Shown: positions 1 through 64,000 of the stretch, in pieces
Layout: each line of letters opens with the position of its first letter
How positions within the stretch are numbered: position 1 is the first letter of the stretch
Source: Arcobacter sp.
GTDB lineage: Bacteria > Campylobacterota > Campylobacteria > Campylobacterales > Arcobacteraceae
NCBI GenBank assembly: GCA_002869535.1
Contig: PKUK01000001.1
Location: 186,001-250,000 of the forward strand
Direction: 5' to 3'
DNA: 64,000 nucleotides
Position numbers and translations under genes: made by a program
The notes under the pieces: model-generated
What the model was told of the DNA's origin: nothing
Seen by the model: the letters and a program-made list of their open reading frames with translations, nothing else
The model's database searches: none

Positions 1-2375
1 TATTATTAGAAGAGAATTTAAGAAAAGCAAATAATGACGAAGAAATAGAGTATATCATTGATCTATTTTTAAATAGAAAAAATCTTAAAATAAATTTTTA
101 TCCCTCACGAATTGTCATGCAAAATTTTAGTGGAATTTCTTCACTTGTTGATTTAGCATCAATGAGAGATATAGTTGCTAGATATGAAGGTGATGTAAAT
201 AAAGTAAATCCTACAGTAATGATAGACATTATACTTGATGACTCTTTATGTGAGAATATTGAAACAAAAGAGAAGTATAAATTTATAAAATGGGCAAAAA
301 GTAAATTTGAAAATGTTAGAGTAATCCCTCCTGGTTCACAACTTTGTCATCAAATAAATTTAGAGTACTTATCTACAATAATTCATCTAGAACAAAAGAA
401 TGGAAAAAATTATCTATTTCCTGAGACAATAGTAGGAACAAATAAAGATACTATAAGTATAAGTTCATTGGGTGTTTTAGCTTGTAAAATAGAAGGTGTT
501 AAATCAGAGTCAACAATATTTGGTTTTCCCTTATCTTTTAATCTACCCAAAGTATTGGGAATAGAGATAAAAGGAAAAGTAAATAAGACTGTAACATCAT
601 CAGATTTAATTTCAAATTTAATAAATAGTTTAAAAGAGTATACACTATTTGAAAAAATTGTAGAGTTTTATGGGGAGGGTGTTTGTGAACTAACATTAGA
701 AGATAGATTAACAATTTCAAATGTGGTTTATGAATATGGAGCAAAATCTTCTTTTTTCCCAATAGATAATAGAACCCTTCAGTATTATGATAACACTATG
801 GATAATAGTGATTTTTCTAAACTCGTAAAAATATATTTAGAAAAACAGAGTCTATTTTCTAAAAGCGATGTTTTATCTTACGATGAGACTATTGAGATAA
901 ATTTAGATTTAATAGAAGCTAGCATATATGAATCTAAAAAATCAGATGATAAAATTAGTATCAATGAGTTAAAAAACTTTCCATTACAAAATAGTGGAAT
1001 TAACCTAAATGATGGTGATATAGTATTATCAATAATATCTTCAAATTCAAATCCTTATTCTCTCATACATGTAGGACTTATAGCAAAAAAAGCTTATGAA
1101 TTAGGTATAAGAGCCAATGAGAGTATTAAGAAACTATTATTTACAACTTCACCCTTAGAAAGAGTATATTTAGAAAAACTTGATTTATTGAAATATTTAG
1201 AAAAACTAGGTTTTAATATTGTTGAAAATGATTATAACTTTAATGATTTCAATAAAAATATAGAAGAAGATATAAAAAGCAATAACTTAAATGTAGTTTC
1301 GCTTTATTGTGCAGATGAAAGGTATGAAGAGAATATTCCCTCTTTTATTAAATCAAACTATTATATGTCAGCATCTTTGATAATAGTATATACTTTAGCT
1401 AAAACAATAAAATGTAATATTTTAGATGACTGTATTGACATAGTAGAAAATAAAGAAATAAAGCTTGATGATATCTGGCCAAGTAATGAATTAGTTGTTG
1501 AGTATTTAAATAAGTTAGACTATAGTTTATATAAAGAGATTTATAAAAATATTTTTCAAGGTAATAAATATTGGCAAGAACTAGAAGTACAAGACACACC
1601 CACTTATACTTGGGATAAAGACTCTACATATATACAGGCTTCAAACTTTTTTAATAATGAATATATAGAAAAAATAGAGATAAAAAATGCAGGAAGTTTA
1701 GTGATTTTAGGAAATAACATTAGTACAGATAAAATCTCACCTTCAGAACAAATAGCTCTATATTCAGTTGCATCAAACTACTTAGAAGAAATAGGAGTAA
1801 AGTCATATGATTATAACTCTTTTAAAAGTAGAGAGGGAAATAGTGAAATTATGCTTAGAAGTATTTTTGATAGTGCAAATTTAAAAAATGAAATGGTTTC
1901 AAAAGAGGGTGGATACACAAAAGATTTTGAAGAGGATGAAATTGTCTCAATTTATGAACTCTCTAAACGATTTAAACAAAGAAATAGACCTTTGGTAATA
2001 TTTGCAGGAAAAGAATATGGAATTGGAGAGTCGAGGGATTGGGCTGTAAAAGGGATGAAACCTTTAGGGGTAAAGGCAATAGTTGCAAAGTCTTTTGACA
2101 AAGTTTATAGAGAAGATTTAATTGCCTTTGGAGTTTTGCCTTTGGAGTTTTTAGAAGATGAAGATTTTGAAGTGTTAAATTTAAGAGGTGATGAGGTTAT
2201 TGATATAGTTTTAGATGAAAACATAGAAGTAAATGCTTTAGCTAACTTAACAATTACTTCAAATAGAGCAGTTATCGAGACTAAATTAAAAGTTAGATTA
2301 GATACTAATGAAGAAATAAAGTATTATAAAAATAGCGGTATCTTGTCTTATTTATTAAAAACTATGCTTTCATAG
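1..2375 (+). CDS. Aconitase (AcnA/IRP-type) family protein, active site lost; 5' end outside window
   Basis: The reading frame is open to the left edge (first whole codon at position 3), and the residues before the ATG at 117 already match the family (PSRIVMQNFSG, like the usual ARVLMQDFTG), so the true start lies upstream. About 790 residues are visible; AcnA proteins are usually near 890. The fold is recognisable throughout: VIPPGSQLCHQINLEYL, a VEFYGEGVCELTL segment, and a C-terminal swivel domain with GKEYGIGESRDWA. The chemistry is not. The DH of the usual IDHS motif is DI, VGTDSHT reads VGTNKDT, SCTNTSNP reads SSNSNP, and the CTTC pair that completes the [4Fe-4S] site is replaced by residues without cysteine. 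Loss of all three cluster ligands means it is unlikely to be an aconitase or methylcitrate dehydratase. A binding or regulatory role is possible but only a guess. The gene is intact with no internal stop. Confidence 0.85.
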   Translation, partial: LLEENLRKANNDEEIEYIIDLFLNRKNLKINFYPSRIVMQNFSGISSLVDLASMRDIVARYEGDVNKVNPTVMIDIILDDSLCENIETKEKYKFIKWAKSKFENVRVIPPGSQLCHQINLEYLSTIIHLEQKNGKNYLFPETIVGTNKDTISISSLGVLACKIEGVKSESTIFGFPLSFNLPKVLGIEIKGKVNKTVTSSDLISNLINSLKEYTLFEKIVEFYGEGVCELTLEDRLTISNVVYEYGAKSSFFPIDNRTLQYYDNTMDNSDFSKLVKIYLEKQSLFSKSDVLSYDETIEINLDLIEASIYESKKSDDKISINELKNFPLQNSGINLNDGDIVLSIISSNSNPYSLIHVGLIAKKAYELGIRANESIKKLLFTTSPLERVYLEKLDLLKYLEKLGFNIVENDYNFNDFNKNIEEDIKSNNLNVVSLYCADERYEENIPSFIKSNYYMSASLIIVYTLAKTIKCNILDDCIDIVENKEIKLDDIWPSNELVVEYLNKLDYSLYKEIYKNIFQGNKYWQELEVQDTPTYTWDKDSTYIQASNFFNNEYIEKIEIKNAGSLVILGNNISTDKISPSEQIALYSVASNYLEEIGVKSYDYNSFKSREGNSEIMLRSIFDSANLKNEMVSKEGGYTKDFEEDEIVSIYELSKRFKQRNRPLVIFAGKEYGIGESRDWAVKGMKPLGVKAIVAKSFDKVYREDLIAFGVLPLEFLEDEDFEVLNLRGDEVIDIVLDENIEVNALANLTITSNRAVIETKLKVRLDTNEEIKYYKNSGILSYLLKTMLS

Positions 2376-2443
2376 ATAAATATAAGTCAAATAAAGCTAA
2401 ATAATAATAAAGTACAAATAAATTATTAATAGGATTCTTATAT

Positions 2444-3673
2444 ATGTCATTTTCTAAATTAAATTTATCAGATAAGTTAAATATTTCACTTAAAGAGAAT
2501 GAATATACCACTCCTACTGCTATTCAAGAAAAAGTTATTCCATTAGTCTTAGAACACAAAGATATTATGGCAAAAGCACAAACAGGAAGTGGTAAAACTG
2601 CAAGTTTTGTATTACATATTTTAAATCTTTGGGCAAATAAGAGATATGAAGGAAAAGCAAAAATTAGATGTTTAGTATTAACACCCACAAGAGAATTAGC
2701 CCTACAAGTATGTGAATCTTTTAATCTTTTTAGTAAATATTTACATAAAAAGCCCAAGCTTGTAAGTGTAATTGGTGGAGAGAGTATCGGTGAGCAACTT
2801 TTAGATATACAAAAAGGGTGTGATATTGTAGTTGCAACAACTGGAAGATTACTTGATATCTTAAAGAAAAAACAGATAAATTTATCAACTCTTGAATTTT
2901 TAGTTTTAGATGAAGCAGATAAGATGCTTGATTTTGGCTTTGAAGAGGAGTTAGAGCTTTTATTAGACTCTTTACCAAAACAGCGCCAAAATCTTCTTTT
3001 TTCTGCAACTTATCCTCCTAAGATTTTAACTATTGCTTCAAAAATCACGCAAAATGCTATTGAGGTTTCTATTGAAAGTGAACAAACTACAGTAGAGACA
3101 ATTAATCAAAGAGTAATAGAAGTAAACAAAGAGAATAGAAGTGCTTTGCTTAGACATCTAATAAAAGAAGAGAACTTTGAACAAGTCCTAGTTTTTATGG
3201 CAAATAAACGTTCTTGTGATAATTTGGCTTTTAAGTTTAGAAAATATGGATTTGAAGCAGAATCTTTTCATGGTGATTTAATACAAGAAGAGAGAAATGA
3301 AACTTTAGCGGATTTTAAAAATAAAAAAATAAAAGTTTTATTTGCCACAGATATAGCCGCACGGGGACTTCATATAGATAATATCTCTTGTGTAGTGAAT
3401 TTTGATTTACCAAGAGCTGTGGCCGATTATATACATAGAATTGGAAGAACAGGAAGAGCTGGGAAGAGTGGAATTGCAGTCTCTTTTATCTGTCATGAAG
3501 ATAAAGAACATTTCTCTTTGATTGAAAAAAGAAGTGATATAAAGCTAACAAGGGAACAAATTGTAGGGTTTGAATTAACAGGAGAACCTATAGAGAAAAT
3601 AAAAGGACAAGCACCAATAAAAGGAAAAAGAAAAAGTAAAAAAGATAAATTAAGAGAGCAAAACTCTAAATAG
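2444..3673 (+). CDS. rhlE: DEAD-box RNA helicase, RhlE-like
   Basis: ATP-dependent RNA helicase of 409 residues that would unwind short RNA duplexes during RNA decay or ribosome assembly in the cytoplasm. All core motifs are present in order: AQTGSGKT (Walker A, near residue 45), PTRELALQV, TGRLLD, DEAD (near 155), SAT (near 187), and in the second RecA lobe ATDIAARGLHI and HRIGRTGRAG (near 330). The C-terminus is a short lysine/arginine-rich tail, as in RhlE-type proteins, and no DbpA RNA-binding domain is seen. The ATG is preceded by TAGGATT. The last 8 bases overlap the convergent permease gene. The family assignment is firm; the exact paralogue name is less so. Confidence 0.88.
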   Translation: MSFSKLNLSDKLNISLKENEYTTPTAIQEKVIPLVLEHKDIMAKAQTGSGKTASFVLHILNLWANKRYEGKAKIRCLVLTPTRELALQVCESFNLFSKYLHKKPKLVSVIGGESIGEQLLDIQKGCDIVVATTGRLLDILKKKQINLSTLEFLVLDEADKMLDFGFEEELELLLDSLPKQRQNLLFSATYPPKILTIASKITQNAIEVSIESEQTTVETINQRVIEVNKENRSALLRHLIKEENFEQVLVFMANKRSCDNLAFKFRKYGFEAESFHGDLIQEERNETLADFKNKKIKVLFATDIAARGLHIDNISCVVNFDLPRAVADYIHRIGRTGRAGKSGIAVSFICHEDKEHFSLIEKRSDIKLTREQIVGFELTGEPIEKIKGQAPIKGKRKSKKDKLREQNSK

Positions 3674-4400
3674 TTTTATATATCATGATTAAAAAAGTTA
3701 CTATATATAAAAATAAAACATATTTTTTATAAGATTTCATATTTATTTTGTTTTTCACTTTAATTCCCAAATAAACACCAAGTAGTGATGCAAGACCTAC
3801 GGTAAAGCCTTCGCTATAAAGCATATGCCCACTGTAACTTAAAGATATAAATCCTGCACTAGAAGAAAACATTACAAAAAATAGTCCTAAAGTAGTAGCT
3901 TTTTTTAGGTTGTAATTCATAAATCCAACTAAAATTGGGGTTATCATAATAGAACCACCAACACCAATACTCATGGCAATCATACCTACAATTGCACCTA
4001 TTAATATAAGTAGAAGTTTTGAATGTTTTTTTTCTTCTTTATTATGCTCAGCTGGTGTTATAAATAGTTTAATAATAGAGGCAAGTAGTATTACAATAAA
4101 TACATATTGTAAAGTCTTATTTGATAAGGCAGTTAATATAAAACCAGATGATAATCCTCCTAAAAAGCCACCAATACCTATTAGTAAACCATCAATAAGA
4201 AGACCTGATTGTTTTTTACTATTTAAAAAAGATCCAAAAACTGAGCTAAATACCATCTGCATAACAGATATGGCAATAGCTTCTTTCATAATAAATCCTG
4301 CCATTAGAAGTATTGGAACAAGGAGCATACCTCCACCAACACCAAAAAAACCAGATACAAATCCAGTAATTAGTCCAAATAACAGGAGTTCATATATCAT
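3666..4400 (-). CDS. TauE/SafE family membrane permease
   Basis: Inner-membrane protein of 244 residues with about eight hydrophobic segments. It has the family's two related halves, each with a glycine-rich loop after the first helix (GFVSGFFGVGGGMLLVPIL near the start and GMIAMSIGVGGSIMITPIL near residue 140). Relatives export or take up sulfite, sulfoacetate or other organosulfur anions; the substrate here cannot be read from sequence. The ATG shares its A with the TAA stop of cysE (TAATG), so it is probably translated by coupling within the cysE operon. Its position beside a cysteine-synthesis gene fits a sulfur role, which is inference. Confidence 0.85.
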   Translation of the reverse strand: MIYELLLFGLITGFVSGFFGVGGGMLLVPILLMAGFIMKEAIAISVMQMVFSSVFGSFLNSKKQSGLLIDGLLIGIGGFLGGLSSGFILTALSNKTLQYVFIVILLASIIKLFITPAEHNKEEKKHSKLLLILIGAIVGMIAMSIGVGGSIMITPILVGFMNYNLKKATTLGLFFVMFSSSAGFISLSYSGHMLYSEGFTVGLASLLGVYLGIKVKNKINMKSYKKYVLFLYIVTFLIMIYKTI

Positions 4401-5164
4401 TATTTAATAGAGTTCATTGCAGTAATAAATTTTTTATAGATTGATTCTAACTCATGGTCTTCATTACTTAAATAAATTCCATCATATTTTCTAACAGCAT
4501 GTTCTAACACAGCAACTCTTTTTAGTAAATATTCAAACATCTCTTTGTTGATATCTGGTAAATCTCCATGGTTAAGTCTTCCATTTTTATCATCTTTTTT
4601 GATGATTTTTGCAGGAACTCCTACTGCTGTAGAGTTTTTAGGCACATCACAAATTACTACTGAGTTTGCTCCAATTTTACTATTTTTTCCTATAGTTATA
4701 TTTCCTAAAATCTTTGCACCACTTCCTATAACTGAGTTAGCTTTTATAGTAGGGTGTCTTTTCCCTTTATTTAAACTAACTCCACCTAAAGTAACACCTT
4801 GATAAATAAGAACATCATCTTCTAGTATTGCTGTTTCCCCAATAACTACACCAATTCCGTGGTCAATAAATACTCTTCTTCCAATAGTAGCTGCTGGATG
4901 AATATCCATATTACAAAGAAATTGTGTTATTCCCATAATAATTCTTGCAGTGATTTTAAAATTCTTCTTATATAATTTATTTGCAATCCTATGATTAATT
5001 ACAGCCCAAACACCTGGGTAGTTGAAAAATAGTTCAATACTTGAATTTAAAGCAGGGTCATTTACCTTTGGAACTGAAAAGTCTTCTTTTATCTGTTGCC
5101 AAAGTGATATTTTTTCTTCTATTTCTACTTTATTATTTAATTCTGTATTTGTCTGATTATTCAT
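4400..5164 (-). CDS. cysE: Serine O-acetyltransferase
   Basis: Makes O-acetylserine from serine and acetyl-CoA, the first committed step of cysteine synthesis. It has 254 residues. An N-terminal helical region (FNYPGVWAVINHRIANKLY) is followed by the left-handed beta-helix hexapeptide domain: IHPAATIGRRVFIDHGIGVVIGETA with the catalytic Asp-His pair, the GGVSLNKGKRHPTI loop, and AVGVPAKII near the end of the helix. The tail of about 60 residues after that is longer than in many bacterial enzymes. It lies between speA, which it overlaps by 8 bases, and the TauE-type permease, which it touches by one base, so the three look co-transcribed. Confidence 0.93.
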   Translation of the reverse strand: MNNQTNTELNNKVEIEEKISLWQQIKEDFSVPKVNDPALNSSIELFFNYPGVWAVINHRIANKLYKKNFKITARIIMGITQFLCNMDIHPAATIGRRVFIDHGIGVVIGETAILEDDVLIYQGVTLGGVSLNKGKRHPTIKANSVIGSGAKILGNITIGKNSKIGANSVVICDVPKNSTAVGVPAKIIKKDDKNGRLNHGDLPDINKEMFEYLLKRVAVLEHAVRKYDGIYLSNEDHELESIYKKFITAMNSIK

Positions 5165-6962
5165 AATAACTCCATATTGTTTTTAAGTAAGTATTTTCAT
5201 TTAGATACTTTTTTAGATCCTTGTAAATTTCAGGGGCTAAGTTTTTACTTAAAATATTTTCTATCTCATTTGTATCATAATCAATATCATCAAGTACATC
5301 AATAGTTTTTTGTGATTCTAATATCTTTTCTAATACAACTTCTCCATCTTTAAAGACAATATTAACTTCTGTTGGGTGTGAAAATAGGTTGTGTTTCATT
5401 CCTAAAGTATCTTGATATGCACCAACATTAAAAAATGCTAAGAAATAATCTTCTTGATTTAAATTTATATCATGTAAATAAAGTGGTTTTTTAGCATCAA
5501 ATGGAATTTCTCCATCACTATCACAAGTTATATCCCATAGTGAAGCACTTCTTGTTGGTTTTTCATTTAGATGTGTTATTGGCATTACTGGAAACTCTTG
5601 GTCAATACCCCAATAATCTGGTAGTGATTGAAAAAGTGAGAAGTTTAATAGATACTTTTCTTGAATATTCTCATCAAGTCTTTTTAACTCTCCATAATCA
5701 TCAATTTCTAAAAGTGATATAGCCTTTTTAACTATTTGATGTGTTAGTATCTCCGCATTTGATCTATCTTGTAAATCAATATAACCTAAATCAAATAGTG
5801 TTAAAAGTGATTCCATATGATCCATACTATCGTGCATGTACTCATATGCAGTTTTCTTTTTTATATCTCTGTGTAAATAGAATAATTCTTGAATAAGTGG
5901 AGGGTTATTCTCTTTTAATTTTAAATGATGAAGTTCATATTCAGACGAAAAAAGTTCTAAAACAGGAGTAATAAGTACTGTTGATGCAGCTGAAATAAAT
6001 CTTCCTGATTCTGTGAAAATATTTGGTTCTTCAACACCTTTTTGTTTTGCTATATCTTTTATTGTAAATATAACATCATTTGCAAACTCACTTAAAGAGT
6101 AAAACCTTGTTCTTTCATAGGCATTATATTCAACTGCTAATCCACCACCAATATTTATTGATGATAATTTTCTTGCACCAAGGTTTTTTAGTTCAGCATA
6201 GATGTGCCCTGATTCTCTAAGTGCTTTTTTAAGTGGTTTTATAGAGTTCATAGCAGAACCTATATGAAAGTGAATCATTGTAAGATAATCAACAATATCA
6301 GTCTCCTCCATTAGTTCATAGGCCTCAAGGATTTCAGTAGATGTAAGACCAAATTTTGAGTTAATACCCCCACTTTTTGCCCATAATCCACTACCACCGC
6401 TATGTAGTCTTACTCTTAATCCAATATTTGGACACTCTAGTTTAGTCTCTTTTAAAACAGCAATAATCATCTCTAGTTCATTTAAACCCTCAATGATAAG
6501 TGTAATATTGTGTCCCATTTTTTTAGCAATAAATCCAAGATGAATCATCTCTTTATCTTTAAATCCATTTACAGTAATTGGAGAGCCAAGATTATTGTAT
6601 GTCATTGCAATGACAAGTTCCGCTTTACTTCCAGCTTCTAATCCATAATTGAACTTTTTGCCTTCTTTTAAAAGAGGGTGTATAAAGTTTGGTAATTGAT
6701 TCACTTTTAAAGGAAACACTGCATTAAATGTTCCTTTATAGTTGTACTCTTTAATACTTGCATTAAATACGTTATAGAGCGTATTAATCTGTTTTTTTGT
6801 TATATGTGGAAATCTTAAAAGCAAAGGACCTTTAAAGTCTTGCTTTCTAATATCTTTAACAATAGAGATTAACGATGGTTTACCATCAAAATTAACCTTA
6901 GCTAAGCCATCTTCAATTATAAAGTTATCATCACTCCAGATATCAATACCATAATCATTCAC
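5157..6962 (-). CDS. speA: Biosynthetic arginine decarboxylase
   Basis: PLP enzyme converting arginine to agmatine in polyamine synthesis; 601 residues, close to the usual 600-650. The alanine-racemase-like barrel shows FNAVFPLKVNQ with the PLP-binding lysine near residue 87, GLEAGSKAEL, the HFHIGSAMNSI segment and INIGGGLAVEY. The sheet domain carries FTESGRFISA and the C-terminal region has FFNVGAYQDTLGMKHNLF, which contains the family's second-subunit active-site segment. It starts 2 bases after hisS ends and overlaps cysE by 8 bases. It is typical of the biosynthetic (SpeA), not the acid-induced, class. Confidence 0.93.
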   Translation of the reverse strand: MNDYGIDIWSDDNFIIEDGLAKVNFDGKPSLISIVKDIRKQDFKGPLLLRFPHITKKQINTLYNVFNASIKEYNYKGTFNAVFPLKVNQLPNFIHPLLKEGKKFNYGLEAGSKAELVIAMTYNNLGSPITVNGFKDKEMIHLGFIAKKMGHNITLIIEGLNELEMIIAVLKETKLECPNIGLRVRLHSGGSGLWAKSGGINSKFGLTSTEILEAYELMEETDIVDYLTMIHFHIGSAMNSIKPLKKALRESGHIYAELKNLGARKLSSINIGGGLAVEYNAYERTRFYSLSEFANDVIFTIKDIAKQKGVEEPNIFTESGRFISAASTVLITPVLELFSSEYELHHLKLKENNPPLIQELFYLHRDIKKKTAYEYMHDSMDHMESLLTLFDLGYIDLQDRSNAEILTHQIVKKAISLLEIDDYGELKRLDENIQEKYLLNFSLFQSLPDYWGIDQEFPVMPITHLNEKPTRSASLWDITCDSDGEIPFDAKKPLYLHDINLNQEDYFLAFFNVGAYQDTLGMKHNLFSHPTEVNIVFKDGEVVLEKILESQKTIDVLDDIDYDTNEIENILSKNLAPEIYKDLKKYLNENTYLKTIWSYYE

Positions 6963-6964
6963 GA

Positions 6965-8188
6965 TTAAAAATCCTCTAATTTTAAATTTTTTTCTTCTTG
7001 AGTATCTATGTTTTTAACATAAATTGTTCCATTTTTTAGTTCATCTTCACCAACTAGTGCAACAATATTTGCTCCATGTTTTTCTGCTATTTTAAAATGT
7101 TTACCAAAACTTCTTGAACTGTATTCCATAATAGTTTTTGTTGTTTTTCTTTTTTCAATGGCAATTTTTGATAATGTATTTAAAGCATCTTCACTCATTG
7201 CACCTAAGTAGATTGTATCACTTTTTGTCTCTTTTTGTTTTATTAATTCAAGTAATCTTTCTATTCCAATTGCAAATCCAATTCCAGGAGTTGCTCTTCC
7301 TCCTAAAAACTCTACAAGTCTGTCATATCTTCCACCACCAGCAATTGCACTTTGTGCACCAATTTCATTTGAAGTAAATTCAAAGGCAGTTTGAGAATAG
7401 TAATCTAAACCTCGAACCAAGTTTGAATCTATAACATAAGATATATTATTAAAATCTAAAATCTCTTTTAGTTTTTCAAAATCACTATCACACTTTTCAC
7501 ATAAATTATCTGTGATTTTTGGAGCATCTACTAAGAGTGATTGGCATTTCTCATTTTTACAATCTAATACTCTAATAGGATTTGTTTCTATTCTTCTATT
7601 ACAGTCTTCACAAAGCTCAGTTCTTATATTGCTTAAAACTTTTACAAGGTTTTCTTTATATGTTGGCATACAAGTAGGGCAGCCAAGTGAATTTAACTGA
7701 AGAGTAAATCCAATTCCAAAGAAATCTAAAATCTCTTTTATCATCATAATTATATTTGCATCTTCATAAACTGAATCTATACCAAATACTTCACAACCAA
7801 ATTGATGAAACTCTCTTAGTCTTCCTTTTTGTGGTCTTTCGTATCTGAACATAGGCCCGTAGTAGTACCATTTATATGTTCCACCAGCTCTATCAAACTT
7901 GTTTTGTACAAAACTTCTTACAACTCCAGCCGTTCCTTCAGGTCTTAGACATACGTCATTTTTACCTTTATCTTCAAACTGGTACATCTCTTTATTAACT
8001 ATATCACTACTCTCTCCAACACTTCTTTTAAATAAAGCAGTCTCTTCTAAAATAGGAGTTTCTAAGTATGTAAACCCATAGTTTTTTGCTATTTTTGAAG
8101 CATTTTCTATAAAATATGTAAAAAGCTCACTATCTTTTCCTAAAATATCATTCATACCTCTTAGGCTTTGAATATTTTGTTTAGCCAT
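6965..8188 (-). CDS. hisS: Histidine-tRNA ligase
   Basis: Class II aminoacyl-tRNA synthetase charging tRNA-His. The start is placed at the ATG at 8188, giving 407 residues that begin MAKQNIQSLRGMNDILG, which aligns with the usual N-terminus. GAGGA lies about 8 bases before it, while the longer frame from 8215 would add nine residues without family support and run further into tmk. Motif 2 appears as GPMFRYERPQKGRLREFHQFG, the histidine-specific loops as LVRGLDYY and AGGGRYDRL, and motif 3 as GIGFAIGIERLL. A zinc-finger-like CxxC pair (LCEDC and LCEKC) sits in the insertion domain. The C-terminal anticodon-binding domain is complete. It overlaps tmk by 8 bases. Confidence 0.95.
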   Translation of the reverse strand: MAKQNIQSLRGMNDILGKDSELFTYFIENASKIAKNYGFTYLETPILEETALFKRSVGESSDIVNKEMYQFEDKGKNDVCLRPEGTAGVVRSFVQNKFDRAGGTYKWYYYGPMFRYERPQKGRLREFHQFGCEVFGIDSVYEDANIIMMIKEILDFFGIGFTLQLNSLGCPTCMPTYKENLVKVLSNIRTELCEDCNRRIETNPIRVLDCKNEKCQSLLVDAPKITDNLCEKCDSDFEKLKEILDFNNISYVIDSNLVRGLDYYSQTAFEFTSNEIGAQSAIAGGGRYDRLVEFLGGRATPGIGFAIGIERLLELIKQKETKSDTIYLGAMSEDALNTLSKIAIEKRKTTKTIMEYSSRSFGKHFKIAEKHGANIVALVGEDELKNGTIYVKNIDTQEEKNLKLEDF

Positions 8189-8747
8189 TAATAAAATCCT
8201 CAATTTTCTTTGCAATCTCTTCTATACTTAAACTAGCATCTATAAAAATATAATTTAAATCCAACATTTCAATAGTTTTTTTCATTCTATTTTGAATATC
8301 AATTAAATAATCAATTCCCCTTGATTCTATGGAGTCATTTGATTTATTACCTAATCTATTTGTCAACTCTTCTTTACTTAATTCTAGTAAAATAGTATGA
8401 GTAGGCAGGGTGTTTTCTGTAGCTATTAAATTTAATGTTGTAACAATTTCAATAGGTAAATTTGAAGCATAAGCAATACCTGAAATAACAGACCTATCTG
8501 AAATAACCATTTTATCTTTATTGGGTTTTATTACCTCTTCAATATGCTCAGCTCTATCAGCCAAAAATAAAAACATCTCAGCAACTTTTGATTTTGCTTC
8601 ACCATTGAGTGCCATTTCTCGCAGTTTTATACCTAGTTTTGTTGCACCGGGTTCTTTTGTAAAAATTGCATCAGAAAATTTTTGTGATAAAATATCAAGT
8701 TGTGTTGATTTTCCAGCTGTATCGATTCCTTCTATTACTACATACAT
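8181..8747 (-). CDS. tmk: Thymidylate kinase
   Basis: Phosphorylates dTMP to dTDP for DNA synthesis; 188 residues, slightly shorter than the usual 200-215. The P-loop is EGIDTAGKSTQ at the N-terminus, with T where G is more common. The DR motif is DRSVISGIAYAS, with TKEPGATKLG nearby for nucleotide binding. The lid region after residue 145 is short. It overlaps coaD by 10 bases upstream and hisS by 8 bases downstream, so it is part of the ubiX-coaD-tmk-hisS chain and probably depends on translational coupling. Confidence 0.93.
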   Translation of the reverse strand: MYVVIEGIDTAGKSTQLDILSQKFSDAIFTKEPGATKLGIKLREMALNGEAKSKVAEMFLFLADRAEHIEEVIKPNKDKMVISDRSVISGIAYASNLPIEIVTTLNLIATENTLPTHTILLELSKEELTNRLGNKSNDSIESRGIDYLIDIQNRMKKTIEMLDLNYIFIDASLSIEEIAKKIEDFING

Positions 8748-9235
8748 TTTAAAACCTCTTTTGGAACTAAGTGCTCAAACTTACCTTTATATAATATGAT
8801 TTCCCTAACAATTGTAGAACTTACAAAGGCATTTTCAAGTGTTGGCATAAGATATAAAGTCTCTATTTGTTTATTGATAGAAGCATTTGCATATCCCATT
8901 TGTAACTCATATTCAAAGTCACTAACGGCTCTTAAGCCTCTAATAATAGTTGTAATACTCAAGCTAGTAGCAAGGTCCACTAATAAAGTATCGAATCCAA
9001 CAACCTTTACTCCTGTAATATCTTTTGTAGCTTCTTTAGCAAACTCAACCCTTTTGTCGTGGGAAAACATTGGTTTTTTTCTTTCACTTTTTGCAACAGC
9101 AATAATAACTTCATCAAAAATATTTGCTGCTCTTTTTATAATATCCATATGACCATTTGTAATAGGGTCAAAGGTCCCTGAATATATGGCACTTTTGTAT
9201 GAAGATATTTGCTCTTTATTTTCTTTATTCATCAT
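8738..9235 (-). CDS. coaD: Phosphopantetheine adenylyltransferase
   Basis: Transfers AMP to 4'-phosphopantetheine, the penultimate step of coenzyme A synthesis. It has 165 residues with the nucleotidyltransferase signature SGTFDPITNGHMDII, the substrate-binding RGLRAVSDFEYELQM and a C-terminal SSTIVREI matching the second signature. The first ten residues before AIYSGTFD are not conserved in the family, so a slightly later start is possible. It overlaps ubiX by 11 bases and tmk by 10. Confidence 0.93.
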   Translation of the reverse strand: MMNKENKEQISSYKSAIYSGTFDPITNGHMDIIKRAANIFDEVIIAVAKSERKKPMFSHDKRVEFAKEATKDITGVKVVGFDTLLVDLATSLSITTIIRGLRAVSDFEYELQMGYANASINKQIETLYLMPTLENAFVSSTIVREIILYKGKFEHLVPKEVLKCM

Positions 9236-9785
9236 CTTTCCATCTTTTATATAAACTATTTTCTATTCCTAAACTGTCAAACCATTTTCCAATAATAAAG
9301 TTTTCCATTTCATCAATTGTACTGTTATTTGAGTAATAACCCAAAACTGGTGGTGAAATTGTAACACCCATTGATGATAACTTAGTCATATTTTCCAAAG
9401 CTATTAATGAAAAGGGCATTTCTCTTGGGGCTAATAAAACCTCTCTTTTTTCTTTTAAAGAGACTGAAAATGCACGGGTTATTAAATTGTCTGCAAAACC
9501 ATAAGCACATTTTGCAAGTGTATTCATAGAACATGGAATAATTACCATTTTATCTATTTTAAATGAGCCAGATGCAATAGGCGCAGCAATGTCACTATTT
9601 TTAAAGATTGTAATATTTTTTTGATTATTTAAATTCTCTAATGCAGAAGAGTTTTCGTATTTTAAAGCAATCTTTGCACTCTTTGAGATAACAGCAAAAG
9701 CTTCTATATTTTCAGGTAATAGTTTTAAAAACTTTATTCCTAAGTTTACTCCACTAGCACCACTAATTGCAACAACTAATCTCAC
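9225..9785 (-). CDS. ubiX: Flavin prenyltransferase UbiX
   Basis: Builds the prenylated FMN cofactor used by UbiD-type decarboxylases. It has 186 residues and starts at GTG 9785, with AAAGGAAC about seven bases upstream. The flavin site is visible as AISGASGVNLGIKFL at the N-terminus, with IIPCSMNTLAKCAYG and the EKREVLLAPREMPFS segment later. It is the first gene of the minus-strand run ending in cysE and the TauE-type permease. TATTTTATAC about 20-30 bases upstream could be the -10 element. Confidence 0.93.
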   Translation of the reverse strand: MRLVVAISGASGVNLGIKFLKLLPENIEAFAVISKSAKIALKYENSSALENLNNQKNITIFKNSDIAAPIASGSFKIDKMVIIPCSMNTLAKCAYGFADNLITRAFSVSLKEKREVLLAPREMPFSLIALENMTKLSSMGVTISPPVLGYYSNNSTIDEMENFIIGKWFDSLGIENSLYKRWKDDE

Positions 9786-9817
9786 TATAGTTCCTTTTTT
9801 TGTTGTATAAAATAGTG

Positions 9818-9916
9818 ATATTAGCTTAAAAAATCTTTATTTTCAAACAATGGCTCTTTATGTTTTTAAGTTTAATTTATAATAAAGCATAAGAATTGTA
9901 AAATTTAAGCTAATAT
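9818..9916. repeat. 13-bp inverted repeat in the ubiX / recombinase-like divergent region
   Basis: ATATTAGCTTAAA at 9818-9830 is matched exactly by its reverse complement at 9904-9916, 73 bases apart. The left arm sits just upstream of the putative ubiX promoter. In the same 237-base gap CATTTTGTAT occurs twice in direct orientation (9935-9944 and 9969-9978, 34 bases apart), the second about 45 bases before the ATG at 10023. These may be operator half-sites for one or both divergent genes; there is no functional evidence. Confidence 0.45.
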
Positions 9917-10022
9917 TAATAAATGGAATGCTAACATTTTGTATTACTATAAATAAATATAAAGTTATCATTTTGTATAATAAATTTTATTTTAGTTATA
10001 CTAATTGTCTAAAGGATAATCA

Positions 10023-10664
10023 ATGTCAAAACTCTTCACATACTTAAGAATCAACAAAAATAATAGCTCATATACAAAGTTGCAAGAAGATGGAATAATT
10101 TCTTATGTCAAAGAACATAAGATGGAGATTTTTCACAATATTGAGGTTGAAATTAATGCTCCAGATGAAGAAAAAAATATTTTAGAACTTCTTAAATCTT
10201 GTCAAATGAACTCAACCCTATTGGTATATGATTTAAATGTTTTTGGTAGAACAGTAGAGAGAATTTTGGAGATGGTTAAGTTTTTACTAGATAGTAAAAT
10301 ACGAATACTTGTGATTAAACAAAACTTAGATTTAGTAAGTAATGATGATATGTTAACAAAAATGGTTCTTGGTATGATTTCTATGACAATATCTTTAGAT
10401 AAAGATTTAATGAGTCTAAGAACAAAAGAGGCTTTAACTGCAAAAAAACTCAAAGGTGAAAGTTTAGGTAAACCAAAAGGAACTATCCAAAAATCAAAAT
10501 TTGATAAGCAAAGAGATAAGATAGAAGAACTTTTAGGCGTAGGTTTATCTGTTAGAAAAATAGCAAAACTTTTAGGTTATAACAATCACATAGGCTTAAA
10601 TAATTATGTTAAAAAAAGAAATATAAGAGAGCATAGTACTTCATTAGAAGAGTTAGCTAGTTAA
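10023..10664 (+). CDS. Serine recombinase-like protein lacking the catalytic serine; probable DNA-binding regulator
   Basis: 213 residues in two parts: a resolvase/invertase-type N-terminal domain (about 1-150) and a C-terminal helix-turn-helix (about 165-205, VGLSVRKIAKLLGYNN). The fold match includes the usual FGRT, the long helix with SMTISLDKDLMSLRTKEAL, and the hinge ESLGKPKGT. The active site is broken. YxRVS reads YLRIN, so the nucleophilic Ser is Asn, and LDRLGR reads LNVFGR, losing the Asp and the first Arg. It should therefore bind DNA without cutting it. The start is the ATG after AAAGGATAATCA. It is a single gene, followed by a perfect inverted repeat and an unknown gene. Calling it a regulator is inference. 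Confidence 0.75.
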   Translation: MSKLFTYLRINKNNSSYTKLQEDGIISYVKEHKMEIFHNIEVEINAPDEEKNILELLKSCQMNSTLLVYDLNVFGRTVERILEMVKFLLDSKIRILVIKQNLDLVSNDDMLTKMVLGMISMTISLDKDLMSLRTKEALTAKKLKGESLGKPKGTIQKSKFDKQRDKIEELLGVGLSVRKIAKLLGYNNHIGLNNYVKKRNIREHSTSLEELAS

Positions 10665-10676
10665 ACAATTCATTTA

Positions 10677-10738
10677 CTTTTATTTATCTAATTTATTGAC
10701 ATTTAAATATAATTACCTTAAAATTAGATAAATAAAAG
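10677..10738. promoter_or_regulatory. Perfect 18-bp inverted repeat flanking a promoter-like core
   Basis: CTTTTATTTATCTAATTT at 10677-10694 is repeated exactly as its reverse complement at 10721-10738. The 26-base centre contains TATAAT at 10708-10713 and TTGACA at 10696-10701; these two are only 6 bases apart, too close to be one sigma-70 promoter. With TATAAT as the -10, the left arm covers the -35 region and the right arm covers the transcription start, a typical operator layout. The right arm ends 8 bases before the next ATG and includes its AAAAGGA ribosome site. It could also fold as an AT-rich hairpin. Confidence 0.6.
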
Positions 10739-10746
10739 GATACGAT

Positions 10747-11379
10747 ATGATTTCGTCTGTTAGTTCAGGCATTGACTTTAATGCCATCTTAAGTGGTACT
10801 TCTGCAGTAGCAAGAAATTCACTCTCATATGAACAACAGCAAATTATTGATGATACTTTATTAAATTATGATTCAAATAGCTTATCTCAAAGGGATGCAC
10901 AAGAAATTGTTGCTGCTTTTCAAGATGCAAATATTAGACCCTCTAAACAATTATCTGATGCTATGTCTTCATTAGGCTTTGATGCCAAAGAAGTAGGTGA
11001 TTTAGCAGGTGTTGGTCCTGCTTCACAAAATGTAGCTGGGCATATTGGTAGAATGCCACCTCCACCACCTCCACAAAACTCAAGCGAAGATGAAGAAGAG
11101 GATGAAGAGTATTATAATACGGTTCAAACTTTAATGGACTCTTTATTTAATAATGAAAAAGATGAAACTACAAATTCACTTAATACTATATCTGATTACA
11201 CAAGTAGAGTTTTAAATTTGAATGACGAATCAAAACAAGATCTTATAAATTTATTTGATAAATATAGCAGCAATGCTAGTGGATATTCACAAGATGAAGC
11301 TAACACTTTAGTGAAAAGCTATCTATCCGAGATGTTAAATTATTCAAAAAATTATAATCATTCCTCTTTTTATGCTTAA
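10747..11379 (+). CDS. Hypothetical acidic protein with polyproline linker
   Basis: Not recognised. It has 210 residues with no cysteine, no signal peptide and no membrane segment. It begins with a Ser/Gly-rich MISSVSSGIDFNAILSG. A helical region (about 25-95) contains LSQRDAQEIVAAFQDANIRPSKQLSDA, cut here to its outline of short amphipathic helices that loosely recall EF-hand-like pairs without clear calcium loops. A PPPPPP run near 104-109 is followed by a stretch of Glu/Asp. A second helical part ends at the C-terminus with QDEANTLVKSYLSEML. The ribosome site AAAGGA overlaps the right arm of the inverted repeat, so expression is likely controlled there. It may be a partner or target of the upstream recombinase-like gene. 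Confidence 0.7.
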   Translation: MISSVSSGIDFNAILSGTSAVARNSLSYEQQQIIDDTLLNYDSNSLSQRDAQEIVAAFQDANIRPSKQLSDAMSSLGFDAKEVGDLAGVGPASQNVAGHIGRMPPPPPPQNSSEDEEEDEEYYNTVQTLMDSLFNNEKDETTNSLNTISDYTSRVLNLNDESKQDLINLFDKYSSNASGYSQDEANTLVKSYLSEMLNYSKNYNHSSFYA

Positions 11380-11426
11380 AAAGCCTTTCTTTTAATATAA
11401 AATATTTTTTATTTTATGCCTTTATA

Positions 11427-11453
11427 TTGACTTCAAAAATATTATAGTAGAAT
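11427..11453 (+). promoter_or_regulatory. Probable promoter of rplI-hslV-hslU
   Basis: TTGACT at 11427-11432 and TAGAAT at 11448-11453 are separated by 15 bases; TATAGT at 11443 is an alternative -10. The position is about 30 bases before the rplI ATG, which has TGGAG in front of it. No other promoter-like sequence is evident between this point and the end of hslU. Confidence 0.5.
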
Positions 11454-11483
11454 ACATGCTATTTAAGATATGGAGAATATATT

Positions 11484-11930
11484 ATGAAAGTATTATTATT
11501 AAAAGATGTAAAAGGTACTGGTAAAGCTGGTGAAGTAAAAGAGGTTTCTGACGGATATGGAAAAAATTTTTTAATTGGAAAAGGTTTAGCACTACTTGCA
11601 ACAAATGAAGTTTTAAATAAACATAAAGCTCAAATGAGAAGAGAAGCCCAAAAAGAAGCAGAAGAGATTGAAATAGCAAAAGAGACTGCAAAAAAACTAG
11701 ATTCTCAAAAATTTACAATAAAACATAAAATCGGGGCAAATGGACACCTAATTGGTTCTGTTACTAATAAAGAGATTAGTGAAATACTGAAAGTACAAGC
11801 TGATATTGATTTAGATAAAAAGAATATTACTTTAAAATCAAAAGTTAAAACTGAAGGTATCTTTGAAGCAGATTGTAAATTGGGACATGGAATTCATGGA
11901 ACAATTAAATTTGATGTAATAGCAGAATAA
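11484..11930 (+). CDS. rplI: 50S ribosomal protein L9
   Basis: 148 residues, the normal length. The 23S rRNA-binding N-domain starts [18 protein letters not shown] and continues with the conserved [15 protein letters not shown] long charged connecting helix (about 45-75) follows, then the C-domain with [15 protein letters not shown] and a closing [18 protein letters not shown]. It is followed at 3 bases by hslV, so ribosome and protease genes share a transcript. Confidence 0.96.
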
Positions 11931-11933
11931 AAA

Positions 11934-12470
11934 ATGTTTGATGCAACTACGATATTAGCTTATAGAGCAAAAGATAAAGCAGTAATTGGTGGTGATGGTC
12001 AAGTGACCTTTGGAAACACTGTTTTAAAAGGTAATGCTACAAAAATCAGAACACTATATAAAGATAAGATTTTAGCAGGATTTGCGGGAAGTACAGCTGA
12101 TGCTTTTAATCTTTTTGATATGTTTGAAGTTCATTTAGAAAACACCAAAGGTGATTTATTAAAAGCTGTAATTGCTTTCTCTAAAGAGTGGAGAAAAGAT
12201 AAAGTTTTAAGACGTCTAGAAGCTATGATGATAGTTTTAAATAAAGAGCATATTTTTATTTTATCAGGAACAGGCGATGTAGTTGAGCCAGAAGATGGAA
12301 TGATAGCTTCAATAGGAAGTGGTGGTAATTTTGCTATTTCTGCTGCACGAGCTTTGGAAAAACACTCAAACTTAGACCCTGAAGAGTTAGTAAAAGAGTC
12401 ACTAATGATTGCAGGGGAACTATGTATATATACAAATCAAAATATTAAATTATTAAAAATAGAGGATTAA
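11934..12470 (+). CDS. hslV: ATP-dependent protease proteolytic subunit HslV
   Basis: Threonine peptidase of the HslUV (ClpYQ) complex; 178 residues. It begins [11 protein letters not shown], so removal of a four-residue propeptide would expose the catalytic Thr. [21 protein letters not shown] follows as in the family, and [12 protein letters not shown] and [15 protein letters not shown] are the other signatures. It lies 3 bases after rplI and 5 bases before its ATPase partner hslU, the usual pairing. It works in the cytoplasm on unfolded or regulatory proteins. Confidence 0.95.
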
Positions 12471-12475
12471 TACAA

Positions 12476-13804
12476 ATGAATATGACTCCTAAAGAGATTG
12501 TAAAGTTTCTAGATGATTATGTTATTGGTCAAGATGATGCCAAAAAAACCATAGCATTAGCACTTAGAAATAGATATAGAAGAATGCAATTAGACCCAGA
12601 AATCCAAGAAGAAATTATGCCTAAAAATATTCTTATGATAGGTAATACTGGTGTTGGTAAAACTGAGATTGCAAGAAGATTAGCAAAAATGATGAGTCTT
12701 CCTTTTGTAAAAGTAGAAGCAAGTAAATATACTGAAGTTGGTTTTGTTGGACGGGATGTAGAGTCTATGATTAGAGATTTAGTTTTTGCTTCAATGGACT
12801 TAGTAACTAAAGAGTATGAAGAAAAAATACAAGATGGAATAGACCAAGAAGTAAATAAACAAATAATTGAAAAACTCGTACATCCTCTACCAGAGAGTGC
12901 AAGTGAAAGTTCAAAAGAATCTTTTATCAAAACATTTAATAAAATGGAAGAAAAGTTATTAAAAGGTGAACTTGAAGATAAAATAATCGAAATAGAGCTT
13001 CCTAAAAAAGCCCATGTGGAAGTGATTGATTCTTCTCTTCCTTTAGATATGACATCTATGCAAGAGAGTTTAAGCAATATGTTAGGCTCACTAAATAAAG
13101 ATAAAGTTAAAAAAGAAGTAAAAATAAAAGATGCTAGAAAACTTTTAAGAAGTGGAGCGAGTGAAAAACTAATAGATCAAGAGTCTATTAAACATGAAGC
13201 TTTAAGAAGAGTTGAAAATGGTGGAATAATTTTTATTGATGAAATAGATAAAATAGCTTCTGGAAAAAATAATCAAAATCAAGACCCAAGTAAAGAGGGT
13301 GTACAAAGAGACCTGTTACCAATAGTTGAAGGAAGTAATGTACAAACAAAATATGGACAAGTTAAAACTGACCATATCTTATTTATTGCAGCTGGGGCCT
13401 TTCATGTTAGTAAGCCAAGTGATTTGTTACCTGAATTACAAGGACGATTTCCACTTAGAGTTGAATTGAATCCTTTAGATGAAGAGGCTTTATATAAAAT
13501 ATTAACAAATACTAAAAACTCTTTATTAAAACAGTACAAAGCCTTGCTAAATGTTGAAGGTGTAACTTTAGAGTTTGAAGATAGTGCAATTCGTGCATTT
13601 GCGCACCTTTCTGTTGGTGCAAATGAAAAAGCTGAAGATATAGGTGCAAGAAGACTGCATACTGTTATTGAAAAAGTTCTTGAAGATATTAGCTTTGATG
13701 CTGATGAAAAAAGTGGTGAAACTATTGTAATAACAAAACAATTAGTGGAAGAAAAACTATCAGATATCGTAAAAGATGAAGATACTACAAGATACATATT
13801 GTAG
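12476..13804 (+). CDS. hslU: HslU, ATPase subunit of HslUV protease
   Basis: AAA+ unfoldase feeding substrates to HslV; 442 residues. The N-terminus MTPKEIVKFLDDYVIGQDDAKKT is the family signature. Walker A is GNTGVGKTEIARRLAK (near residue 58-65), the pore loop is in VGFVGRDVESMI, and an intermediate (I) domain of about 120 charged residues follows. Walker B is GGIIFIDEIDKI (near 255), sensor 2 is in GARRLHTVIE, and the C-terminus DTTRYIL matches the tail that docks into HslV. Confidence 0.96.
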   Translation: MNMTPKEIVKFLDDYVIGQDDAKKTIALALRNRYRRMQLDPEIQEEIMPKNILMIGNTGVGKTEIARRLAKMMSLPFVKVEASKYTEVGFVGRDVESMIRDLVFASMDLVTKEYEEKIQDGIDQEVNKQIIEKLVHPLPESASESSKESFIKTFNKMEEKLLKGELEDKIIEIELPKKAHVEVIDSSLPLDMTSMQESLSNMLGSLNKDKVKKEVKIKDARKLLRSGASEKLIDQESIKHEALRRVENGGIIFIDEIDKIASGKNNQNQDPSKEGVQRDLLPIVEGSNVQTKYGQVKTDHILFIAAGAFHVSKPSDLLPELQGRFPLRVELNPLDEEALYKILTNTKNSLLKQYKALLNVEGVTLEFEDSAIRAFAHLSVGANEKAEDIGARRLHTVIEKVLEDISFDADEKSGETIVITKQLVEEKLSDIVKDEDTTRYIL

Positions 13805-13860
13805 TTTTTATTTTTTTTTAGATAAAATAACTTGAGTTAAGAAATTAAAAAGGCAAAACC

Positions 13861-14163
13861 ATGAAAATAGTAACTTTTTGCAATATTGATACAAAATTAT
13901 TAGACCCATCTTTTACAGTTGAAAACTATGAAGAGACATCAGGAGATGCAGATATTGCGCTAATTGATATTAATTCTATATTTGATTTTGAAGAGAATAA
14001 ATCAGCTTCATGTAAAGAGAAGTTTGTTTCTATTGCAATTTTAGATGATGAAGATGATTATGATGCATTTAAAAATTTTGGAATTGATGCATGGATTAAA
14101 CATGAAGATATATCTAAAATAAATGAATTAATTGCTGTATTGAAAAAAAGGTTTTTATCATAA
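13861..14163 (+). CDS. Small receiver-like protein without phospho-acceptor set
   Basis: 100 residues, not firmly recognised. The layout resembles a shortened CheY-type receiver: a central ALIDI strand, an AILDDEDDYDAFKNFGIDAWIKHED segment (similar in place to the Gly-Ala-Asp/Lys region of receivers, outlined rather than matched) and a last helix ISKINELIAVLKKRFL. The pair of acids at the end of the first strand is absent, so it would not be a normal phosphorylation target. Its stop codon TAA overlaps the ATA from which tatD appears to start, so the two are translationally linked. The ATG is preceded by AAAAGGCAAAACC. Confidence 0.6.
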   Translation: MKIVTFCNIDTKLLDPSFTVENYEETSGDADIALIDINSIFDFEENKSASCKEKFVSIAILDDEDDYDAFKNFGIDAWIKHEDISKINELIAVLKKRFLS

Positions 14164-14948
14164 TTATTGATACCCACTGTCACTTAGACACCGAACAATA
14201 CTATGATGATGTTGATGAAGTAATACTTCGTGCACTAGAAAATGGGATTAAAGGTTTTTTAATTCCAGGTGCAGACTTTGCAGACTTACCCCAAGCAATC
14301 AAATTAGCCCAAAAGTATAAAGAAGTTTTTTTCTCTGTTGGAATTCATCCTTACGATGCCTCTTCTTATGATGAAAATGTTATGAAAGAGTATGTAAACC
14401 ATCCAAAATGTATTGCAATAGGTGAGTGTGGACTAGATTATTTTAGGCTACCAGAGAATGAAGATGAAAAACTTCAAGAAAAACAGCTGCAAAAAGAGGT
14501 TTTTATTTCTCAAGTTGAATTTGCTAAAAAAGTAAAAAAACCTTTAATAGTCCATGTTCGAGAAGCTTCAAATGACTCTAAAGAGATTTTAGAAAAATAT
14601 GGGGCAAAAGATGTTGGTGGTGTTTTACATTGTTATAATGCAAGTGAACATTTATTAAGTTTAAGTGAACATAATTTTTATTTTGGAATAGGTGGAGTTT
14701 TAACTTTTAAAAATGCAAAAAAGCTTGTGGAAGTTTTACCTAAAATTCCTTTAGAAAAATTGTTAATTGAAACAGATGCTCCATATTTGACTCCACACCC
14801 AAATAGAGGGAAAAGAAACGAACCTTTATACACAAAATTTGTATCCCAAAAGATATCTGAACTACTAAATATCTCTGATGAAGAGGTACAAAATCTCACT
14901 ACAAATAATGCAAAAAAACTATTTAAAGAGTTTTCTAGCATAATTTAG
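14160..14948 (+). CDS. tatD: TatD family metal-dependent hydrolase, apparent ATA start
   Basis: TatD-type deoxyribonuclease/hydrolase. Read from 14160 it gives 262 residues, the normal length, opening IIDTHCHLD (metal-binding HxH). It continues with SVGIHPYD, AIGECGLDYF, PLIVHVREA, GGVLHCYNAS and LLIETDAPYLTPHPNRG, so every metal ligand is present. No ATG, GTG or TTG occurs in frame between the stop at 14124 and the Met at 14382, and starting there would delete the HxH metal site. The codon at the expected Met position is ATA, overlapping the previous gene's TAA as ATAA, with AAAAGG about 8 bases upstream. A G-to-A change from an ancestral ATGA overlap would explain this. Confidence 0.85.
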   Translation: MIIDTHCHLDTEQYYDDVDEVILRALENGIKGFLIPGADFADLPQAIKLAQKYKEVFFSVGIHPYDASSYDENVMKEYVNHPKCIAIGECGLDYFRLPENEDEKLQEKQLQKEVFISQVEFAKKVKKPLIVHVREASNDSKEILEKYGAKDVGGVLHCYNASEHLLSLSEHNFYFGIGGVLTFKNAKKLVEVLPKIPLEKLLIETDAPYLTPHPNRGKRNEPLYTKFVSQKISELLNISDEEVQNLTTNNAKKLFKEFSSII

Positions 14949-14985
14949 ATAAAATCTCTACTATTTACATAAATAGGATAGATAA

Positions 14986-16362
14986 TTGTTTAAAATTTTA
15001 TTATTAATCGCCACTGTTTTTATAAGTGCAAATGCATCGCTAATAGGTAGTAATTTTTCTCAGCGGGATTTACAAATCTTAAAAGAACTAGATATTGACC
15101 CAGCTTACATCACAGATTACAAATTACAAAAGACATATAATAGGTATCTACAAAATATTCAACTCAAATACGTAAATAGATTTAATAGAGCATCTTTATT
15201 TGTTCCAAAAGTTAAAGAGATATTAAGAGAAGAGGGTTTACCTGAGACTTTCTTATATCTAGCAATGGCAGAATCTAGCTTTACCCTAGATGCAAAGTCA
15301 CATGCAAGAGCAACTGGGATGTGGCAATTCATGTATGGTACTGCAAAAAATCTTGGACTTAAAAATGATATATATGTTGATGAAAGAATGGATATTGTTA
15401 AATCAACTTATGCTGCAACAAAACATTTAAAATATTTACATGGACAGTTTGGAAAGTGGTATTTAGCTGCTGTTGCTTATAACTGTGGTCAAGGAAGAGT
15501 AATTGAAGCAATTACAAGAGCTACTATTGATATGTATGAAGATGAAAATGGTAAAAATAATGATAAATCTCAACAAATAAAAAAATATAGAAGAACTATT
15601 AGTCTTTACCAACAAAAAAGAGTTAAATTTAGAGAATTAAATAACATATATAAAGAAATTTTAACATGGGATGTAAAACCAGATATTTATGAGCTTTTAA
15701 TGGAGCAAAAAAAGATTAGAAGACAATATTTACCAGAAGAGAGTAGAGGATATATAAGAAAAATAATCTCACTTGCTATGATGAACAATCAAAGTTTTGT
15801 AACTGAAAATGATTATTCTCATATTAGAAATATTGGTGTTACTTCGCCTATTGCCACTGTTAAAGTAAAGGGTGGTTTGCATTTAAAAAATATTGCAAGT
15901 GCTATTGGTATGGAGTATAGAGATTTAAAAATGCTAAATAAACATATCGTACGAAATGTAATACCTACATATAATGAGGATTATGAAATTTATATTCCAT
16001 ATAGTAGATTATCTATATTTAATCAAAATAAAATGAATATAGAACCAACAAAATATAAAGTTCATATTGTAAAAAGAGGGGATAATTTATTTGATATTGG
16101 TAAAAAATATGGAATCTCATACAAAGCAATAAAAAGTTTTAATAAACTAAAAAGTAATAGATTAGCTTTAAAACAAAAATTAGTAATACCTTTTGTAGAA
16201 GGTACAGGCTTAAAGACAAAAAATTACTATGTGAAAAATGGAGATACTCTTTTATCAATTGCAAAAATGCATAGAATTGAGTTAGATAAACTAATGAATG
16301 ATAATAACTTAAAAACTAGCCTTATTAAAAAAGGAGACAAACTTGTTATTACATATAGATAA
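14986..16362 (+). CDS. mltD: Membrane-bound lytic transglycosylase with LysM repeats (MltD-like)
   Basis: Cleaves glycan strands of peptidoglycan in the periplasm; 458 residues from a TTG start with AGGAT upstream. It has an N-terminal signal peptide (ILLLIATVFISANA). The SLT domain (about 70-200) shows LPETFLYLAMAESSF with the catalytic Glu, ATGMWQFMYGTAKNLGL and VAYNCGQGRV. The C-terminal part holds two LysM modules, YKVHIVKRGDNLFDIGKKY near 360 and YYVKNGDTLLSIAKMH near 415. A weaker LysM-like segment near 300 is possible. It overlaps rlpA by 20 bases, a sensible pairing of two septal wall enzymes. Confidence 0.92.
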   Translation: MFKILLLIATVFISANASLIGSNFSQRDLQILKELDIDPAYITDYKLQKTYNRYLQNIQLKYVNRFNRASLFVPKVKEILREEGLPETFLYLAMAESSFTLDAKSHARATGMWQFMYGTAKNLGLKNDIYVDERMDIVKSTYAATKHLKYLHGQFGKWYLAAVAYNCGQGRVIEAITRATIDMYEDENGKNNDKSQQIKKYRRTISLYQQKRVKFRELNNIYKEILTWDVKPDIYELLMEQKKIRRQYLPEESRGYIRKIISLAMMNNQSFVTENDYSHIRNIGVTSPIATVKVKGGLHLKNIASAIGMEYRDLKMLNKHIVRNVIPTYNEDYEIYIPYSRLSIFNQNKMNIEPTKYKVHIVKRGDNLFDIGKKYGISYKAIKSFNKLKSNRLALKQKLVIPFVEGTGLKTKNYYVKNGDTLLSIAKMHRIELDKLMNDNNLKTSLIKKGDKLVITYR

Positions 16363-17158
16363 ACTTTTAAAATTAAGTATTGCACTTATAATAACATTTT
16401 TGTTTACTGGGTGTTTTTCCACTTCAAGTTACAAGTATAGCAATTATAATATATTTAAAAAGGATAGAAGTAGCATTCATGTTCCTGAAGAAAAAATCAG
16501 AAATTCTAAAGCGATGCACAGGGCAACAATGAGACCCTATAAAGTTTTTGGAAAGTGGTATTATCCTACATTGGCAAAGGTTGGAGATACTCATGAAGGG
16601 ATTTCATCATGGTATGGACCAAACTTTAATGCAAAACCTACTTCAAATGGTGAGATTTATAATATGTATAAAGCAACAGCTGCACATAAAACTCTACCAA
16701 TGAATACTATGTTAAAAGTTGAAAACCTAGAAAATGGAAAATCAACTATTGTAAGAGTAAATGATAGGGGACCTTTTGTAGGTACTAGAATTATTGACTT
16801 GTCAAATAAAGCTGCTAGAGATATAGATATGGTAGCAAAAGGGACGGCAAAGGTAAGAATCACAGTTTTAGGATTCCATGCTAAAATTGCCCAAACAAAA
16901 GAAGAGAAAGAAGAAGTTGCAAGTGTTGGGAAATACTATTTACAAGTAGGGGCATTTAGTAGATATGCTGGTGCTCAAATTACTCAAAATAAATTTAAAA
17001 TGATATTAGATAGTAGATATGATGTTATAATTAAAAAAGGTATTTTAAATAATAAAGAAATAAATAGGGTTTGGATTAGTGGCTTTAGGTCAGAAGAAGA
17101 GATTAGAGACTTCAAAGAGAAAAATTCTTTAGCTAGTGCTATGGTAATCGCAGAGTAA
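16343..17158 (+). CDS. rlpA: RlpA-like septal lytic transglycosylase lipoprotein with SPOR domain
   Basis: 271 residues. The start is TTG at 16343, chosen because AAGGAG lies 6 bases before it. The signal peptide ends in LFTGC, a lipobox, so it is an outer-membrane lipoprotein. The double-psi beta-barrel (about 85-180) shows GISSWYGPNFNAKPTSNGE, AAHKTLPMNT and VNDRGPFVGTRIIDLS, with the catalytic Glu and Asp in their usual places. A SPOR domain closes the protein (YYLQVGAFSRYAGAQ and following), which would target it to denuded glycan at the septum. It acts next to MltD, with which it overlaps. Confidence 0.93.
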   Translation: MLLHIDKLLKLSIALIITFLFTGCFSTSSYKYSNYNIFKKDRSSIHVPEEKIRNSKAMHRATMRPYKVFGKWYYPTLAKVGDTHEGISSWYGPNFNAKPTSNGEIYNMYKATAAHKTLPMNTMLKVENLENGKSTIVRVNDRGPFVGTRIIDLSNKAARDIDMVAKGTAKVRITVLGFHAKIAQTKEEKEEVASVGKYYLQVGAFSRYAGAQITQNKFKMILDSRYDVIIKKGILNNKEINRVWISGFRSEEEIRDFKEKNSLASAMVIAE

Positions 17159-17169
17159 TAGGAAAAAAT

Positions 17170-17742
17170 ATGGCTGAAATAAAAAGAAAAACAAAAGAGA
17201 CAGATATAAGTTGTAAAATAGATATTAATGGGTCTGGAAAGTCAAATATAAATACAGGTGTTGGATTTTTTGATCATATGCTAGAAGCACTATCTAAGCA
17301 CAGTGGTATTGATATTGAGTTAATTTGCAAGGGTGACTTACATATTGATGCACATCATACAGTAGAAGATTGTGGTATTGTTTTAGGAAAGGCTTTAAAA
17401 GAGGATATTTTCCCAATACAAGCAGTTGAGCGATATGGAAATGCAACAGTAGTTATGGATGAAGCTTCATCAACTTGTGCCTTAGATTTATCAAATAGAC
17501 CTTTTTTAGTTTATGAAGTAAATGTAAGCGGAAAAGTAGGGGATTTTGATGTTGAACTTGCAGAAGAGTTTTTCCATGCTTTAGTTATGAATGCTGGACT
17601 TACAACACACATAATTGTTCAGAGAGGAAGAAACAAACACCATATCTTAGAAGCTAGCTTTAAAGCCTTTGCTGTAGCTCTAAGACGTGCTTTAGTAAAA
17701 AATGAGAGATTAGGAATTCCTAGTACTAAAGGTGTTTTATGA
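17170..17742 (+). CDS. hisB: Imidazoleglycerol-phosphate dehydratase
   Basis: Sixth step of histidine synthesis. It is 190 residues, a monofunctional enzyme without the phosphatase domain found in enterobacteria. Signatures are TGVGFFDHMLEAL, DLHIDAHHTVEDCGI (metal-binding HHTVED), RFGN-equivalent RYGN, and HHILEASFKAFA near the end. There is no other his gene nearby; it sits between rlpA and kdsC. The stop overlaps the kdsC start as ATGA. Confidence 0.95.
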   Translation: MAEIKRKTKETDISCKIDINGSGKSNINTGVGFFDHMLEALSKHSGIDIELICKGDLHIDAHHTVEDCGIVLGKALKEDIFPIQAVERYGNATVVMDEASSTCALDLSNRPFLVYEVNVSGKVGDFDVELAEEFFHALVMNAGLTTHIIVQRGRNKHHILEASFKAFAVALRRALVKNERLGIPSTKGVL

Positions 17743-18236
17743 TAAAGCTAATTGTTCTTGATGTTGATGGAACATTAACTGATGGGAAAATTACATATAC
17801 TAACAATGGTGATGAAATAAAATCTTTTGATGTTGCAGATGGTTTGGCTATTGCAGTATGGACAAAAACCTTTGGCAAAAAAGCAGCTATCATTACAGGT
17901 AGAAAATCTTCTTTAGTAGAAAAAAGAGCAAAAGAGTTAAATATAGAACACCTTTACCAAGGTGTTCACAATAAAGACGAAGTTTTAGAAGAGATTTTAA
18001 AAAAAGAAGCAATCTCTTGGCATGAAGTAGCTGCTATTGGTGATGATTTAAATGATTATAAGATGTTAAAAAAAGCAGGATTATCATTTACTCCACAAAA
18101 TGGTTCAAAATATATAAAACAAATAGTAAATGTAGTTTGTGAACATAAAGGTGGAGAAGGTGCGGTAAGAGAGATGATGGAATACATCTTTAGAGAAGAT
18201 GGTTTAGAAGAGGAATTTCTCAAACTATGGCAATAA
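17739..18236 (+). CDS. kdsC: 3-deoxy-D-manno-octulosonate 8-phosphate phosphatase
   Basis: HAD-superfamily phosphatase making free KDO for lipid A-core; 165 residues, no cap domain. Motif I is VLDVDGTLTDGKI with both aspartates, motif II is ITGRKSS, and the motif III/IV region has AAIGDDLNDYKML. QGVHNKDEVL is the tetramer-interface segment characteristic of KdsC. It is followed by lptC and lptA, with overlaps of 10 and 4 bases, the widespread kdsC-lptC-lptA arrangement. Confidence 0.93.
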   Translation: MIKLIVLDVDGTLTDGKITYTNNGDEIKSFDVADGLAIAVWTKTFGKKAAIITGRKSSLVEKRAKELNIEHLYQGVHNKDEVLEEILKKEAISWHEVAAIGDDLNDYKMLKKAGLSFTPQNGSKYIKQIVNVVCEHKGGEGAVREMMEYIFREDGLEEEFLKLWQ

Positions 18237-18760
18237 ATTATTTTACTTATGCAATATTAATTATATCTTTTATATCAGCAATAGTAGGAATAACTCCTAA
18301 AGAAAAAGATAAAAACAATGAAGAACAGCCTCAAATAGTATTTGAAGACTCTACTTTATATACTTTCAATGTGGATAACCTTGAAAGAATTGTAAATTCT
18401 AAAAGAGCTATGAAGTATAAAACAAAAGATATTATGTATGACGGAAAAATTATATTAAGACGAGCTGATAATGGAACAGATTATATTGAATCTGATATTA
18501 TTATTAAAAGACTAGAACAGTATAAATTTTTAAACAATGTAAAATATAATAGAGAGAATAATATACTTTTAAATACTGATGAGCTTTTTTATGATGGGAT
18601 TAAAAAAATTGCAACAAATACAATAGAGTTTGATGGTATCTATAATAATAGTACAATAAAAGGAAAAGCCCTGTATCTTGATACAAATAAGGCAGTTTTT
18701 AAGTCAAAAGATACACATTTTGAAGTTTTAATGAATAACAATAACAAAGGTAATAAATGA
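18227..18760 (+). CDS. lptC: LPS export protein LptC-like
   Basis: 177 residues with one N-terminal membrane anchor (TYAILIISFISAIVGI) and a periplasmic beta-jellyroll with alternating hydrophobic strands (about 40-170). Sequence identity to LptC is weak, as is usual for this family. The call rests on size, topology and its place between kdsC and lptA, with which it overlaps. It would carry LPS from the LptBFG transporter to LptA. No other Lpt genes are in the window. Confidence 0.8.
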   Translation: MAINYFTYAILIISFISAIVGITPKEKDKNNEEQPQIVFEDSTLYTFNVDNLERIVNSKRAMKYKTKDIMYDGKIILRRADNGTDYIESDIIIKRLEQYKFLNNVKYNRENNILLNTDELFYDGIKKIATNTIEFDGIYNNSTIKGKALYLDTNKAVFKSKDTHFEVLMNNNNKGNK

Positions 18761-19284
18761 GATTTTTTTTAATAGTTAGTATATTTTGTAGTTTTTTATT
18801 TGCAGAAAAGCTAATAATAGATGCAAATAACTTTGAAGCTTATGATGAAAAAGGCTTATCAATTTTTACAGGTAATGTAAAAATGATAAAAGCAAAAGAT
18901 GAATTAGAATCTGATAGACTAGATGTATACCTAAGTGAAAAAAAGCCAAATACTAAAAGAGAACCTTTAAAATATATAGCAACTGGAAATGTGAAATTTA
19001 AAGTAAAAACTGCTGATAAGTTATATGAAGGTAAAGGTGACAAAGTAGTCTATGAGCCTAAAAAGATGCAGTATGTTATTACTGGAAATGGATTTTTAAA
19101 AGAGGTAAGTGAAGATAAAAGACTTTTTGGGAATAAAATTGTAATTAACCAAGTAAGTGGTGAAGCAAAGGTTAGTGGAAGCGAAGATAAGCCAGTTAGA
19201 TTTATAATTGATTTAGCCAATAGTAACACTACGAAAAAAGAAGTTAAACCTTCAAAAAATACGCAAAAAGTTGAGAGTAAATAA
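18757..19284 (+). CDS. lptA: LPS transport periplasmic protein LptA
   Basis: 175 residues with a signal peptide (FFLIVSIFCSFLFA) and an OstA-type jellyroll: LIIDANNFEAYDEKG, SIFTGNVKMIKAKDELESD, KYIATGNVKFKVKT and ERDKVVYEP-like GKGDKVVYEP, the standard order of strands. It bridges LptC and LptD across the periplasm. The last 20 residues are polar and lysine-rich. Its TAA overlaps the engB ATG (TAATG). Confidence 0.9.
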   Translation: MRFFLIVSIFCSFLFAEKLIIDANNFEAYDEKGLSIFTGNVKMIKAKDELESDRLDVYLSEKKPNTKREPLKYIATGNVKFKVKTADKLYEGKGDKVVYEPKKMQYVITGNGFLKEVSEDKRLFGNKIVINQVSGEAKVSGSEDKPVRFIIDLANSNTTKKEVKPSKNTQKVESK

Positions 19285-19892
19285 TGAGAATAGTAGAAGC
19301 ATCTTTTATGCAATCAGCTCAAAGTATAGCTGACTCTCCTGGTCCTGATGTAGCTGAGATAGCATTTTTAGGACGTAGTAACGTTGGTAAGAGTTCACTG
19401 CTTAATACACTTACAAATAGAAAAGGCTTGGCAAAATCATCTTCAACACCAGGGAAAACACAACTTATAAATTATTTTAATATTAAGTTTAAAACAGATG
19501 AAGATAATGACATGCCACCTGATTTATTTGCTAGATTTGTAGATTTACCAGGTTTTGGTTATGCAAGAGTTTCTAAAAGTATAAAAGCAGAGTGGAATAG
19601 AAATCTAACTGGTTATTTAGAAAAAAGAGCAAACCTACAGATGTTTATACATTTAATTGATGCTAGACATCCAGATTTAGAGATTGATAAAAACGTTGAT
19701 GAATTTTTGCTAAAAATAAAAAGAGGTGACCAACTTATTGTTCATGCTTTTACAAAAACTGATAAGTTAAAACAAAATGACTTAGCAAAGTTAAAAAGAG
19801 AGTACCCAGATGGTATTTTTATCTCAAATCTTAAAAAAAGAGGTATATCAGACCTCCAAAATAAAATAACAGGATACTTATTTGGAAATTAG
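19284..19892 (+). CDS. engB: Ribosome biogenesis GTP-binding protein EngB/YsxC/YihA
   Basis: Small GTPase needed for 50S assembly and division; 202 residues. G1 is GRSNVGKSSLLN, with SSSTPGKTQLINYF as switch I, DLPGFGYARVSK as G3, FTKTDKLK as G4 and FISNLKKRGI as the G5 region. A segment between G1 and G3 (FKTDEDNDMPPDLFARF) is slightly longer than in the E. coli protein. It overlaps lptA by one base and the next gene by 11 bases. Confidence 0.94.
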   Translation: MRIVEASFMQSAQSIADSPGPDVAEIAFLGRSNVGKSSLLNTLTNRKGLAKSSSTPGKTQLINYFNIKFKTDEDNDMPPDLFARFVDLPGFGYARVSKSIKAEWNRNLTGYLEKRANLQMFIHLIDARHPDLEIDKNVDEFLLKIKRGDQLIVHAFTKTDKLKQNDLAKLKREYPDGIFISNLKKRGISDLQNKITGYLFGN

Positions 19893-20343
19893 ATTTTATA
19901 AACCAACTACAAAAGATATTCTTGCTATGCAGAGCCTTGTTAAAGGTGAAGTAGAAAAGGGTACTATTCTTCTTCGAACAGAAGATGAGATGGCTAATAC
20001 CATACGTTCTTATACTGTAGTTGAAGTTGATGGAAAACTTGCTGGCTTTGCTGCTACGCATATCCATTCTATAAGACTTGCGGAAGTGAGAAGTTTAATA
20101 GTATCAAAAGATTTTAGAGGATTAAAACTAGGTAAACAATTAGTTGATGCCTGCATAAAAGAGGCAAAGTTTTATGGACTAGAACAGATTCTATCTTTAA
20201 CTTATGAGCAAGGTTTTTTTGAAAGTTGTGGTTTTAGAGTTATAGAAAAAGACCAAATTCCAGAACACAAAATCTGGGCTGACTGTATACGATGTAAACA
20301 TTTCCCAGTTTGTGATGAAGTGGCGATGGTGGTTGATCTTTAG
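19882..20343 (+). CDS. argA: GNAT acetyltransferase, short ArgA-type N-acetylglutamate synthase
   Basis: 153 residues from a TTG start inside engB. The GNAT core carries AEVRSLIVSKDFRGLKLGKQLVDAC, with the acetyl-CoA pyrophosphate loop RGLKLGKQL, and YEQGFFESCGFRVIEK. The end has the CIRCKHFPVCDEVAM pattern typical of the stand-alone N-acetylglutamate synthases found in bacteria without ArgJ. These make N-acetylglutamate, the first intermediate of arginine synthesis. No arg genes are adjacent, so the substrate is by family likeness. It converges on the FecR-domain gene 13 bases further on. Confidence 0.78.
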   Translation: MEIRFYKPTTKDILAMQSLVKGEVEKGTILLRTEDEMANTIRSYTVVEVDGKLAGFAATHIHSIRLAEVRSLIVSKDFRGLKLGKQLVDACIKEAKFYGLEQILSLTYEQGFFESCGFRVIEKDQIPEHKIWADCIRCKHFPVCDEVAMVVDL

Positions 20344-20356
20344 CCACTACAACTTG

Positions 20357-21778
20357 TTATGGTGGAGGTCGAGTACCTTCTATAGCTTTAAATAAACCAC
20401 TTCCTTTTATTACACCATCTTCAAAGTCAAATTTTCCACCTATAGCTTTTATAGAACCTTCTCCATAAAATGAACCATTTACATTTCCAGTTATACTGTT
20501 AGAATTATGAGTTAAATCAGATGAAGAGAAACCTGATGAATTTACTACTCCATTATTTCCAATATCTATGCCATAAGTAATAGTTTGTTGAGAATTATTA
20601 GTATATATTAAGTTCATACTTCCTGTAAAAGAGCCACTTCCTCCACCAAAATCAAATGCAAAATCTACTTCACTTGAATTAAGTATTGAGTACTTATGTG
20701 TGCCATCATATATATTTCCATGTATAACGTTACCATAAAAATTTACTGTATCATTTAACCCATTAATTACGCTATCTACAATACTTTTTGCAGTTTTTGT
20801 TCCTGCAATCCATCCTCCACTATTTCCATTCTTTGACCATTCTCCCCATACTAAATAATTACTATCAGTAAGCTGATCATAAAAATAATCTTCATTACTT
20901 AGTGTTGCATTAGTAATATCATTATCAAAAATCTTCATTTTTAAAGAACTACTCGTTATAGAAGTTGAAGAGCTATCAAAATCATTCATTCCGATCTCAC
21001 CATTTTTAAATGATTCAAAATCTTCATTACTATCGTAAATTATTGTATTTACATATCCTAGAGTACTAAAATTAGATAAAGTAGAATGCTCTTTTTTAAT
21101 AGGAGAAGTAGTAGGAATATCTGGTTTTGGAGGATTACTAGGTGGAGCATCATCTATAACCTTCGGCGCTTCAGGAGGAGTATTGTCATTATTTCCTCCA
21201 CCATCTTGTTGTTCTATATTATCTAAAGTATCTTGTTTTAAAGGTTCAGGAGGAGTTGTAGCTTCTCCTTGTGGAGTTCTAGTAAGCTCTTGTTTTTCAA
21301 CGTTTACCGTAACTCCATTAGCAGTAACACTAATAGCTCCATCAGTACAAGCAATAATTCTTTGATTACCAATAATAGTAGTTCCCCTAATACCAATAGA
21401 AGCAGATTTTGTTTTCAGTTTAAATCTCTCTTTATTTATCTTTCCAATTTTCCCAGTAATAGATTTAAATGAACCTTTCATAAAACCTATGTCTGCTTTA
21501 GAATCATTTGGTTTAGTTTCATCATAGGCATAATCAAAGATATTTAAAGTTGAATTTTGTCCAATAGTAATAATAGTGTTATCATCAAGTGTAACTTGAG
21601 CTTTAGAAGCTTTAGCAGAGTTTATTACATCATTTTTTTCTAGCTTTTCTCCAAGCTTTGCTAAGATAGTATTAGAATCTCTAGAGATTTTAACATCACC
21701 AACTAAGGCTGTTATTTGTCCTACACTAGCAAATAAGAAATTTGTTAGAATAAAAAGTAATAATAGTATTTTTTTCAT
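20357..21778 (-). CDS. FecR-domain protein with TbpB-like beta-barrel C-terminus; candidate secreted cargo
   Basis: 473 residues. A cleavable signal peptide (LLLLFILTNFLFA) has no lipobox cysteine, so it is not a lipoprotein. A FecR-type domain follows (about 25-165): VGDVKISRDSNTILAKLGE, TIGQNSTLNIFDYAY, and RFKLKTKSASIGIRGTTI. A proline-rich, acidic linker covers about 165-230. The C-terminal part (about 235-473) is rich in Gly, Ser and Asn and shows YSILNSSEVDFAFDFGGG and GNVNGSFYGEGSIKAIGGKF, the pattern of TbpB-like eight-stranded barrels (usually GNVNGxFYGPxAxExGGxF). It follows the Slam-like gene by 9 bases and must be co-expressed. The FecR domain is confident, the TbpB likeness moderate. 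Confidence 0.75.
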   Translation of the reverse strand: MKKILLLLFILTNFLFASVGQITALVGDVKISRDSNTILAKLGEKLEKNDVINSAKASKAQVTLDDNTIITIGQNSTLNIFDYAYDETKPNDSKADIGFMKGSFKSITGKIGKINKERFKLKTKSASIGIRGTTIIGNQRIIACTDGAISVTANGVTVNVEKQELTRTPQGEATTPPEPLKQDTLDNIEQQDGGGNNDNTPPEAPKVIDDAPPSNPPKPDIPTTSPIKKEHSTLSNFSTLGYVNTIIYDSNEDFESFKNGEIGMNDFDSSSTSITSSSLKMKIFDNDITNATLSNEDYFYDQLTDSNYLVWGEWSKNGNSGGWIAGTKTAKSIVDSVINGLNDTVNFYGNVIHGNIYDGTHKYSILNSSEVDFAFDFGGGSGSFTGSMNLIYTNNSQQTITYGIDIGNNGVVNSSGFSSSDLTHNSNSITGNVNGSFYGEGSIKAIGGKFDFEDGVIKGSGLFKAIEGTRPPP

Positions 21779-21787
21779 GTTAAATCC

Positions 21788-23101
21788 TTAGAATGTATAA
21801 ATCAATGAAGATTTTATAACATGTTTTTTATAGTCAAAAGGCGCTTGATTTGATATATTGTTTGTAGCTGTTCCCTTTAGTGCAAATATTAAGTTTTTTC
21901 TTAATGGTCTTGTAATACCTAAAGCAAAAGTGTTTATCTTGTCAACTCTTCTTGATAAGAAGTTAACATCTGTGTCTGTATAAATTACTTTTTTACTACC
22001 AAGTGTTGTAGTTAGATTAAGTTTATATGGAAGAGCTAAACTATTTTCTAAGCTTAGTTCATATGTTTCTTTACTTACATCTGTTCTTTGTTCATATATT
22101 TCTAACTCTTTAATATATGAAGTATTTAAAGTAAAAAGTCCATAATTTTCTGTTTTATATTTTAAAGCATCAATAAAATTAAATGCATAGGCATTTTTTT
22201 CTTTATCTGTTACTTGGTCAAAAAGTTTTTTACTTATTTTAAGAGTAATATCATTTAAAGTTGTTTGAGTAAAGATATGAGAATTTGAAAGGATTAGATT
22301 ATAGCTTTTTAAATAAGCTTTGTCATTATATCTTACATAATCCATTCCTATTCCAGTACTATATTTATTTGCTCCCTTATAAAAAGTTGGAGTAGAAGAG
22401 AAAGATATAACATCAATATTACTATCTTTTTTTGTATCGTAATCTTGAGTATAAATGACAAGGTTATTATTTAAAGAGAACTCTTCATCATATTTGTAAA
22501 CGTGGTTTATAATAGCAATCGCATCATAAGTATAATCAGACTCTTCTTTTGCACTATTTGATAAAGTCACTGTTCCTAATTGTGGTGTAAAGACTGAATA
22601 ATCACCTGGTGTTGCAGAGTTATTTGCATTTGAATCATAGCTCAAATCAAATACTAAAGCCCCGTTTATAAAGTGTTTTTGCATAGTTCGTTTTATGTAA
22701 GCTAGTCTTGCTTCAATACTCTTTCTTACATCTGCTGGAGTATTTGCATTTACTAAAACAGTGTTAAAGTCTTTTATAGCTTGTGCATAGTTTTTTAGCA
22801 TAAGATTACTTTGTGCTACTTCAACTTTAACTCGTGAATTATTTGGTTCAACAAAAAGAATTCTTTCATAATAACTGATAGCTAAATCATATTCACCTTG
22901 TTCATAAGCACTTCTTCCAAGATAAAAATTTAGAGTTTGATTTCCTAAATCACTCTTTGAAAGAGAATGAAATATCTCATAGGCATCTTTATAGTTCTTC
23001 TCTTTGAATAATTTAATTGCTTGATCATAAGAGGTAAATGTTTCATTTGCCAATAAAAGGCTTGTAATAATTGATGTTGAAAGTAATATTTTTTTAATCA
23101 T
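21788..23101 (-). CDS. TPR plus outer-membrane beta-barrel protein, Slam-like (DUF560)
   Basis: 437 residues. A signal peptide (ILLSTSIITSLLLA) leads into TPR repeats (about 25-145) with YDQAIKLFKEKNYKDAYEIF, FYLGRSAYEQGEYDLAISYY and a third repeat. From about 155 the chain is built of alternating amphipathic strands, opens with FDLSYDSNANN, and ends in SSLIYTF with a terminal aromatic, as outer-membrane barrels do. Periplasmic TPRs joined to a barrel is the architecture of Slam (type XI secretion) proteins. The adjacent gene encodes a protein with a TbpB-like barrel, the usual Slam client fold. Sequence identity to known Slams could not be tested. It is the first gene of a two-gene operon. 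Confidence 0.75.
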   Translation of the reverse strand: MIKKILLSTSIITSLLLANETFTSYDQAIKLFKEKNYKDAYEIFHSLSKSDLGNQTLNFYLGRSAYEQGEYDLAISYYERILFVEPNNSRVKVEVAQSNLMLKNYAQAIKDFNTVLVNANTPADVRKSIEARLAYIKRTMQKHFINGALVFDLSYDSNANNSATPGDYSVFTPQLGTVTLSNSAKEESDYTYDAIAIINHVYKYDEEFSLNNNLVIYTQDYDTKKDSNIDVISFSSTPTFYKGANKYSTGIGMDYVRYNDKAYLKSYNLILSNSHIFTQTTLNDITLKISKKLFDQVTDKEKNAYAFNFIDALKYKTENYGLFTLNTSYIKELEIYEQRTDVSKETYELSLENSLALPYKLNLTTTLGSKKVIYTDTDVNFLSRRVDKINTFALGITRPLRKNLIFALKGTATNNISNQAPFDYKKHVIKSSLIYTF

Positions 23102-23158
23102 TTAGTCCTCATTAGTTAGTAAAAGTGACTTATTATAGTTAATATTAGCTTTACTTAT

Positions 23159-23180
23159 ATTTATGATTTTTATCATAAAT
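23159..23180. promoter_or_regulatory. 22-bp palindrome, candidate operator of the Slam-like/FecR operon
   Basis: ATTTATGAT-TTTT-ATCATAAAT is a perfect 9-bp inverted repeat with a 4-base centre, 58 bases upstream of the Slam-like ATG and about 120 before the divergent cyclic-nucleotide-binding gene. Spacing and composition resemble sites for dimeric regulators such as Fur or Crp/Fnr-type proteins, but it does not match either consensus closely. Confidence 0.45.
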
Positions 23181-23301
23181 AATTAAAAAATAATTAAAAT
23201 AATTAATTAGAACTTTTATGTAGTTAAATAATAGTAAAAATGATTTTTTCAAGATAAAATTAAGTATAATTAAGAAACTATTCAATTTATCAGGAATTAA
23301 T

Positions 23302-23763
23302 ATGGATTCACCCCAAAAGAAAACACCTACTGCAATGGATAAATTACTTTTATTAAAGAGTCGTATACCTTTTTTCTCAGGCTTAAGTAATCAAAATATT
23401 GTAGAGTTTATTGAAAATGTTAGGATAGTACAGTTTAAGCCAAATGAAATAATATTTGAAGAGGGTGGCATTTTAAATAAAGATATATATTACTTACTTT
23501 CGGGTAGTTTAGATATTTTAAAAAAAGATGAACATACTAATAGAGAAAAAAAAATAACAACTATTGAAAGACAAACTCTTTTTGGTGAGATGAGAGCAGT
23601 TACCAATAAACCAAGAAGTACTACAGTAAAAACATCAAATGATGGTGCTTTGGTTATTATCTTTAATCTAAAAGTAACTCAAGATTCAGGTAAAGCATTA
23701 TTTTATAAAAATATAATAGATGAACTATCTAAAAAAATTGTTGCAATGAATGAGATGAGTTAA
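23302..23763 (+). CDS. Cyclic nucleotide-binding domain protein
   Basis: 153 residues consisting almost entirely of one cNMP-binding beta-roll: KSRIPFFSGLSNQNIVEFIE, FKPNEIIFEEGG, YYLLSGSLDILKK, GEMRAVTNKPRSTTVKT. The phosphate-binding cassette is GEMRAVTNKPRST rather than the canonical GELALxxxxPRxAT, so ligand binding may differ. There is no DNA-binding helix-turn-helix and no membrane segment, so it is not a Crp-type regulator. The ATG is preceded by CAGGAATTAAT. It is a single gene, convergent with the efflux operon. Confidence 0.82.
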   Translation: MDSPQKKTPTAMDKLLLLKSRIPFFSGLSNQNIVEFIENVRIVQFKPNEIIFEEGGILNKDIYYLLSGSLDILKKDEHTNREKKITTIERQTLFGEMRAVTNKPRSTTVKTSNDGALVIIFNLKVTQDSGKALFYKNIIDELSKKIVAMNEMS

Positions 23764-23767
23764 AACC

Positions 23768-25432
23768 CTATAAAATATCTTTTATAGAGTTCTTAATTAT
23801 TACTGGTACAAAAAACATAGATACCACATAAGATATAAGTGTTCCCCCAATAAGTGCCACACCAAGTCCTCCAAAAACAGCATCAGTAGCTAAAAGTGAA
23901 GATGCAAAGACCATTGTTAGAACTGTTAAAATAATAGGTTTTGATCTAGTAGCTGTTGCTTGTGCTATGGCTTTATTTATTTCCATCTTCTCTTCAACTA
24001 TTAATTGCTTTGAAAAATCTATGATAAGTGTTGAGTTTCTTGAGTTTATTCCTATAAGTCCAATAAATCCAATAAGTGAAGTTGCTGTTAAATAAAAGGT
24101 ATCACTTGTAAATATATCCATAATAAAGTGTGCAAAAATAACTCCTATAATAGATATAAAACTTGATAATACTATTCCACCTGATAGAGAAAAACTTTTA
24201 TAATAAATAACCATTAAGAAAAATATCAAAACAAGTGCAATGATAAATGCTCCACCTAAGTCTATAAAAGTATCAATAGTAACTTTTAATTCACCTTCCC
24301 ATATAAGTTTAAATGTCTCATTTGTTTTTTTATCTTTAAACTCTAGATTTAGCATATTTGTTTTTGTAATTATATACTCATTGGCCAATGTCTCTATCAT
24401 CTCATTTCTAGCATCAAGTAGAGGGTAGATTTGACTCTCTTTATTTGTCTCTGCAATTACATTAATCATTTTTTCTAAATTTTTTGAGGTAATTATTGGT
24501 TCTTGTAAGGTTTTTTCAATTTTTACAAACTCTGATATAGATACTAAATCACCTCTTTGATTTATTACTTTTAGTGTTGATAGTTTACTTTTTAGTTCAT
24601 CTTTTGAACTTTTTTCTAAAAGCCTACTATCATCAAGTCTTAAAAATATAGGTATTTGGTTTTCTGCTTTAGCTTCATTTACATATCCTATTTCCATACC
24701 TTCAAAGGCAAGATAGAGTATGTTTTTCACTTGTGATAGACTAACACCACTTTTTATAACTTTTGTGGAGTCAAGAACTAAAGAGTATTTATAAAATGGT
24801 TTTGTAGCTAAGGTATCTATATCTACTAAAGTTTTTTGATTTTTTAATATTTTTTCAATTTTAAGTGCAAATTCACGTCTTGCATCAAAACTACTTCCCC
24901 CATAAATCTCTGCAACTATTGAAGCTAACACAGGAGGTCCTGCTGGAAGTTCTATGAATTTGATATTTGCATTATAAACAGAACACTGTTTTTGAATACC
25001 ATCTCGTAAATTACTTACCAAATTATAAGAGTGAATATCTCTAAAAGAAGCTTTTTTAATATTTACCATTATTTCCGCTTGATTTTCTTGGTTTTTTAAG
25101 GCACTTCCTTTTACCATTCCTGCAAAATCAAGGGGCTGACCCTCTCCTAAAAATACAGATATTGAGGTTATTAGGTCTATATTTTTTAGTTCATTTATTA
25201 TGCATGTTGTTACTTCTTTAGTTTGTGATTTTGAAGAGCCATCTTTTAAATCAACATATATAGAAAAAGTATCTGAATCTTTTCCTGGAAGCATTTTTGC
25301 TTTTACAATTTCAGTAGGAAAAGTAGCAATACTTATTAGAAATAAGATTAAAGTTATGAGATAAACTAATCGTGACTTTTTCTTATCTTCTAAGATATTA
25401 TAAATAAATTCTTCTAAGTTAAATTTTTTCAT
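23768..25432 (-). CDS. RND efflux transporter, C-terminal half (split gene)
   Basis: 554 residues equal to the second half of an AcrB-type pump: the membrane entry helix (LVYLITLILFLISIATF), the periplasmic porter region with KMLPGKDSDTFSIYVDL, and five C-terminal helices including LIGFIGLIGINSRNSTLIIDF and ATRSKPIILTVLTMVFA. The KMLPGKDSDTF segment matches the KMLP-F-D-N-K-SEF clade of RND pumps. It starts at ATG with AGGATAG in front, 8 bases after the stop of the N-terminal half and in a different frame. The two ORFs total 1068 residues, the size of an intact pump, so both halves are probably made and assemble together. Confidence 0.85.
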   Translation of the reverse strand: MKKFNLEEFIYNILEDKKKSRLVYLITLILFLISIATFPTEIVKAKMLPGKDSDTFSIYVDLKDGSSKSQTKEVTTCIINELKNIDLITSISVFLGEGQPLDFAGMVKGSALKNQENQAEIMVNIKKASFRDIHSYNLVSNLRDGIQKQCSVYNANIKFIELPAGPPVLASIVAEIYGGSSFDARREFALKIEKILKNQKTLVDIDTLATKPFYKYSLVLDSTKVIKSGVSLSQVKNILYLAFEGMEIGYVNEAKAENQIPIFLRLDDSRLLEKSSKDELKSKLSTLKVINQRGDLVSISEFVKIEKTLQEPIITSKNLEKMINVIAETNKESQIYPLLDARNEMIETLANEYIITKTNMLNLEFKDKKTNETFKLIWEGELKVTIDTFIDLGGAFIIALVLIFFLMVIYYKSFSLSGGIVLSSFISIIGVIFAHFIMDIFTSDTFYLTATSLIGFIGLIGINSRNSTLIIDFSKQLIVEEKMEINKAIAQATATRSKPIILTVLTMVFASSLLATDAVFGGLGVALIGGTLISYVVSMFFVPVIIKNSIKDIL

Positions 25433-25440
25433 CTACTATC

Positions 25441-26985
25441 CTACAAAAATTTCTTAACTAAATATGGTGTGAAAATATATGCTATAAACAAAGACATAAA
25501 TAGTGATATTGGCACAAATACCGGAAGAGGGTGCATAAATTGACCCATCATACCACCTACGAAAAACATAGGTATAAAAGTCATGATAATGGCTATTGTT
25601 GCTATGTTTGTAGGATTTCCTATCTCATTTGTAGCTTCAATTGCTACTTGTTCCAAGGATTTGTTTTTGTTTTTTTGCATGCTTCTGTGTCTATGGATAT
25701 TTTCTATTACAATTATGGCAGCATCAACTAACATACCTAGGGATACTAAAAGAGCAAATAGTGTTATACGATTGATAGTTTCATTTAAGATATAGCCTAC
25801 AAAAAGTGTAAGAGCCAGAATCATAGGAACCATAATAGATACTATTATTGCTTCTTTTAGTCCTAGTGAAAACACAAGTAGGAAAAATATAATAACTATA
25901 GAAATAACTAAGTTCATAATAAGTGAATTTACAGCATTATTTGCTGTAAATCCATCATCTCTTGTAATAACATAGCCTATATGCTCTTTTTCTAGCTGAT
26001 TTTTTATGTTATCTAAGTAGCTAAAAATATTTTCATTTATAGTAACTGAATTTGCACCTTTAAGTTTAGAAACAGATAAGGTTATTTGCTCTTTTAGCTC
26101 TAGATCTTTTGTATATATAAATGCCTCTTTTGTATTTTGAATATCATAGCTTCTTTTTATATTTGCAATACTACTTAAATAAATAGGTGAGCCATATTTA
26201 GAAGTAATAATTATATTTTTTAAATTATCAACATCTTCTATGGCACTTTTAATTCCAAATATTAAAAGCTTTCCTGAAGTTGTTCTTCCTTTGATGTCTG
26301 GTGTTTCATAGGATAGACCCTTAATAGCCTCTGTAACTTGCCCTAGAGATAAGCCATATGCACTTAATCTATTTGCATCAATTAGGATATTGTATTGCTC
26401 TTTTTTCTCACCTTTTAAGTCAACAAGCGCTACATTTTCTAAACTATTTATCTCTTTTGCTAGTTTATTTATTTTAGAAAAAAGTTCTGTTTGAGAGATG
26501 TTTTTATCTTTTGCATAAAAGGCAATAGTAGCTATTGGAATATCTGTATCTATATCCATAGTCTTTATAATAGGTTGCATAGCACCTTTTGGCATCAAAT
26601 CCATATTTCTCATTACTTGGTCATAAAGTTTTAAGTTAGATTCCTCTTTATCTTCTCCTATTAAATATCTAACTTGTACAATTCCCACAGAATCTTTTGC
26701 ATATGAATAGATATCTTCTACACCTTTTATCTCTTTTATTTTTTTTTCAAGTGGATCTATAATGACTTGTTGTATTTCATCTGCTTTGGCACCAGGCATA
26801 GCAACAATTACTGCTCCCCCTGATACTTTTATTTGAGGATTTTCTTCCCTTGGTGTAAACACTAAAGCAAAATACCCCAAAAGCAAAATAGCAATGCCTA
26901 TAATCATCGTAAGAGGATGATTTATAAATGTTCTTGCTAAATTGCCAGCAATATTAGGCTTATCTAATTTAAACTCTTCATTCAT
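25441..26985 (-). CDS. RND efflux transporter, N-terminal half (split gene)
   Basis: 514 residues equal to the first half of an AcrB-type proton-driven pump: first helix (LTMIIGIAILLLGYFALVF), TPREENPQIKVSGGAVIVAMPGA, then the porter domain. Helices 2-6 follow, including LGMLVDAAIIVIENIHRH with the Asp of the proton relay in the usual GMxVDxxIVxxEN motif, and GNPTNIATIAIIMTF. It ends FTPYLVKKFL just after helix 6, where a natural loop joins the halves. It overlaps the membrane fusion protein gene as ATGA. The operon order is outer-membrane factor, fusion protein, pump. Confidence 0.87.
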   Translation of the reverse strand: MNEEFKLDKPNIAGNLARTFINHPLTMIIGIAILLLGYFALVFTPREENPQIKVSGGAVIVAMPGAKADEIQQVIIDPLEKKIKEIKGVEDIYSYAKDSVGIVQVRYLIGEDKEESNLKLYDQVMRNMDLMPKGAMQPIIKTMDIDTDIPIATIAFYAKDKNISQTELFSKINKLAKEINSLENVALVDLKGEKKEQYNILIDANRLSAYGLSLGQVTEAIKGLSYETPDIKGRTTSGKLLIFGIKSAIEDVDNLKNIIITSKYGSPIYLSSIANIKRSYDIQNTKEAFIYTKDLELKEQITLSVSKLKGANSVTINENIFSYLDNIKNQLEKEHIGYVITRDDGFTANNAVNSLIMNLVISIVIIFFLLVFSLGLKEAIIVSIMVPMILALTLFVGYILNETINRITLFALLVSLGMLVDAAIIVIENIHRHRSMQKNKNKSLEQVAIEATNEIGNPTNIATIAIIMTFIPMFFVGGMMGQFMHPLPVFVPISLFMSLFIAYIFTPYLVKKFL

Positions 26986-27746
26986 AGTTGCTCTTTAATT
27001 GAAACTAAAACATTAGCATACATACCAGGAAGAATTTTTTCATTACTTTCAAATGAGATTTTAAGAGTAAAACTATGTGTCATAGGATTAGCACTTGGTA
27101 TTATTGATATTATTTTTCCTTTTGTTTTATAATCCAAAGAGTCAATAAATACATCAACTTCATCATTTAGATTTATATATTTTAAATCTGCTTCATTTAT
27201 CTGTGTAACTATTTTAAGATTTGACAAATCAGAGATAATAATTGCTGGTATCCCTGGCATTGCCATCTCACCCACTTTAATTGACTTTTTGATTATTAGT
27301 CCATCATTTGGAGCTTTTACTTTTAAGTATTTATATTGATTTTTTAGCTCTTTTAATTTTGAATTTGCTATTTTTAAAGAGTTTGAAATAGTGTTATATT
27401 TTAGTTCTAATTGCTCTAAATCAAACTTTGAAACTAAAGCCTTTTCATAGAGTCTTTTATATCTTTCATAATTTAGTTTGACATTGTCGTATTGATTTTT
27501 ATGAATATCAATATTCAATAAGGCTTGTTCTTTTTTATTATCAATTTCAATAGAATCTATCTCATAAAGTAGGGCACCTTTTTTTACTTTATCCCCTTCG
27601 TTTACTTTTATACTTTTTATGTACCCCATATTTCTGCTTGATATTATCTTTTCATTGTCAGAAATAACAGAGGCACTTAAGTTTAACTCTCTAGCTTGAA
27701 TTGATGTGATTATAAATATTGTTAAAAAAAGTACAAATTTGTTCAT
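26982..27746 (-). CDS. RND efflux periplasmic adaptor (membrane fusion protein)
   Basis: 254 residues, short for the family. It has a signal peptide (FVLFLTIFIITSIQA), then the biotinyl-lipoyl half-motif GYIKSIKVNEGDKVKKGALLYEID, a coiled-coil hairpin (about 75-140, with LYEKALVSKFDLEQLELKY at its tip), and the second lipoyl half KAPNDGLIIKKSIKVGEMAMPG. A beta-barrel and a short membrane-proximal end complete it. It links the pump to the TolC-like channel encoded just upstream, 1 base away. Confidence 0.88.
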   Translation of the reverse strand: MNKFVLFLTIFIITSIQARELNLSASVISDNEKIISSRNMGYIKSIKVNEGDKVKKGALLYEIDSIEIDNKKEQALLNIDIHKNQYDNVKLNYERYKRLYEKALVSKFDLEQLELKYNTISNSLKIANSKLKELKNQYKYLKVKAPNDGLIIKKSIKVGEMAMPGIPAIIISDLSNLKIVTQINEADLKYINLNDEVDVFIDSLDYKTKGKIISIIPSANPMTHSFTLKISFESNEKILPGMYANVLVSIKEQL

Positions 27747-27747
27747 A

Positions 27748-29097
27748 TTATTCCTTTAATGATTTACCTATTGATAGTTTTAATTTTGCTTTTGTAAATG
27801 TAAGTTCAAACTTAGACATAATAGTTTCTGCTCTTGCTTTTTGTAGTGAGGCTTGCTGTATTAAAAGGTCCGTCATTTTGATTAGTTTATTTTTATACAT
27901 CTCTTCTGATTTTAGTAAAATATCTTCAGCTAAAGTTTGTGCTTTGATTTTTTCACTTAAAATCTCTTTTTGCGATAAGTAGTTTAAATAGTTCTCTTTT
28001 ACTTCTAGTTTTATAGCATCTTTAAATTGCTCTTTTTGAAGCATAAGTTTGTTGTACTTGATTCTACTTTGTTCTATTTTAGCTTCCCTTGTCATATCAA
28101 ATATTTTCATATTTAATCCAACAGTTGCCATATAAAAATCTTGTGTGTTGTTGAAGTCTTTAAGTTTATCATTGCTATATCCATACTCAATATGTGCACC
28201 AATTTTTGGAAAATAGTCTGACTGTTTTATTTTGATATCTTTTTTTAATGATTGAGAGTTTAAATCTATATATTTAAAATCTTCTCTTTTGTTTATTGCT
28301 TCTTCTTGTATGAGTTCTAAGTTTATTTCACTAACGTTAACATCTTCGAAATTTTTGACTTCATTAATTTCAACACCAATTAAAAAACTTAAATATGAGT
28401 GTGAAAGTAGAACTCTATTTTCTGCCTCTTTTAGTTTTGAGTTAGTATTCAAATCTTCAACTTGTGCCTGATTTAAATCTATTTTAGTAACTAAGCCCTC
28501 TTTATACATCTCATTTGCAAAGTTTACAAAAGATGCTGTTGCTTTTTTTGTTTTTTTTACTGCATTTACATACTCTTTTGAAGCTACACAGGCATTATAT
28601 GCTCTTAAAAGTTCAAGTGTTAATAGTTTTTCATCATATTCATATTTAACTTTGTTTGCTTGGATTTGTAAGTTTGCTATATCTTTTGCATTTGATAACT
28701 CAAAACCAGAGAATAGGGGGATGTCATATGTAAGTTTTGTCTCATAGTTTTCTATTGATTTTGGATAGTTTAAATCATGGGGTGCAGTATTTAAAGAAGA
28801 AGCACCTGAGTATGAACCCAATCCAAAATCAGCAAAGGTAGCTTTTCTAGAAGCAAGTTTTGAACTAAAAACATACCCTGCATGATTTGTGTTCATATAA
28901 GTCTCTTTGAAATTTAATGCTCCATAATTATTTGCAGATATTTCATCTAATATGGCATGGGATTGTTTTATGTCTAGTTTTTTTGATTTTAATTCTTTAT
29001 TATTTTTAAGTAGTAAATCTAATGCCTCATCAAAACTAATCTCTTTTGAAAAAGTACAAATAGAAGTGATAAGTAAAAGTATTAATATATTTTGCAT
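27748..29097 (-). CDS. TolC-type outer membrane efflux protein
   Basis: 449 residues with a signal peptide (ILILLLITSICTF) and the two-fold repeat of outer-membrane factors: helix-rich segments (ISFDEALDLLLKNNKELKSK; later QEEAINKREDFKYIDLNSQS) separated by barrel strands (FKETYMNTNHAGYVF; IGAHIEYGYSNDKL). It is the first gene of the four-gene efflux operon. A TATAAT-like element lies about 25-30 bases before the ATG, and a nested inverted repeat lies upstream of that. The substrate of the system is not apparent. Confidence 0.88.
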   Translation of the reverse strand: MQNILILLLITSICTFSKEISFDEALDLLLKNNKELKSKKLDIKQSHAILDEISANNYGALNFKETYMNTNHAGYVFSSKLASRKATFADFGLGSYSGASSLNTAPHDLNYPKSIENYETKLTYDIPLFSGFELSNAKDIANLQIQANKVKYEYDEKLLTLELLRAYNACVASKEYVNAVKKTKKATASFVNFANEMYKEGLVTKIDLNQAQVEDLNTNSKLKEAENRVLLSHSYLSFLIGVEINEVKNFEDVNVSEINLELIQEEAINKREDFKYIDLNSQSLKKDIKIKQSDYFPKIGAHIEYGYSNDKLKDFNNTQDFYMATVGLNMKIFDMTREAKIEQSRIKYNKLMLQKEQFKDAIKLEVKENYLNYLSQKEILSEKIKAQTLAEDILLKSEEMYKNKLIKMTDLLIQQASLQKARAETIMSKFELTFTKAKLKLSIGKSLKE

Positions 29098-29159
29098 TTA
29101 CAACCTTATTTTAAAAGCTTATTATATAGGGATAATAATTAAAATAATGTAAAATTGTT

Positions 29160-29243
29160 TTATTAGTTTTTCTTATATCAATATGTGGGGTAAATATACC
29201 TTTAAAGACTTTGATATAGTGCTTTATAAAGAAAAACTAATAA
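29160..29243. repeat. 84-bp nested inverted repeat between fliP and the efflux operon
   Basis: TTATTAGTTTTTCTT at 29160-29174 pairs perfectly with 29229-29243, and inside it TATATCAA at 29174-29181 pairs with TTGATATA at 29211-29218. The interior is a GGGGTAAATATACC stretch that could itself pair. The element lies upstream of the efflux operon promoter region on the minus strand and after the fliP terminator. It could be an operator array, a structured RNA, or a small MITE-like remnant. No flanking target duplication was recognised. Confidence 0.5.
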
Positions 29244-29249
29244 CTATAA

Positions 29250-29281
29250 TTTTGTAAAAAATGGAATTATTATAATTCCAT
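29250..29281 (-). terminator. Rho-independent terminator of fliP
   Basis: ATGGAATTA and TAATTCCAT form a 9-10-bp stem at 29261-29281 with a minimal loop. Read on the minus strand, the stem is followed by TTTTTT. It starts 16 bases downstream of the fliP stop. Confidence 0.7.
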
Positions 29282-29296
29282 TTTATAATTAAAAAT

Positions 29297-30025
29297 TTAT
29301 TTAAAGGATTGTGCGAGATTTCCGATGATTAATTGCCAACCATCGATGATAATAAAGAAGATAACTTTGATAGGTAAGGATATCATTACAGGAGGTAACA
29401 TCATCATACCTAAACTCATAAGAATAGAGGCTACAATAATATCAATAACTAAAAAAGGTAAAAATATTAAAAAGCCTATTTCAAAGGCAGTTCTTAGCTC
29501 ACTCACAATAAAAGCTGGCATTAGAAGAGTAAGAGAAACATCATCTATATTTTTAGGATTTTCCTCTTTTTTAATACGGTAAAAAAGTGCGATATCTGAC
29601 TCTCTTGTATTTTTTATCATAAACTCTTTAAAAGGTTTTATACTTTTTTGAAAGCCCTCTTCATATCCGATTTTTTCTTCCATATAAGGTTTAACACCCT
29701 CGTTATAAGCGACCCTTGCATATGGTTCCATAATAAAAATTGTTAAAATCAATGCTAGAGAAATAACTATCTGGTTTGGTGGGGCTTGTTGTAAACCCAT
29801 TGCTTGTCTTAATAGTGATAATACTATTATAAGTCTTGTGAAGCTAGTTACCATAAGAAGTAGTGTAGGAGCAAGGGCTAATATAATAAGTATAATGGCT
29901 ATATTAATTGTTTTTACAAATTGTGCAGGTTGATCAATAGCTGCAATGGAGAGGTTTATTACTGGTAAGTCATCAGCTGCAAAAAGTGAAATAGAAAATA
30001 TAATAAGCGCTAATATGATTCTCAA
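29297..30025 (-). CDS. fliP: Flagellar type III export gate protein FliP
   Basis: 242 residues, standard length. A cleavable signal (RIILALIIFSISLFA) is followed by the first helix pair, with TLLLMVTSFTRLIIVLSLLR and MGLQQAPPNQIVISLALILT. A periplasmic loop (about 105-160) comes next, then SELRTAFEIGFLIFLPFLVIDI and MGMMMLPPVMISLPIKVI-type final helices. Together with FliQ and FliR it forms the export pore. No other export gene is beside it, consistent with the scattered flagellar genes of this group. A clear terminator follows it. Confidence 0.95.
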   Translation of the reverse strand: MRIILALIIFSISLFAADDLPVINLSIAAIDQPAQFVKTINIAIILIILALAPTLLLMVTSFTRLIIVLSLLRQAMGLQQAPPNQIVISLALILTIFIMEPYARVAYNEGVKPYMEEKIGYEEGFQKSIKPFKEFMIKNTRESDIALFYRIKKEENPKNIDDVSLTLLMPAFIVSELRTAFEIGFLIFLPFLVIDIIVASILMSLGMMMLPPVMISLPIKVIFFIIIDGWQLIIGNLAQSFK

Positions 30026-30166
30026 ATAGTATCCTTAAAAATTGTAAAAAAGAATGATAACTAAAAAAAGTTTAAACTCTAAAGATAATTTAGCAAAAGT
30101 ATATTATAATCTATTAAATTATTTTAAAGATATTCTGTTTTTAATCACAATTAAAAGGAATGATTC

Positions 30167-30913
30167 ATGCATAGTTATATAATGAAGTTTATTATTATTT
30201 TTTTATTATTTACACAATTTTTATTTTCAAAAAGTTTAGAAAAAATTATTCTTTATGAATATATTCGAGTTGGTGTAAAATTTGAATATAAACCTTTTGC
30301 TTTTATTAATGAAGAGGGAAAAATTGATGGTTTTGAAATAGACTTAATAAAAAGTATGATGGATAGACTTAATATAAGAGTAAAGTTTATTGAAGTTAGC
30401 TCTAAAAATAAAGAGAAAATGTTATTAGATGACAAAATTGATATTTTGTTGGCTGGTATGATTCCTCAAGAGAATCAAAATAGTGGTATGTCTTTTTCTA
30501 AACCATATTTTTTTGACGAACAAATTGTTTTAGTCAATAATAAAGAAAAGATAAACAGTTTTTCCGATTTAAAAGGTAAATATGTAGGAGCCATAAAAGG
30601 ATCAACTCATTTGGAGAATTTTTTAAAAATTCAGCCAGATGTTACAAGTATATCATTTACTCAGTATCCTCAGTTAATTAGTGCCTTAACACACAATAAT
30701 ATTGATGCAGTAACTGCTGATTCTTCTTGGGCAAAAGCACAGATGAAATTGCATGATGGGAAGTTCAAGATTTTAGATGATGTAATTAGTACTAATAAGT
30801 ATGCAATTGCTTTGAAATCTGATAATGTAGATTTAAAAAAGACAATTAATTCTTTATTTGAAAAGATATCAAATGATAAAACCTATGAAAATATATATAA
30901 AAAATGGTTTTAA
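30167..30913 (+). CDS. Periplasmic substrate-binding protein, amino-acid type (SBP family 3)
   Basis: 248 residues with a signal peptide (KFIIIFLLFTQFLFS). The type 2 periplasmic-binding fold is plain: IRVGVKFEYKPFAFINEEGKIDGFEIDLIKSM, the DILLAGMIPQ strand, SFSKPYFFDEQIVLV, and a second lobe with KGKYVGAIKGSTHLENFL and IDAVTADSSWAKAQ. A Tyr-Lys-Pro-Phe in the first lobe is the usual ligand-contacting segment. No ABC permease or ATPase gene is adjacent, so it either joins a distant transporter or works as a sensor component. Its neighbours downstream are chemotaxis-type genes. Confidence 0.87.
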   Translation: MHSYIMKFIIIFLLFTQFLFSKSLEKIILYEYIRVGVKFEYKPFAFINEEGKIDGFEIDLIKSMMDRLNIRVKFIEVSSKNKEKMLLDDKIDILLAGMIPQENQNSGMSFSKPYFFDEQIVLVNNKEKINSFSDLKGKYVGAIKGSTHLENFLKIQPDVTSISFTQYPQLISALTHNNIDAVTADSSWAKAQMKLHDGKFKILDDVISTNKYAIALKSDNVDLKKTINSLFEKISNDKTYENIYKKWF

Positions 30914-31048
30914 TAATAAAATAATTAATTTTTTAAGAAAAAAATGTATTTTATTTAGATAAGATTTAGTAAACACAAACTTAAGTAACTATTATAATAA
31001 AAGATATTTTTTTTTACCTAAGAATCCATACTAAATAAGGAGCTTGTA

Positions 31049-31432
31049 TTGTCAGAAGAGGTGAAATTATCAGCAGATACAATGATTGTATCAGAGACTG
31101 ATGCTAAAGGAATCATACAATATGCAAATTCAGATTTTTGTAAAATTGCTGGCTATTCAAAAGAGGAGTTGATAGGTAAACCTCATAATTATGTAAGACA
31201 TCCAGATATGCCAAAGGCTGCATTTGAAGATCTATGGAAAACAATCCAATCAGGGAATATCTGGAATGGAATAGTAAAAAACAAGACAAAAGATGGTGGA
31301 TATTATTGGGTAAATGCTACAGCATATCCTTCTAAAAATAGTAATGGTGTATTACGATATATTTCAGTAAGAGTAAAACCTACAGATAAAGAGATAGAAA
31401 ATGCTATTTCTTTATATAAAACTTTAGATTAG
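31049..31432 (+). CDS. Single PAS-domain protein, Aer/CetB-like
   Basis: 127 residues from a TTG start after AAGGAGCTTGTA. The whole protein is a PAS domain of the Aer type: SETDAKGIIQYANSDFCKIAGYSKEELIGKPHNYVRHPDMPKAAF in outline, then TKDGGYYWVNATAYP. Proteins of this class bind FAD and sense redox or energy state. A separate soluble chemoreceptor starts 15 bases downstream, so the two form a split aerotaxis receptor comparable to the CetA/CetB arrangement. FAD binding is inferred from likeness only. Confidence 0.85.
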   Translation: MSEEVKLSADTMIVSETDAKGIIQYANSDFCKIAGYSKEELIGKPHNYVRHPDMPKAAFEDLWKTIQSGNIWNGIVKNKTKDGGYYWVNATAYPSKNSNGVLRYISVRVKPTDKEIENAISLYKTLD

Positions 31433-31447
31433 AAGAGGATAGATAAT

Positions 31448-32704
31448 ATGTTTTTTAGTGACCCAAGTGAAAATAGAATAATAGAGACCCTTGATAATAT
31501 CGAAAAGTTTATAGATGGTGACATAAATTCTCTTCCAAAGATAGATTTTAAAGGAAAAGGTTTTAATCAAAAAATAGTAGAAAAAATATCTTCAATAAAT
31601 GATAAGCTAAGTACGAAAAATCAAGATGAGCTTATAATTTATGGTGAATTAATGTTGATTGCTGAAAAGTTATCTGATGGGTTTATTGAAGATAAAATTT
31701 ATTGTACAAATACATCAAATAAAAAGTTAAACTATATTGCAAAAACAGTTAATAATCTTGTTGATAATTTAAATTCTATTATGGGCTCAGATACTCATAA
31801 AATTGTTCATGTACTTGATAAATATGCAAAATTAGATTTTAGAGATAAAATAGAGGGAGAAGATGCAAAATTAACAAATGCATTAAATAATGTTACTGAT
31901 TTGATTTCTAATATACTTTTTGAAAATAAAACAAATGGTTTAACTTTAGATTATACTTCTGACCAATTACTTGAATATGTTGAAAAACTAAATCAAAGTT
32001 CAAATAGTGCTGCTGCAAGTTTAGAAGAGACTGCTGCTGCAATTGAAGAGATTACAGGTAATATCAGAAATAACACAGAAACAATTGCTAAAATGGCACA
32101 ATTCTCTGCCAATGTTACAGATTCTGTTAAAGATGGAGAAAACTTAGCTAATCAAACAACAATTGCAATGGATGATATAAATACACAAGTTACTTCGATA
32201 AATGAAGCAATTACTGTAATTGACCAAATAGCATTTCAAACAAACATTTTATCACTTAATGCAGCAGTTGAAGCTGCTACTGCAGGAGAAGCTGGTAAAG
32301 GTTTTGCAGTTGTTGCTCAAGAAGTTAGAAATTTAGCTAACAGAAGTGCAGATGCGGCAAAAGAGATTAAAAACTTAGTTGAAAGTGCTACTGCAAAAGC
32401 AAACCATGGAAAAAATATTGCAGATGAGATGATAGAGGGATATAAGAAGCTAAATGAAAACGTTAATTATACTATAGAGTTTATTGGTGATATTGATTCT
32501 GCATCAAAAGAGCAACTTTTAGGGATTGAACAAATTAATGATGCCGTAAATGCTTTAGATAAACAAACTCAAGAAAATGCAAATATTGCATCTCAAACCC
32601 AAGATGCAGCAACACTAACTGATAAAATTTCTAAACAAGTTGTTGTAAATGCAAACCAAAAAGAGTTCATAGGTAAAAATGAAGCAAAAATAAGAATAGA
32701 TTAA
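31448..32704 (+). CDS. Soluble methyl-accepting chemotaxis protein
   Basis: 418 residues with no membrane segment. Residues 1-170 are a helical region without a recognisable HAMP. The signalling domain (about 180-410) is complete: [22 protein letters not shown] near 190, and the hairpin tip [19 protein letters not shown] followed by [20 protein letters not shown]. The tip carries T where R is common (EAATAGE). There is no C-terminal CheR/CheB tether. It pairs with the PAS protein directly upstream and would relay its signal to CheA/CheW. A terminator follows its stop. Confidence 0.88.
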
Positions 32705-32706
32705 AA

Positions 32707-32729
32707 TTAGGTTATTTAATATAACCTAA
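32707..32729. terminator. Bidirectional hairpin between the chemoreceptor gene and mrdA
   Basis: TTAGGTTAT at 32707-32715 and ATAACCTAA at 32721-32729 form a perfect 9-bp stem with a 5-base loop. The stem includes the last codons and stop of mrdA. It is placed exactly between convergent genes. Confidence 0.6.
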
Positions 32730-34490
32730 CTCTATTAACTTATTATATATTTTTGTAACAGCTGGTCCTGCTGTACTTCCACCATGTCCACCATGCTCCA
32801 CTAAAATAGTAACAGAGTATTGTGGATCTTCATATGGTCCATAAGTTGTTAACCAAGCATGTGATCTTTTTAAATACTCTAGTTCACTCTCCAATGCTCT
32901 TTTCTTAACATCTTGTTCTATTCTTACAACTTGTGCAGTACCTGTCTTAGCTGCAATTTTAATTCTTGAATCAATACCTCTTAAATGCCAATATGCAGTA
33001 CCATTTTTATGGTTTGCAACATCATACATACCTCTTTGGATTAATTTTAAATTCTCATCATCTATATCTACTTCTTCAGGCTCTTTATATGCATCTTTAT
33101 AAAAATGAGGAGTAGGAAGTTTTTTAGTTGCTAAAAATGCTGTATATCTAGCTATTTGAATTGGAGTTACTAAAACAGACCCTTGTCCTATAGATGAAAT
33201 TAATGTTTCTCCTGTAAACCAAGGTCTATTATATCTTCTTCTTTTCCAAGCTTCATTCGGATTTATACCTATGAATTCATACATTTGGTCTATTCCAGTT
33301 TTTTGACCTAAGCCAAACTTTTTCATTGTTTCACTAATTTTATTTATACCAATTTTTTGACTTGCCTTATAAAAAAAATCATCACAACTCTCTCTTATAG
33401 CTTTTCTAAAGTCAACAGTACCATGACCATCTTCTTTCCAGCATCTAAATTTTCTATTTGCAAATTCATGGCTTCCTGTACAATTTACTTTGAAGTTTTT
33501 GTTTATACCATTTTCTAGAAATGCTAAGGCAACTCCCATTTTCCATACACTTCCTGGAGGATACATCCCATTTGTTATTTTATTTGTAAAAGGTTTATCA
33601 ATATTATTTTGTAAATCATCCCACTCTTTATATGAGATACCATTTACAAAAACATTATTATCAAACTCAGGAAAAGAAGCAGCTGCTAATATTTCACCGT
33701 TTTTTACATCCATAACAACAATAGCACCTGCTTTTTCATTAAAAATATCATGAATATATTTTTCTAGTTCTATATCAATAGTTATTTTTATATTATTATT
33801 GATTTTAACTTCTTTTTCTTTTAGTACTTCAAGCTCTTTATTTAAGGCATTTACTTTTACTTCTTTATAGCCAAGCTCCCCTTGTAGGATATCGTTGTAA
33901 TATTTTTCTAGACCATTTTTTCCAATGATTCCACTATATTTAGAGATATGATTATTTTCAATATCTCTTCTTGAAGCTTTTCCTACATATCCAAGTATAT
34001 GTGCAGCTACTTTTTTATATGGATAGTTTCTTTTTACAGCTGATTCTACTTTTAAATTATCTAAAGAGTTAAATACAGTATATTTATCAAAAAACTTTTC
34101 ATAAGGTATATACTCAATAATCTTTACAAAGTCATGTTTATATGGGGAGTCTAGCTTATTATATTTTTTAATCAATTTCTCTTTTTCAAAATCTGGAAAA
34201 TGTAAGATTATAGTATTGATTAACTCATCTAAAATATGTCTATTTTTATATGATCTTAAATGTGGTTTTATACTTAAAGAAAAACCTAAATCATTAATTG
34301 CAAGGGCAATATCATTTCTATCTTTTATAATCCCCCTTGAAGGAGCTTGATAAACTTTTTTGATATAGTTTTGTTTTGAAAGTTCTTCATAGTAAGTATT
34401 AGATTTTATACTTAAGTAGTAGAGCCTATATACTAAAAGTAAACAAACAACACCAATAAGAATAAGAATTAAATTAAGCCGTTTTTTCAT
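32712..34490 (-). CDS. mrdA: Penicillin-binding protein 2 (elongasome transpeptidase)
   Basis: 592 residues. One N-terminal membrane helix (LILILIGVVCLLLVYRLYYL) is followed by the dimerisation/pedestal domain, starting PSRGIIKDRNDIALA. The transpeptidase domain has SVWK (SxxK) near residue 312, SCD (SxN) near 365 in RESCDDFFY, and KTGTAQV near 510. SCD rather than SxN is normal for PBP2. It crosslinks peptidoglycan during cell elongation with RodA/MreCD. It overlaps the small membrane-protein gene upstream as ATGA. Confidence 0.94.
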   Translation of the reverse strand: MKKRLNLILILIGVVCLLLVYRLYYLSIKSNTYYEELSKQNYIKKVYQAPSRGIIKDRNDIALAINDLGFSLSIKPHLRSYKNRHILDELINTIILHFPDFEKEKLIKKYNKLDSPYKHDFVKIIEYIPYEKFFDKYTVFNSLDNLKVESAVKRNYPYKKVAAHILGYVGKASRRDIENNHISKYSGIIGKNGLEKYYNDILQGELGYKEVKVNALNKELEVLKEKEVKINNNIKITIDIELEKYIHDIFNEKAGAIVVMDVKNGEILAAASFPEFDNNVFVNGISYKEWDDLQNNIDKPFTNKITNGMYPPGSVWKMGVALAFLENGINKNFKVNCTGSHEFANRKFRCWKEDGHGTVDFRKAIRESCDDFFYKASQKIGINKISETMKKFGLGQKTGIDQMYEFIGINPNEAWKRRRYNRPWFTGETLISSIGQGSVLVTPIQIARYTAFLATKKLPTPHFYKDAYKEPEEVDIDDENLKLIQRGMYDVANHKNGTAYWHLRGIDSRIKIAAKTGTAQVVRIEQDVKKRALESELEYLKRSHAWLTTYGPYEDPQYSVTILVEHGGHGGSTAGPAVTKIYNKLIELGYIK

Positions 34491-34927
34491 AAGAATAGTC
34501 CATAAATTAAGAAATCAATCACAATATTTAATATAATATATCTTATTAAACTAAAATTTAAATCATTTGAAAACACCCATATTAAAATAACACCAATATA
34601 AAAAGTCAGTATATAAATATAATTGTTTAAATTGTGTAATGATATAACTCTATTTAAGTTTGGTAAGATAAAAGTATAAATAAATAGTGATAAAAAAGTA
34701 AAAGTAAAAGGTAAAAAGCCACTATTGTACTCAATGAATAAAAATATTATTATCAAATAGACCATAGAGTAGTAATATTTGTATTTAATAGACTTTAAAA
34801 AGGCTAAAAAAATAACTCCTGCAATTAATATCGGGAAAAAATGTACAGAAGAGATGATATTTACAAATATTGTAAATACTCCCAAAAAGAATATAAAATA
34901 AGGGTTGTGTAGTAGTATATTTTTCAT
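34487..34927 (-). CDS. Small integral membrane protein, MreD-like by position
   Basis: 146 residues, nearly all hydrophobic, with about five membrane segments and no catalytic motif. The gene lies immediately upstream of mrdA and overlaps it by 4 bases. MreD often holds that place in rod-shape operons and has this size and topology. Sequence likeness to MreD could not be established by eye, so the name is from context only. Confidence 0.6.
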   Translation of the reverse strand: MKNILLHNPYFIFFLGVFTIFVNIISSVHFFPILIAGVIFLAFLKSIKYKYYYSMVYLIIIFLFIEYNSGFLPFTFTFLSLFIYTFILPNLNRVISLHNLNNYIYILTFYIGVILIWVFSNDLNFSLIRYIILNIVIDFLIYGLFL

Positions 34928-34988
34928 TAAGTTAGTAGTCTTATTATTTTTTTGCAGATTATATTATAAATAGTCTTATACTCGTATA

Positions 34989-35267
34989 TCATTGTTTTGG
35001 ATTATTTTTTGATAAGTCATAAATAAAGGCAAAAACTTGGGCAACAGCTTTATACATATTATTAGGAATTTGTTGGTTTATATCCAATTTTGTTAAGAGC
35101 TCAACTAAATCTTCATCTTTTTTTATAGGTATGTTGTTCTCTTTTGCTATTTTAATTATATTTGAAGCTAGTTCCCCACTACCTTTTGCCACCATTGTTG
35201 GAGCATTATCTTCATTCATTTTATATTTTAGTGCTGCTGCTTTTAATATTTTTTTATCATTATCCAT
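34989..35267 (-). CDS. FlhB C-terminal domain homologue (FlhX-type)
   Basis: 92 residues matching only the cytoplasmic C-terminal part of FlhB: KILKAAALKYKMNEDNAPTMVAKGSGELASNIIKIAKENNIPI, outlined here by its APxMVAKGxG-like core, and LVELLTKLDINQQIPNNMYKAVAQVFAFIY. The NPTH autocleavage site is replaced by DNAPT, so it would begin beyond the normal cleavage point. Such stand-alone copies occur in several flagellated groups and can substitute for the FlhB C-terminal fragment in export switching. It starts 1 base after the FliK-like gene ends, which fits a joint role in hook-length control. Confidence 0.8.
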   Translation of the reverse strand: MDNDKKILKAAALKYKMNEDNAPTMVAKGSGELASNIIKIAKENNIPIKKDEDLVELLTKLDINQQIPNNMYKAVAQVFAFIYDLSKNNPKQ

Positions 35268-35268
35268 G

Positions 35269-36945
35269 TTAAACCTTGATATTTACACCAAAATCAAAAT
35301 TATCATTTTGAGTATAAATATTTTCTTTACTATCCTCTTTTAATGTATATACATTTAGTCCAATTACGCTTATAGCAGTACCATTTAATTCACGTTTTAA
35401 AGCAGTGGCCTTTTGTCTAATAAGTTGTTTTGTATCATCTTTTTCTACAAAAATAGAGATATCTAACTTATCATCTTCATATAAATAAAGATGCAGATTT
35501 ATTTTTCCTAAATCTTTAAGGGTTAAATCAATCAAACAATAAAACTTCTCTTCATCAATTTTTTTTATATCAATAGAACCATCTTCAAGTAAGTCCCATA
35601 AAAAAGGGATATAAACATTATTTGATGAATTTGCTATTGAATATAGTTGATGATAATCTATTTGTGTTAAAAGTTTATCAACTTGTTTTAATGTCTCAGC
35701 TGGATCACTCTCTTTAGAGCTTAATGCTTTGAGTTCTTCTTGTGCTTGGCTACCAATTTGGGTTTTGATTTGAGTTTGTACTTTTGATAAAAGAGTTTTA
35801 ATATCATTAAATATAGGAGAATCACTTCTTATTGCTTGCATATTTGGTTGAATTGCTGTTTTAACATCTTGAGTAACAGGAGCTTTTAGCGAGGACTCTT
35901 TTGCTTTTGAAGTATCAAGATTTTTAAGTTGGCTTAATAGTTTATCTATTTGTTTTAATGTTTCATTATTATTTATAGTCTCTTTTGTGAGAGTTTGTGT
36001 TTGATTTTCTGTTTTAAGGTCTACTCTCATTTGTAAAAGTTGAGATGTAGATTGTGTTTGAACTCTTTCTTGTGTAACTTGAGCATTATTTTGTGCCACT
36101 TCTGCTTTTTGTGGAGTTTGTGTTTGATTTGCTACTTGGTTTTGTAATTGAGCTTGAACTTTAGATAAAAGTGTTTTGATGTCATTGATTAAAGGTGAAT
36201 CAGGCTTTATAGTTTGAGCAGGTGTTGCTTGCTGTGTTGGCTTTGCTTCACTATTTATATTTGGTTTTGTAACTTGTTCTTTAATGTTTGAAGTATCAAG
36301 ACTTTTTAATTGAGTTAATAATTTATCTATTTGTTTTAAAGTCTCAGTTGTATTGATATTCTCTTTACTTACATTTTGTGTAACTTGAGCATTATTTTGT
36401 GCCACTTCTGCTTTTTGTGGAGTTGGATTTTTACTTTGATTACTTATGATTGTTTCTAGTTGTGCTTTTGTCTTAAGTAAAACAGCCTTCATATCATTTA
36501 ATAGGCTATTTTGATTTTTACTATCGGGATTATTTACTTGATTTAGAAGTTTTGATTCTAAAAATATCCCACTTTTTTGTATTTGACCTTCTACATTTTT
36601 GGGTGTGGCTTGATCAGGAGTGATTGAAAATTTTTGTAAAAATGTTTTTAATTCTTGTGTACTTTTATCATCTGGTAGGGCTTTTACTAATGATTGCAAA
36701 TTTGAAGTAAATGAACCTAAATCTTTACTTAGATTTGAATTCTTTAATAAATTAAGCACAGTTTCATTTGATTTTGTACTGTTTTGAACGTTATTAAAAA
36801 GGGTTTTTAGTAGTGTTGAGACATTGAAGTCTTTATTTTGACTTGTTAGAGTTTTTACATCAGCCTCTTTTAAAACCTCTTTTACAGCATTACTTGTTTT
36901 ATTTGCTACTAAGATATTAAGTTGTGTATTTGTTGATACTAACAT
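35269..36945 (-). CDS. fliK: FliK-like hook-length control protein with long internal repeats
   Basis: 558 residues, largely Gln/Asn/Thr/Lys-rich and low in aromatic residues until the last 160. The middle (about 140-430) consists of three diverged repeats of about 100 residues, each with NDIKTLLSKVQ-type and ETLKQIDKLLTQLK-type helices. The C-terminal domain (about 430-540) has IDLTLKDLGKINLHLYLYED and LDISIFVEKDDTKQLIRQKATAL, the shape of the FliK substrate-switch domain (Flg_hook). The family call is supported by the FlhB-type gene 1 base downstream. A 49-bp perfect DNA repeat lies inside, so repeat number may vary and alter ruler length. Confidence 0.75.
   Translation of the reverse strand: MLVSTNTQLNILVANKTSNAVKEVLKEADVKTLTSQNKDFNVSTLLKTLFNNVQNSTKSNETVLNLLKNSNLSKDLGSFTSNLQSLVKALPDDKSTQELKTFLQKFSITPDQATPKNVEGQIQKSGIFLESKLLNQVNNPDSKNQNSLLNDMKAVLLKTKAQLETIISNQSKNPTPQKAEVAQNNAQVTQNVSKENINTTETLKQIDKLLTQLKSLDTSNIKEQVTKPNINSEAKPTQQATPAQTIKPDSPLINDIKTLLSKVQAQLQNQVANQTQTPQKAEVAQNNAQVTQERVQTQSTSQLLQMRVDLKTENQTQTLTKETINNNETLKQIDKLLSQLKNLDTSKAKESSLKAPVTQDVKTAIQPNMQAIRSDSPIFNDIKTLLSKVQTQIKTQIGSQAQEELKALSSKESDPAETLKQVDKLLTQIDYHQLYSIANSSNNVYIPFLWDLLEDGSIDIKKIDEEKFYCLIDLTLKDLGKINLHLYLYEDDKLDISIFVEKDDTKQLIRQKATALKRELNGTAISVIGLNVYTLKEDSKENIYTQNDNFDFGVNIKV
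36070..36424 (-). repeat. 49-bp direct repeat, 306-bp period, within the fliK-like gene
   Basis: Positions 36070-36118 and 36376-36424 are identical over 49 bases and start 306 bases apart, exactly 102 codons, so recombination between them would remove or add one repeat unit in frame. The encoded residues include TPQKAEVAQNNAQVTQ in both copies. Confidence 0.9.
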
Positions 36946-37022
36946 AGTAGTAAGTATAGCATAAAATTAAATCATAAATCTTTTTTGGTATAATAAGAAA
37001 AAAATTGGAATAGAGGAAAACT

Positions 37023-37370
37023 ATGCAAGATATAACTATTTGGCACAATCCTAGATGTTCAAAATCAAGAGATGCGTTAAATTACTTAGAAGAGAAGAAA
37101 ATAGCTTTAAGTATTATTAAATACATGGACGCAAAATTAACAAAAGAAGATATAAAAGAAGTTCTTCAAATGTTAGGTATGGGTGCTAGAAGTCTTATGC
37201 GAACAAAAGAAGATATCTATAAAGAGTTAAACTTAAAAGATGAAAATGATGAAGAAAAGCTAATTCAAGCTTTAGCTGATAATCCAAAACTAATTGAGCG
37301 TCCAATAGTTATAAAAGATGGAAGCGCAGTTATTGCAAGACCATTAGAAAAAATAGATGAACTTTTTTAA
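37023..37370 (+). CDS. arsC: ArsC-family glutaredoxin-dependent reductase
   Basis: 115 residues with the ArsC fold: ITIWHNPRCSKSRDALNYLEE, with the nucleophilic Cys near residue 11, a middle MGARSLMRTKEDIYKELNL carrying the first oxyanion Arg, and LIERPIVIKDGSAVIARP with the second. These are the residues used by the E. coli plasmid-type arsenate reductase. No arsenite exporter or ArsR gene is adjacent, so arsenic resistance is possible but not certain. The stop overlaps the next ATG (TAATG). Confidence 0.86.
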   Translation: MQDITIWHNPRCSKSRDALNYLEEKKIALSIIKYMDAKLTKEDIKEVLQMLGMGARSLMRTKEDIYKELNLKDENDEEKLIQALADNPKLIERPIVIKDGSAVIARPLEKIDELF

Positions 37371-37726
37371 TGATACACGAAAAACAGCTTAGGATTAGAT
37401 ATATAAGAGTTTTAGAGAAGTTTTTTACAAGAACAGTATCTCTTTTAAAGCTAGAAGATTTTGATTTTGAAATTTTTAAACAAAGAACATTAAAAAACTT
37501 TGAAGATACAAAAAGAGTAAAAAAAGTTGAATTGACTTCTGCTTATTTATTAAGTTTAAAAAAGTTTATTGATTTGACCCTTTTGTATTTAGAAAATCAT
37601 ACAGATGACTTTGAAGAAGAGAGAACTAGACTTCTAAAAGAGGCAAATTTACTTCAAAAAGATAGAAACCAAGCTAATTATAAAAAAGATAAACATAAAC
37701 ACAAAAAATTTGATGATGGATATTAA
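37370..37726 (+). CDS. Hypothetical basic protein
   Basis: 118 residues, not recognised. It is predicted mostly helical (RYIRVLEKFFTRTVSLLKLEDFDFEIF in outline, then AYLLSLKKFIDLTLLYLENH) and ends in a Lys/His-rich tail (KKDKHKHKKFDDGY). It has no signal peptide, no membrane segment and no cysteine. It overlaps both neighbours by one base (TAATG at each end), between the arsC-like gene and recD2, so it is read in the same operon. The charged tail could bind nucleic acid, which is a guess. Confidence 0.7.
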   Translation: MIHEKQLRIRYIRVLEKFFTRTVSLLKLEDFDFEIFKQRTLKNFEDTKRVKKVELTSAYLLSLKKFIDLTLLYLENHTDDFEEERTRLLKEANLLQKDRNQANYKKDKHKHKKFDDGY

Positions 37727-40008
37727 TGGAAGATGAAAACAAAAGTTTTAAACTCTCAGGAACTTTAAAAAAAGTACTCTTTTCCAATAAAGACACAGGG
37801 TTTTGTATAGCTGTGTTAGATAATGATCAGAAGATATGTGGAACATATTTTGATACAGATATTGAAAAGATAGTTGGTGAAAATATAATATTGATGGGTA
37901 ACTGGGTAACTCATAAAAAATATGGAATCCAATTTGCTTTTGATACATTAGAGTTAAAAGAGCAAGAGTTATATTTCTTTTTAACAAAAATAGTTAAAGG
38001 AATAGGGCGAAAAGTTGCTTTAGAACTTTTAGAAAAATACACAGAAGAAGAGCTTGTAGAAGTTTTAAACAATAAGCCAGAAGAACTTCTAAGTTTTAAA
38101 GGTATAAGAGAAAAAAAACTCTCAACTATAAAAGCCTCTTGGCAAAAATTTAAACACTTGCGTGAATTAGGTTCTTTTTTATCAAAGTTTGGTGTTACAT
38201 CAAATCTTATTACAAAAATTTATTCAGAGTTTAGTGAAGTAGAAAACTTAATTGAAGTTATTCAAAAAAATCCTTATGTATTAATTAGAATCAAAGGTAT
38301 TGGTTTTAAAAGAGCAGATGAGATTGCAAAAGCTTTAGGTATTGATGAAAAATCAGACTTCAGAATAATGGCTTGTATGAACTATACTTTAAGAGAGTAT
38401 TGTGATAATAATGGAAACTCTTCAATTGATAAATATCATCTTTTTAGATTACTTGATGAAGCACTAAGGTTTCAAAATGAAGAGATGCTTTATGAAAATG
38501 CCTTGACAAAAATGGAACTTGAAGAGGATATTTATAAAACAAAAGAGAATAGATATGCTCCGTCAATGTTATATTTTGCAGAAAAAAGAGTCCTAGAGTT
38601 TTTTAGAGCTAGAGAAAATGATATGTATTTGAAAAAAATAGTTTCAAATATAGATGAATACTTAGATAAAAGAGAGAAAAGCTTAGGTTTTACATTAAGT
38701 AGTGAGCAAAGAAAAGCAGTAGAACTAATAAACGAAGGTCATAAAACACTATTTCTTATAGGTTATGCCGGAACTGGTAAATCAACTTCAAGTAGGGCAA
38801 TTCTAGAACTTCTTCAAGAGATAAACTCTTATGATGATATTATTGCGATAGCATTAAGTGGTATTGCAGCTCAAAGAATAGCTGATACTACAGGATATAA
38901 TAGTTCTACAATACAATCACTTTTTGTAAAGCATAAAGAGAATGAATATTTCCCCTATAAAGTAATATTATTAGATGAAGCTTCGATGGTAAATTCTGTT
39001 ATGTTTTATCAAATCATATCAAAAATTGGTCAAGATACAATTTTTATAATAGTAGGAGATGATGGGCAGTTGCCGGCTATTGGTGCTGGAAATATATTAA
39101 GTGATTCTATAAATCATGAACTAGCTCCAATTTGTAAACTTACAAAAATATATAGACAAAATGAAAATCAAGCCATAGCAGTAATTGCAAATGAGATTAG
39201 GCAAGGGAATGTCCCTGAATATAATGGAAATTATGAAGATTTTAAATTTTTAGATGTCTCTATATCTAACTACTATGCTTCAAAAAACTCATTAGGTCAA
39301 AATGATTTTTCAAATTTAAGAGGTCAAAACTCTGAACAAATATTAAGTATGATATTAAATATATCAAGTGCATATATCAAGGAGTTCTATACTTTAATAA
39401 AAGATAAAAACATCTCAAAAGCACTTATTCTTTTTCAAATAATAACTCCCATGAAAGGTGGAATGTTAGGGGTTGAGAACCTAAATAATCAACTTCAAAA
39501 AATATTTAATAGTTCAAGGGAAGAGTCAAAACAAACAAAACTTTATGAATATAAACTAAGTGATAAAGTAATTCATATAAAAAATGAGAATATGCAATCC
39601 CAAACAATGCAAATGTATAGAACTGGTTCTAGTGAATATTTAGAACGCCGTGTATTTAATGGACAGTTGGGACTTATTATTAAGCTAGATTTTGAAGAAA
39701 GCAAGTGTATTGTACTTTATCCAAATGATGATATGGTAGTTTTCTATAACTTCGATGATTTGGACTCTTTATTATCACTTGCATATTGTTTAACCATACA
39801 CAAAACTCAAGGTATGGAGTATGATAATGCACTTATTCCTATGAGCTTTTCCCACTATATTATGCATAATACAAAATTATTATATACAGCAATTACTAGG
39901 GCTAAAAGTATGTGTTATATAGTAGGAGAAGAGGATGCTTTCAAAGGTGCTTGTAAGAGAATAGAGACCACAAAAAGGGAATCTGTTATAAATGATTTAC
40001 TAAGCTAA
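37726..40008 (+). CDS. recD2: RecD2-like SF1B DNA helicase
   Basis: 760 residues. The N-terminal part (about 1-300) has an OB-like beta region followed by helix-hairpin-helix-type repeats (FLTKIVKGIGRKVALELLEK and LIRIKGIGFKRADEIAKALG). The helicase core starts LSSEQRKAVELIN and has Walker A GYAGTGKST near residue 345, IALSGIAAQRI, Walker B ILLDEASMV, and VGDDGQLPAIGAGN. The last part has AYCLTIHKTQGMEYD and YTAITRAKSMCYIVG. It is a 5'-3' helicase of the RecBC-independent type. A stretch around 500-560 has an extra insertion compared with the shortest members. Confidence 0.88.
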   Translation: MEDENKSFKLSGTLKKVLFSNKDTGFCIAVLDNDQKICGTYFDTDIEKIVGENIILMGNWVTHKKYGIQFAFDTLELKEQELYFFLTKIVKGIGRKVALELLEKYTEEELVEVLNNKPEELLSFKGIREKKLSTIKASWQKFKHLRELGSFLSKFGVTSNLITKIYSEFSEVENLIEVIQKNPYVLIRIKGIGFKRADEIAKALGIDEKSDFRIMACMNYTLREYCDNNGNSSIDKYHLFRLLDEALRFQNEEMLYENALTKMELEEDIYKTKENRYAPSMLYFAEKRVLEFFRARENDMYLKKIVSNIDEYLDKREKSLGFTLSSEQRKAVELINEGHKTLFLIGYAGTGKSTSSRAILELLQEINSYDDIIAIALSGIAAQRIADTTGYNSSTIQSLFVKHKENEYFPYKVILLDEASMVNSVMFYQIISKIGQDTIFIIVGDDGQLPAIGAGNILSDSINHELAPICKLTKIYRQNENQAIAVIANEIRQGNVPEYNGNYEDFKFLDVSISNYYASKNSLGQNDFSNLRGQNSEQILSMILNISSAYIKEFYTLIKDKNISKALILFQIITPMKGGMLGVENLNNQLQKIFNSSREESKQTKLYEYKLSDKVIHIKNENMQSQTMQMYRTGSSEYLERRVFNGQLGLIIKLDFEESKCIVLYPNDDMVVFYNFDDLDSLLSLAYCLTIHKTQGMEYDNALIPMSFSHYIMHNTKLLYTAITRAKSMCYIVGEEDAFKGACKRIETTKRESVINDLLS

Positions 40009-40076
40009 GCAGTTTAACATTTCCAAAAGCTATATGTGAGTAATATATCTAAAATTTTATTGAGGATTTTATTAGT

Positions 40077-41540
40077 ATGATAACTTGGATGCAAAGACAC
40101 AAAAGATGGTTAGTAATTACAATTTGGATAAGTACAATAGCGTTCGTGGGTGCTGGTTTCGTTGGATGGGGAAGTTATGAGTATGGAAACTCTTCAGGAT
40201 CAGTAGCTGTTGTAGGTGATAGAAAAGTAAGTGTTGAAGAGTATCAAAGAGAATATTCATCACTTTATGGACAATATTCTAGAATGTATGGAAATCAATT
40301 TAACCAAGAGATGGCTAAAAAAATTGGACTTCCAGAAGCAGCTATAAATTTAGCAATCCAAAAAAATCTTATTTTATCTTATGCTGATGATTTAGGTTTA
40401 AATGTTACAAATGAAGATATTGCAAAAGAGTTAGTTCAAATGCCTGCTTTTATAAAAGATGGAAAGTTTGATAAAGAACTTTACATAAGAGTATTAAGTC
40501 AAAATGCTACAACTGCAGTACAATACGAAAAATCTTTAAAAAGAGATTTACTTTTACAAAAAGTTGAATCTTTATTTAATCTAAATCCTTCTGCAATTGA
40601 AGTTACAAACTTATCAAAGTTACTTTTTGCACAAGATGAAGTATCAATAAAAGTATTAGACCCTAAATCTATAGCCATTGAAATAAATGACACTATTTTA
40701 AGAAATTATTGGAAAACAAACAAAATAAAATACATGTCAACAAATATTTATAGATTAGCTATTTCTAAAGTACCATTAGAGATGATTATTCCAACAGAAG
40801 ATGAGTTGCAAGAGCATTATTCAAAGTTTAAAACTGATTATAAAAAAGAAGATGGAAAAATAAAGACTATTGAAGAAGCAAAAGATGATATGATAAAAGT
40901 ATTAAGTTTAAAATCTACAAAAAGAGATGCTTTAAAAAAATACTTAGCACTTAAAAAAGATGAAGAAAAATTTGATGCAACTACAACAATCTTTGAGAAT
41001 GAATTACCTTTTTCACCTGAAAACATAGAAGAAGTTAAAAATTCTACTGTAGGAGTTGTTTTAAAACCTTTTGAAGCAACTGATGGTTTTACAATTGTAA
41101 AACTAATAGAAAAACAAGCGCCAAAGCCTTTATCTTTTGATATGGCAAAAGATATGGTAAAAGCAGATTATTTAGATATTAAAAGAAGTGAAAAAATAAA
41201 TTCTTTAGCTAAAGAAGCAATGGAAAACTTTGAGGGTGAAAATCTTGGCTTTATTACTAGAACTTCAGTAAATAAAATCAAAGGTTTAGATACAAACGAA
41301 GCTTATGCTTTTTTAAATAAACTTTTTGTCTCAAAAGAAAAACAGGGAAAAATAGAAGTAGCAGGAAAAGTAGTACTTTATAAAATCACTGCAAGTAAAT
41401 TAGCAACAGACACTACAAAAGAAGAAGAATCTGTAAAAGATATATTATTAAAGCTACAAAAAGCTGAGCTTATGTCAAACTTAGTAAAGAATCTTGAAAA
41501 CAGATATGAAGTTACTTCATCTTTAGATCACAAGGAGTAA
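40077..41540 (+). CDS. PpiD-like membrane-anchored periplasmic chaperone
   Basis: 487 residues. The N-terminus WMQRHKRWLVITIWISTIAFVGAGFVGWGSYEYG is an uncleaved anchor of the PpiD/SurA_N kind (outlined), followed by VAVVGDRKVSVEEYQREY and LNVTNEDIAKELVQMPAF, the SurA-type chaperone domain. The parvulin part is weak: only the closing strands GVVLKPFEATDGFTIVKLIEKQ near residue 330 resemble it, so isomerase activity is doubtful. It would help outer-membrane or secreted proteins fold. It lies 3 bases upstream of ftsA. Confidence 0.82.
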   Translation: MITWMQRHKRWLVITIWISTIAFVGAGFVGWGSYEYGNSSGSVAVVGDRKVSVEEYQREYSSLYGQYSRMYGNQFNQEMAKKIGLPEAAINLAIQKNLILSYADDLGLNVTNEDIAKELVQMPAFIKDGKFDKELYIRVLSQNATTAVQYEKSLKRDLLLQKVESLFNLNPSAIEVTNLSKLLFAQDEVSIKVLDPKSIAIEINDTILRNYWKTNKIKYMSTNIYRLAISKVPLEMIIPTEDELQEHYSKFKTDYKKEDGKIKTIEEAKDDMIKVLSLKSTKRDALKKYLALKKDEEKFDATTTIFENELPFSPENIEEVKNSTVGVVLKPFEATDGFTIVKLIEKQAPKPLSFDMAKDMVKADYLDIKRSEKINSLAKEAMENFEGENLGFITRTSVNKIKGLDTNEAYAFLNKLFVSKEKQGKIEVAGKVVLYKITASKLATDTTKEEESVKDILLKLQKAELMSNLVKNLENRYEVTSSLDHKE

Positions 41541-41543
41541 AAA

Positions 41544-42932
41544 TTGGGTAATACTCTTCTAGCAATAGATATTGGTTCTACTGACGTTACAGCAATTATT
41601 GCAAAAAATGATTTAGACTATAAAATTAATATCTTAGGTACAGGTATTGAAACAAGTGATGGAATTAATAAAGGGCTTATAACAAATATTGAATTAGCTT
41701 CTAAATCTATACAAAATGCTGTCCTAAAAGCAAGAAGAAGTACTTCTGAACCAATTGAATCAACAGTTGTTGCCATATCTGGTTCTTATACTAAGGGTAT
41801 AAGAAGTATGGGAAGTGTAAATGTTCCAAATGGAATAATCACAGAACATGAGATAAATCAAGTTATGCAAATGGCTTTATACAATGCTACAATTGTTCCT
41901 GAGTATGATATTGTTCATGTTATTCCTATATTCTTTAAAGTTGATGATTCAGCAGATGTTGATAATCCTTTAAATATGAATGGTGCAAGACTTGAAGTAT
42001 CTGTTTATATTGTAACTGCAAAAAAAACAGCATTGACAAACCTAAGATCTGCTTTTAAAGAATCAAATATTGAGATAACTAACTTTGTTTTAAATAGTTA
42101 TGCAACTGCAATTGCAGTTTTAGATGAACAACAAAATAAATTTGGAAGCTTAGTAATAAATATTGGTAGTACAACTACAGAGTTTGCATGTTATAAAGGT
42201 GGTTCTTTGTTATATACTGATTTTATACCAGTTGGTTCAAATCATATCACAAATGATTTATCAGTAATGCTTCACACACCTCATAATGCAGCAGAACTAA
42301 TAAAAATAAAATATGGAAGCCTACTTTCAAATAATAGTGAAGATGATCAACTAACTATTAAAAAAATAAAAATCCCAAGAATTGGTGATGAACAAGTAAC
42401 TGAAGAGATTTCTTTGGTAGATATAAGAAATATCATTCATGCAAGAGTTGAAGAGACTTTATTATTAGTAAAACAGAAGTTAAATAGAAGTGGAATAGCT
42501 GATAATTTGGATGCGGGTATTGTTATAACTGGTGGAATGAGTAGATTAAAAGGGATTAAAGAGTTGGCTACTTTAGTTTTTGAAAATCAGCCTATAAAAG
42601 TTGCAAATCCAAGAAATATCAAAAATGGATATATGAATTTTGATGATCCAACTATGTCAACAATCTCAGGACTTCTTTTTTACTCTTTAGATAAAAATAG
42701 AAATTTCGAGTTAGATTCAAATAAAAAACTAAGAAGAAAAGTAATAAAACAAAAGATTATTCAAAAAGAAGAATTAAAAGAGGCTCAACGTAATATAAGG
42801 CAAGCTGAACAAAAAGCAAATATGGATATAAAACTTAAACCTGAAGATACTACACAGTTACCTAAAATATCAAAGACTGATAAAGGTAAAGGTATGGCTA
42901 AATTTTGGAATAAAGTTTCGGAGTGGTTTTAA
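41544..42932 (+). CDS. ftsA: Cell division protein FtsA
   Basis: 462 residues, actin-like ATPase that tethers FtsZ to the membrane. It starts at TTG with AAGGAG upstream. Signatures are LLAIDIGSTDVTAIIAK (phosphate 1), the 1C/SHS2 region with VVAISGSYTKGIRSMG, LVINIGSTTTEFACYKGG (phosphate 2) and GIVITGGMSRLKGI (adenosine). The C-terminal end MAKFWNKVSEWF is an amphipathic membrane-targeting helix. A charged linker of about 50 residues lies before it. The stop overlaps the ftsZ ATG. Confidence 0.94.
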   Translation: MGNTLLAIDIGSTDVTAIIAKNDLDYKINILGTGIETSDGINKGLITNIELASKSIQNAVLKARRSTSEPIESTVVAISGSYTKGIRSMGSVNVPNGIITEHEINQVMQMALYNATIVPEYDIVHVIPIFFKVDDSADVDNPLNMNGARLEVSVYIVTAKKTALTNLRSAFKESNIEITNFVLNSYATAIAVLDEQQNKFGSLVINIGSTTTEFACYKGGSLLYTDFIPVGSNHITNDLSVMLHTPHNAAELIKIKYGSLLSNNSEDDQLTIKKIKIPRIGDEQVTEEISLVDIRNIIHARVEETLLLVKQKLNRSGIADNLDAGIVITGGMSRLKGIKELATLVFENQPIKVANPRNIKNGYMNFDDPTMSTISGLLFYSLDKNRNFELDSNKKLRRKVIKQKIIQKEELKEAQRNIRQAEQKANMDIKLKPEDTTQLPKISKTDKGKGMAKFWNKVSEWF

Positions 42933-44065
42933 TGGATAATGGATTATTTAGAGTGGACGATATCACAGTAGAAATGCCAAATAAAACTTTGTCAGATAAT
43001 GTAGCAAAAATTACTGTAGTTGGTGTTGGTGGAGGTGGTTGTAACATGGTCAACCACATGATTCAAGAGGGTACTCGAAGAATTGATTTGATTGCTGCAA
43101 ATACAGATTTACAGGTTTTAAATATCTCAAGAGCACCTAAAAAAATACAGTTGGGTGTAAAGCTAACCAAAGGTCTTGGTGCGGGGATGAAGCCAGAAGT
43201 TGGTAGAGATTCTGCAATAGAGAGTTATGAAGAGATTAAAAACACTTTAGAAGGAGCAGATATTGTTTTTATAGCTGCTGGACTTGGTGGAGGTACAGGA
43301 ACGGGAGCTGCTGCAATTATTGCAAAAGCTGCTAAGGAAATAGGTGCTTTAACAGTTTCTGTTGTAACTAAACCATTTACTTGGGAAGGTAAAAAAAGAG
43401 CAGGATTAGCAAATCTAGGTCTTGAAGAGATAAAAAAAGTAAGTGATTCTATTATTGTTGTTCCAAATGATAAGTTACTAGATATTGTTGATAAAGATAT
43501 TGGTATGAAAGATGCCTTTAAAATTATCGATAATATTTTATATCAAGCTGTAAATGGGATGAGTGAAGTTATTCTAAATCCTGGAAATAGTGATATTAAT
43601 ACTGACTTTGCTGATGTAAAGACTATCATGCAGCATAAAGGTATGGCACTTATGGGAATAGGGCGAGCTAAAGGTGAAGATGCTGCTATTAAAGCATTGG
43701 ATGTTGCTACAAACTCTCCTTTACTTGATAAGATGTCTCTAAGTGGGGCAAAAGGTATTTTGATTCATTTTAATATTCACCCACAAATTTCTATGTTTGC
43801 TATTAATAATGTTATGGAAAAAATACATGATACTATTGATTCAAATGCAGAGATTATATTTGGTACAACTTCTGATGACTCTTTACAAAAAGATGAAGTA
43901 AAGATTACAATCGTAGCTACTGGGTTTGAATCTAAACCTGAACCTAGAAAAAATGATCAAGAGTCAACTGATGATGGTGTAAAACAAACAATAGTTACAG
44001 ATAAAGATAACTATTTAGATGTTCCTCCATTAATGAGAGATTACGTAGTACAATATCATTTATAA
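42932..44065 (+). CDS. ftsZ: Cell division protein FtsZ
   Basis: Tubulin-like GTPase forming the division ring. The start is the ATG at 42932 (MDNGLFRVDDI), overlapping the ftsA stop as TAATG, which gives 377 residues; a GTG 9 bases earlier is possible but unneeded. The nucleotide site is complete: VVGVGGGGCNMVNHM, ANTDLQVL, the tubulin motif AAGLGGGTGTGAA near 108, and NPGNSDINTDFADVKTIM for the T7 region with its catalytic aspartates. The tail ends YLDVPPLMRDYVVQYHL, the conserved peptide that binds FtsA, with a short linker before it. Confidence 0.96.
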   Translation: MDNGLFRVDDITVEMPNKTLSDNVAKITVVGVGGGGCNMVNHMIQEGTRRIDLIAANTDLQVLNISRAPKKIQLGVKLTKGLGAGMKPEVGRDSAIESYEEIKNTLEGADIVFIAAGLGGGTGTGAAAIIAKAAKEIGALTVSVVTKPFTWEGKKRAGLANLGLEEIKKVSDSIIVVPNDKLLDIVDKDIGMKDAFKIIDNILYQAVNGMSEVILNPGNSDINTDFADVKTIMQHKGMALMGIGRAKGEDAAIKALDVATNSPLLDKMSLSGAKGILIHFNIHPQISMFAINNVMEKIHDTIDSNAEIIFGTTSDDSLQKDEVKITIVATGFESKPEPRKNDQESTDDGVKQTIVTDKDNYLDVPPLMRDYVVQYHL

Positions 44066-44066
44066 G

Positions 44067-44085
44067 AGTAGAAAGCTTATCTACT
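44067..44085. terminator. Weak hairpin between ftsZ and hspR
   Basis: AGTAGA at 44067-44072 and TCTACT at 44080-44085 form a 6-bp stem with a 7-base loop, overlapping the hspR stop. No clear T-tract follows on either strand, so terminator function is uncertain. Confidence 0.3.
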
Positions 44086-44461
44086 ATTCAAAAATCACTA
44101 TATCATAAGAGCTTTTTTTAATTACTAAAGCTTTTGATGAGGGTACAACTCCAAATTTATCAATCTCTCTTAATCTTGTTTTATACTTTTCAACATCTTC
44201 TTCTAAGGTATTTATTTTTTTATTTAATTGAAGTATTAAATCAACTCCAGCTAGGTTTATTCCTAACTCTCTTGTAAGTCTTAGTACATATTTTATATGG
44301 TCAATATCTTTTTGAGAGTATAAACGGATTTTGCCATTTGTTCTTGAGGGGGTAATTAAACCCTCTCTCTCATATTGTCTTAGTGTTTGTGGATGTATTT
44401 CAAGAATTTGTGCAACTACTGAAATCAAATAAACGGGTTCTGAGTATGAGTTTGTATCCAT
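44084..44461 (-). CDS. hspR: HspR-like MerR-family heat-shock repressor
   Basis: 125 residues. The MerR-type helix-turn-helix is near the start (VYLISVVAQILEIHPQTLRQYEREGLI), followed by wing residues NGKIRLYSQKDIDHIKYV and a coiled coil (LILQLNKKINTLEEDVEKYK). HspR represses chaperone genes by binding HAIR repeats, and a HAIR-type repeat is present upstream of this operon (45397-45417), so it should control its own transcription. It lies 11 bases after cbpA, the usual Campylobacterota arrangement. Confidence 0.93.
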   Translation of the reverse strand: MDTNSYSEPVYLISVVAQILEIHPQTLRQYEREGLITPSRTNGKIRLYSQKDIDHIKYVLRLTRELGINLAGVDLILQLNKKINTLEEDVEKYKTRLREIDKFGVVPSSKALVIKKSSYDIVIFE

Positions 44462-44472
44462 AATGTCCTCTT

Positions 44473-45351
44473 TTATATAGTTTCTGGTAATTTCTCTTTT
44501 AATAAATTAACAACTTCTTCATCTAAATCTGCAACTTTAGGTAATACAATATTTGCTTTTAAATATAAATCACCCTTTGTTCCAACTTTTCTATTTAAGA
44601 TTCCTAGCTCTTTTACTCTAAATCTTTGGTATTGTTTCGTATTTTCTGGTACTTTTAGCGTTATTGTTTTATGAATAGTTTTAATCTCTATTTTGCCACC
44701 AAAAAGAGCTGTTTTTAAAGGTATATCAAAATATTTAGTTAAAGTATCTCCATCTAATGTATATTCAGGACTAGGAGCAACATTTATTTTTATAATTAAA
44801 TCACCTCTTTTGCCATTGTATGATTTACCTTTACCTTTTGCTCTGATTTTTTGTCCATCTCTAATACCTTCAGGGATTTTAATATCAAAAGAGTCATTGT
44901 TGAATGAGACTTGTTGTTTTCCACCAAGTATAGAAATATCAAAGGCAATAGTAATTTGTGCGCTCATGTCTAAATCTGGCTCACTATAACCACCAAAACC
45001 TTGTCCTCCAAAGCCTTGGTTTCCAAAACCATTTCCACCAAAGCCTCCAGAACCTCCAAACATCTGTCTTAAGATTTCATCTAAATCTACATTTCCACCT
45101 TGACCTCTTGCAAAGTCATGAAAGTTTTGTCCACCAAACATAGAATCACCATACTGGTCATATTGCTGTTTTTTCTCTTTATCTGATAATACTTCATATG
45201 CTGCATTTATCTCTTTAAATTTCTCTTCTGCATCTTTATCTTTATTTACATCAGGATGATATTTTCTTGCTAATTTTCTGTATGCTTTTTTTATTTCATC
45301 AGTTGAGGCACCATCACTCACCTCTAATGTTTCGTATAAACTTTTTGCAAT
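44473..45351 (-). CDS. cbpA: DnaJ-family co-chaperone CbpA, apparent ATT start
   Basis: 292 residues if read from 45351. J domain: [19 protein letters not shown] then [15 protein letters not shown] with the HPD motif. A Gly/Phe-rich stretch follows (about 75-110), then two C-terminal substrate-binding domains; there is no zinc-finger CxxCxGxG repeat, so it is a CbpA-type rather than a DnaJ-type protein. No ATG, GTG or TTG is in frame between the upstream stop and the GTG at 45321, and starting there would remove SLYETLEV, the first J-domain helix. At the expected Met is ATT, with GGAG 5 bases upstream. AUU starts are known for infC. It is the first gene of the hspR operon. Confidence 0.87.
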
Positions 45352-45383
45352 AAAAACTCCATATAAGTTATAATATTTATATT

Positions 45384-45417
45384 ATTATAGCACAAACTTG
45401 AGTCGTAGTCAATCAAG
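45384..45417 (-). promoter_or_regulatory. cbpA-hspR promoter with HAIR operator over the -35
   Basis: On the minus strand TTGACT (45412-45407) and TATAAT (45389-45384) are separated by exactly 17 bases, a near-consensus sigma-70 promoter. The -35 lies inside CTTGAGT-N7-AATCAAG (plus-strand 45397-45417), which differs from the HspR-binding consensus CTTGAGT-N7-ACTCAAG at one base. Bound repressor would cover the -35. Confidence 0.85.
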
Positions 45418-45484
45418 GTTTTATAAAAAATAGCGAAAAATAAGATTAATTGCTAAAAAAGTAAATATATACTAAAATCATCAA

Positions 45485-45814
45485 ATTAATGAAAAAATAT
45501 TTGAAAAAGATGAATGGACTCAAGAGGAGTACCTAAATTATAAAGATGAACTTGAAAAACAGGGCATTGATGTTCTATTAGTAGATACGGTATTAAAACC
45601 TATTGATACTGATAACTGTATAAAATACAACCCTTATGAAATGGCACTGTTTCCTAAAGATAAAACAGTATTTGTATTTTATTGTGACACTGGAAAAACC
45701 ACAAAAGAGAGACTTGAATTTTACCGAAGTAAATTACCTGGATATAGATGCGTTAGTTTATACGGCGGAAAAGGGTATTGGAGACCAAATTTTAGGTTAT
45801 TAAAAAAATCATGA
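45485..45814 (+). CDS. Rhodanese-like domain protein, start codon unclear
   Basis: About 108 residues in frame with the stop at 45812. Recognisable parts are the EEYLNYKDELEKQGIDVLLVD opening helix-strand, YNPYEMALFPKDKTVFVFYCDTGKT, where the Cys in YCDTG sits at the rhodanese active-site position, and a closing YRCVSLYGGKGYW. No ATG, GTG or TTG is in frame after the stop at 45473. Two explanations fit: ATT at 45485 as start, or the ATG at 45489 put out of frame by a missing A in the run of six (seven A would give MKKIFEKDEWTQ). The 3' end overlaps the next gene as ATGA. Start 45485 is nominal. Confidence 0.7.
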   Translation: MNEKIFEKDEWTQEEYLNYKDELEKQGIDVLLVDTVLKPIDTDNCIKYNPYEMALFPKDKTVFVFYCDTGKTTKERLEFYRSKLPGYRCVSLYGGKGYWRPNFRLLKKS

Positions 45815-46977
45815 AAAAAACAAAAGATTATGACTATGTAGTTATTGGAGCTGGAATTGCTGGTTCTTGTGTATCACACTTTCTAAAAGAGGATAAAGTA
45901 CTTTTAATAGACAGGTTTGAAGATGTGGCACAATTTGCTTCTGGTGTTGCAGGAGGTTTTTTATCTCCACTTCTTGGAAAACCAAACAAATTTAAAGAGC
46001 TAGTGACTAAGTCTTTAAGTTTCGCAGTGGATTTTTATAAGAGTTTAGATGAAAGTCTTATTGTGCAAAAAGGTGTTTTAAGAGTTCCCAAAGACGAAGA
46101 TGATAGGTTAAAGTTTGATGTTTATAAAAAACATTTTGACTTTGAATGGGAAGAGAAAGAAGGGGGATTTTTCTTTAAAATAGGCTCTCAAGTTTTTTCT
46201 TATGAACTATGTAAAAAGCTCACTCTTAATGTAGATAAAATATTTAATTATGAAGTGAAACATATAAAATATAAAGAAGGAACTTGGATTATAAATGATG
46301 AAATAAAGACAAAAAATATTATTTTAACCACTGGCTCTGATATTAAACTAATTGATGAAGAATATATAAACATAAGAGCTGTATGGAGACAAAGAATTGA
46401 TATTTCTACAACAACTTGTATAGATTTTAACTATCATAAAGAGTGTTCTATCTCTACTTCATATAATAAAGTTACAAATGATTTATATAAAGTTTCAATA
46501 GGGGCTACACATCATAGGTTTGAGAGTAAATTAGAAAAAGATTTTAAAGCTTTTGAAAATCAAAGTTTAAGTAATTTATCTAATATTGGTTATACAAATG
46601 AATTATACAAAAAGGATACATTAGAGCTTTTAGAAAAGGCTAACAATATAAAAACATTAAATGATGTAAAAGTATTAAAAACTTACTTTGGAGCAAGGGC
46701 TAGTAGCTTTGATTATTTTCCAATAGTAGGAAGTTTAGTTGATTCAAAAGAGACTCTAAATATGTTTCCATACTTAAAAAATGGTACACATGTTAAAAGT
46801 GATAGATTTATAAGACATGATAATCTTTTTATACTAAATGGTGTAGGAGGAAGAGGGTTTGTTTTGTCTCCTTATTTAGCAAAAAAACTTGTTGACTTTA
46901 TAAAGAAAAAAGATACTTTAGATGATGAAATTACTGTTGATAGATTATTTAAAAAATGGGTTAGAAGAAATAAGTGA
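45811..46977 (+). CDS. FAD-dependent oxidoreductase of the DAO family (MnmC C-terminal-like)
   Basis: 388 residues. The FAD-binding dinucleotide motif is DYVVIGAGIAGSCVSHFL at the N-terminus, followed by ASGVAGGFLSPLLGK. The middle is a substrate domain of sheet and helix. FGARASSFDYFPIVG and LFILNGVGGRGFVLSPYLAKKL at the end complete the FAD site. ARASSxDxFPIVG is close to the pattern of the oxidase domain of MnmC, the tRNA wobble-uridine modification enzyme, but the methyltransferase half is absent. Substrate by family is an N-substituted amino acid or modified nucleoside. It overlaps the rhodanese-like gene by 4 bases; rhodaneses often feed thiolation of the same wobble base, so a link is conceivable. 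Confidence 0.82.
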   Translation: MKKTKDYDYVVIGAGIAGSCVSHFLKEDKVLLIDRFEDVAQFASGVAGGFLSPLLGKPNKFKELVTKSLSFAVDFYKSLDESLIVQKGVLRVPKDEDDRLKFDVYKKHFDFEWEEKEGGFFFKIGSQVFSYELCKKLTLNVDKIFNYEVKHIKYKEGTWIINDEIKTKNIILTTGSDIKLIDEEYINIRAVWRQRIDISTTTCIDFNYHKECSISTSYNKVTNDLYKVSIGATHHRFESKLEKDFKAFENQSLSNLSNIGYTNELYKKDTLELLEKANNIKTLNDVKVLKTYFGARASSFDYFPIVGSLVDSKETLNMFPYLKNGTHVKSDRFIRHDNLFILNGVGGRGFVLSPYLAKKLVDFIKKKDTLDDEITVDRLFKKWVRRNK

Positions 46978-47045
46978 TAATGTTTATTAATATTGTATTT
47001 ATATTAAAAAGTTAAACTCCTACAATTTTATTAAAAGGATAAAAA

Positions 47046-47636
47046 TTGTTAAAAAATATTTTAAAATTAGTATTTTTAGGTATTGTTGGTTTTGGACTAC
47101 TTGTTTACCTAACAGCCGAAAAACCAAAAGATGTAAAAAATGATGTTAATAGAAGTACTGAATTAAGTTTAAGTGGAGTTCCTGCATCTTTGGAGCTTGT
47201 AGGAAAAGAAAATCCTGTATCTTCAAGTGAGGTATTTAAAACTGGTCAAAAGACTTTAGTGGTTGTAGGTAATCATGATTCTTTAATAATCGTAAAAGAC
47301 TTAAAAAAATATTTTGAAATAGAGTTACCATATGTTTTGGTTGCAAATATTTCAAAAGCACCTTGGTTTATCAAAAAATGGGTAGTTTCTGGGAAACTTG
47401 AAGAGTTGAATGATGACCCAACTATTCCTATGATTTTTGATGTTGATGGTTCTATGGTTGATTCTTTAAATTTAGATGATACTACAAAAACAAGTTATTT
47501 TGCGTACATTATTGATGAAAATGGTAGTATTACAAATATTTATAATGGAAAAGTAAAAGAAGAAGCAATGGATGGTTCTATGAATGAAGAAGAGAAAAAA
47601 GCTTCTTTAAAGCCACTAGTTGACTTATTAAATTAA
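47046..47636 (+). CDS. Membrane-anchored periplasmic protein, thioredoxin-fold-like without cysteines
   Basis: 196 residues from a TTG start after AAAGGATAAAAA. One N-terminal membrane helix (LKLVFLGIVGFGLLVYLTA) anchors a periplasmic domain. The domain has a strand TLVVVGNH, a helix IIVKDLKKYF, YVLVANISKAPWF, PMIFDVDGSM and a late YFAYIIDENGSITNIYNG. This order resembles a thioredoxin-like fold, but no cysteine exists in the protein, so redox chemistry is excluded. It is not recognised as a named family. A terminator follows. It lies between the FAD oxidoreductase and sodB as a single gene. Confidence 0.72.
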   Translation: MLKNILKLVFLGIVGFGLLVYLTAEKPKDVKNDVNRSTELSLSGVPASLELVGKENPVSSSEVFKTGQKTLVVVGNHDSLIIVKDLKKYFEIELPYVLVANISKAPWFIKKWVVSGKLEELNDDPTIPMIFDVDGSMVDSLNLDDTTKTSYFAYIIDENGSITNIYNGKVKEEAMDGSMNEEEKKASLKPLVDLLN

Positions 47637-47641
47637 TATAG

Positions 47642-47666
47642 AGGGTCACTTGACCCTTTATTTTTT
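47642..47666 (+). terminator. Terminator after the membrane-anchored protein gene
   Basis: AGGGTC and GACCCT (47642-47657) form a 6-bp stem with a 4-base loop, extended by the adjacent A/T pairs. TTTATTTTTT follows. It lies 5 bases after the stop at 47636. Confidence 0.75.
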
Positions 47667-47782
47667 ACAATTCTTAAATAAGACTAATTCACTCTTAAAT
47701 AAAAAACTAATTTAATCTTATTATTGTTTTTTAATTCTATAGCAGTATCATTTTAATATTAATATTTTTTAAAGGATTTAAA

Positions 47783-48358
47783 ATGAAACACGAATTAATG
47801 AAACTACCTTACGAAATGGATGCATTACAACCTCTAATGTCAAAAGAGACTTTAGAATTCCACTATGGAAAACACCATCAAACATATGTAAATAACTTAA
47901 ATAATTTGATAGAAGGAACAAAGTTTGAAGATGCTTCTTTAGAAGAAATTGTAAAAGGTTCTGAAGGTGGGCTTTTTAATAACTCTGCACAAGTATTTAA
48001 TCATGACTTTTTCTGGAATGGTTTAACTCCAGGTGGTTCTACTATCTCTAGTGATGTAGAAGCTGCTTTAGTTGAAGCATTTGGATCAGTTGAAGAGTTT
48101 AAAACTCAATTTACAAATAAAGCAGTAACTCATTTTGGTTCAGGATGGGCTTGGCTAGTAAAAGATTCAAGTGGTAAATTATCAATTATAAGCACTGCAA
48201 ATGCAGGAACTCCATTAACTGATGGTTTAACACCACTTCTTACCTGTGATGTGTGGGAACACGCATATTACATTGATACTAGAAACGCAAGACCAAAATA
48301 CTTAGAAAACTTTTGGAAACTAGTTAATTGGGATTTTGTAGCTCAAAATCTTAAATAG
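47783..48358 (+). CDS. sodB: Iron superoxide dismutase
   Basis: 191 residues, cytoplasmic enzyme disproportionating superoxide. The metal ligands are present: [15 protein letters not shown] (first His), [10 protein letters not shown] (second), and [10 protein letters not shown] (Asp and third His). Residues that favour iron over manganese agree with the Fe class (NNSAQVFNH). One departure is seen: the usual YIDYRNARP reads YIDTRNARP, a Tyr-to-Thr change that needs two base changes and lies outside the metal sphere. A strong terminator follows at 48382, and AAAGGATTTAAA precedes the ATG. Confidence 0.95.
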
Positions 48359-48381
48359 TAAGAATCTTAATCAATCTATTT

Positions 48382-48412
48382 AAAGGGTCATATTTTTTAT
48401 GACCCTTTTTTA
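48382..48412 (+). terminator. Terminator of sodB
   Basis: AAAGGGTCATA at 48382-48392 pairs with TATGACCCTTT at 48398-48408, an 11-bp perfect stem with a 5-T loop, followed by TT. The stem is symmetrical A/T-flanked so it could also work on the other strand, though no gene faces it. Confidence 0.85.
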
Positions 48413-48441
48413 ATATCTATCAAAAATCAAATAGGCAAAAA

Positions 48442-49503
48442 ATGAACAATATAACAAAACAAGACTCAATAAGAGGTGCTTTTTTTGCATCTATTGTTGC
48501 TGATGCTTTATGTTTAGGTAGTCATTATGAATATGATGCAAAAAAAATATATAATGCATATGGGCAAAAACCCATAGAAAAATTTATGAGTCCCGGTGAA
48601 ATGATGGGTGGAATGACCCATGGAATAGGGTGGGGTGAACAAAATTATCATCCAGGAAAAAAAGCTGGTGGAACTACTGATTATGGGGATTATAATATTC
48701 TTATATTAGAGCACTTAGCAAAAACTGCAAATCCCCCACAAGATTTTAATGTACAAGCTATTATTCCACATTGGATGAACAGACTAGAACATAGTTGGGG
48801 TTCTTGGATTTGTACTATGAGTAGAGAAACTTATGCCCAAGCTAAAAGAGGTGTAAAAGCTGAAGACCTAGGTGGATATTCAAATGCAACAGCCATAAGA
48901 CATGTTGCAGCTCATGCATATTATGAAGATGAAGAAGTGTTAGTTGATGTGGCAAAAAAAGCTATGTTTACTCACAAAGAAGCTCATGCCCTAGGTGGAG
49001 CAGAGTTTTTTGCAAGAGTTACAAACAAAGTTATCAATGGAACTAAACCAAGAGTTGCCATCGAAGAAGTTGGAAAACTTATGGGTGGTTTTTATCAAGA
49101 TAAAGTTAATCAAGCAATTGCAAAATATGAAGAGGAATCAAATCCTGAATCTGATTTATCAAAAGAACAGTTTAGCGATGACTTAGCACTTACTTCTATG
49201 GCAAGACTTTGGGATGTGGGAAGAAGTGAACCTATAAAAGTAGGAAAAGCTAGTCCAACTGAAGGAACTATGCCTGGAAGTATTTACTTTATCTTAAAAT
49301 ATGCCAATAAAGAAGATGGTCTTAAGAAGGCACTTCAAGCAAATGCTATGGTTGGTGGAGATAATGCATCTAGAGGTATTATGATTGGTATGGTACTTGG
49401 TGCTTATTTTGGTATAAATGCTATTCCAAAAGAGTGGAAAGAGAGCTTGGAACAATGGGACTATTGTGAAGAGTTGTTAAATAAACTACCACTTCTACAG
49501 TAA
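48442..49503 (+). CDS. ADP-ribosylglycohydrolase family protein with altered metal site
   Basis: 353 residues with the all-helical DraG/ARH fold. It starts SIRGAFFASIVADALCLGSHYEYDA (compare RGxLxGxAxGDALGxPxE), then GGTTDYGDYNILILEHLA and a late NAMVGGDNASRGIMIGMVLGAYFG. Active members read YTDDTQ at the first and GGDTDT at the second of these metal sites. Here they are TDYGD and GGDNAS, so at least two of the acidic ligands are lost or moved. Removal of ADP-ribose is therefore uncertain. No ADP-ribosyltransferase gene (DraT-type) is adjacent. The ATG is preceded by AAATAGGCAAAAA. Confidence 0.82.
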   Translation: MNNITKQDSIRGAFFASIVADALCLGSHYEYDAKKIYNAYGQKPIEKFMSPGEMMGGMTHGIGWGEQNYHPGKKAGGTTDYGDYNILILEHLAKTANPPQDFNVQAIIPHWMNRLEHSWGSWICTMSRETYAQAKRGVKAEDLGGYSNATAIRHVAAHAYYEDEEVLVDVAKKAMFTHKEAHALGGAEFFARVTNKVINGTKPRVAIEEVGKLMGGFYQDKVNQAIAKYEEESNPESDLSKEQFSDDLALTSMARLWDVGRSEPIKVGKASPTEGTMPGSIYFILKYANKEDGLKKALQANAMVGGDNASRGIMIGMVLGAYFGINAIPKEWKESLEQWDYCEELLNKLPLLQ

Positions 49504-49504
49504 A

Positions 49505-49530
49505 ATACAGAGAATAATATTTCTCTGTAT
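49505..49530. terminator. Bidirectional terminator between convergent genes
   Basis: ATACAGAGAA at 49505-49514 pairs perfectly with TTCTCTGTAT at 49521-49530, a 10-bp stem with a 6-base loop. It lies 2 bases after the ADP-ribosylglycohydrolase-like stop and 1 base before the STAS-like stop. Confidence 0.75.
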
Positions 49531-49531
49531 C

Positions 49532-49912
49532 TTATATATTTAGCCACTCAAAGGCTTCTATTTCATTTTCAAAGTTTTTAACTTCTCCTTGAATAAACCA
49601 AGATGCTATTTTAGAACCTACTTTTATCCAAGTTTTACTATTGATTATGGCAATTTTTTCAAACTCATTCCCATGTTTAAGTCCAAGTTTCAAATCATCC
49701 CAAGCAGCTTCAAGTTCCCAACCATCAAGCTCAGTACAATCAACAATAGCTATAATTTTAGGATTTGTAATACCTTCAATAGCAGAATCAATCATAGGTG
49801 TTATTGTCTCATAATCTTCATGGGTAAGAGTACCTACTGCTTTTATAGTAAGTAAAAAACTACTATCAACTTTTTGTATACCAACGGTAAGTTCGTGTTT
49901 TTGAGTTTTCAT
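49532..49912 (-). CDS. SpoIIAA-like STAS/SEC14 domain protein
   Basis: 126 residues in the small SpoIIAA-like/CRAL-TRIO-type fold seen as a stand-alone protein in many proteobacteria: LLTIKAVGTLTHEDYETITPMID, a central KIIAIVDCTELDGWELEAAWDDLKLGLKH (outlined) and IAIINSKTWIKVGSKIASWF near the end. It has no signal peptide and no phosphorylatable Ser in the STAS position that I can identify. Biochemical role unknown. It is a single gene facing the ADP-ribosylglycohydrolase homologue across a terminator. Confidence 0.78.
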   Translation of the reverse strand: MKTQKHELTVGIQKVDSSFLLTIKAVGTLTHEDYETITPMIDSAIEGITNPKIIAIVDCTELDGWELEAAWDDLKLGLKHGNEFEKIAIINSKTWIKVGSKIASWFIQGEVKNFENEIEAFEWLNI

Positions 49913-49994
49913 GGTGTATTCCTTTTATAAAAGTTCTACTTTTACAAGTTTACTCCAATTTTTGTAATAGGTGAAGTTTTTGCCCTTTTTAATC

Positions 49995-50819
49995 TTATTT
50001 AATTTCTGATAAACCTACAGCTTTTGAAAATTCAATTCCCAAGTCAGTTTGTGCAATGTATCCTTTTTTGTATGTGATATTTAAGTGAGAATCTATATTA
50101 GATGCAACAATTTCTTTGTATATTGGTAGTGATTCAATCCATATATATGATTTTAAGTCTACTAAATGTTGAGAATAACTTATTTTAATTAAACCCAATC
50201 TAATAAAGTTTTCTATTGATGCTGGTATTTTCTTTATGTCTTTTTCTGTTCCTTTAACATTTGTTATATGGTTTTTAATAATTTGTTCACTATTATTCTT
50301 TGTATTACGTTCTATTATTTGACATATTGGTAAATATACTGAATAGTTTAAAATTAATTTTAATAAATTTGCCTCACTAGAAGTTAATTGTTTTATAATT
50401 TCTACATAAGCTGGGTGGGCATTATCAGCTTCTTTTTTATTCATAGCTGTTGTTAATAATGATAAGTACATTTCTTTTAGATTATTTTCTTCATGAGAAA
50501 AAGCAAGTCCTTGTAGTGTAGGACCAGCAATTGAAGCTTTTGGTTCAACTAAATCTTCTTCTAAAATTTTTGATGCTTTTTTTTCCATGTCTTTTTCAAA
50601 TTTTTCGGAAAAGTATTTTTTAGCTTTATCAAAAGAGTAATTTATTGCAGCTAAAGGTAATAATGCATTATTAATTGTTTTTGTTATTGTTAATGCAGCT
50701 TGACCTAGGTTTTTACCTGATTCTTTGATTTCTGGAGTATCTCCTGCATGTTTAATAAGTTCACCTACTACTTCAGTAATTTTCTTTGTTGAATCAATTC
50801 CTTCATCAATTTCATTCAT
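49995..50819 (-). CDS. DUF4393 (Abi-alpha-like) protein
   Basis: 274 residues. The region about 85-170 has the family pattern: PKASIAGPTLQGLAFSHEE, LKEMYLSLLTTAMNK, AHPAYVEIIKQLTSSEANLL. It is flanked by an N-terminal helical segment with GKNLGQAALTITKTINNALLPLAA and a C-terminal winged-like part. There is no catalytic motif and no membrane segment. Some DUF4393 proteins are grouped as abortive-infection (Abi-alpha) proteins, so an antiphage function is possible. No other defence gene lies beside it and the gene stands alone. Confidence 0.68.
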   Translation of the reverse strand: MNEIDEGIDSTKKITEVVGELIKHAGDTPEIKESGKNLGQAALTITKTINNALLPLAAINYSFDKAKKYFSEKFEKDMEKKASKILEEDLVEPKASIAGPTLQGLAFSHEENNLKEMYLSLLTTAMNKKEADNAHPAYVEIIKQLTSSEANLLKLILNYSVYLPICQIIERNTKNNSEQIIKNHITNVKGTEKDIKKIPASIENFIRLGLIKISYSQHLVDLKSYIWIESLPIYKEIVASNIDSHLNITYKKGYIAQTDLGIEFSKAVGLSEIK

Positions 50820-50912
50820 TTTAATTCCTTCTATTTTAAAGATTATATAATAAAATATATTAGTAATATAAAAACTGAAAGAGTTTGTTAGATTTTTGAA
50901 GATATCAAGGAA

Positions 50913-50973
50913 GTCAAAAATTTCTAACCGGAGTTTACTAAGGGTAAATGAGGATTAGAAATTTTTTACTGAC
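50913..50973. repeat. 61-bp imperfect inverted repeat downstream of the HMA gene
   Basis: GTCA plus AAAAATTTCTAA at 50913-50927 pairs with TTAGAAATTTTTT and TGAC at 50955-50973, allowing a two-base bulge. Within the loop TTTAC and GTAAA (about 50934-50947) can also pair. It lies between the DUF4393 start and the HMA-protein stop. It could end the mdh/HMA transcript on the minus strand, where ATTTTT follows the stem, or be a small MITE-like remnant. Confidence 0.5.
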
Positions 50974-50999
50974 GTAGAGAGGTTTTAAAAGATAATGAA

Positions 51000-51296
51000 C
51001 TACTCAGTTTTTGAAGTAGCTACATTAAACTTACCAACAGCACAACTCACAAAACTTTTTGCTGTCGTAGTAGCTTTTTCAAAGCCACTGAGCTCATCTG
51101 TTACTAGTGGATAACCCAATCCTCTAAGTTTTACTTTTAAAGCCTCTTCTTGGCTTTCATCGATGTCTAAAGTGATTTTTCGTGGAATTACTTCTAAGTC
51201 AACTTCTACTTTTCCATAATCTTTTTCTAGGGCAGTGATTAGTGTATTTGCACATCCACCGCATTTTACGTTGTTTACTTCATATGTTTTTGTCAT
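51000..51296 (-). CDS. Heavy-metal-associated (HMA) domain protein
   Basis: 98 residues. The first 70 form one ferredoxin-like HMA domain with the metal-binding pair in NNVKCGGCANTLITALE (CxxC), as in CopZ-type chaperones, then GYPLVTDEL at the end of the fold. The last 28 residues (FEKATTTAKSFVSCAVGKF) carry one extra cysteine. The probable ligand is copper, by family. No copper ATPase is nearby. It lies 10 bases after the mdh pseudogene, so it is probably read in that transcript. Confidence 0.85.
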   Translation of the reverse strand: MTKTYEVNNVKCGGCANTLITALEKDYGKVEVDLEVIPRKITLDIDESQEEALKVKLRGLGYPLVTDELSGFEKATTTAKSFVSCAVGKFNVATSKTE

Positions 51297-51306
51297 AAGT
51301 TACTCC

Positions 51307-52254
51307 TTATTCAAAAAAATTGTTTTTATTTAGTGTATCAACTAATTCCTTAACAGAAGATACAGACTTTTTAAATAGTTTTTTTTGTTCAGCTGTTAAT
51401 TTGAGCTCTATAATTTTTTCAACCCCTGAACTTCCTAGCATAATTGGAACTCCTGAAACTATATTTTCGTATCCATATTCACCTTCTAATAAAACAGCAC
51501 AGGGATAAACCTCTTTTTTATCATATAAAATTGCTTCTACCATAAGGGAAGTAGAGTGAGCAGGAGCATAGTATGCTGAACCAGTTTCTAGGTATTTTAC
51601 TATTTGAGCTCCACCATTTTTTGTTTTTTCTACAATATCTTTTATATCTTCTTTACTTAAAACAGCATCAAGGGGAACACCTGCAACTGTTGAGAAGTTT
51701 GGCAGGGGAACCATATCATCACCATGACCACCCATAACAGAAGCATCTATTTGTCCAGCACCATAACCTAACTTTTCTAAAATAAAGTGGCTCATTCTTG
51801 CACTATCTAAAATACCTGCCATTCCTACTATTTGATTTTTTGGGAAGTTTGAGACTTTGAGTGCTGTGTAAACCATTACATCTAAGGGGTTTGATACCAC
51901 TACTATAATTGCATTTGGAGCTTGTTCTTCTATCTCTTTTACTACTATTTTCATAATTTTTGCATTTGTAAGAAGTAAATCATCTCTACTCATACCATGT
52001 TTTCTTGGTAATCCAGCAGTTATAACAATAACATCACAACCTTTTAAGTCCTTTGCATCTTTTGCTGCAAATACTAAAGTGTCAGAGCTAGCTGCATTTG
52101 CAGCTTGCGAAATATCTAAAGCCATTGCTTTTACGACATTTTCTCTTATATCCTTTAAAACTATCTTTTAACAAATTCCTTTAGACGCTAGAGTATAAGC
52201 AAGTGTTGAACCCACATTACCAACTCCTATGATTCCAACTTTTTTGTTTTTCAT
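51307..52254 (-). pseudogene. mdh: Malate dehydrogenase interrupted by a TAA at codon 29
   Basis: From ATG 52254, with AGGAA in front, the frame reads MKNKKVGIIGVGNVGSTLAY, the NAD-binding glycine motif. It reaches TAA at 52170-52168 (codon 29) after SKGIC, and continues in the same frame with KIVLKDIRENVVKAMALD to the end, 315 codons in all. The rest is a normal LDH-like malate dehydrogenase: ITAGLPRKHGMSRDDLLLTNA, VSNPLDVMVYTAL, GMAGILDSARM, and VMGGHGDDMVPLP with the catalytic His. A single base change (AAA, GAA or CAA to TAA) accounts for the break. Restart at ATG 52125 would omit the NAD fold. It may be a consensus error or a real loss. Confidence 0.85.
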
Positions 52255-52275
52255 ATCTTTCCTTTAAAATTCGTA

Positions 52276-52308
52276 AATAAAAAAAGGTAGGTTTTTACAC
52301 CTACCTTT
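52276..52308 (-). terminator. Terminator of icd
   Basis: AAAGGTAGGT at 52283-52292 pairs with ACCTACCTTT at 52299-52308, a 10-bp stem with a 6-base loop. Read on the minus strand a run of seven T follows. It lies between icd and mdh, so mdh needs its own promoter. Confidence 0.88.
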
Positions 52309-52328
52309 AAAATAATAGCTATTAAAAG

Positions 52329-54572
<2,244 letters not shown>

Positions 54573-54592
54573 TTATTCATAATATTTCAAAT

Positions 54593-54636
54593 AAGTATCA
54601 ATAAAGAAACAGTTTAATTTTGCTGTTTCAATACTT
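54593..54636 (-). terminator. Terminator of mltG
   Basis: GAAACAG at 54606-54612 pairs with CTGTTTC at 54623-54629, with an outer AAGTAT/ATACTT pairing at 54593-54598 and 54631-54636. On the minus strand the stem is followed by TTTATT. It starts just after the mltG stop at 54642. Confidence 0.65.
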
Positions 54637-54641
54637 CACAA

Positions 54642-55730
54642 TTACTTAACAGCTTTCCAGAGTGATTTCACGTCTTTGGTTGTTTTAGTATCACTTTTTT
54701 TAGGGAAAACTTTTGTCTCTTTGGGTTTACTAGTAGTTCTTTTTCTATTTATATTGTTAATATGCTCTTTATAGGTCTTTGTAAAAGAGTGTTTACCTGT
54801 TGCTTTATTTCTAAAAAAATAAAGATACTCTGTTTTTGCTGGAAATATTGCTGCTTTAATGGCATCTAAACTAACTGCACAAACTGGATTTTTAGGTAAC
54901 TCTGAATACTTATAAGTATTATATGAAGTGATATCTTCTCTTATCATTTTAGGTGTTACTTTTGTATGTGAATAGACTCCATAGTTTAGAGTACCATCCA
55001 TTTGAAGTGGCATTTTTCTTTTAAGTCTATTTTGAATTACACTTGAAACTATTGGCATCTCTTCTGTGTCAGCAGCTTCTTTTTGAATAATTGAAGCCAT
55101 AGTTACATAGGTGTACCAACTCTTTTTTATATAATGCCCAAATATTTTATTTGAAAACTCTTCATATCTTTTATTTGTATAAGAGATTAGATAAAAAATA
55201 ATATGATCTTCATCCATACCCATTGGCAGATTATATGTCTCTGCTAATATATTACCATCAAGTCTATAGGCATATTTATTATAAGAGTTTTGAAGTTTTG
55301 TAAATGAGAGATTAAATTTTTCAGAAATATCTTTTAAAAAGAAGTAAGCAGTCTCTCCTGGGATTAAAGTAACACTTTTAAGTGCAGCTTTTGAAGTAAG
55401 AAGTTTGTTGATAAAGTCTGCTTTTGTCATCTTTGTTGTTTTTAAATCGATCCAACCACTTTGAGGATAGCCTTTAATTTTAATTATTACTTTATCAATT
55501 ATATTTAAGTAATAACCTGATTTATTTAGGTATGTTATAATATAATTTGTACTCCCTTTAGGTATAAAAATTACTTTTGATGATGACAAAGGGATAGTTA
55601 TATAAAAAAGTATAATAATACTTAAAACGAGGATTACTTCAATAATGTTACTAAAAAAAATCATTGCATTTATTTTATTCTTTTTATCGCTAGTAGCTTT
55701 TTTAGTTTTTTTCTTAATTAATGGCATCAA
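54642..55730 (-). CDS. mltG: Endolytic murein transglycosylase MltG
   Basis: 362 residues. A basic cytoplasmic head (KKKTKKATSDKKNK) precedes one membrane helix (FFSNIIEVILVLSIIILFYI). The YceG domain has VTLIPGETAYFFLKDISEKF, MASIIQKEAADTEEMPIVSSVIQNRL with the catalytic Glu near 219, LQMDGTLNYGVYSHT, YNTYKYSELPKNPVCAVSLDAIKAAI in outline and YLYFFRNKATGKHSF. It cuts nascent glycan strands and sets their length. The last 35 residues are Lys/Thr-rich and poorly conserved. The 5' end overlaps the opposite-strand AsmA-like gene by 86 bases; a later ATG at 55664 is possible but has no ribosome site. Confidence 0.9.
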   Translation of the reverse strand: MMPLIKKKTKKATSDKKNKINAMIFFSNIIEVILVLSIIILFYITIPLSSSKVIFIPKGSTNYIITYLNKSGYYLNIIDKVIIKIKGYPQSGWIDLKTTKMTKADFINKLLTSKAALKSVTLIPGETAYFFLKDISEKFNLSFTKLQNSYNKYAYRLDGNILAETYNLPMGMDEDHIIFYLISYTNKRYEEFSNKIFGHYIKKSWYTYVTMASIIQKEAADTEEMPIVSSVIQNRLKRKMPLQMDGTLNYGVYSHTKVTPKMIREDITSYNTYKYSELPKNPVCAVSLDAIKAAIFPAKTEYLYFFRNKATGKHSFTKTYKEHINNINRKRTTSKPKETKVFPKKSDTKTTKDVKSLWKAVK

Positions 55731-58524
55731 ATTGGATTCATTCTCTCTTGGTGATTTTTCAGTTTCGAAATTCTATTTAAAAATTGATAAAAAGCTTATT
55801 TTACAAATAGATGAAATTGTAATAAAAGATAAAAAAACCAAAGTTAATAACTCTTTTGAAGATATAAAATCTCTTTTAAACAAAGCCCCTATGGTTTTGA
55901 GTTTTTTCCAAAATATTGATATTGAGACTATGGAAATCGCAGATAATAAATTTAAAATACAACTAGAAGATGATTATATTTATATAGATAACAAGTATGT
56001 GAATATTGCCTCAGAGTACTCAGAAGAGGGGGATTCTTTAAAGTTAGATATTTATTCGATTTATTTAAAAGATATAAATCTTTTGCTTTTAGGAAATATG
56101 AATATTGATTTGCATAAAAATATTTTAGTTTTTTTAGGAAGATACTTTTATAAAAATTTAGCTAGTGGTGAGTTAAATATACAATCAAATAAAGAAGAGT
56201 TGGATTTTTTTATAAATTCAGGAGAATTAGAAAATATAAAGTTTTTAAAAAACTATATTTCTTTAGACAAAATTGCAGAGTCTTGGATGTATGACAATAT
56301 CCAAGGCAAGCTTTATTTAGACTATTTGTATGGAAAAGTTGATTTAAATAGTCTTACTCCTATTTTAAACAGTATTAGTGGTTATGCTAGGGTTCTTGAT
56401 GCAACAGTAAAATTTAATAAAGACTTAGATGTGGTAAACACGCCACTTATAAACCTAGAGTATAAAAATGATAATTTACTTATAAAACTAAAAGAGCCAA
56501 TCTACAAAGGTATAAGTATAGATGGAAGTTTTGTTGATATAAAAGATATGACAAGTTTAAAGTATGGACACGTTGATGTAACACTTAAGGCTAATCATCT
56601 TTTAGATGATAATGTTTTAGAGATATTAAAAGCCTATAAGATAAATCTTCCTTTAAAACAGATATCTGGCAAAACTCAGGCTGATGTACATCTTTATATA
56701 CCTTATGATTCTCCTATGAAAACCTTTGGTGTGTTTAAAGCTAAAGATTCTACTTTTAAGATAAATGATTTTGAATTTTACTCTAAAGATGGAGATGTAG
56801 AATTGATTAATACTGATGTAATTATCAAAAATACAGACTTTGTCCATAAGGATATGATAAATGCAAAGGTAAATCTAAAAATAGATACTAAAACTTTAGA
56901 TTCTAAGGGAAATGCTTTATTAAATAAATTTTTAATCAAAAGTGATAATCAAGAGATTGTTAAGATTGAAGACAAAAAGATTGATTTTACAATAGACTTT
57001 AAAGATAATGCTAAATTAAATATTGACGAACTAGAAACCCAAATCTTATTTCAAAAAGATAGTACAGATATAAATATTGCAAATTTAGAAAAACTGTACC
57101 CTTATTCAAAACTTTTAAGTGATATTAATATTAAAAAAGGTGATTTGAGTATTAAATTATTGGATGATAATGAGATTAGCTTTATGGCAAACTTATTTGA
57201 ACTAGATTTACCTTTAAAAAAAGATGATAAAGATGTTGATACCTTAAAGCTTTTTGGATTGATAAATAAAGATAAAACATCTATAAATACAGCTTCAAAT
57301 GACCTTGTAATAGATATTATCAAAGATAAAATAAAAATAATTATAAACTCCTATGATATAGATATGACAAAGAGTGAAAATAAAAATAGTCTAATCCAAG
57401 ATTTAAGTGTTAGATTGATTGATTCAAATATATTACTAAAAGATAATAGTTTTTACTCAATTGATTCAAATATTGATATTGTAAAAGATGACATCTTTTT
57501 TGATGGGACTTTTGGTAAACTGGATATTCCTATAAAAGAGGGTGATAAAAAGCTAGATAAATTAGATATTAAAGGCTATTTGAAAAAAGATTTGGTAAAA
57601 GTTGTATCAAAAGATAAAAAATTAGACTTAAGCCTGAAAAATAGTGATGAAATATATTTAGAACTAAATGAATTAGATTTAATTTATAATACAAATAACG
57701 ATGATGTAAACAAATACAAAAAAATAAAGATTAAAGGGAAAAATTCTAATCTTATTATCAATGACAAGTATAAAGTTTTATCTGATGATTATATTATCTC
57801 ATCAAATGATAAAAATACTATATTTGATTTAGTATATCTTGATGGAAAAATAAAGTATATAAAAGACTCACATAAAAATATAAATTTGAGAGCAACAGAT
57901 ATAAATGAACTTTTTGTAAATACCTTTTTTGATAAAGAGATAATAAAAGGTGGTACTTTTTCACTTGAAGCTAGTGGTAAAGGTGATTTAATAAGTGGTA
58001 AAATGCTTTTTAATAAAAATAGACTTCTAAATTTAACTATTCTAAATAATCTTATTACTTTAGTAAATACCTCTCCTGCTTTGATTAATCCACTACTAGC
58101 TATTCCTGCAGTTTTTGGAATGGTTACAAATGGAGGCTTTAACTTAAATGGTTATGCTGTAAATGAAGGCTATATTGACTTTACTTATGATTTTGAAAAT
58201 AGAATTCTAAACTTAATTAAAATCCATATGATTGGTAATTCAGTTGATTTTGAGGGTTATGCAACTTTAAATTTAAAAGAGTCATATGTAAATGCTAATG
58301 TTGATTTAATATTTATGAAAGATTATACAAAGATAGTTAATTTTATACCAGGATTGAACTATCTGTTTTTAGGGGATGAGAAAAGAGTCTCTACCAAAGT
58401 TAAAATAACAGGGGATTTAAATAATCCTAAAATAGAGACACAATTAGCAAAAGACTCAATATCTGCTCCTGTCAATTTCTTCAAAAGAGTGATAACTTCA
58501 CCATTAAAGCTATTTGAGAAATAA
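55645..58524 (+). CDS. AsmA-like/DUF3971 large periplasmic protein
   Basis: 959 residues. One N-terminal membrane helix (IIAFILFFLSLVAFLVFFLI) is followed by a very long series of amphipathic strands, with no catalytic motif and no cysteine-rich part. The C-terminus (about 770-959) is the conserved AsmA-C-type block: FSLEASGKGDLISGKMLF, GGFNLNGYAVNEGYIDFTY, VDFEGYATLNLKESYVN and PGLNYLFLGDEKRVSTKVKITGDLNNP in outline. Such proteins form grooved beta-helices thought to carry phospholipid to the outer membrane (YhdP/TamB group). It starts divergently with mltG, overlapping it by 86 bases, and ends 4 bases from the convergent LolC/E-type gene. Confidence 0.82.
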   Translation: MLLKKIIAFILFFLSLVAFLVFFLINGIKLDSFSLGDFSVSKFYLKIDKKLILQIDEIVIKDKKTKVNNSFEDIKSLLNKAPMVLSFFQNIDIETMEIADNKFKIQLEDDYIYIDNKYVNIASEYSEEGDSLKLDIYSIYLKDINLLLLGNMNIDLHKNILVFLGRYFYKNLASGELNIQSNKEELDFFINSGELENIKFLKNYISLDKIAESWMYDNIQGKLYLDYLYGKVDLNSLTPILNSISGYARVLDATVKFNKDLDVVNTPLINLEYKNDNLLIKLKEPIYKGISIDGSFVDIKDMTSLKYGHVDVTLKANHLLDDNVLEILKAYKINLPLKQISGKTQADVHLYIPYDSPMKTFGVFKAKDSTFKINDFEFYSKDGDVELINTDVIIKNTDFVHKDMINAKVNLKIDTKTLDSKGNALLNKFLIKSDNQEIVKIEDKKIDFTIDFKDNAKLNIDELETQILFQKDSTDINIANLEKLYPYSKLLSDINIKKGDLSIKLLDDNEISFMANLFELDLPLKKDDKDVDTLKLFGLINKDKTSINTASNDLVIDIIKDKIKIIINSYDIDMTKSENKNSLIQDLSVRLIDSNILLKDNSFYSIDSNIDIVKDDIFFDGTFGKLDIPIKEGDKKLDKLDIKGYLKKDLVKVVSKDKKLDLSLKNSDEIYLELNELDLIYNTNNDDVNKYKKIKIKGKNSNLIINDKYKVLSDDYIISSNDKNTIFDLVYLDGKIKYIKDSHKNINLRATDINELFVNTFFDKEIIKGGTFSLEASGKGDLISGKMLFNKNRLLNLTILNNLITLVNTSPALINPLLAIPAVFGMVTNGGFNLNGYAVNEGYIDFTYDFENRILNLIKIHMIGNSVDFEGYATLNLKESYVNANVDLIFMKDYTKIVNFIPGLNYLFLGDEKRVSTKVKITGDLNNPKIETQLAKDSISAPVNFFKRVITSPLKLFEK

Positions 58525-58528
58525 GATA

Positions 58529-59737
58529 TTATTCGTTTCTTAGTACATCAATAACATCTATTTTAGTAGCTTTTGCTGCAGGGTAATAAGATGATAATAA
58601 TACAATCATAATAGAACCAATTAAAATTGATATGAAATCAATCATATCTAGTTCAAGAGGAAGTTTACTTGTACCATAAACATCAGCTGGAAGAGAGATT
58701 ATATTAAAGTTATCAAGTAAAAACATTCCAAAAAAACCTAGAAAAATACCAAGTGCTATACCTGAAAAACCAATTACTATACCAAGTTTTAAAAATATCT
58801 TTTTAATCTCTTTTTTTGTTGCACCCATTGATAAAAGTAGGGCAATTTCTTTTCTTCTACTCATTACTGTCATAAGCAAAGATGAGATAATATTAAGTGA
58901 TGCTACTAAAATAATTAACATAAGTACTATAAAAAGAGCTTTCTTTTCTAATGCCATGGCAGAGAAGAAATTACCATTTTGTTGCCACCAACCAACAATG
59001 CCAATATTTGGATAATCACTAAGTTCTTTTTGAATCAAATTTATATCATTGAAAGCATCATCTGAATAAATATGAATACCATCATAATAATCATCACTTT
59101 TTCTTAAAATAGTTCGTAATGCTTCAACTGAGGTATACATATATGAGTTATCATAAGCGTTAAGTCCTGACCTAAAAGAGCCACTGTAGTTAAATCTTTT
59201 CATTTTGGGCATCATGGTAAAACCACTTGGGTTTAAGGCTGTGAAGTACATAGTTACCTTGCTATTATCATATAAAAATAGTTTATCAGAAATTCCCATA
59301 CCTGTTATGAGGTCATATTTGTTTAGAACTTTATCTTTTACAGCTTTTTTATAAATAGAGTTTATTTCAGCTTCTCTTTTAAAATCAACGCCAAATAAAA
59401 GTCCACCTGACATTTTTTCATCATGTTGAATAATTGCTTGAGAAGAGATATATGGAGAAAACTTTAGCTTTGGAAACTTTTTCTCAAGTTCTTCAAGTAA
59501 ACTGTGATTTATGCCATTATCAAACTTTGAATAAATAGATAGGGGATAGTTCATAGTAAAGAGTTTATTTTCAAACTCTTTTGCAGTACCATTCATAATT
59601 GCCATGGTGATGATAAGAACCATAACTCCAACTGCAACACCAATAAATGCTAAAATAGCACTTATTGAGATAAATGGATTTTTTTTGTCAAATTTTAAAT
59701 ATTTTTTTACAATAAAGTTAATAAGTTGATTATTCAA
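58529..59737 (-). CDS. LolC/LolE-type lipoprotein-releasing permease
   Basis: 402 residues of the FtsX/MacB-core superfamily: a first helix after KYLKFDKKNPFISISAILAFIGVAVGVMVLIIT (outlined), a periplasmic domain of about 220 residues (about 50-265), and three C-terminal helices with SSLLMTVMSRRKEIALLLSMGATKKEIKKIF, the coupling segment that contacts LolD. The single-type arrangement (one LolC/E-like subunit) is usual in this phylum. It would release lipoproteins to LolA, whose gene is on the far side of secA. It begins 1 base after secA ends. LolC and LolE cannot be told apart here. Confidence 0.87.
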   Translation of the reverse strand: MNNQLINFIVKKYLKFDKKNPFISISAILAFIGVAVGVMVLIITMAIMNGTAKEFENKLFTMNYPLSIYSKFDNGINHSLLEELEKKFPKLKFSPYISSQAIIQHDEKMSGGLLFGVDFKREAEINSIYKKAVKDKVLNKYDLITGMGISDKLFLYDNSKVTMYFTALNPSGFTMMPKMKRFNYSGSFRSGLNAYDNSYMYTSVEALRTILRKSDDYYDGIHIYSDDAFNDINLIQKELSDYPNIGIVGWWQQNGNFFSAMALEKKALFIVLMLIILVASLNIISSLLMTVMSRRKEIALLLSMGATKKEIKKIFLKLGIVIGFSGIALGIFLGFFGMFLLDNFNIISLPADVYGTSKLPLELDMIDFISILIGSIMIVLLSSYYPAAKATKIDVIDVLRNE

Positions 59738-59738
59738 A

Positions 59739-62351
59739 TTATTTGCCTGCTACGAATCCTCTTTTAGGACCACTTACTCCACAACATTGTTTGTATTTTT
59801 TACCACTTCCACAAGGACATGGATCATTTCTTGCTATTCTTTTTTCTGCTTTAGGTTCATCTTCAAAATTAGTTGAGATATTTTCTGAAGCTTCTGCCAT
59901 CTTTGCTCTCATAGCTTCAATTGCCTCTTTCTCTTTCTCTTCTTCTTGTGAATCTCTTAATTGAACTGTAAATAATATTTTAATTATTTCATTTTTAATA
60001 TTTGCAATAAGTTCTAAGAACATATTATAAGACTCTTTTTTGTACTCAACTAATGGATCTTTTTGATTATAACCACGTAGTCCTATACCAGTTTTAAGTG
60101 TATCCATAGAGTATAAGTGCTCTCTCCAAGCATTATCAAGGATTTGTAGGTAAAGTATTCGCTCTATCTCTGCTTTTTGCTCAGGTGCAGCCATACTCAT
60201 TTTATTTTCATATACTTCTTTTATGATTTTAAGTACTTTCTCTTCTAACTCTTCATATGATTCTGACTGAATATTTTCTAAAGTAATCTCTAAATTTAGT
60301 TCTTCTTTTACTTTATTTATAATGAAGTCATAATCAAAGTCTTCAGCAGGCATACCATTTATAATATTTGCATGCATTAGTAGATTTGATACATATTCAG
60401 CTCTATTTTCATCAAGCTTTTCATCTATTTTAAAACTTGGGTCTAATAAATTATTTCTAAAACCATAGATTACTTTTCTTTGTTTATTTGCAACATCATC
60501 ATACTCTAATAGGTGTTTTCTACTCTCAAAGTGCATTGTTTCAACTTTTTTCTGAGCATTTTCTACTGCACGTGTTACCATTTTTGATTCAATATGTTCA
60601 CCTTCTTCAATACCCAATCTTTCCATAATACCTTTTATCTTATCACTTCCAAATATTCTTAAAAGGTTATCTTCTAATGATAAATAAAATTGAGAAACAC
60701 CCATATCTCCTTGACGTCCAGCTCTACCTCTTAGCTGATTATCAATTCTTCTACTCTCATGTCTTTCTGTACCAATAATTGCTAAACCACCAAGGTCAAG
60801 TATTTCTTTAGTTAATTTAATATCAACTCCCCGTCCTGCCATATTAGTAGCAATAGTTACTGCACCTTTTTGTCCAGCATCAGCAATAATTTTTCCCTCT
60901 TTTTCATGTTGTTTTGCATTTAAAACTGTGTGAGGTATCTTTTTTTGTTTTAATATTTCATGTAGTTTTTCTGATTTTTCAATAGAGGCAGTACCTACAA
61001 GTACTGGTTGACCTTTTTTATGTAGTTCGGCAATTTTGTCACAAACTGCATTGAATTTTTCTCTTTCACTTTTATAGATAAGGTCATTTTTATCAATTCT
61101 TTGTACTGGCACATTTGTAGGAATAGATACAACATCAAGGTTATAAATCTCTGCAAACTCTGTTGCTTCTGTTTGAGCAGTTCCTGTCATACCAGCAAGT
61201 TTATCGTACATTCTAAAGTAATTTTGGAATGTAATATCTGCTAAGGTTTGTGATTCATCTTGAATAGACACCTTCTCTTTAGCTTCTAAAGCTTGGTGTA
61301 AACCCTCAGAAAATCTTCTACCTTCACTTAATCTTCCTGTAAACTCATCTACAATGATTACTTCATTATCTTTTACTACATAGTCAACATCAATTTCAAA
61401 TACATAGTGAGCTTTAAGTGCTTGGTCTAAAGTATGTGATAATGTAGCATTTTCAAGTAAATAAAGGTTTTCTACTTCAAATAACTCTTCAGCTTTTTTT
61501 ACACCTTGTTCAGTCATAAGAACAGATTTGCTTTTTTCATCAACAATAAAATCGCCAGTTGTAATAGCTTGCTCATCAGCTTTTTTAGGTTCTATTTTTT
61601 CACCACGTTCAAGTTTTTGAGCAATCTCATTAGCTTTGGCATAGTCAGAACTTTTTCTATTTGAAGGACCAGATATGATAAGTGGAGTTCTTGCTTCATC
61701 AATTAGAATTGAATCCACTTCATCTACGATTACAAAGTGATGTTGTCTTTGAACACACTCTTCTAAATCATAGTTCATATTATCTCTTAGGTAGTCAAAT
61801 CCAAATTCATTGTTTGTACCATAGGTAATATCACAAGCATATTGAGCTTTTCTCTCTTCTTCATCTCTAATACCACCTAAAATAGCACCAACACTAAATC
61901 CAAGGAAATTATATAAAGGAGCTAGTTCAGAAGCATCTCTGCTAGCCAGATAGTCATTTACTGTAACTACATGTACACCTTTTCCAGTCATGGCATTTAA
62001 TACAACAGGAAGAGTGGCAACTAAAGTTTTACCTTCACCCGTTTTCATCTCGGCTATTCTTCCATCATGTAAAACCATACCACCCACAAGTTGAACATCA
62101 TAGTGTCTCATGTTTAGAGTTCTTTTACTAACTTCTCTTGTTATTGCAAAAATATCATTTAAAATATCATTTAGTTTTACTGATTCGTTTTGAACATCAT
62201 TTTTAAAAGCTTCAAATGCTGCTTTTAATTCATCATCACTCATTGCTTCATATTTTTCCTCAAGCAAAGTTATCTCATCAGCTCTTTTTTTATATCTTTT
62301 TACTTCTTTATCATTTTTAGTACCAAAAATTTTTGAAAAAATATTTAACAT
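59739..62351 (-). CDS. secA: Protein translocase ATPase SecA
   Basis: 870 residues, the motor of Sec export. Motifs: [34 protein letters not shown] (Walker A in GEGKT, outlined), [21 protein letters not shown] (Walker B), [49 protein letters not shown] and [21 protein letters not shown] in the second nucleotide-binding half. The C-terminus is the zinc-binding SEC-C motif [14 protein letters not shown], which binds SecB. It is complete, without internal damage. Confidence 0.97.
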
Positions 62352-62408
62352 GAAATATAGTCCTTTTCCGTTATAATCCGATGATTATATAAAAAAGAAG
62401 GTTAAATT

Positions 62409-62936
62409 ATGTTTTATAAATTGGTTTTTATTGGAATGTTTGTTTTATCTGCATTTTCTCAAGCTTCAATGTTGAATAATATTAAGTCATTTGATGCAAA
62501 TTTTGAACAAAAAATCATAAACCCATCACAAAAAGAGATTTTATATAAAGGTCACTTAGTGTTAAAAGAGCCACATTACATTTTATGGCAGTATAAAGAA
62601 CCAATTTTAAAAAATGTTTATATAATAAATAACTTTGCAATAATTGATGAACCTGAGTTAGAACAAGCAATATTGACTCAACTACAAAATGAAATAGATA
62701 TATTAAGTCTAATAAAAAATGCTAAAAAAATATCAAAAAATGAATATCTTACAAATATATATGATGTAGAATATAATCTTTTTACAAAAGATAATAAAAT
62801 TCAAAGAATTGAGTATAAAGATGCCTTGGAAAATAGGGTTATAATAACTTTTTTTGATACAAAACAAAATATAGAAGTGGATGAGGAAATATTTAAATTT
62901 TTGCCACCAGATTATTACGACATAATAAGAAAGTAA
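62409..62936 (+). CDS. lolA: Outer-membrane lipoprotein carrier LolA
   Basis: 175 residues with a signal peptide (FYKLVFIGMFVLSAFSQA). The mature protein begins SFDANFEQKIINPSQKEILYKGHLVLKEPHYILWQYKEP in outline, the LolA signature, and closes with the curved-sheet strands FNLFTKDNK-type and ENRVIITFFDTKQN. It shuttles lipoproteins across the periplasm from the LolCDE-type complex. It is divergent from secA, with AGAAGGTTAAATT before the ATG, and precedes the RNase P RNA gene. Confidence 0.92.
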   Translation: MFYKLVFIGMFVLSAFSQASMLNNIKSFDANFEQKIINPSQKEILYKGHLVLKEPHYILWQYKEPILKNVYIINNFAIIDEPELEQAILTQLQNEIDILSLIKNAKKISKNEYLTNIYDVEYNLFTKDNKIQRIEYKDALENRVIITFFDTKQNIEVDEEIFKFLPPDYYDIIRK

Positions 62937-62960
62937 TTATTTTTTAGTTAGAATTCGACT

Positions 62961-63286
62961 CTTAAAGGTACAACAGACAATAGCTTGAAGTAATTCAAGA
63001 GGAAAGTCCGGGCTGCAGTGAAGTAGGGTTCCATCTAAAGGATGGCTAGGGAAACCTAAGGGATAGTGCAACAGAAAGTAAACCGCCATTTATGGTAAGG
63101 GTGAAACGGTAAGGTAAGAGCTTACCAGTGTTTTGAGTAATCTTAACAGCTATGTAAACCCAACCCGCAGCAAGAAGAGACGGTATTTACTTCACAGTTT
63201 TTCTCTTCGCAGGATTGTTTAAGTAATTTAACAACTAGATAAATTATTGTCAAATACAAAACGCGGCTTATAGTTGTGCCTTTAAG
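62961..63286 (+). ncRNA. rnpB: RNase P RNA
   Basis: Catalytic RNA that matures tRNA 5' ends. The conserved core is plain: GAGGAAAGTCCGGGCT near 62999, ACAGAAAGTAAACCGCC near 63070, AAGGGTGAAACGGTAAGGTA near 63098 and GCAGCAAGAAGAGACGG near 63167. The ends are set by the P1 helix, where CTTAAAGGTACAAC at 62961-62974 pairs with GTTGTGCCTTTAAG at 63273-63286 with one mispaired or wobble position. Length is about 326 nt, normal for bacterial type A. The start is 25 bases after lolA. Confidence 0.93.
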
Positions 63287-63317
63287 TATAAAACCCTTAA
63301 CAAAGGGATTTATACTT
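63284..63317 (+). terminator. Terminator of rnpB
   Basis: AAGTATAAA pairs with TTTATACTT, with CCCTT/AAGGG inside it and a 3-base loop, 63284-63317. The first bases overlap the end of P1. TTATATTTTA follows. Confidence 0.75.
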
Positions 63318-63360
63318 ACTTATATTTTAAGTTGTGTCTTTAACGTGACCAAAATTTATA

Positions 63361-63651
63361 TTATTTTTTCATCTCTTCACAGATATCTAATTTCATACCT
63401 TCATGGTAACTGCAGTTTTTACCACATTTATAAGTACCATTTTTTTCTAAGTCTTTTTCTTTTAAAACACCCAATGAAACTTCTCTACATATCTCCAATG
63501 TAGGAAATTTAGCTGGAGAAATAAGACTTCTTTTTGTGTTTGCTTTATCTGGGTAAATATATGAAGTCCACTCTGCTTTATCAGCATCACCGAAAATACA
63601 ACCTGTAAAGAGAGTAAGTGTAAGTGTTGCTAGGAAAATATTTTTAATCAT
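63361..63651 (-). CDS. Small cysteine-bearing lipoprotein
   Basis: 96 residues, not recognised. The signal peptide ends LTLFTGC, a lipobox, so the mature protein is lipid-anchored. The mature part has four more cysteines (EICREVS, YKCGKNCSYHEG, DICEEM), enough for two disulfides in the periplasm. It shows no other motif. Expression in the Lol-dependent pathway, whose genes are nearby, is the only functional hint. The ATG is preceded by AAAGATAATTA. Confidence 0.7.
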   Translation of the reverse strand: MIKNIFLATLTLTLFTGCIFGDADKAEWTSYIYPDKANTKRSLISPAKFPTLEICREVSLGVLKEKDLEKNGTYKCGKNCSYHEGMKLDICEEMKK

Positions 63652-63688
63652 TAATTATCTTTCTTTTTTTCTTTGGATTTTATTATAA

Positions 63689-64000
63689 TCAATCTAAAAT
63701 CTTCTTTAGTGTAGATTTCATAACATCAAAATCTTTTAAAAACTCTTTTAAACGTAGATTTTCGAGGTACATATTTATAGCTTTTAGAAGTTGTTCTGAA
63801 ACTTTTCCCAATGAGGCTGCTTTATTTATGGTATCAGGTTTGTAGCCAATCTCTTTTGCTAGAGCTTTATATGTGATATTTAAATCCTTACATACATGTT
63901 TTATAATATTTGGATTTAATTGTTCATATAAGTGTTTATATGTAATATCAAATAAGTTACATACATCAATAATTACATCTTTTTTAGTAATTAAATTAGC
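63689..64000 (-). CDS. C-terminal part of a helix-turn-helix regulator, truncated by window edge
   Basis: An open frame on the minus strand from the right edge to TGA at 63691-63689, 103 residues visible. It contains KHVCKDLNITYKALAKEIGY then KPDTINKAASLGKVSEQLL, an XRE-type helix-turn-helix (TYKALAKEIGYKPDTI). An earlier segment VCNLFDITYKHLYEQLN looks like a second, degenerate copy of the same unit. The end is a helix (MYLENLRLKEFLKDF). The N-terminus and start are outside the window. Target unknown. Confidence 0.65.
   Translation of the reverse strand, partial: ANLITKKDVIIDVCNLFDITYKHLYEQLNPNIIKHVCKDLNITYKALAKEIGYKPDTINKAASLGKVSEQLLKAINMYLENLRLKEFLKDFDVMKSTLKKILD

Follow-up and report, generated by a model that had tools for sequence, protein, structure and literature searches.

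A Slam-Like Exporter and Its FecR-Domain Client May Form the Outer Half of a cAMP-Controlling Sensor in Campylobacterota

Introduction

The type XI secretion system (T11SS), or Slam family (DUF560, SlipAM), is known from exporters of TbpB, HpuA, and hemophilin cargo (PMC8406197, PMC9090332, and PMC12282271); the terms FecR, Campylobacter, and Arcobacter are absent from the main texts of PMC8406197 and PMC12282271. A separate study of Campylobacterota, published in 2022, described a cluster containing a CHASE2 adenylate cyclase, a phosphodiesterase (PDE), a FecR protein, and a TPR protein and proposed that these act in one signaling pathway (PMC9239204). In Sinorhizobium meliloti, the outer-membrane barrel NsrA is needed for signaling from outside through a CHASE2 cyclase, which sets a precedent, backed by experiment, for input from an outer-membrane barrel to CHASE2 cyclases (PMC7529298 and PMC13001267). 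Here, a gene pair from an Arcobacter sp. was analyzed within a 64,000-nucleotide stretch of contig PKUK01000001.1 (referred to as the window). About a hundred related loci were compared with it, and the comparison suggests that the two genes encode the outer half of a cAMP-controlling sensor rather than simple secreted cargo.

Results

The two open reading frames lie on the minus strand, separated by 10 nt. The upstream gene (21788..23101) encodes a Slam-like (T11SS-family) outer-membrane protein of 437 amino acids, and the downstream gene (20357..21778) encodes its FecR- and TbpB-like client of 473 amino acids. Both reading frames and their architectures, including the TPRs and a barrel terminating in phenylalanine, are as first proposed in a preliminary description made from the sequence. 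The upstream protein contains a periplasmic TPR region (amino acids 24–140; 22682..23032, minus strand; Pfam TPR_16, 7.9e-13), followed by a predicted 14-strand β-barrel ending in F437 (amino acids 143–437; 21791..22675, minus strand). An AlphaFold2 model built with an alignment of relatives (pLDDT 92) has helices at 24–140, 14 long strands at 143–436, and two additional short strands in a loop.

The preliminary description would have been undermined by a barrel lacking resemblance to Slam in profile searches, and that resemblance was found transitively, through relatives. The window protein itself has no SlipAM match in the Pfam scan, and it aligns with TPR_Slam at 5.9e-6 and 27.1 bits, under the cutoff of 35.2 bits. 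It matches the barrel protein of locus L077 over its full length (1e-40), and the L077 protein matches SlipAM above the Pfam cutoff (1e-8; 240 of 288 positions), as does the barrel of L118 from Campylobacter gastrosuis (over 274 positions). Among 38 barrel relatives, 33 match TPR_Slam and 10 match SlipAM (E up to 0.1). In fold comparisons against the PDB, the best match is BcsC, another TPR-barrel export channel; porins were also recovered, and no Slam structure is among the matches listed. PDB sequence searches with the pair gave generic TPR matches and one insignificant match. Three features of a T11SS outer-membrane protein are present: N-terminal periplasmic TPRs, a SlipAM-type barrel (via homologues), and an adjacent cargo gene. 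By homology, the barrel protein would carry its client through the outer membrane. Some Slam-like barrels (L086, L087, L088, L102, and others) have an extra ~100 amino acids at the N terminus, and 5 of the 38 barrels contain matches to the peptidoglycan-binding Pfam SPOR domain.

The client begins with a Sec signal peptide of SPI type (amino acids 1–17; 21728..21778, minus strand; NFLFA|SVG, called by inspection). It is followed by a FecR domain (amino acids 18–167; 21278..21727, minus strand), which matches PF04773 over amino acids 50–141 (E 4.9e-11). A Pro-rich disordered linker and variable middle (amino acids 168–308; 20855..21277, minus strand) leads to the TbpB-like C-terminal domain (amino acids 309–467; 20378..20854, minus strand). 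The AlphaFold2 model, also built with an alignment of relatives, has an overall pLDDT of 78, with values near 90 for the C-terminal barrel and for most of the FecR domain and below 50 at amino acids 193–239 of the linker. An eight-strand barrel is predicted at about amino acids 344–467 (pLDDT ~90), so the proposal of a TbpB-type barrel survives structure prediction. The signal peptide, FecR-type domain, proline linker, barrel motif, and missing lipobox claimed in the preliminary description were likewise all borne out; the lipobox is absent from the window client and from all 70 distinct FecR-client relatives. The client has the C-terminal eight-strand TbpB-like barrel and the Sec signal that characterize T11SS cargo.

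Foldseek matched the tail to the TbpB C-lobe (5kkx; E 6e-7), with NHBA and factor H binding protein lower in the list. The window client has no TbpB_B_D match in Pfam, but its amino acids 305–466 match the tail of the L077 client (1.3e-7), whose genome locus (G079) matches TbpB_B_D (4e-8). L077 therefore provides a single link through which both members of the pair connect to Slam and TbpB. Among 36 client relatives, 18 match TbpB_B_D and 18 match the NCBI slam_lipo model; the resemblance to TbpB is attested independently by Pfam, NCBIfam, and Foldseek but not by E-values from a C-terminal HMM, because that HMM was built from the clients themselves, including the window client. Alignment of the relatives revealed an FYG...GG-x-F signature in the C-terminal barrel, GNVNGSFYGEGSIKAIGGKF in the window client (amino acids 431–450; 20429..20488, minus strand). 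Chance is excluded as an explanation, because dozens of genomes share both the motif and the architecture.

The preliminary description also called for a search for the same pair in related genomes, and the pairing of exporter and client does recur: a Slam-like gene adjoins 76 of 84 rows with a FecR domain and C-terminal barrel, and four of the remaining eight are at contig ends. These rows contain duplicate records (some contigs appear twice under two names), making the 104 distinct loci a safer denominator for neighbors. Related contigs were retrieved by a FecR peptide pattern, so the set favors FecR clients and is silent on T11SS clients without FecR. Of 100 genomes, 54 have FecR relatives and 61 have barrel relatives, the second figure including weak TPR-only matches; named genomes with relatives belong to Arcobacteraceae, Sulfurimonas, Sulfurospirillum, Sulfurovum, Campylobacter gastrosuis, and two Thiomicrospira. 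No match to the client was found in the viral contigs searched. Given the recurrent pairing, the profile matches of relatives, and the TbpB C-lobe fold, the pairing of exporter and client is well supported, and the two proteins are very probably a T11SS-family exporter and its own dedicated client.

The 70 distinct clients range from 368 to 2991 amino acids and are ordered from FecR at the N terminus to the barrel at the C terminus. The longest (L068:3397-12372) is encoded with several 21-bp repeats, as for heptad (coiled-coil) segments, and the L126 client from C. gastrosuis has a long, charged, coiled-coil-like middle. Two cysteine-rich clients are unlike the rest (L082:3528-6293, with 30 cysteines, and L180:5989-8328, with 15). 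Client, barrel, and CHASE2 genes also occur together in Thiomicrospira (Gammaproteobacteria; L133 and L161), where CHASE2 is nested among Campylobacterota sequences in the tree, suggesting horizontal transfer.

The client could be plain T11SS cargo that is moved in its entirety to the surface or released, with FecR serving as the N-terminal handle, as in soluble hemophilin-type cargo. The order of Sec signal, handle, and C-terminal TbpB barrel with no lipobox is that of the TbpBBDsol class (PMC8406197), and both the pairing with an exporter and the greatly varying length of the client middles agree with this reading. The preliminary description had similarly envisaged a secreted or surface FecR module as a new cargo class. 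That placement is not supported by three observations on the FecR domain. First, in a clade of 12–13 Slam-like barrels, the neighboring FecR protein lacks a TbpB-like tail, and CHASE2 is present at most of the loci; because the tail is missing, the role of these barrels cannot be export of a TbpB-like tail. Second, L193 (895-2334) has a lipobox, a Pal/OmpA peptidoglycan-binding domain (7.2e-14) in the place of FecR, and then a TbpB-type tail, with a Slam-like gene adjoining. Third, FecR is the best conserved part of the client: identity to the closest relatives of the window pair is 85–86% for FecR, 78–80% for the barrel protein, 44–69% for the client C-terminal domain, and 34–59% for the linker and variable middle (within the genus and to L066). 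Genome G001 has two client paralogues, which share 93% identity over FecR and 48% over the tail. Together, the Pal/OmpA substitution, the tail-less loci, and the conservation argue for a periplasmic FecR domain, short of proof, and export of the whole client as plain cargo is doubtful. We put the chance that FecR acts as a periplasmic transducer signaling to CHASE2 at about even or slightly better. The tail-less FecR proteins beside Slam-like barrels and CHASE2 (L164, L168, L169, L170, L173, L175, and L177) contain 213–305 amino acids, and a D-I-T-Q-like motif is common to the ends of several.

In Foldseek searches, the client FecR domain matched FecR-type anti-sigma periplasmic domains (4m0h and 6ovk) and, over part of its length, the adhesin "cell surface anchoring domain" 5ix9 (TMt 0.74, rmsd 1.2, and 62 columns). 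The latter match, made with the predicted model, fits FecR acting as a tether. It is also what would be expected of a T11SS-exported surface adhesin held by an N-terminal periplasmic plug in the style of LapA-type RTX proteins, with no part in signaling; 30 of 36 clients have weak retention_LapA matches, very long clients have 21-bp (heptad-length) repeats, and one client has Big_9, Cadherin_5, and Ig_like_ice matches. However, the LapG cleavage pattern ([TPASG]AAG after the retention module) was found in 0 of 70 clients, the window client has no adhesin repeats in Pfam, and linkage to CHASE2 cyclases and PDE would be unexplained. We therefore regard a retained adhesin as unlikely. LapG-type release was dropped from consideration on the same motif count, even though the window's genome has LapG-family (Peptidase_C93) genes away from the pair, at G000:C5:427147 and G000:C4:95224 (L205 and L206). 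A reading of the long clients as chiefly Ig-repeat adhesins was rejected as well, with no such repeats detected by Pfam in several of them.

A single cysteine is present in the mature protein of 53 of 70 clients, nearly always at the same FecR site. In the window client, this is Cys144 (21347..21349, minus strand), in a column occupied by cysteine in 87% of TbpB-tailed clients and in 93% of FecR proteins that adjoin a Slam-like gene and have no detected tail. The residue is found in the context I-x-C-T-x-G-x-I at the end of the FecR domain and is the lone cysteine even in a 2991-amino-acid client. A disulfide joining this residue to CHASE2 or the barrel was considered and rejected, since neither the CHASE2 proteins nor the barrels have a conserved cysteine; the residue may instead serve in a homodimer or in some other role.

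A CHASE2 gene is located near the pair in 53 of the 104 distinct loci, a lower bound because some loci end at contig edges. All five CHASE2 neighbors read by Pfam combine CHASE2 with Guanylate_cyc; for the others, the name cyclase is by homology, as Pfam was applied to these five. Another recurrent neighbor is a cAMP phosphodiesterase-like protein with PDEase_II, GAF, and HD domains. Among the 100 genomes, CHASE2 is present in 53 of 54 with FecR and in 6 of 46 without (Fisher p 2.5e-20, an optimistic value because the genomes are related). Forty-two of 76 listed CHASE2 genes are within 9 kb of a FecR match; for a gene chosen at random, the expectation is about 1%. In L198:2992-3959, L199:2465-3327, L200:2474-3483, L201:2776-3635, and L202:2316-3283, the FecR domain is split over two overlapping reading frames: the first stops exactly at ...IG(L/I)RG, and the second begins in a 4-nt overlap and has its own signal peptide and the remainder of the domain. 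This looks like a natural two-piece FecR, and each of the five genomes has a CHASE2 gene next to it.

In the window's own genome, the pair is not linked to CHASE2, as is also the case in G001 and G002 from the same genus. The genome encodes two CHASE2 cyclases, one adjoining a small FecR-like protein (identified as FecR by inspection) and the other without a FecR neighbor. In a tree of 61 proteins, the latter falls among the CHASE2 proteins linked to FecR and TbpB-like clients, beside those of L067 and L068 (fork support 90/90), and this unlinked gene at G000:C9:139423 is the likely cyclase partner. A PDE homologue is present elsewhere in the genome. A divergent cyclic-nucleotide-binding protein of 153 amino acids adjoins the pair (23302..23763, plus strand; PF00027, 2.4e-12) and is a possible part of the pathway. 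A cluster of flanking genes from four loci includes one window gene and a member from L111 that also matches cNMP_binding.

Discussion

These results point to a Slam-like exporter and dedicated client that may act as a trans-envelope sensor rather than as a source of free cargo, a reading to which we give roughly even chances. Based on their sequences, both proteins would be taken across the inner membrane by Sec. By analogy with its Slam homologues, the 14-strand TPR barrel would then recognize the TbpB-like barrel of the client and move the tail, with the stretch preceding it, to the surface. The folded N-terminal FecR domain may be held in the periplasm, leaving the client tethered without a lipid. 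There, FecR could touch an inner-membrane adenylate cyclase at its periplasmic CHASE2 domain, and surface binding or the state of export would in this way set the cAMP level, with the phosphodiesterase and cyclic-nucleotide-binding proteins completing the pathway; these later steps draw on gene linkage and co-occurrence. Counting against this reading are the separation of pair and cyclase in the window's genome and in G001 and G002, the clade of Slam-like barrels beside tail-less FecR proteins, the lack of direct SlipAM and TbpB_B_D matches for the window proteins, and the fold match of the barrel protein to BcsC with no Slam structure among the matches listed. We propose more tentatively that a Slam-family exporter has been co-opted as a trans-outer-membrane receptor, in which the tail is exported, FecR is periplasmic, and the CHASE2 cyclase reads either the bound state or the completion of export. 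If true, the co-opted exporter would convert a step of secretion into a signal carried by cAMP.

The barrel might instead be the receptor itself, with a wholly periplasmic FecR client that signals to CHASE2 in the manner of NsrA or FecA. Such an arrangement agrees with the NsrA precedent and with the clade in which FecR-only proteins accompany these barrels and cyclases, but an export-type T11SS tail preceded by long variable stretches is hard to explain without export, and we find a receptor of this kind quite unlikely. In the work on NsrA and CyaK/CyaD1/D2 (PMC7529298), the proposed sensor is formed by the loops of the barrel itself, and a separate exported client is not described.

The proposed trans-envelope sensor shares features with several other known systems. 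The four gene kinds of the Campylobacterota cluster in PMC9239204 are also those of the related loci here; a CHASE2 gene lies near the pair in 53 of the 104 distinct loci but is unlinked in the window's genome. Slam is not mentioned in that study, nor is the FecR protein presented there as a client of T11SS type bearing a TbpB-like barrel. What seems to be new is the identification of the TPR protein as a Slam-family barrel and of the FecR protein as its client; the open-licence literature was searched, and earlier notice elsewhere is possible. In FecA-FecR-FecI surface signaling, a periplasmic FecR-type domain also joins the outer to the inner membrane. Here, however, the client has a Sec signal, the short hydrophobic signal peptide leads directly into FecR strands with no transmembrane helix and cytoplasmic anti-sigma domain, and the proposed output is a cyclase. 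A Burkholderia operon pairs a LysM-FecR protein, with its peptidoglycan-binding domain, with CHASE2 (PMC5192318), but the CHASE2 protein there is a histidine kinase instead of a cyclase and no barrel is described. The retention module of LapA-type RTX adhesins has an N-terminal fold resembling part of FecR and offers a possible plug, whereas the client here ends in a TbpB-like barrel, is not type 1 secreted or RTX, and lacks a LapG-like site. T11SS/Slam is alike in its TPR and SlipAM-type barrel and in its adjacent client with a Sec signal and C-terminal TbpB-type eight-strand barrel; the pair differs in the FecR N-terminal module of its client, the absence of a lipid anchor, its Campylobacterota host, and the linkage of related loci to CHASE2 cyclases rather than to TonB or haem uptake.
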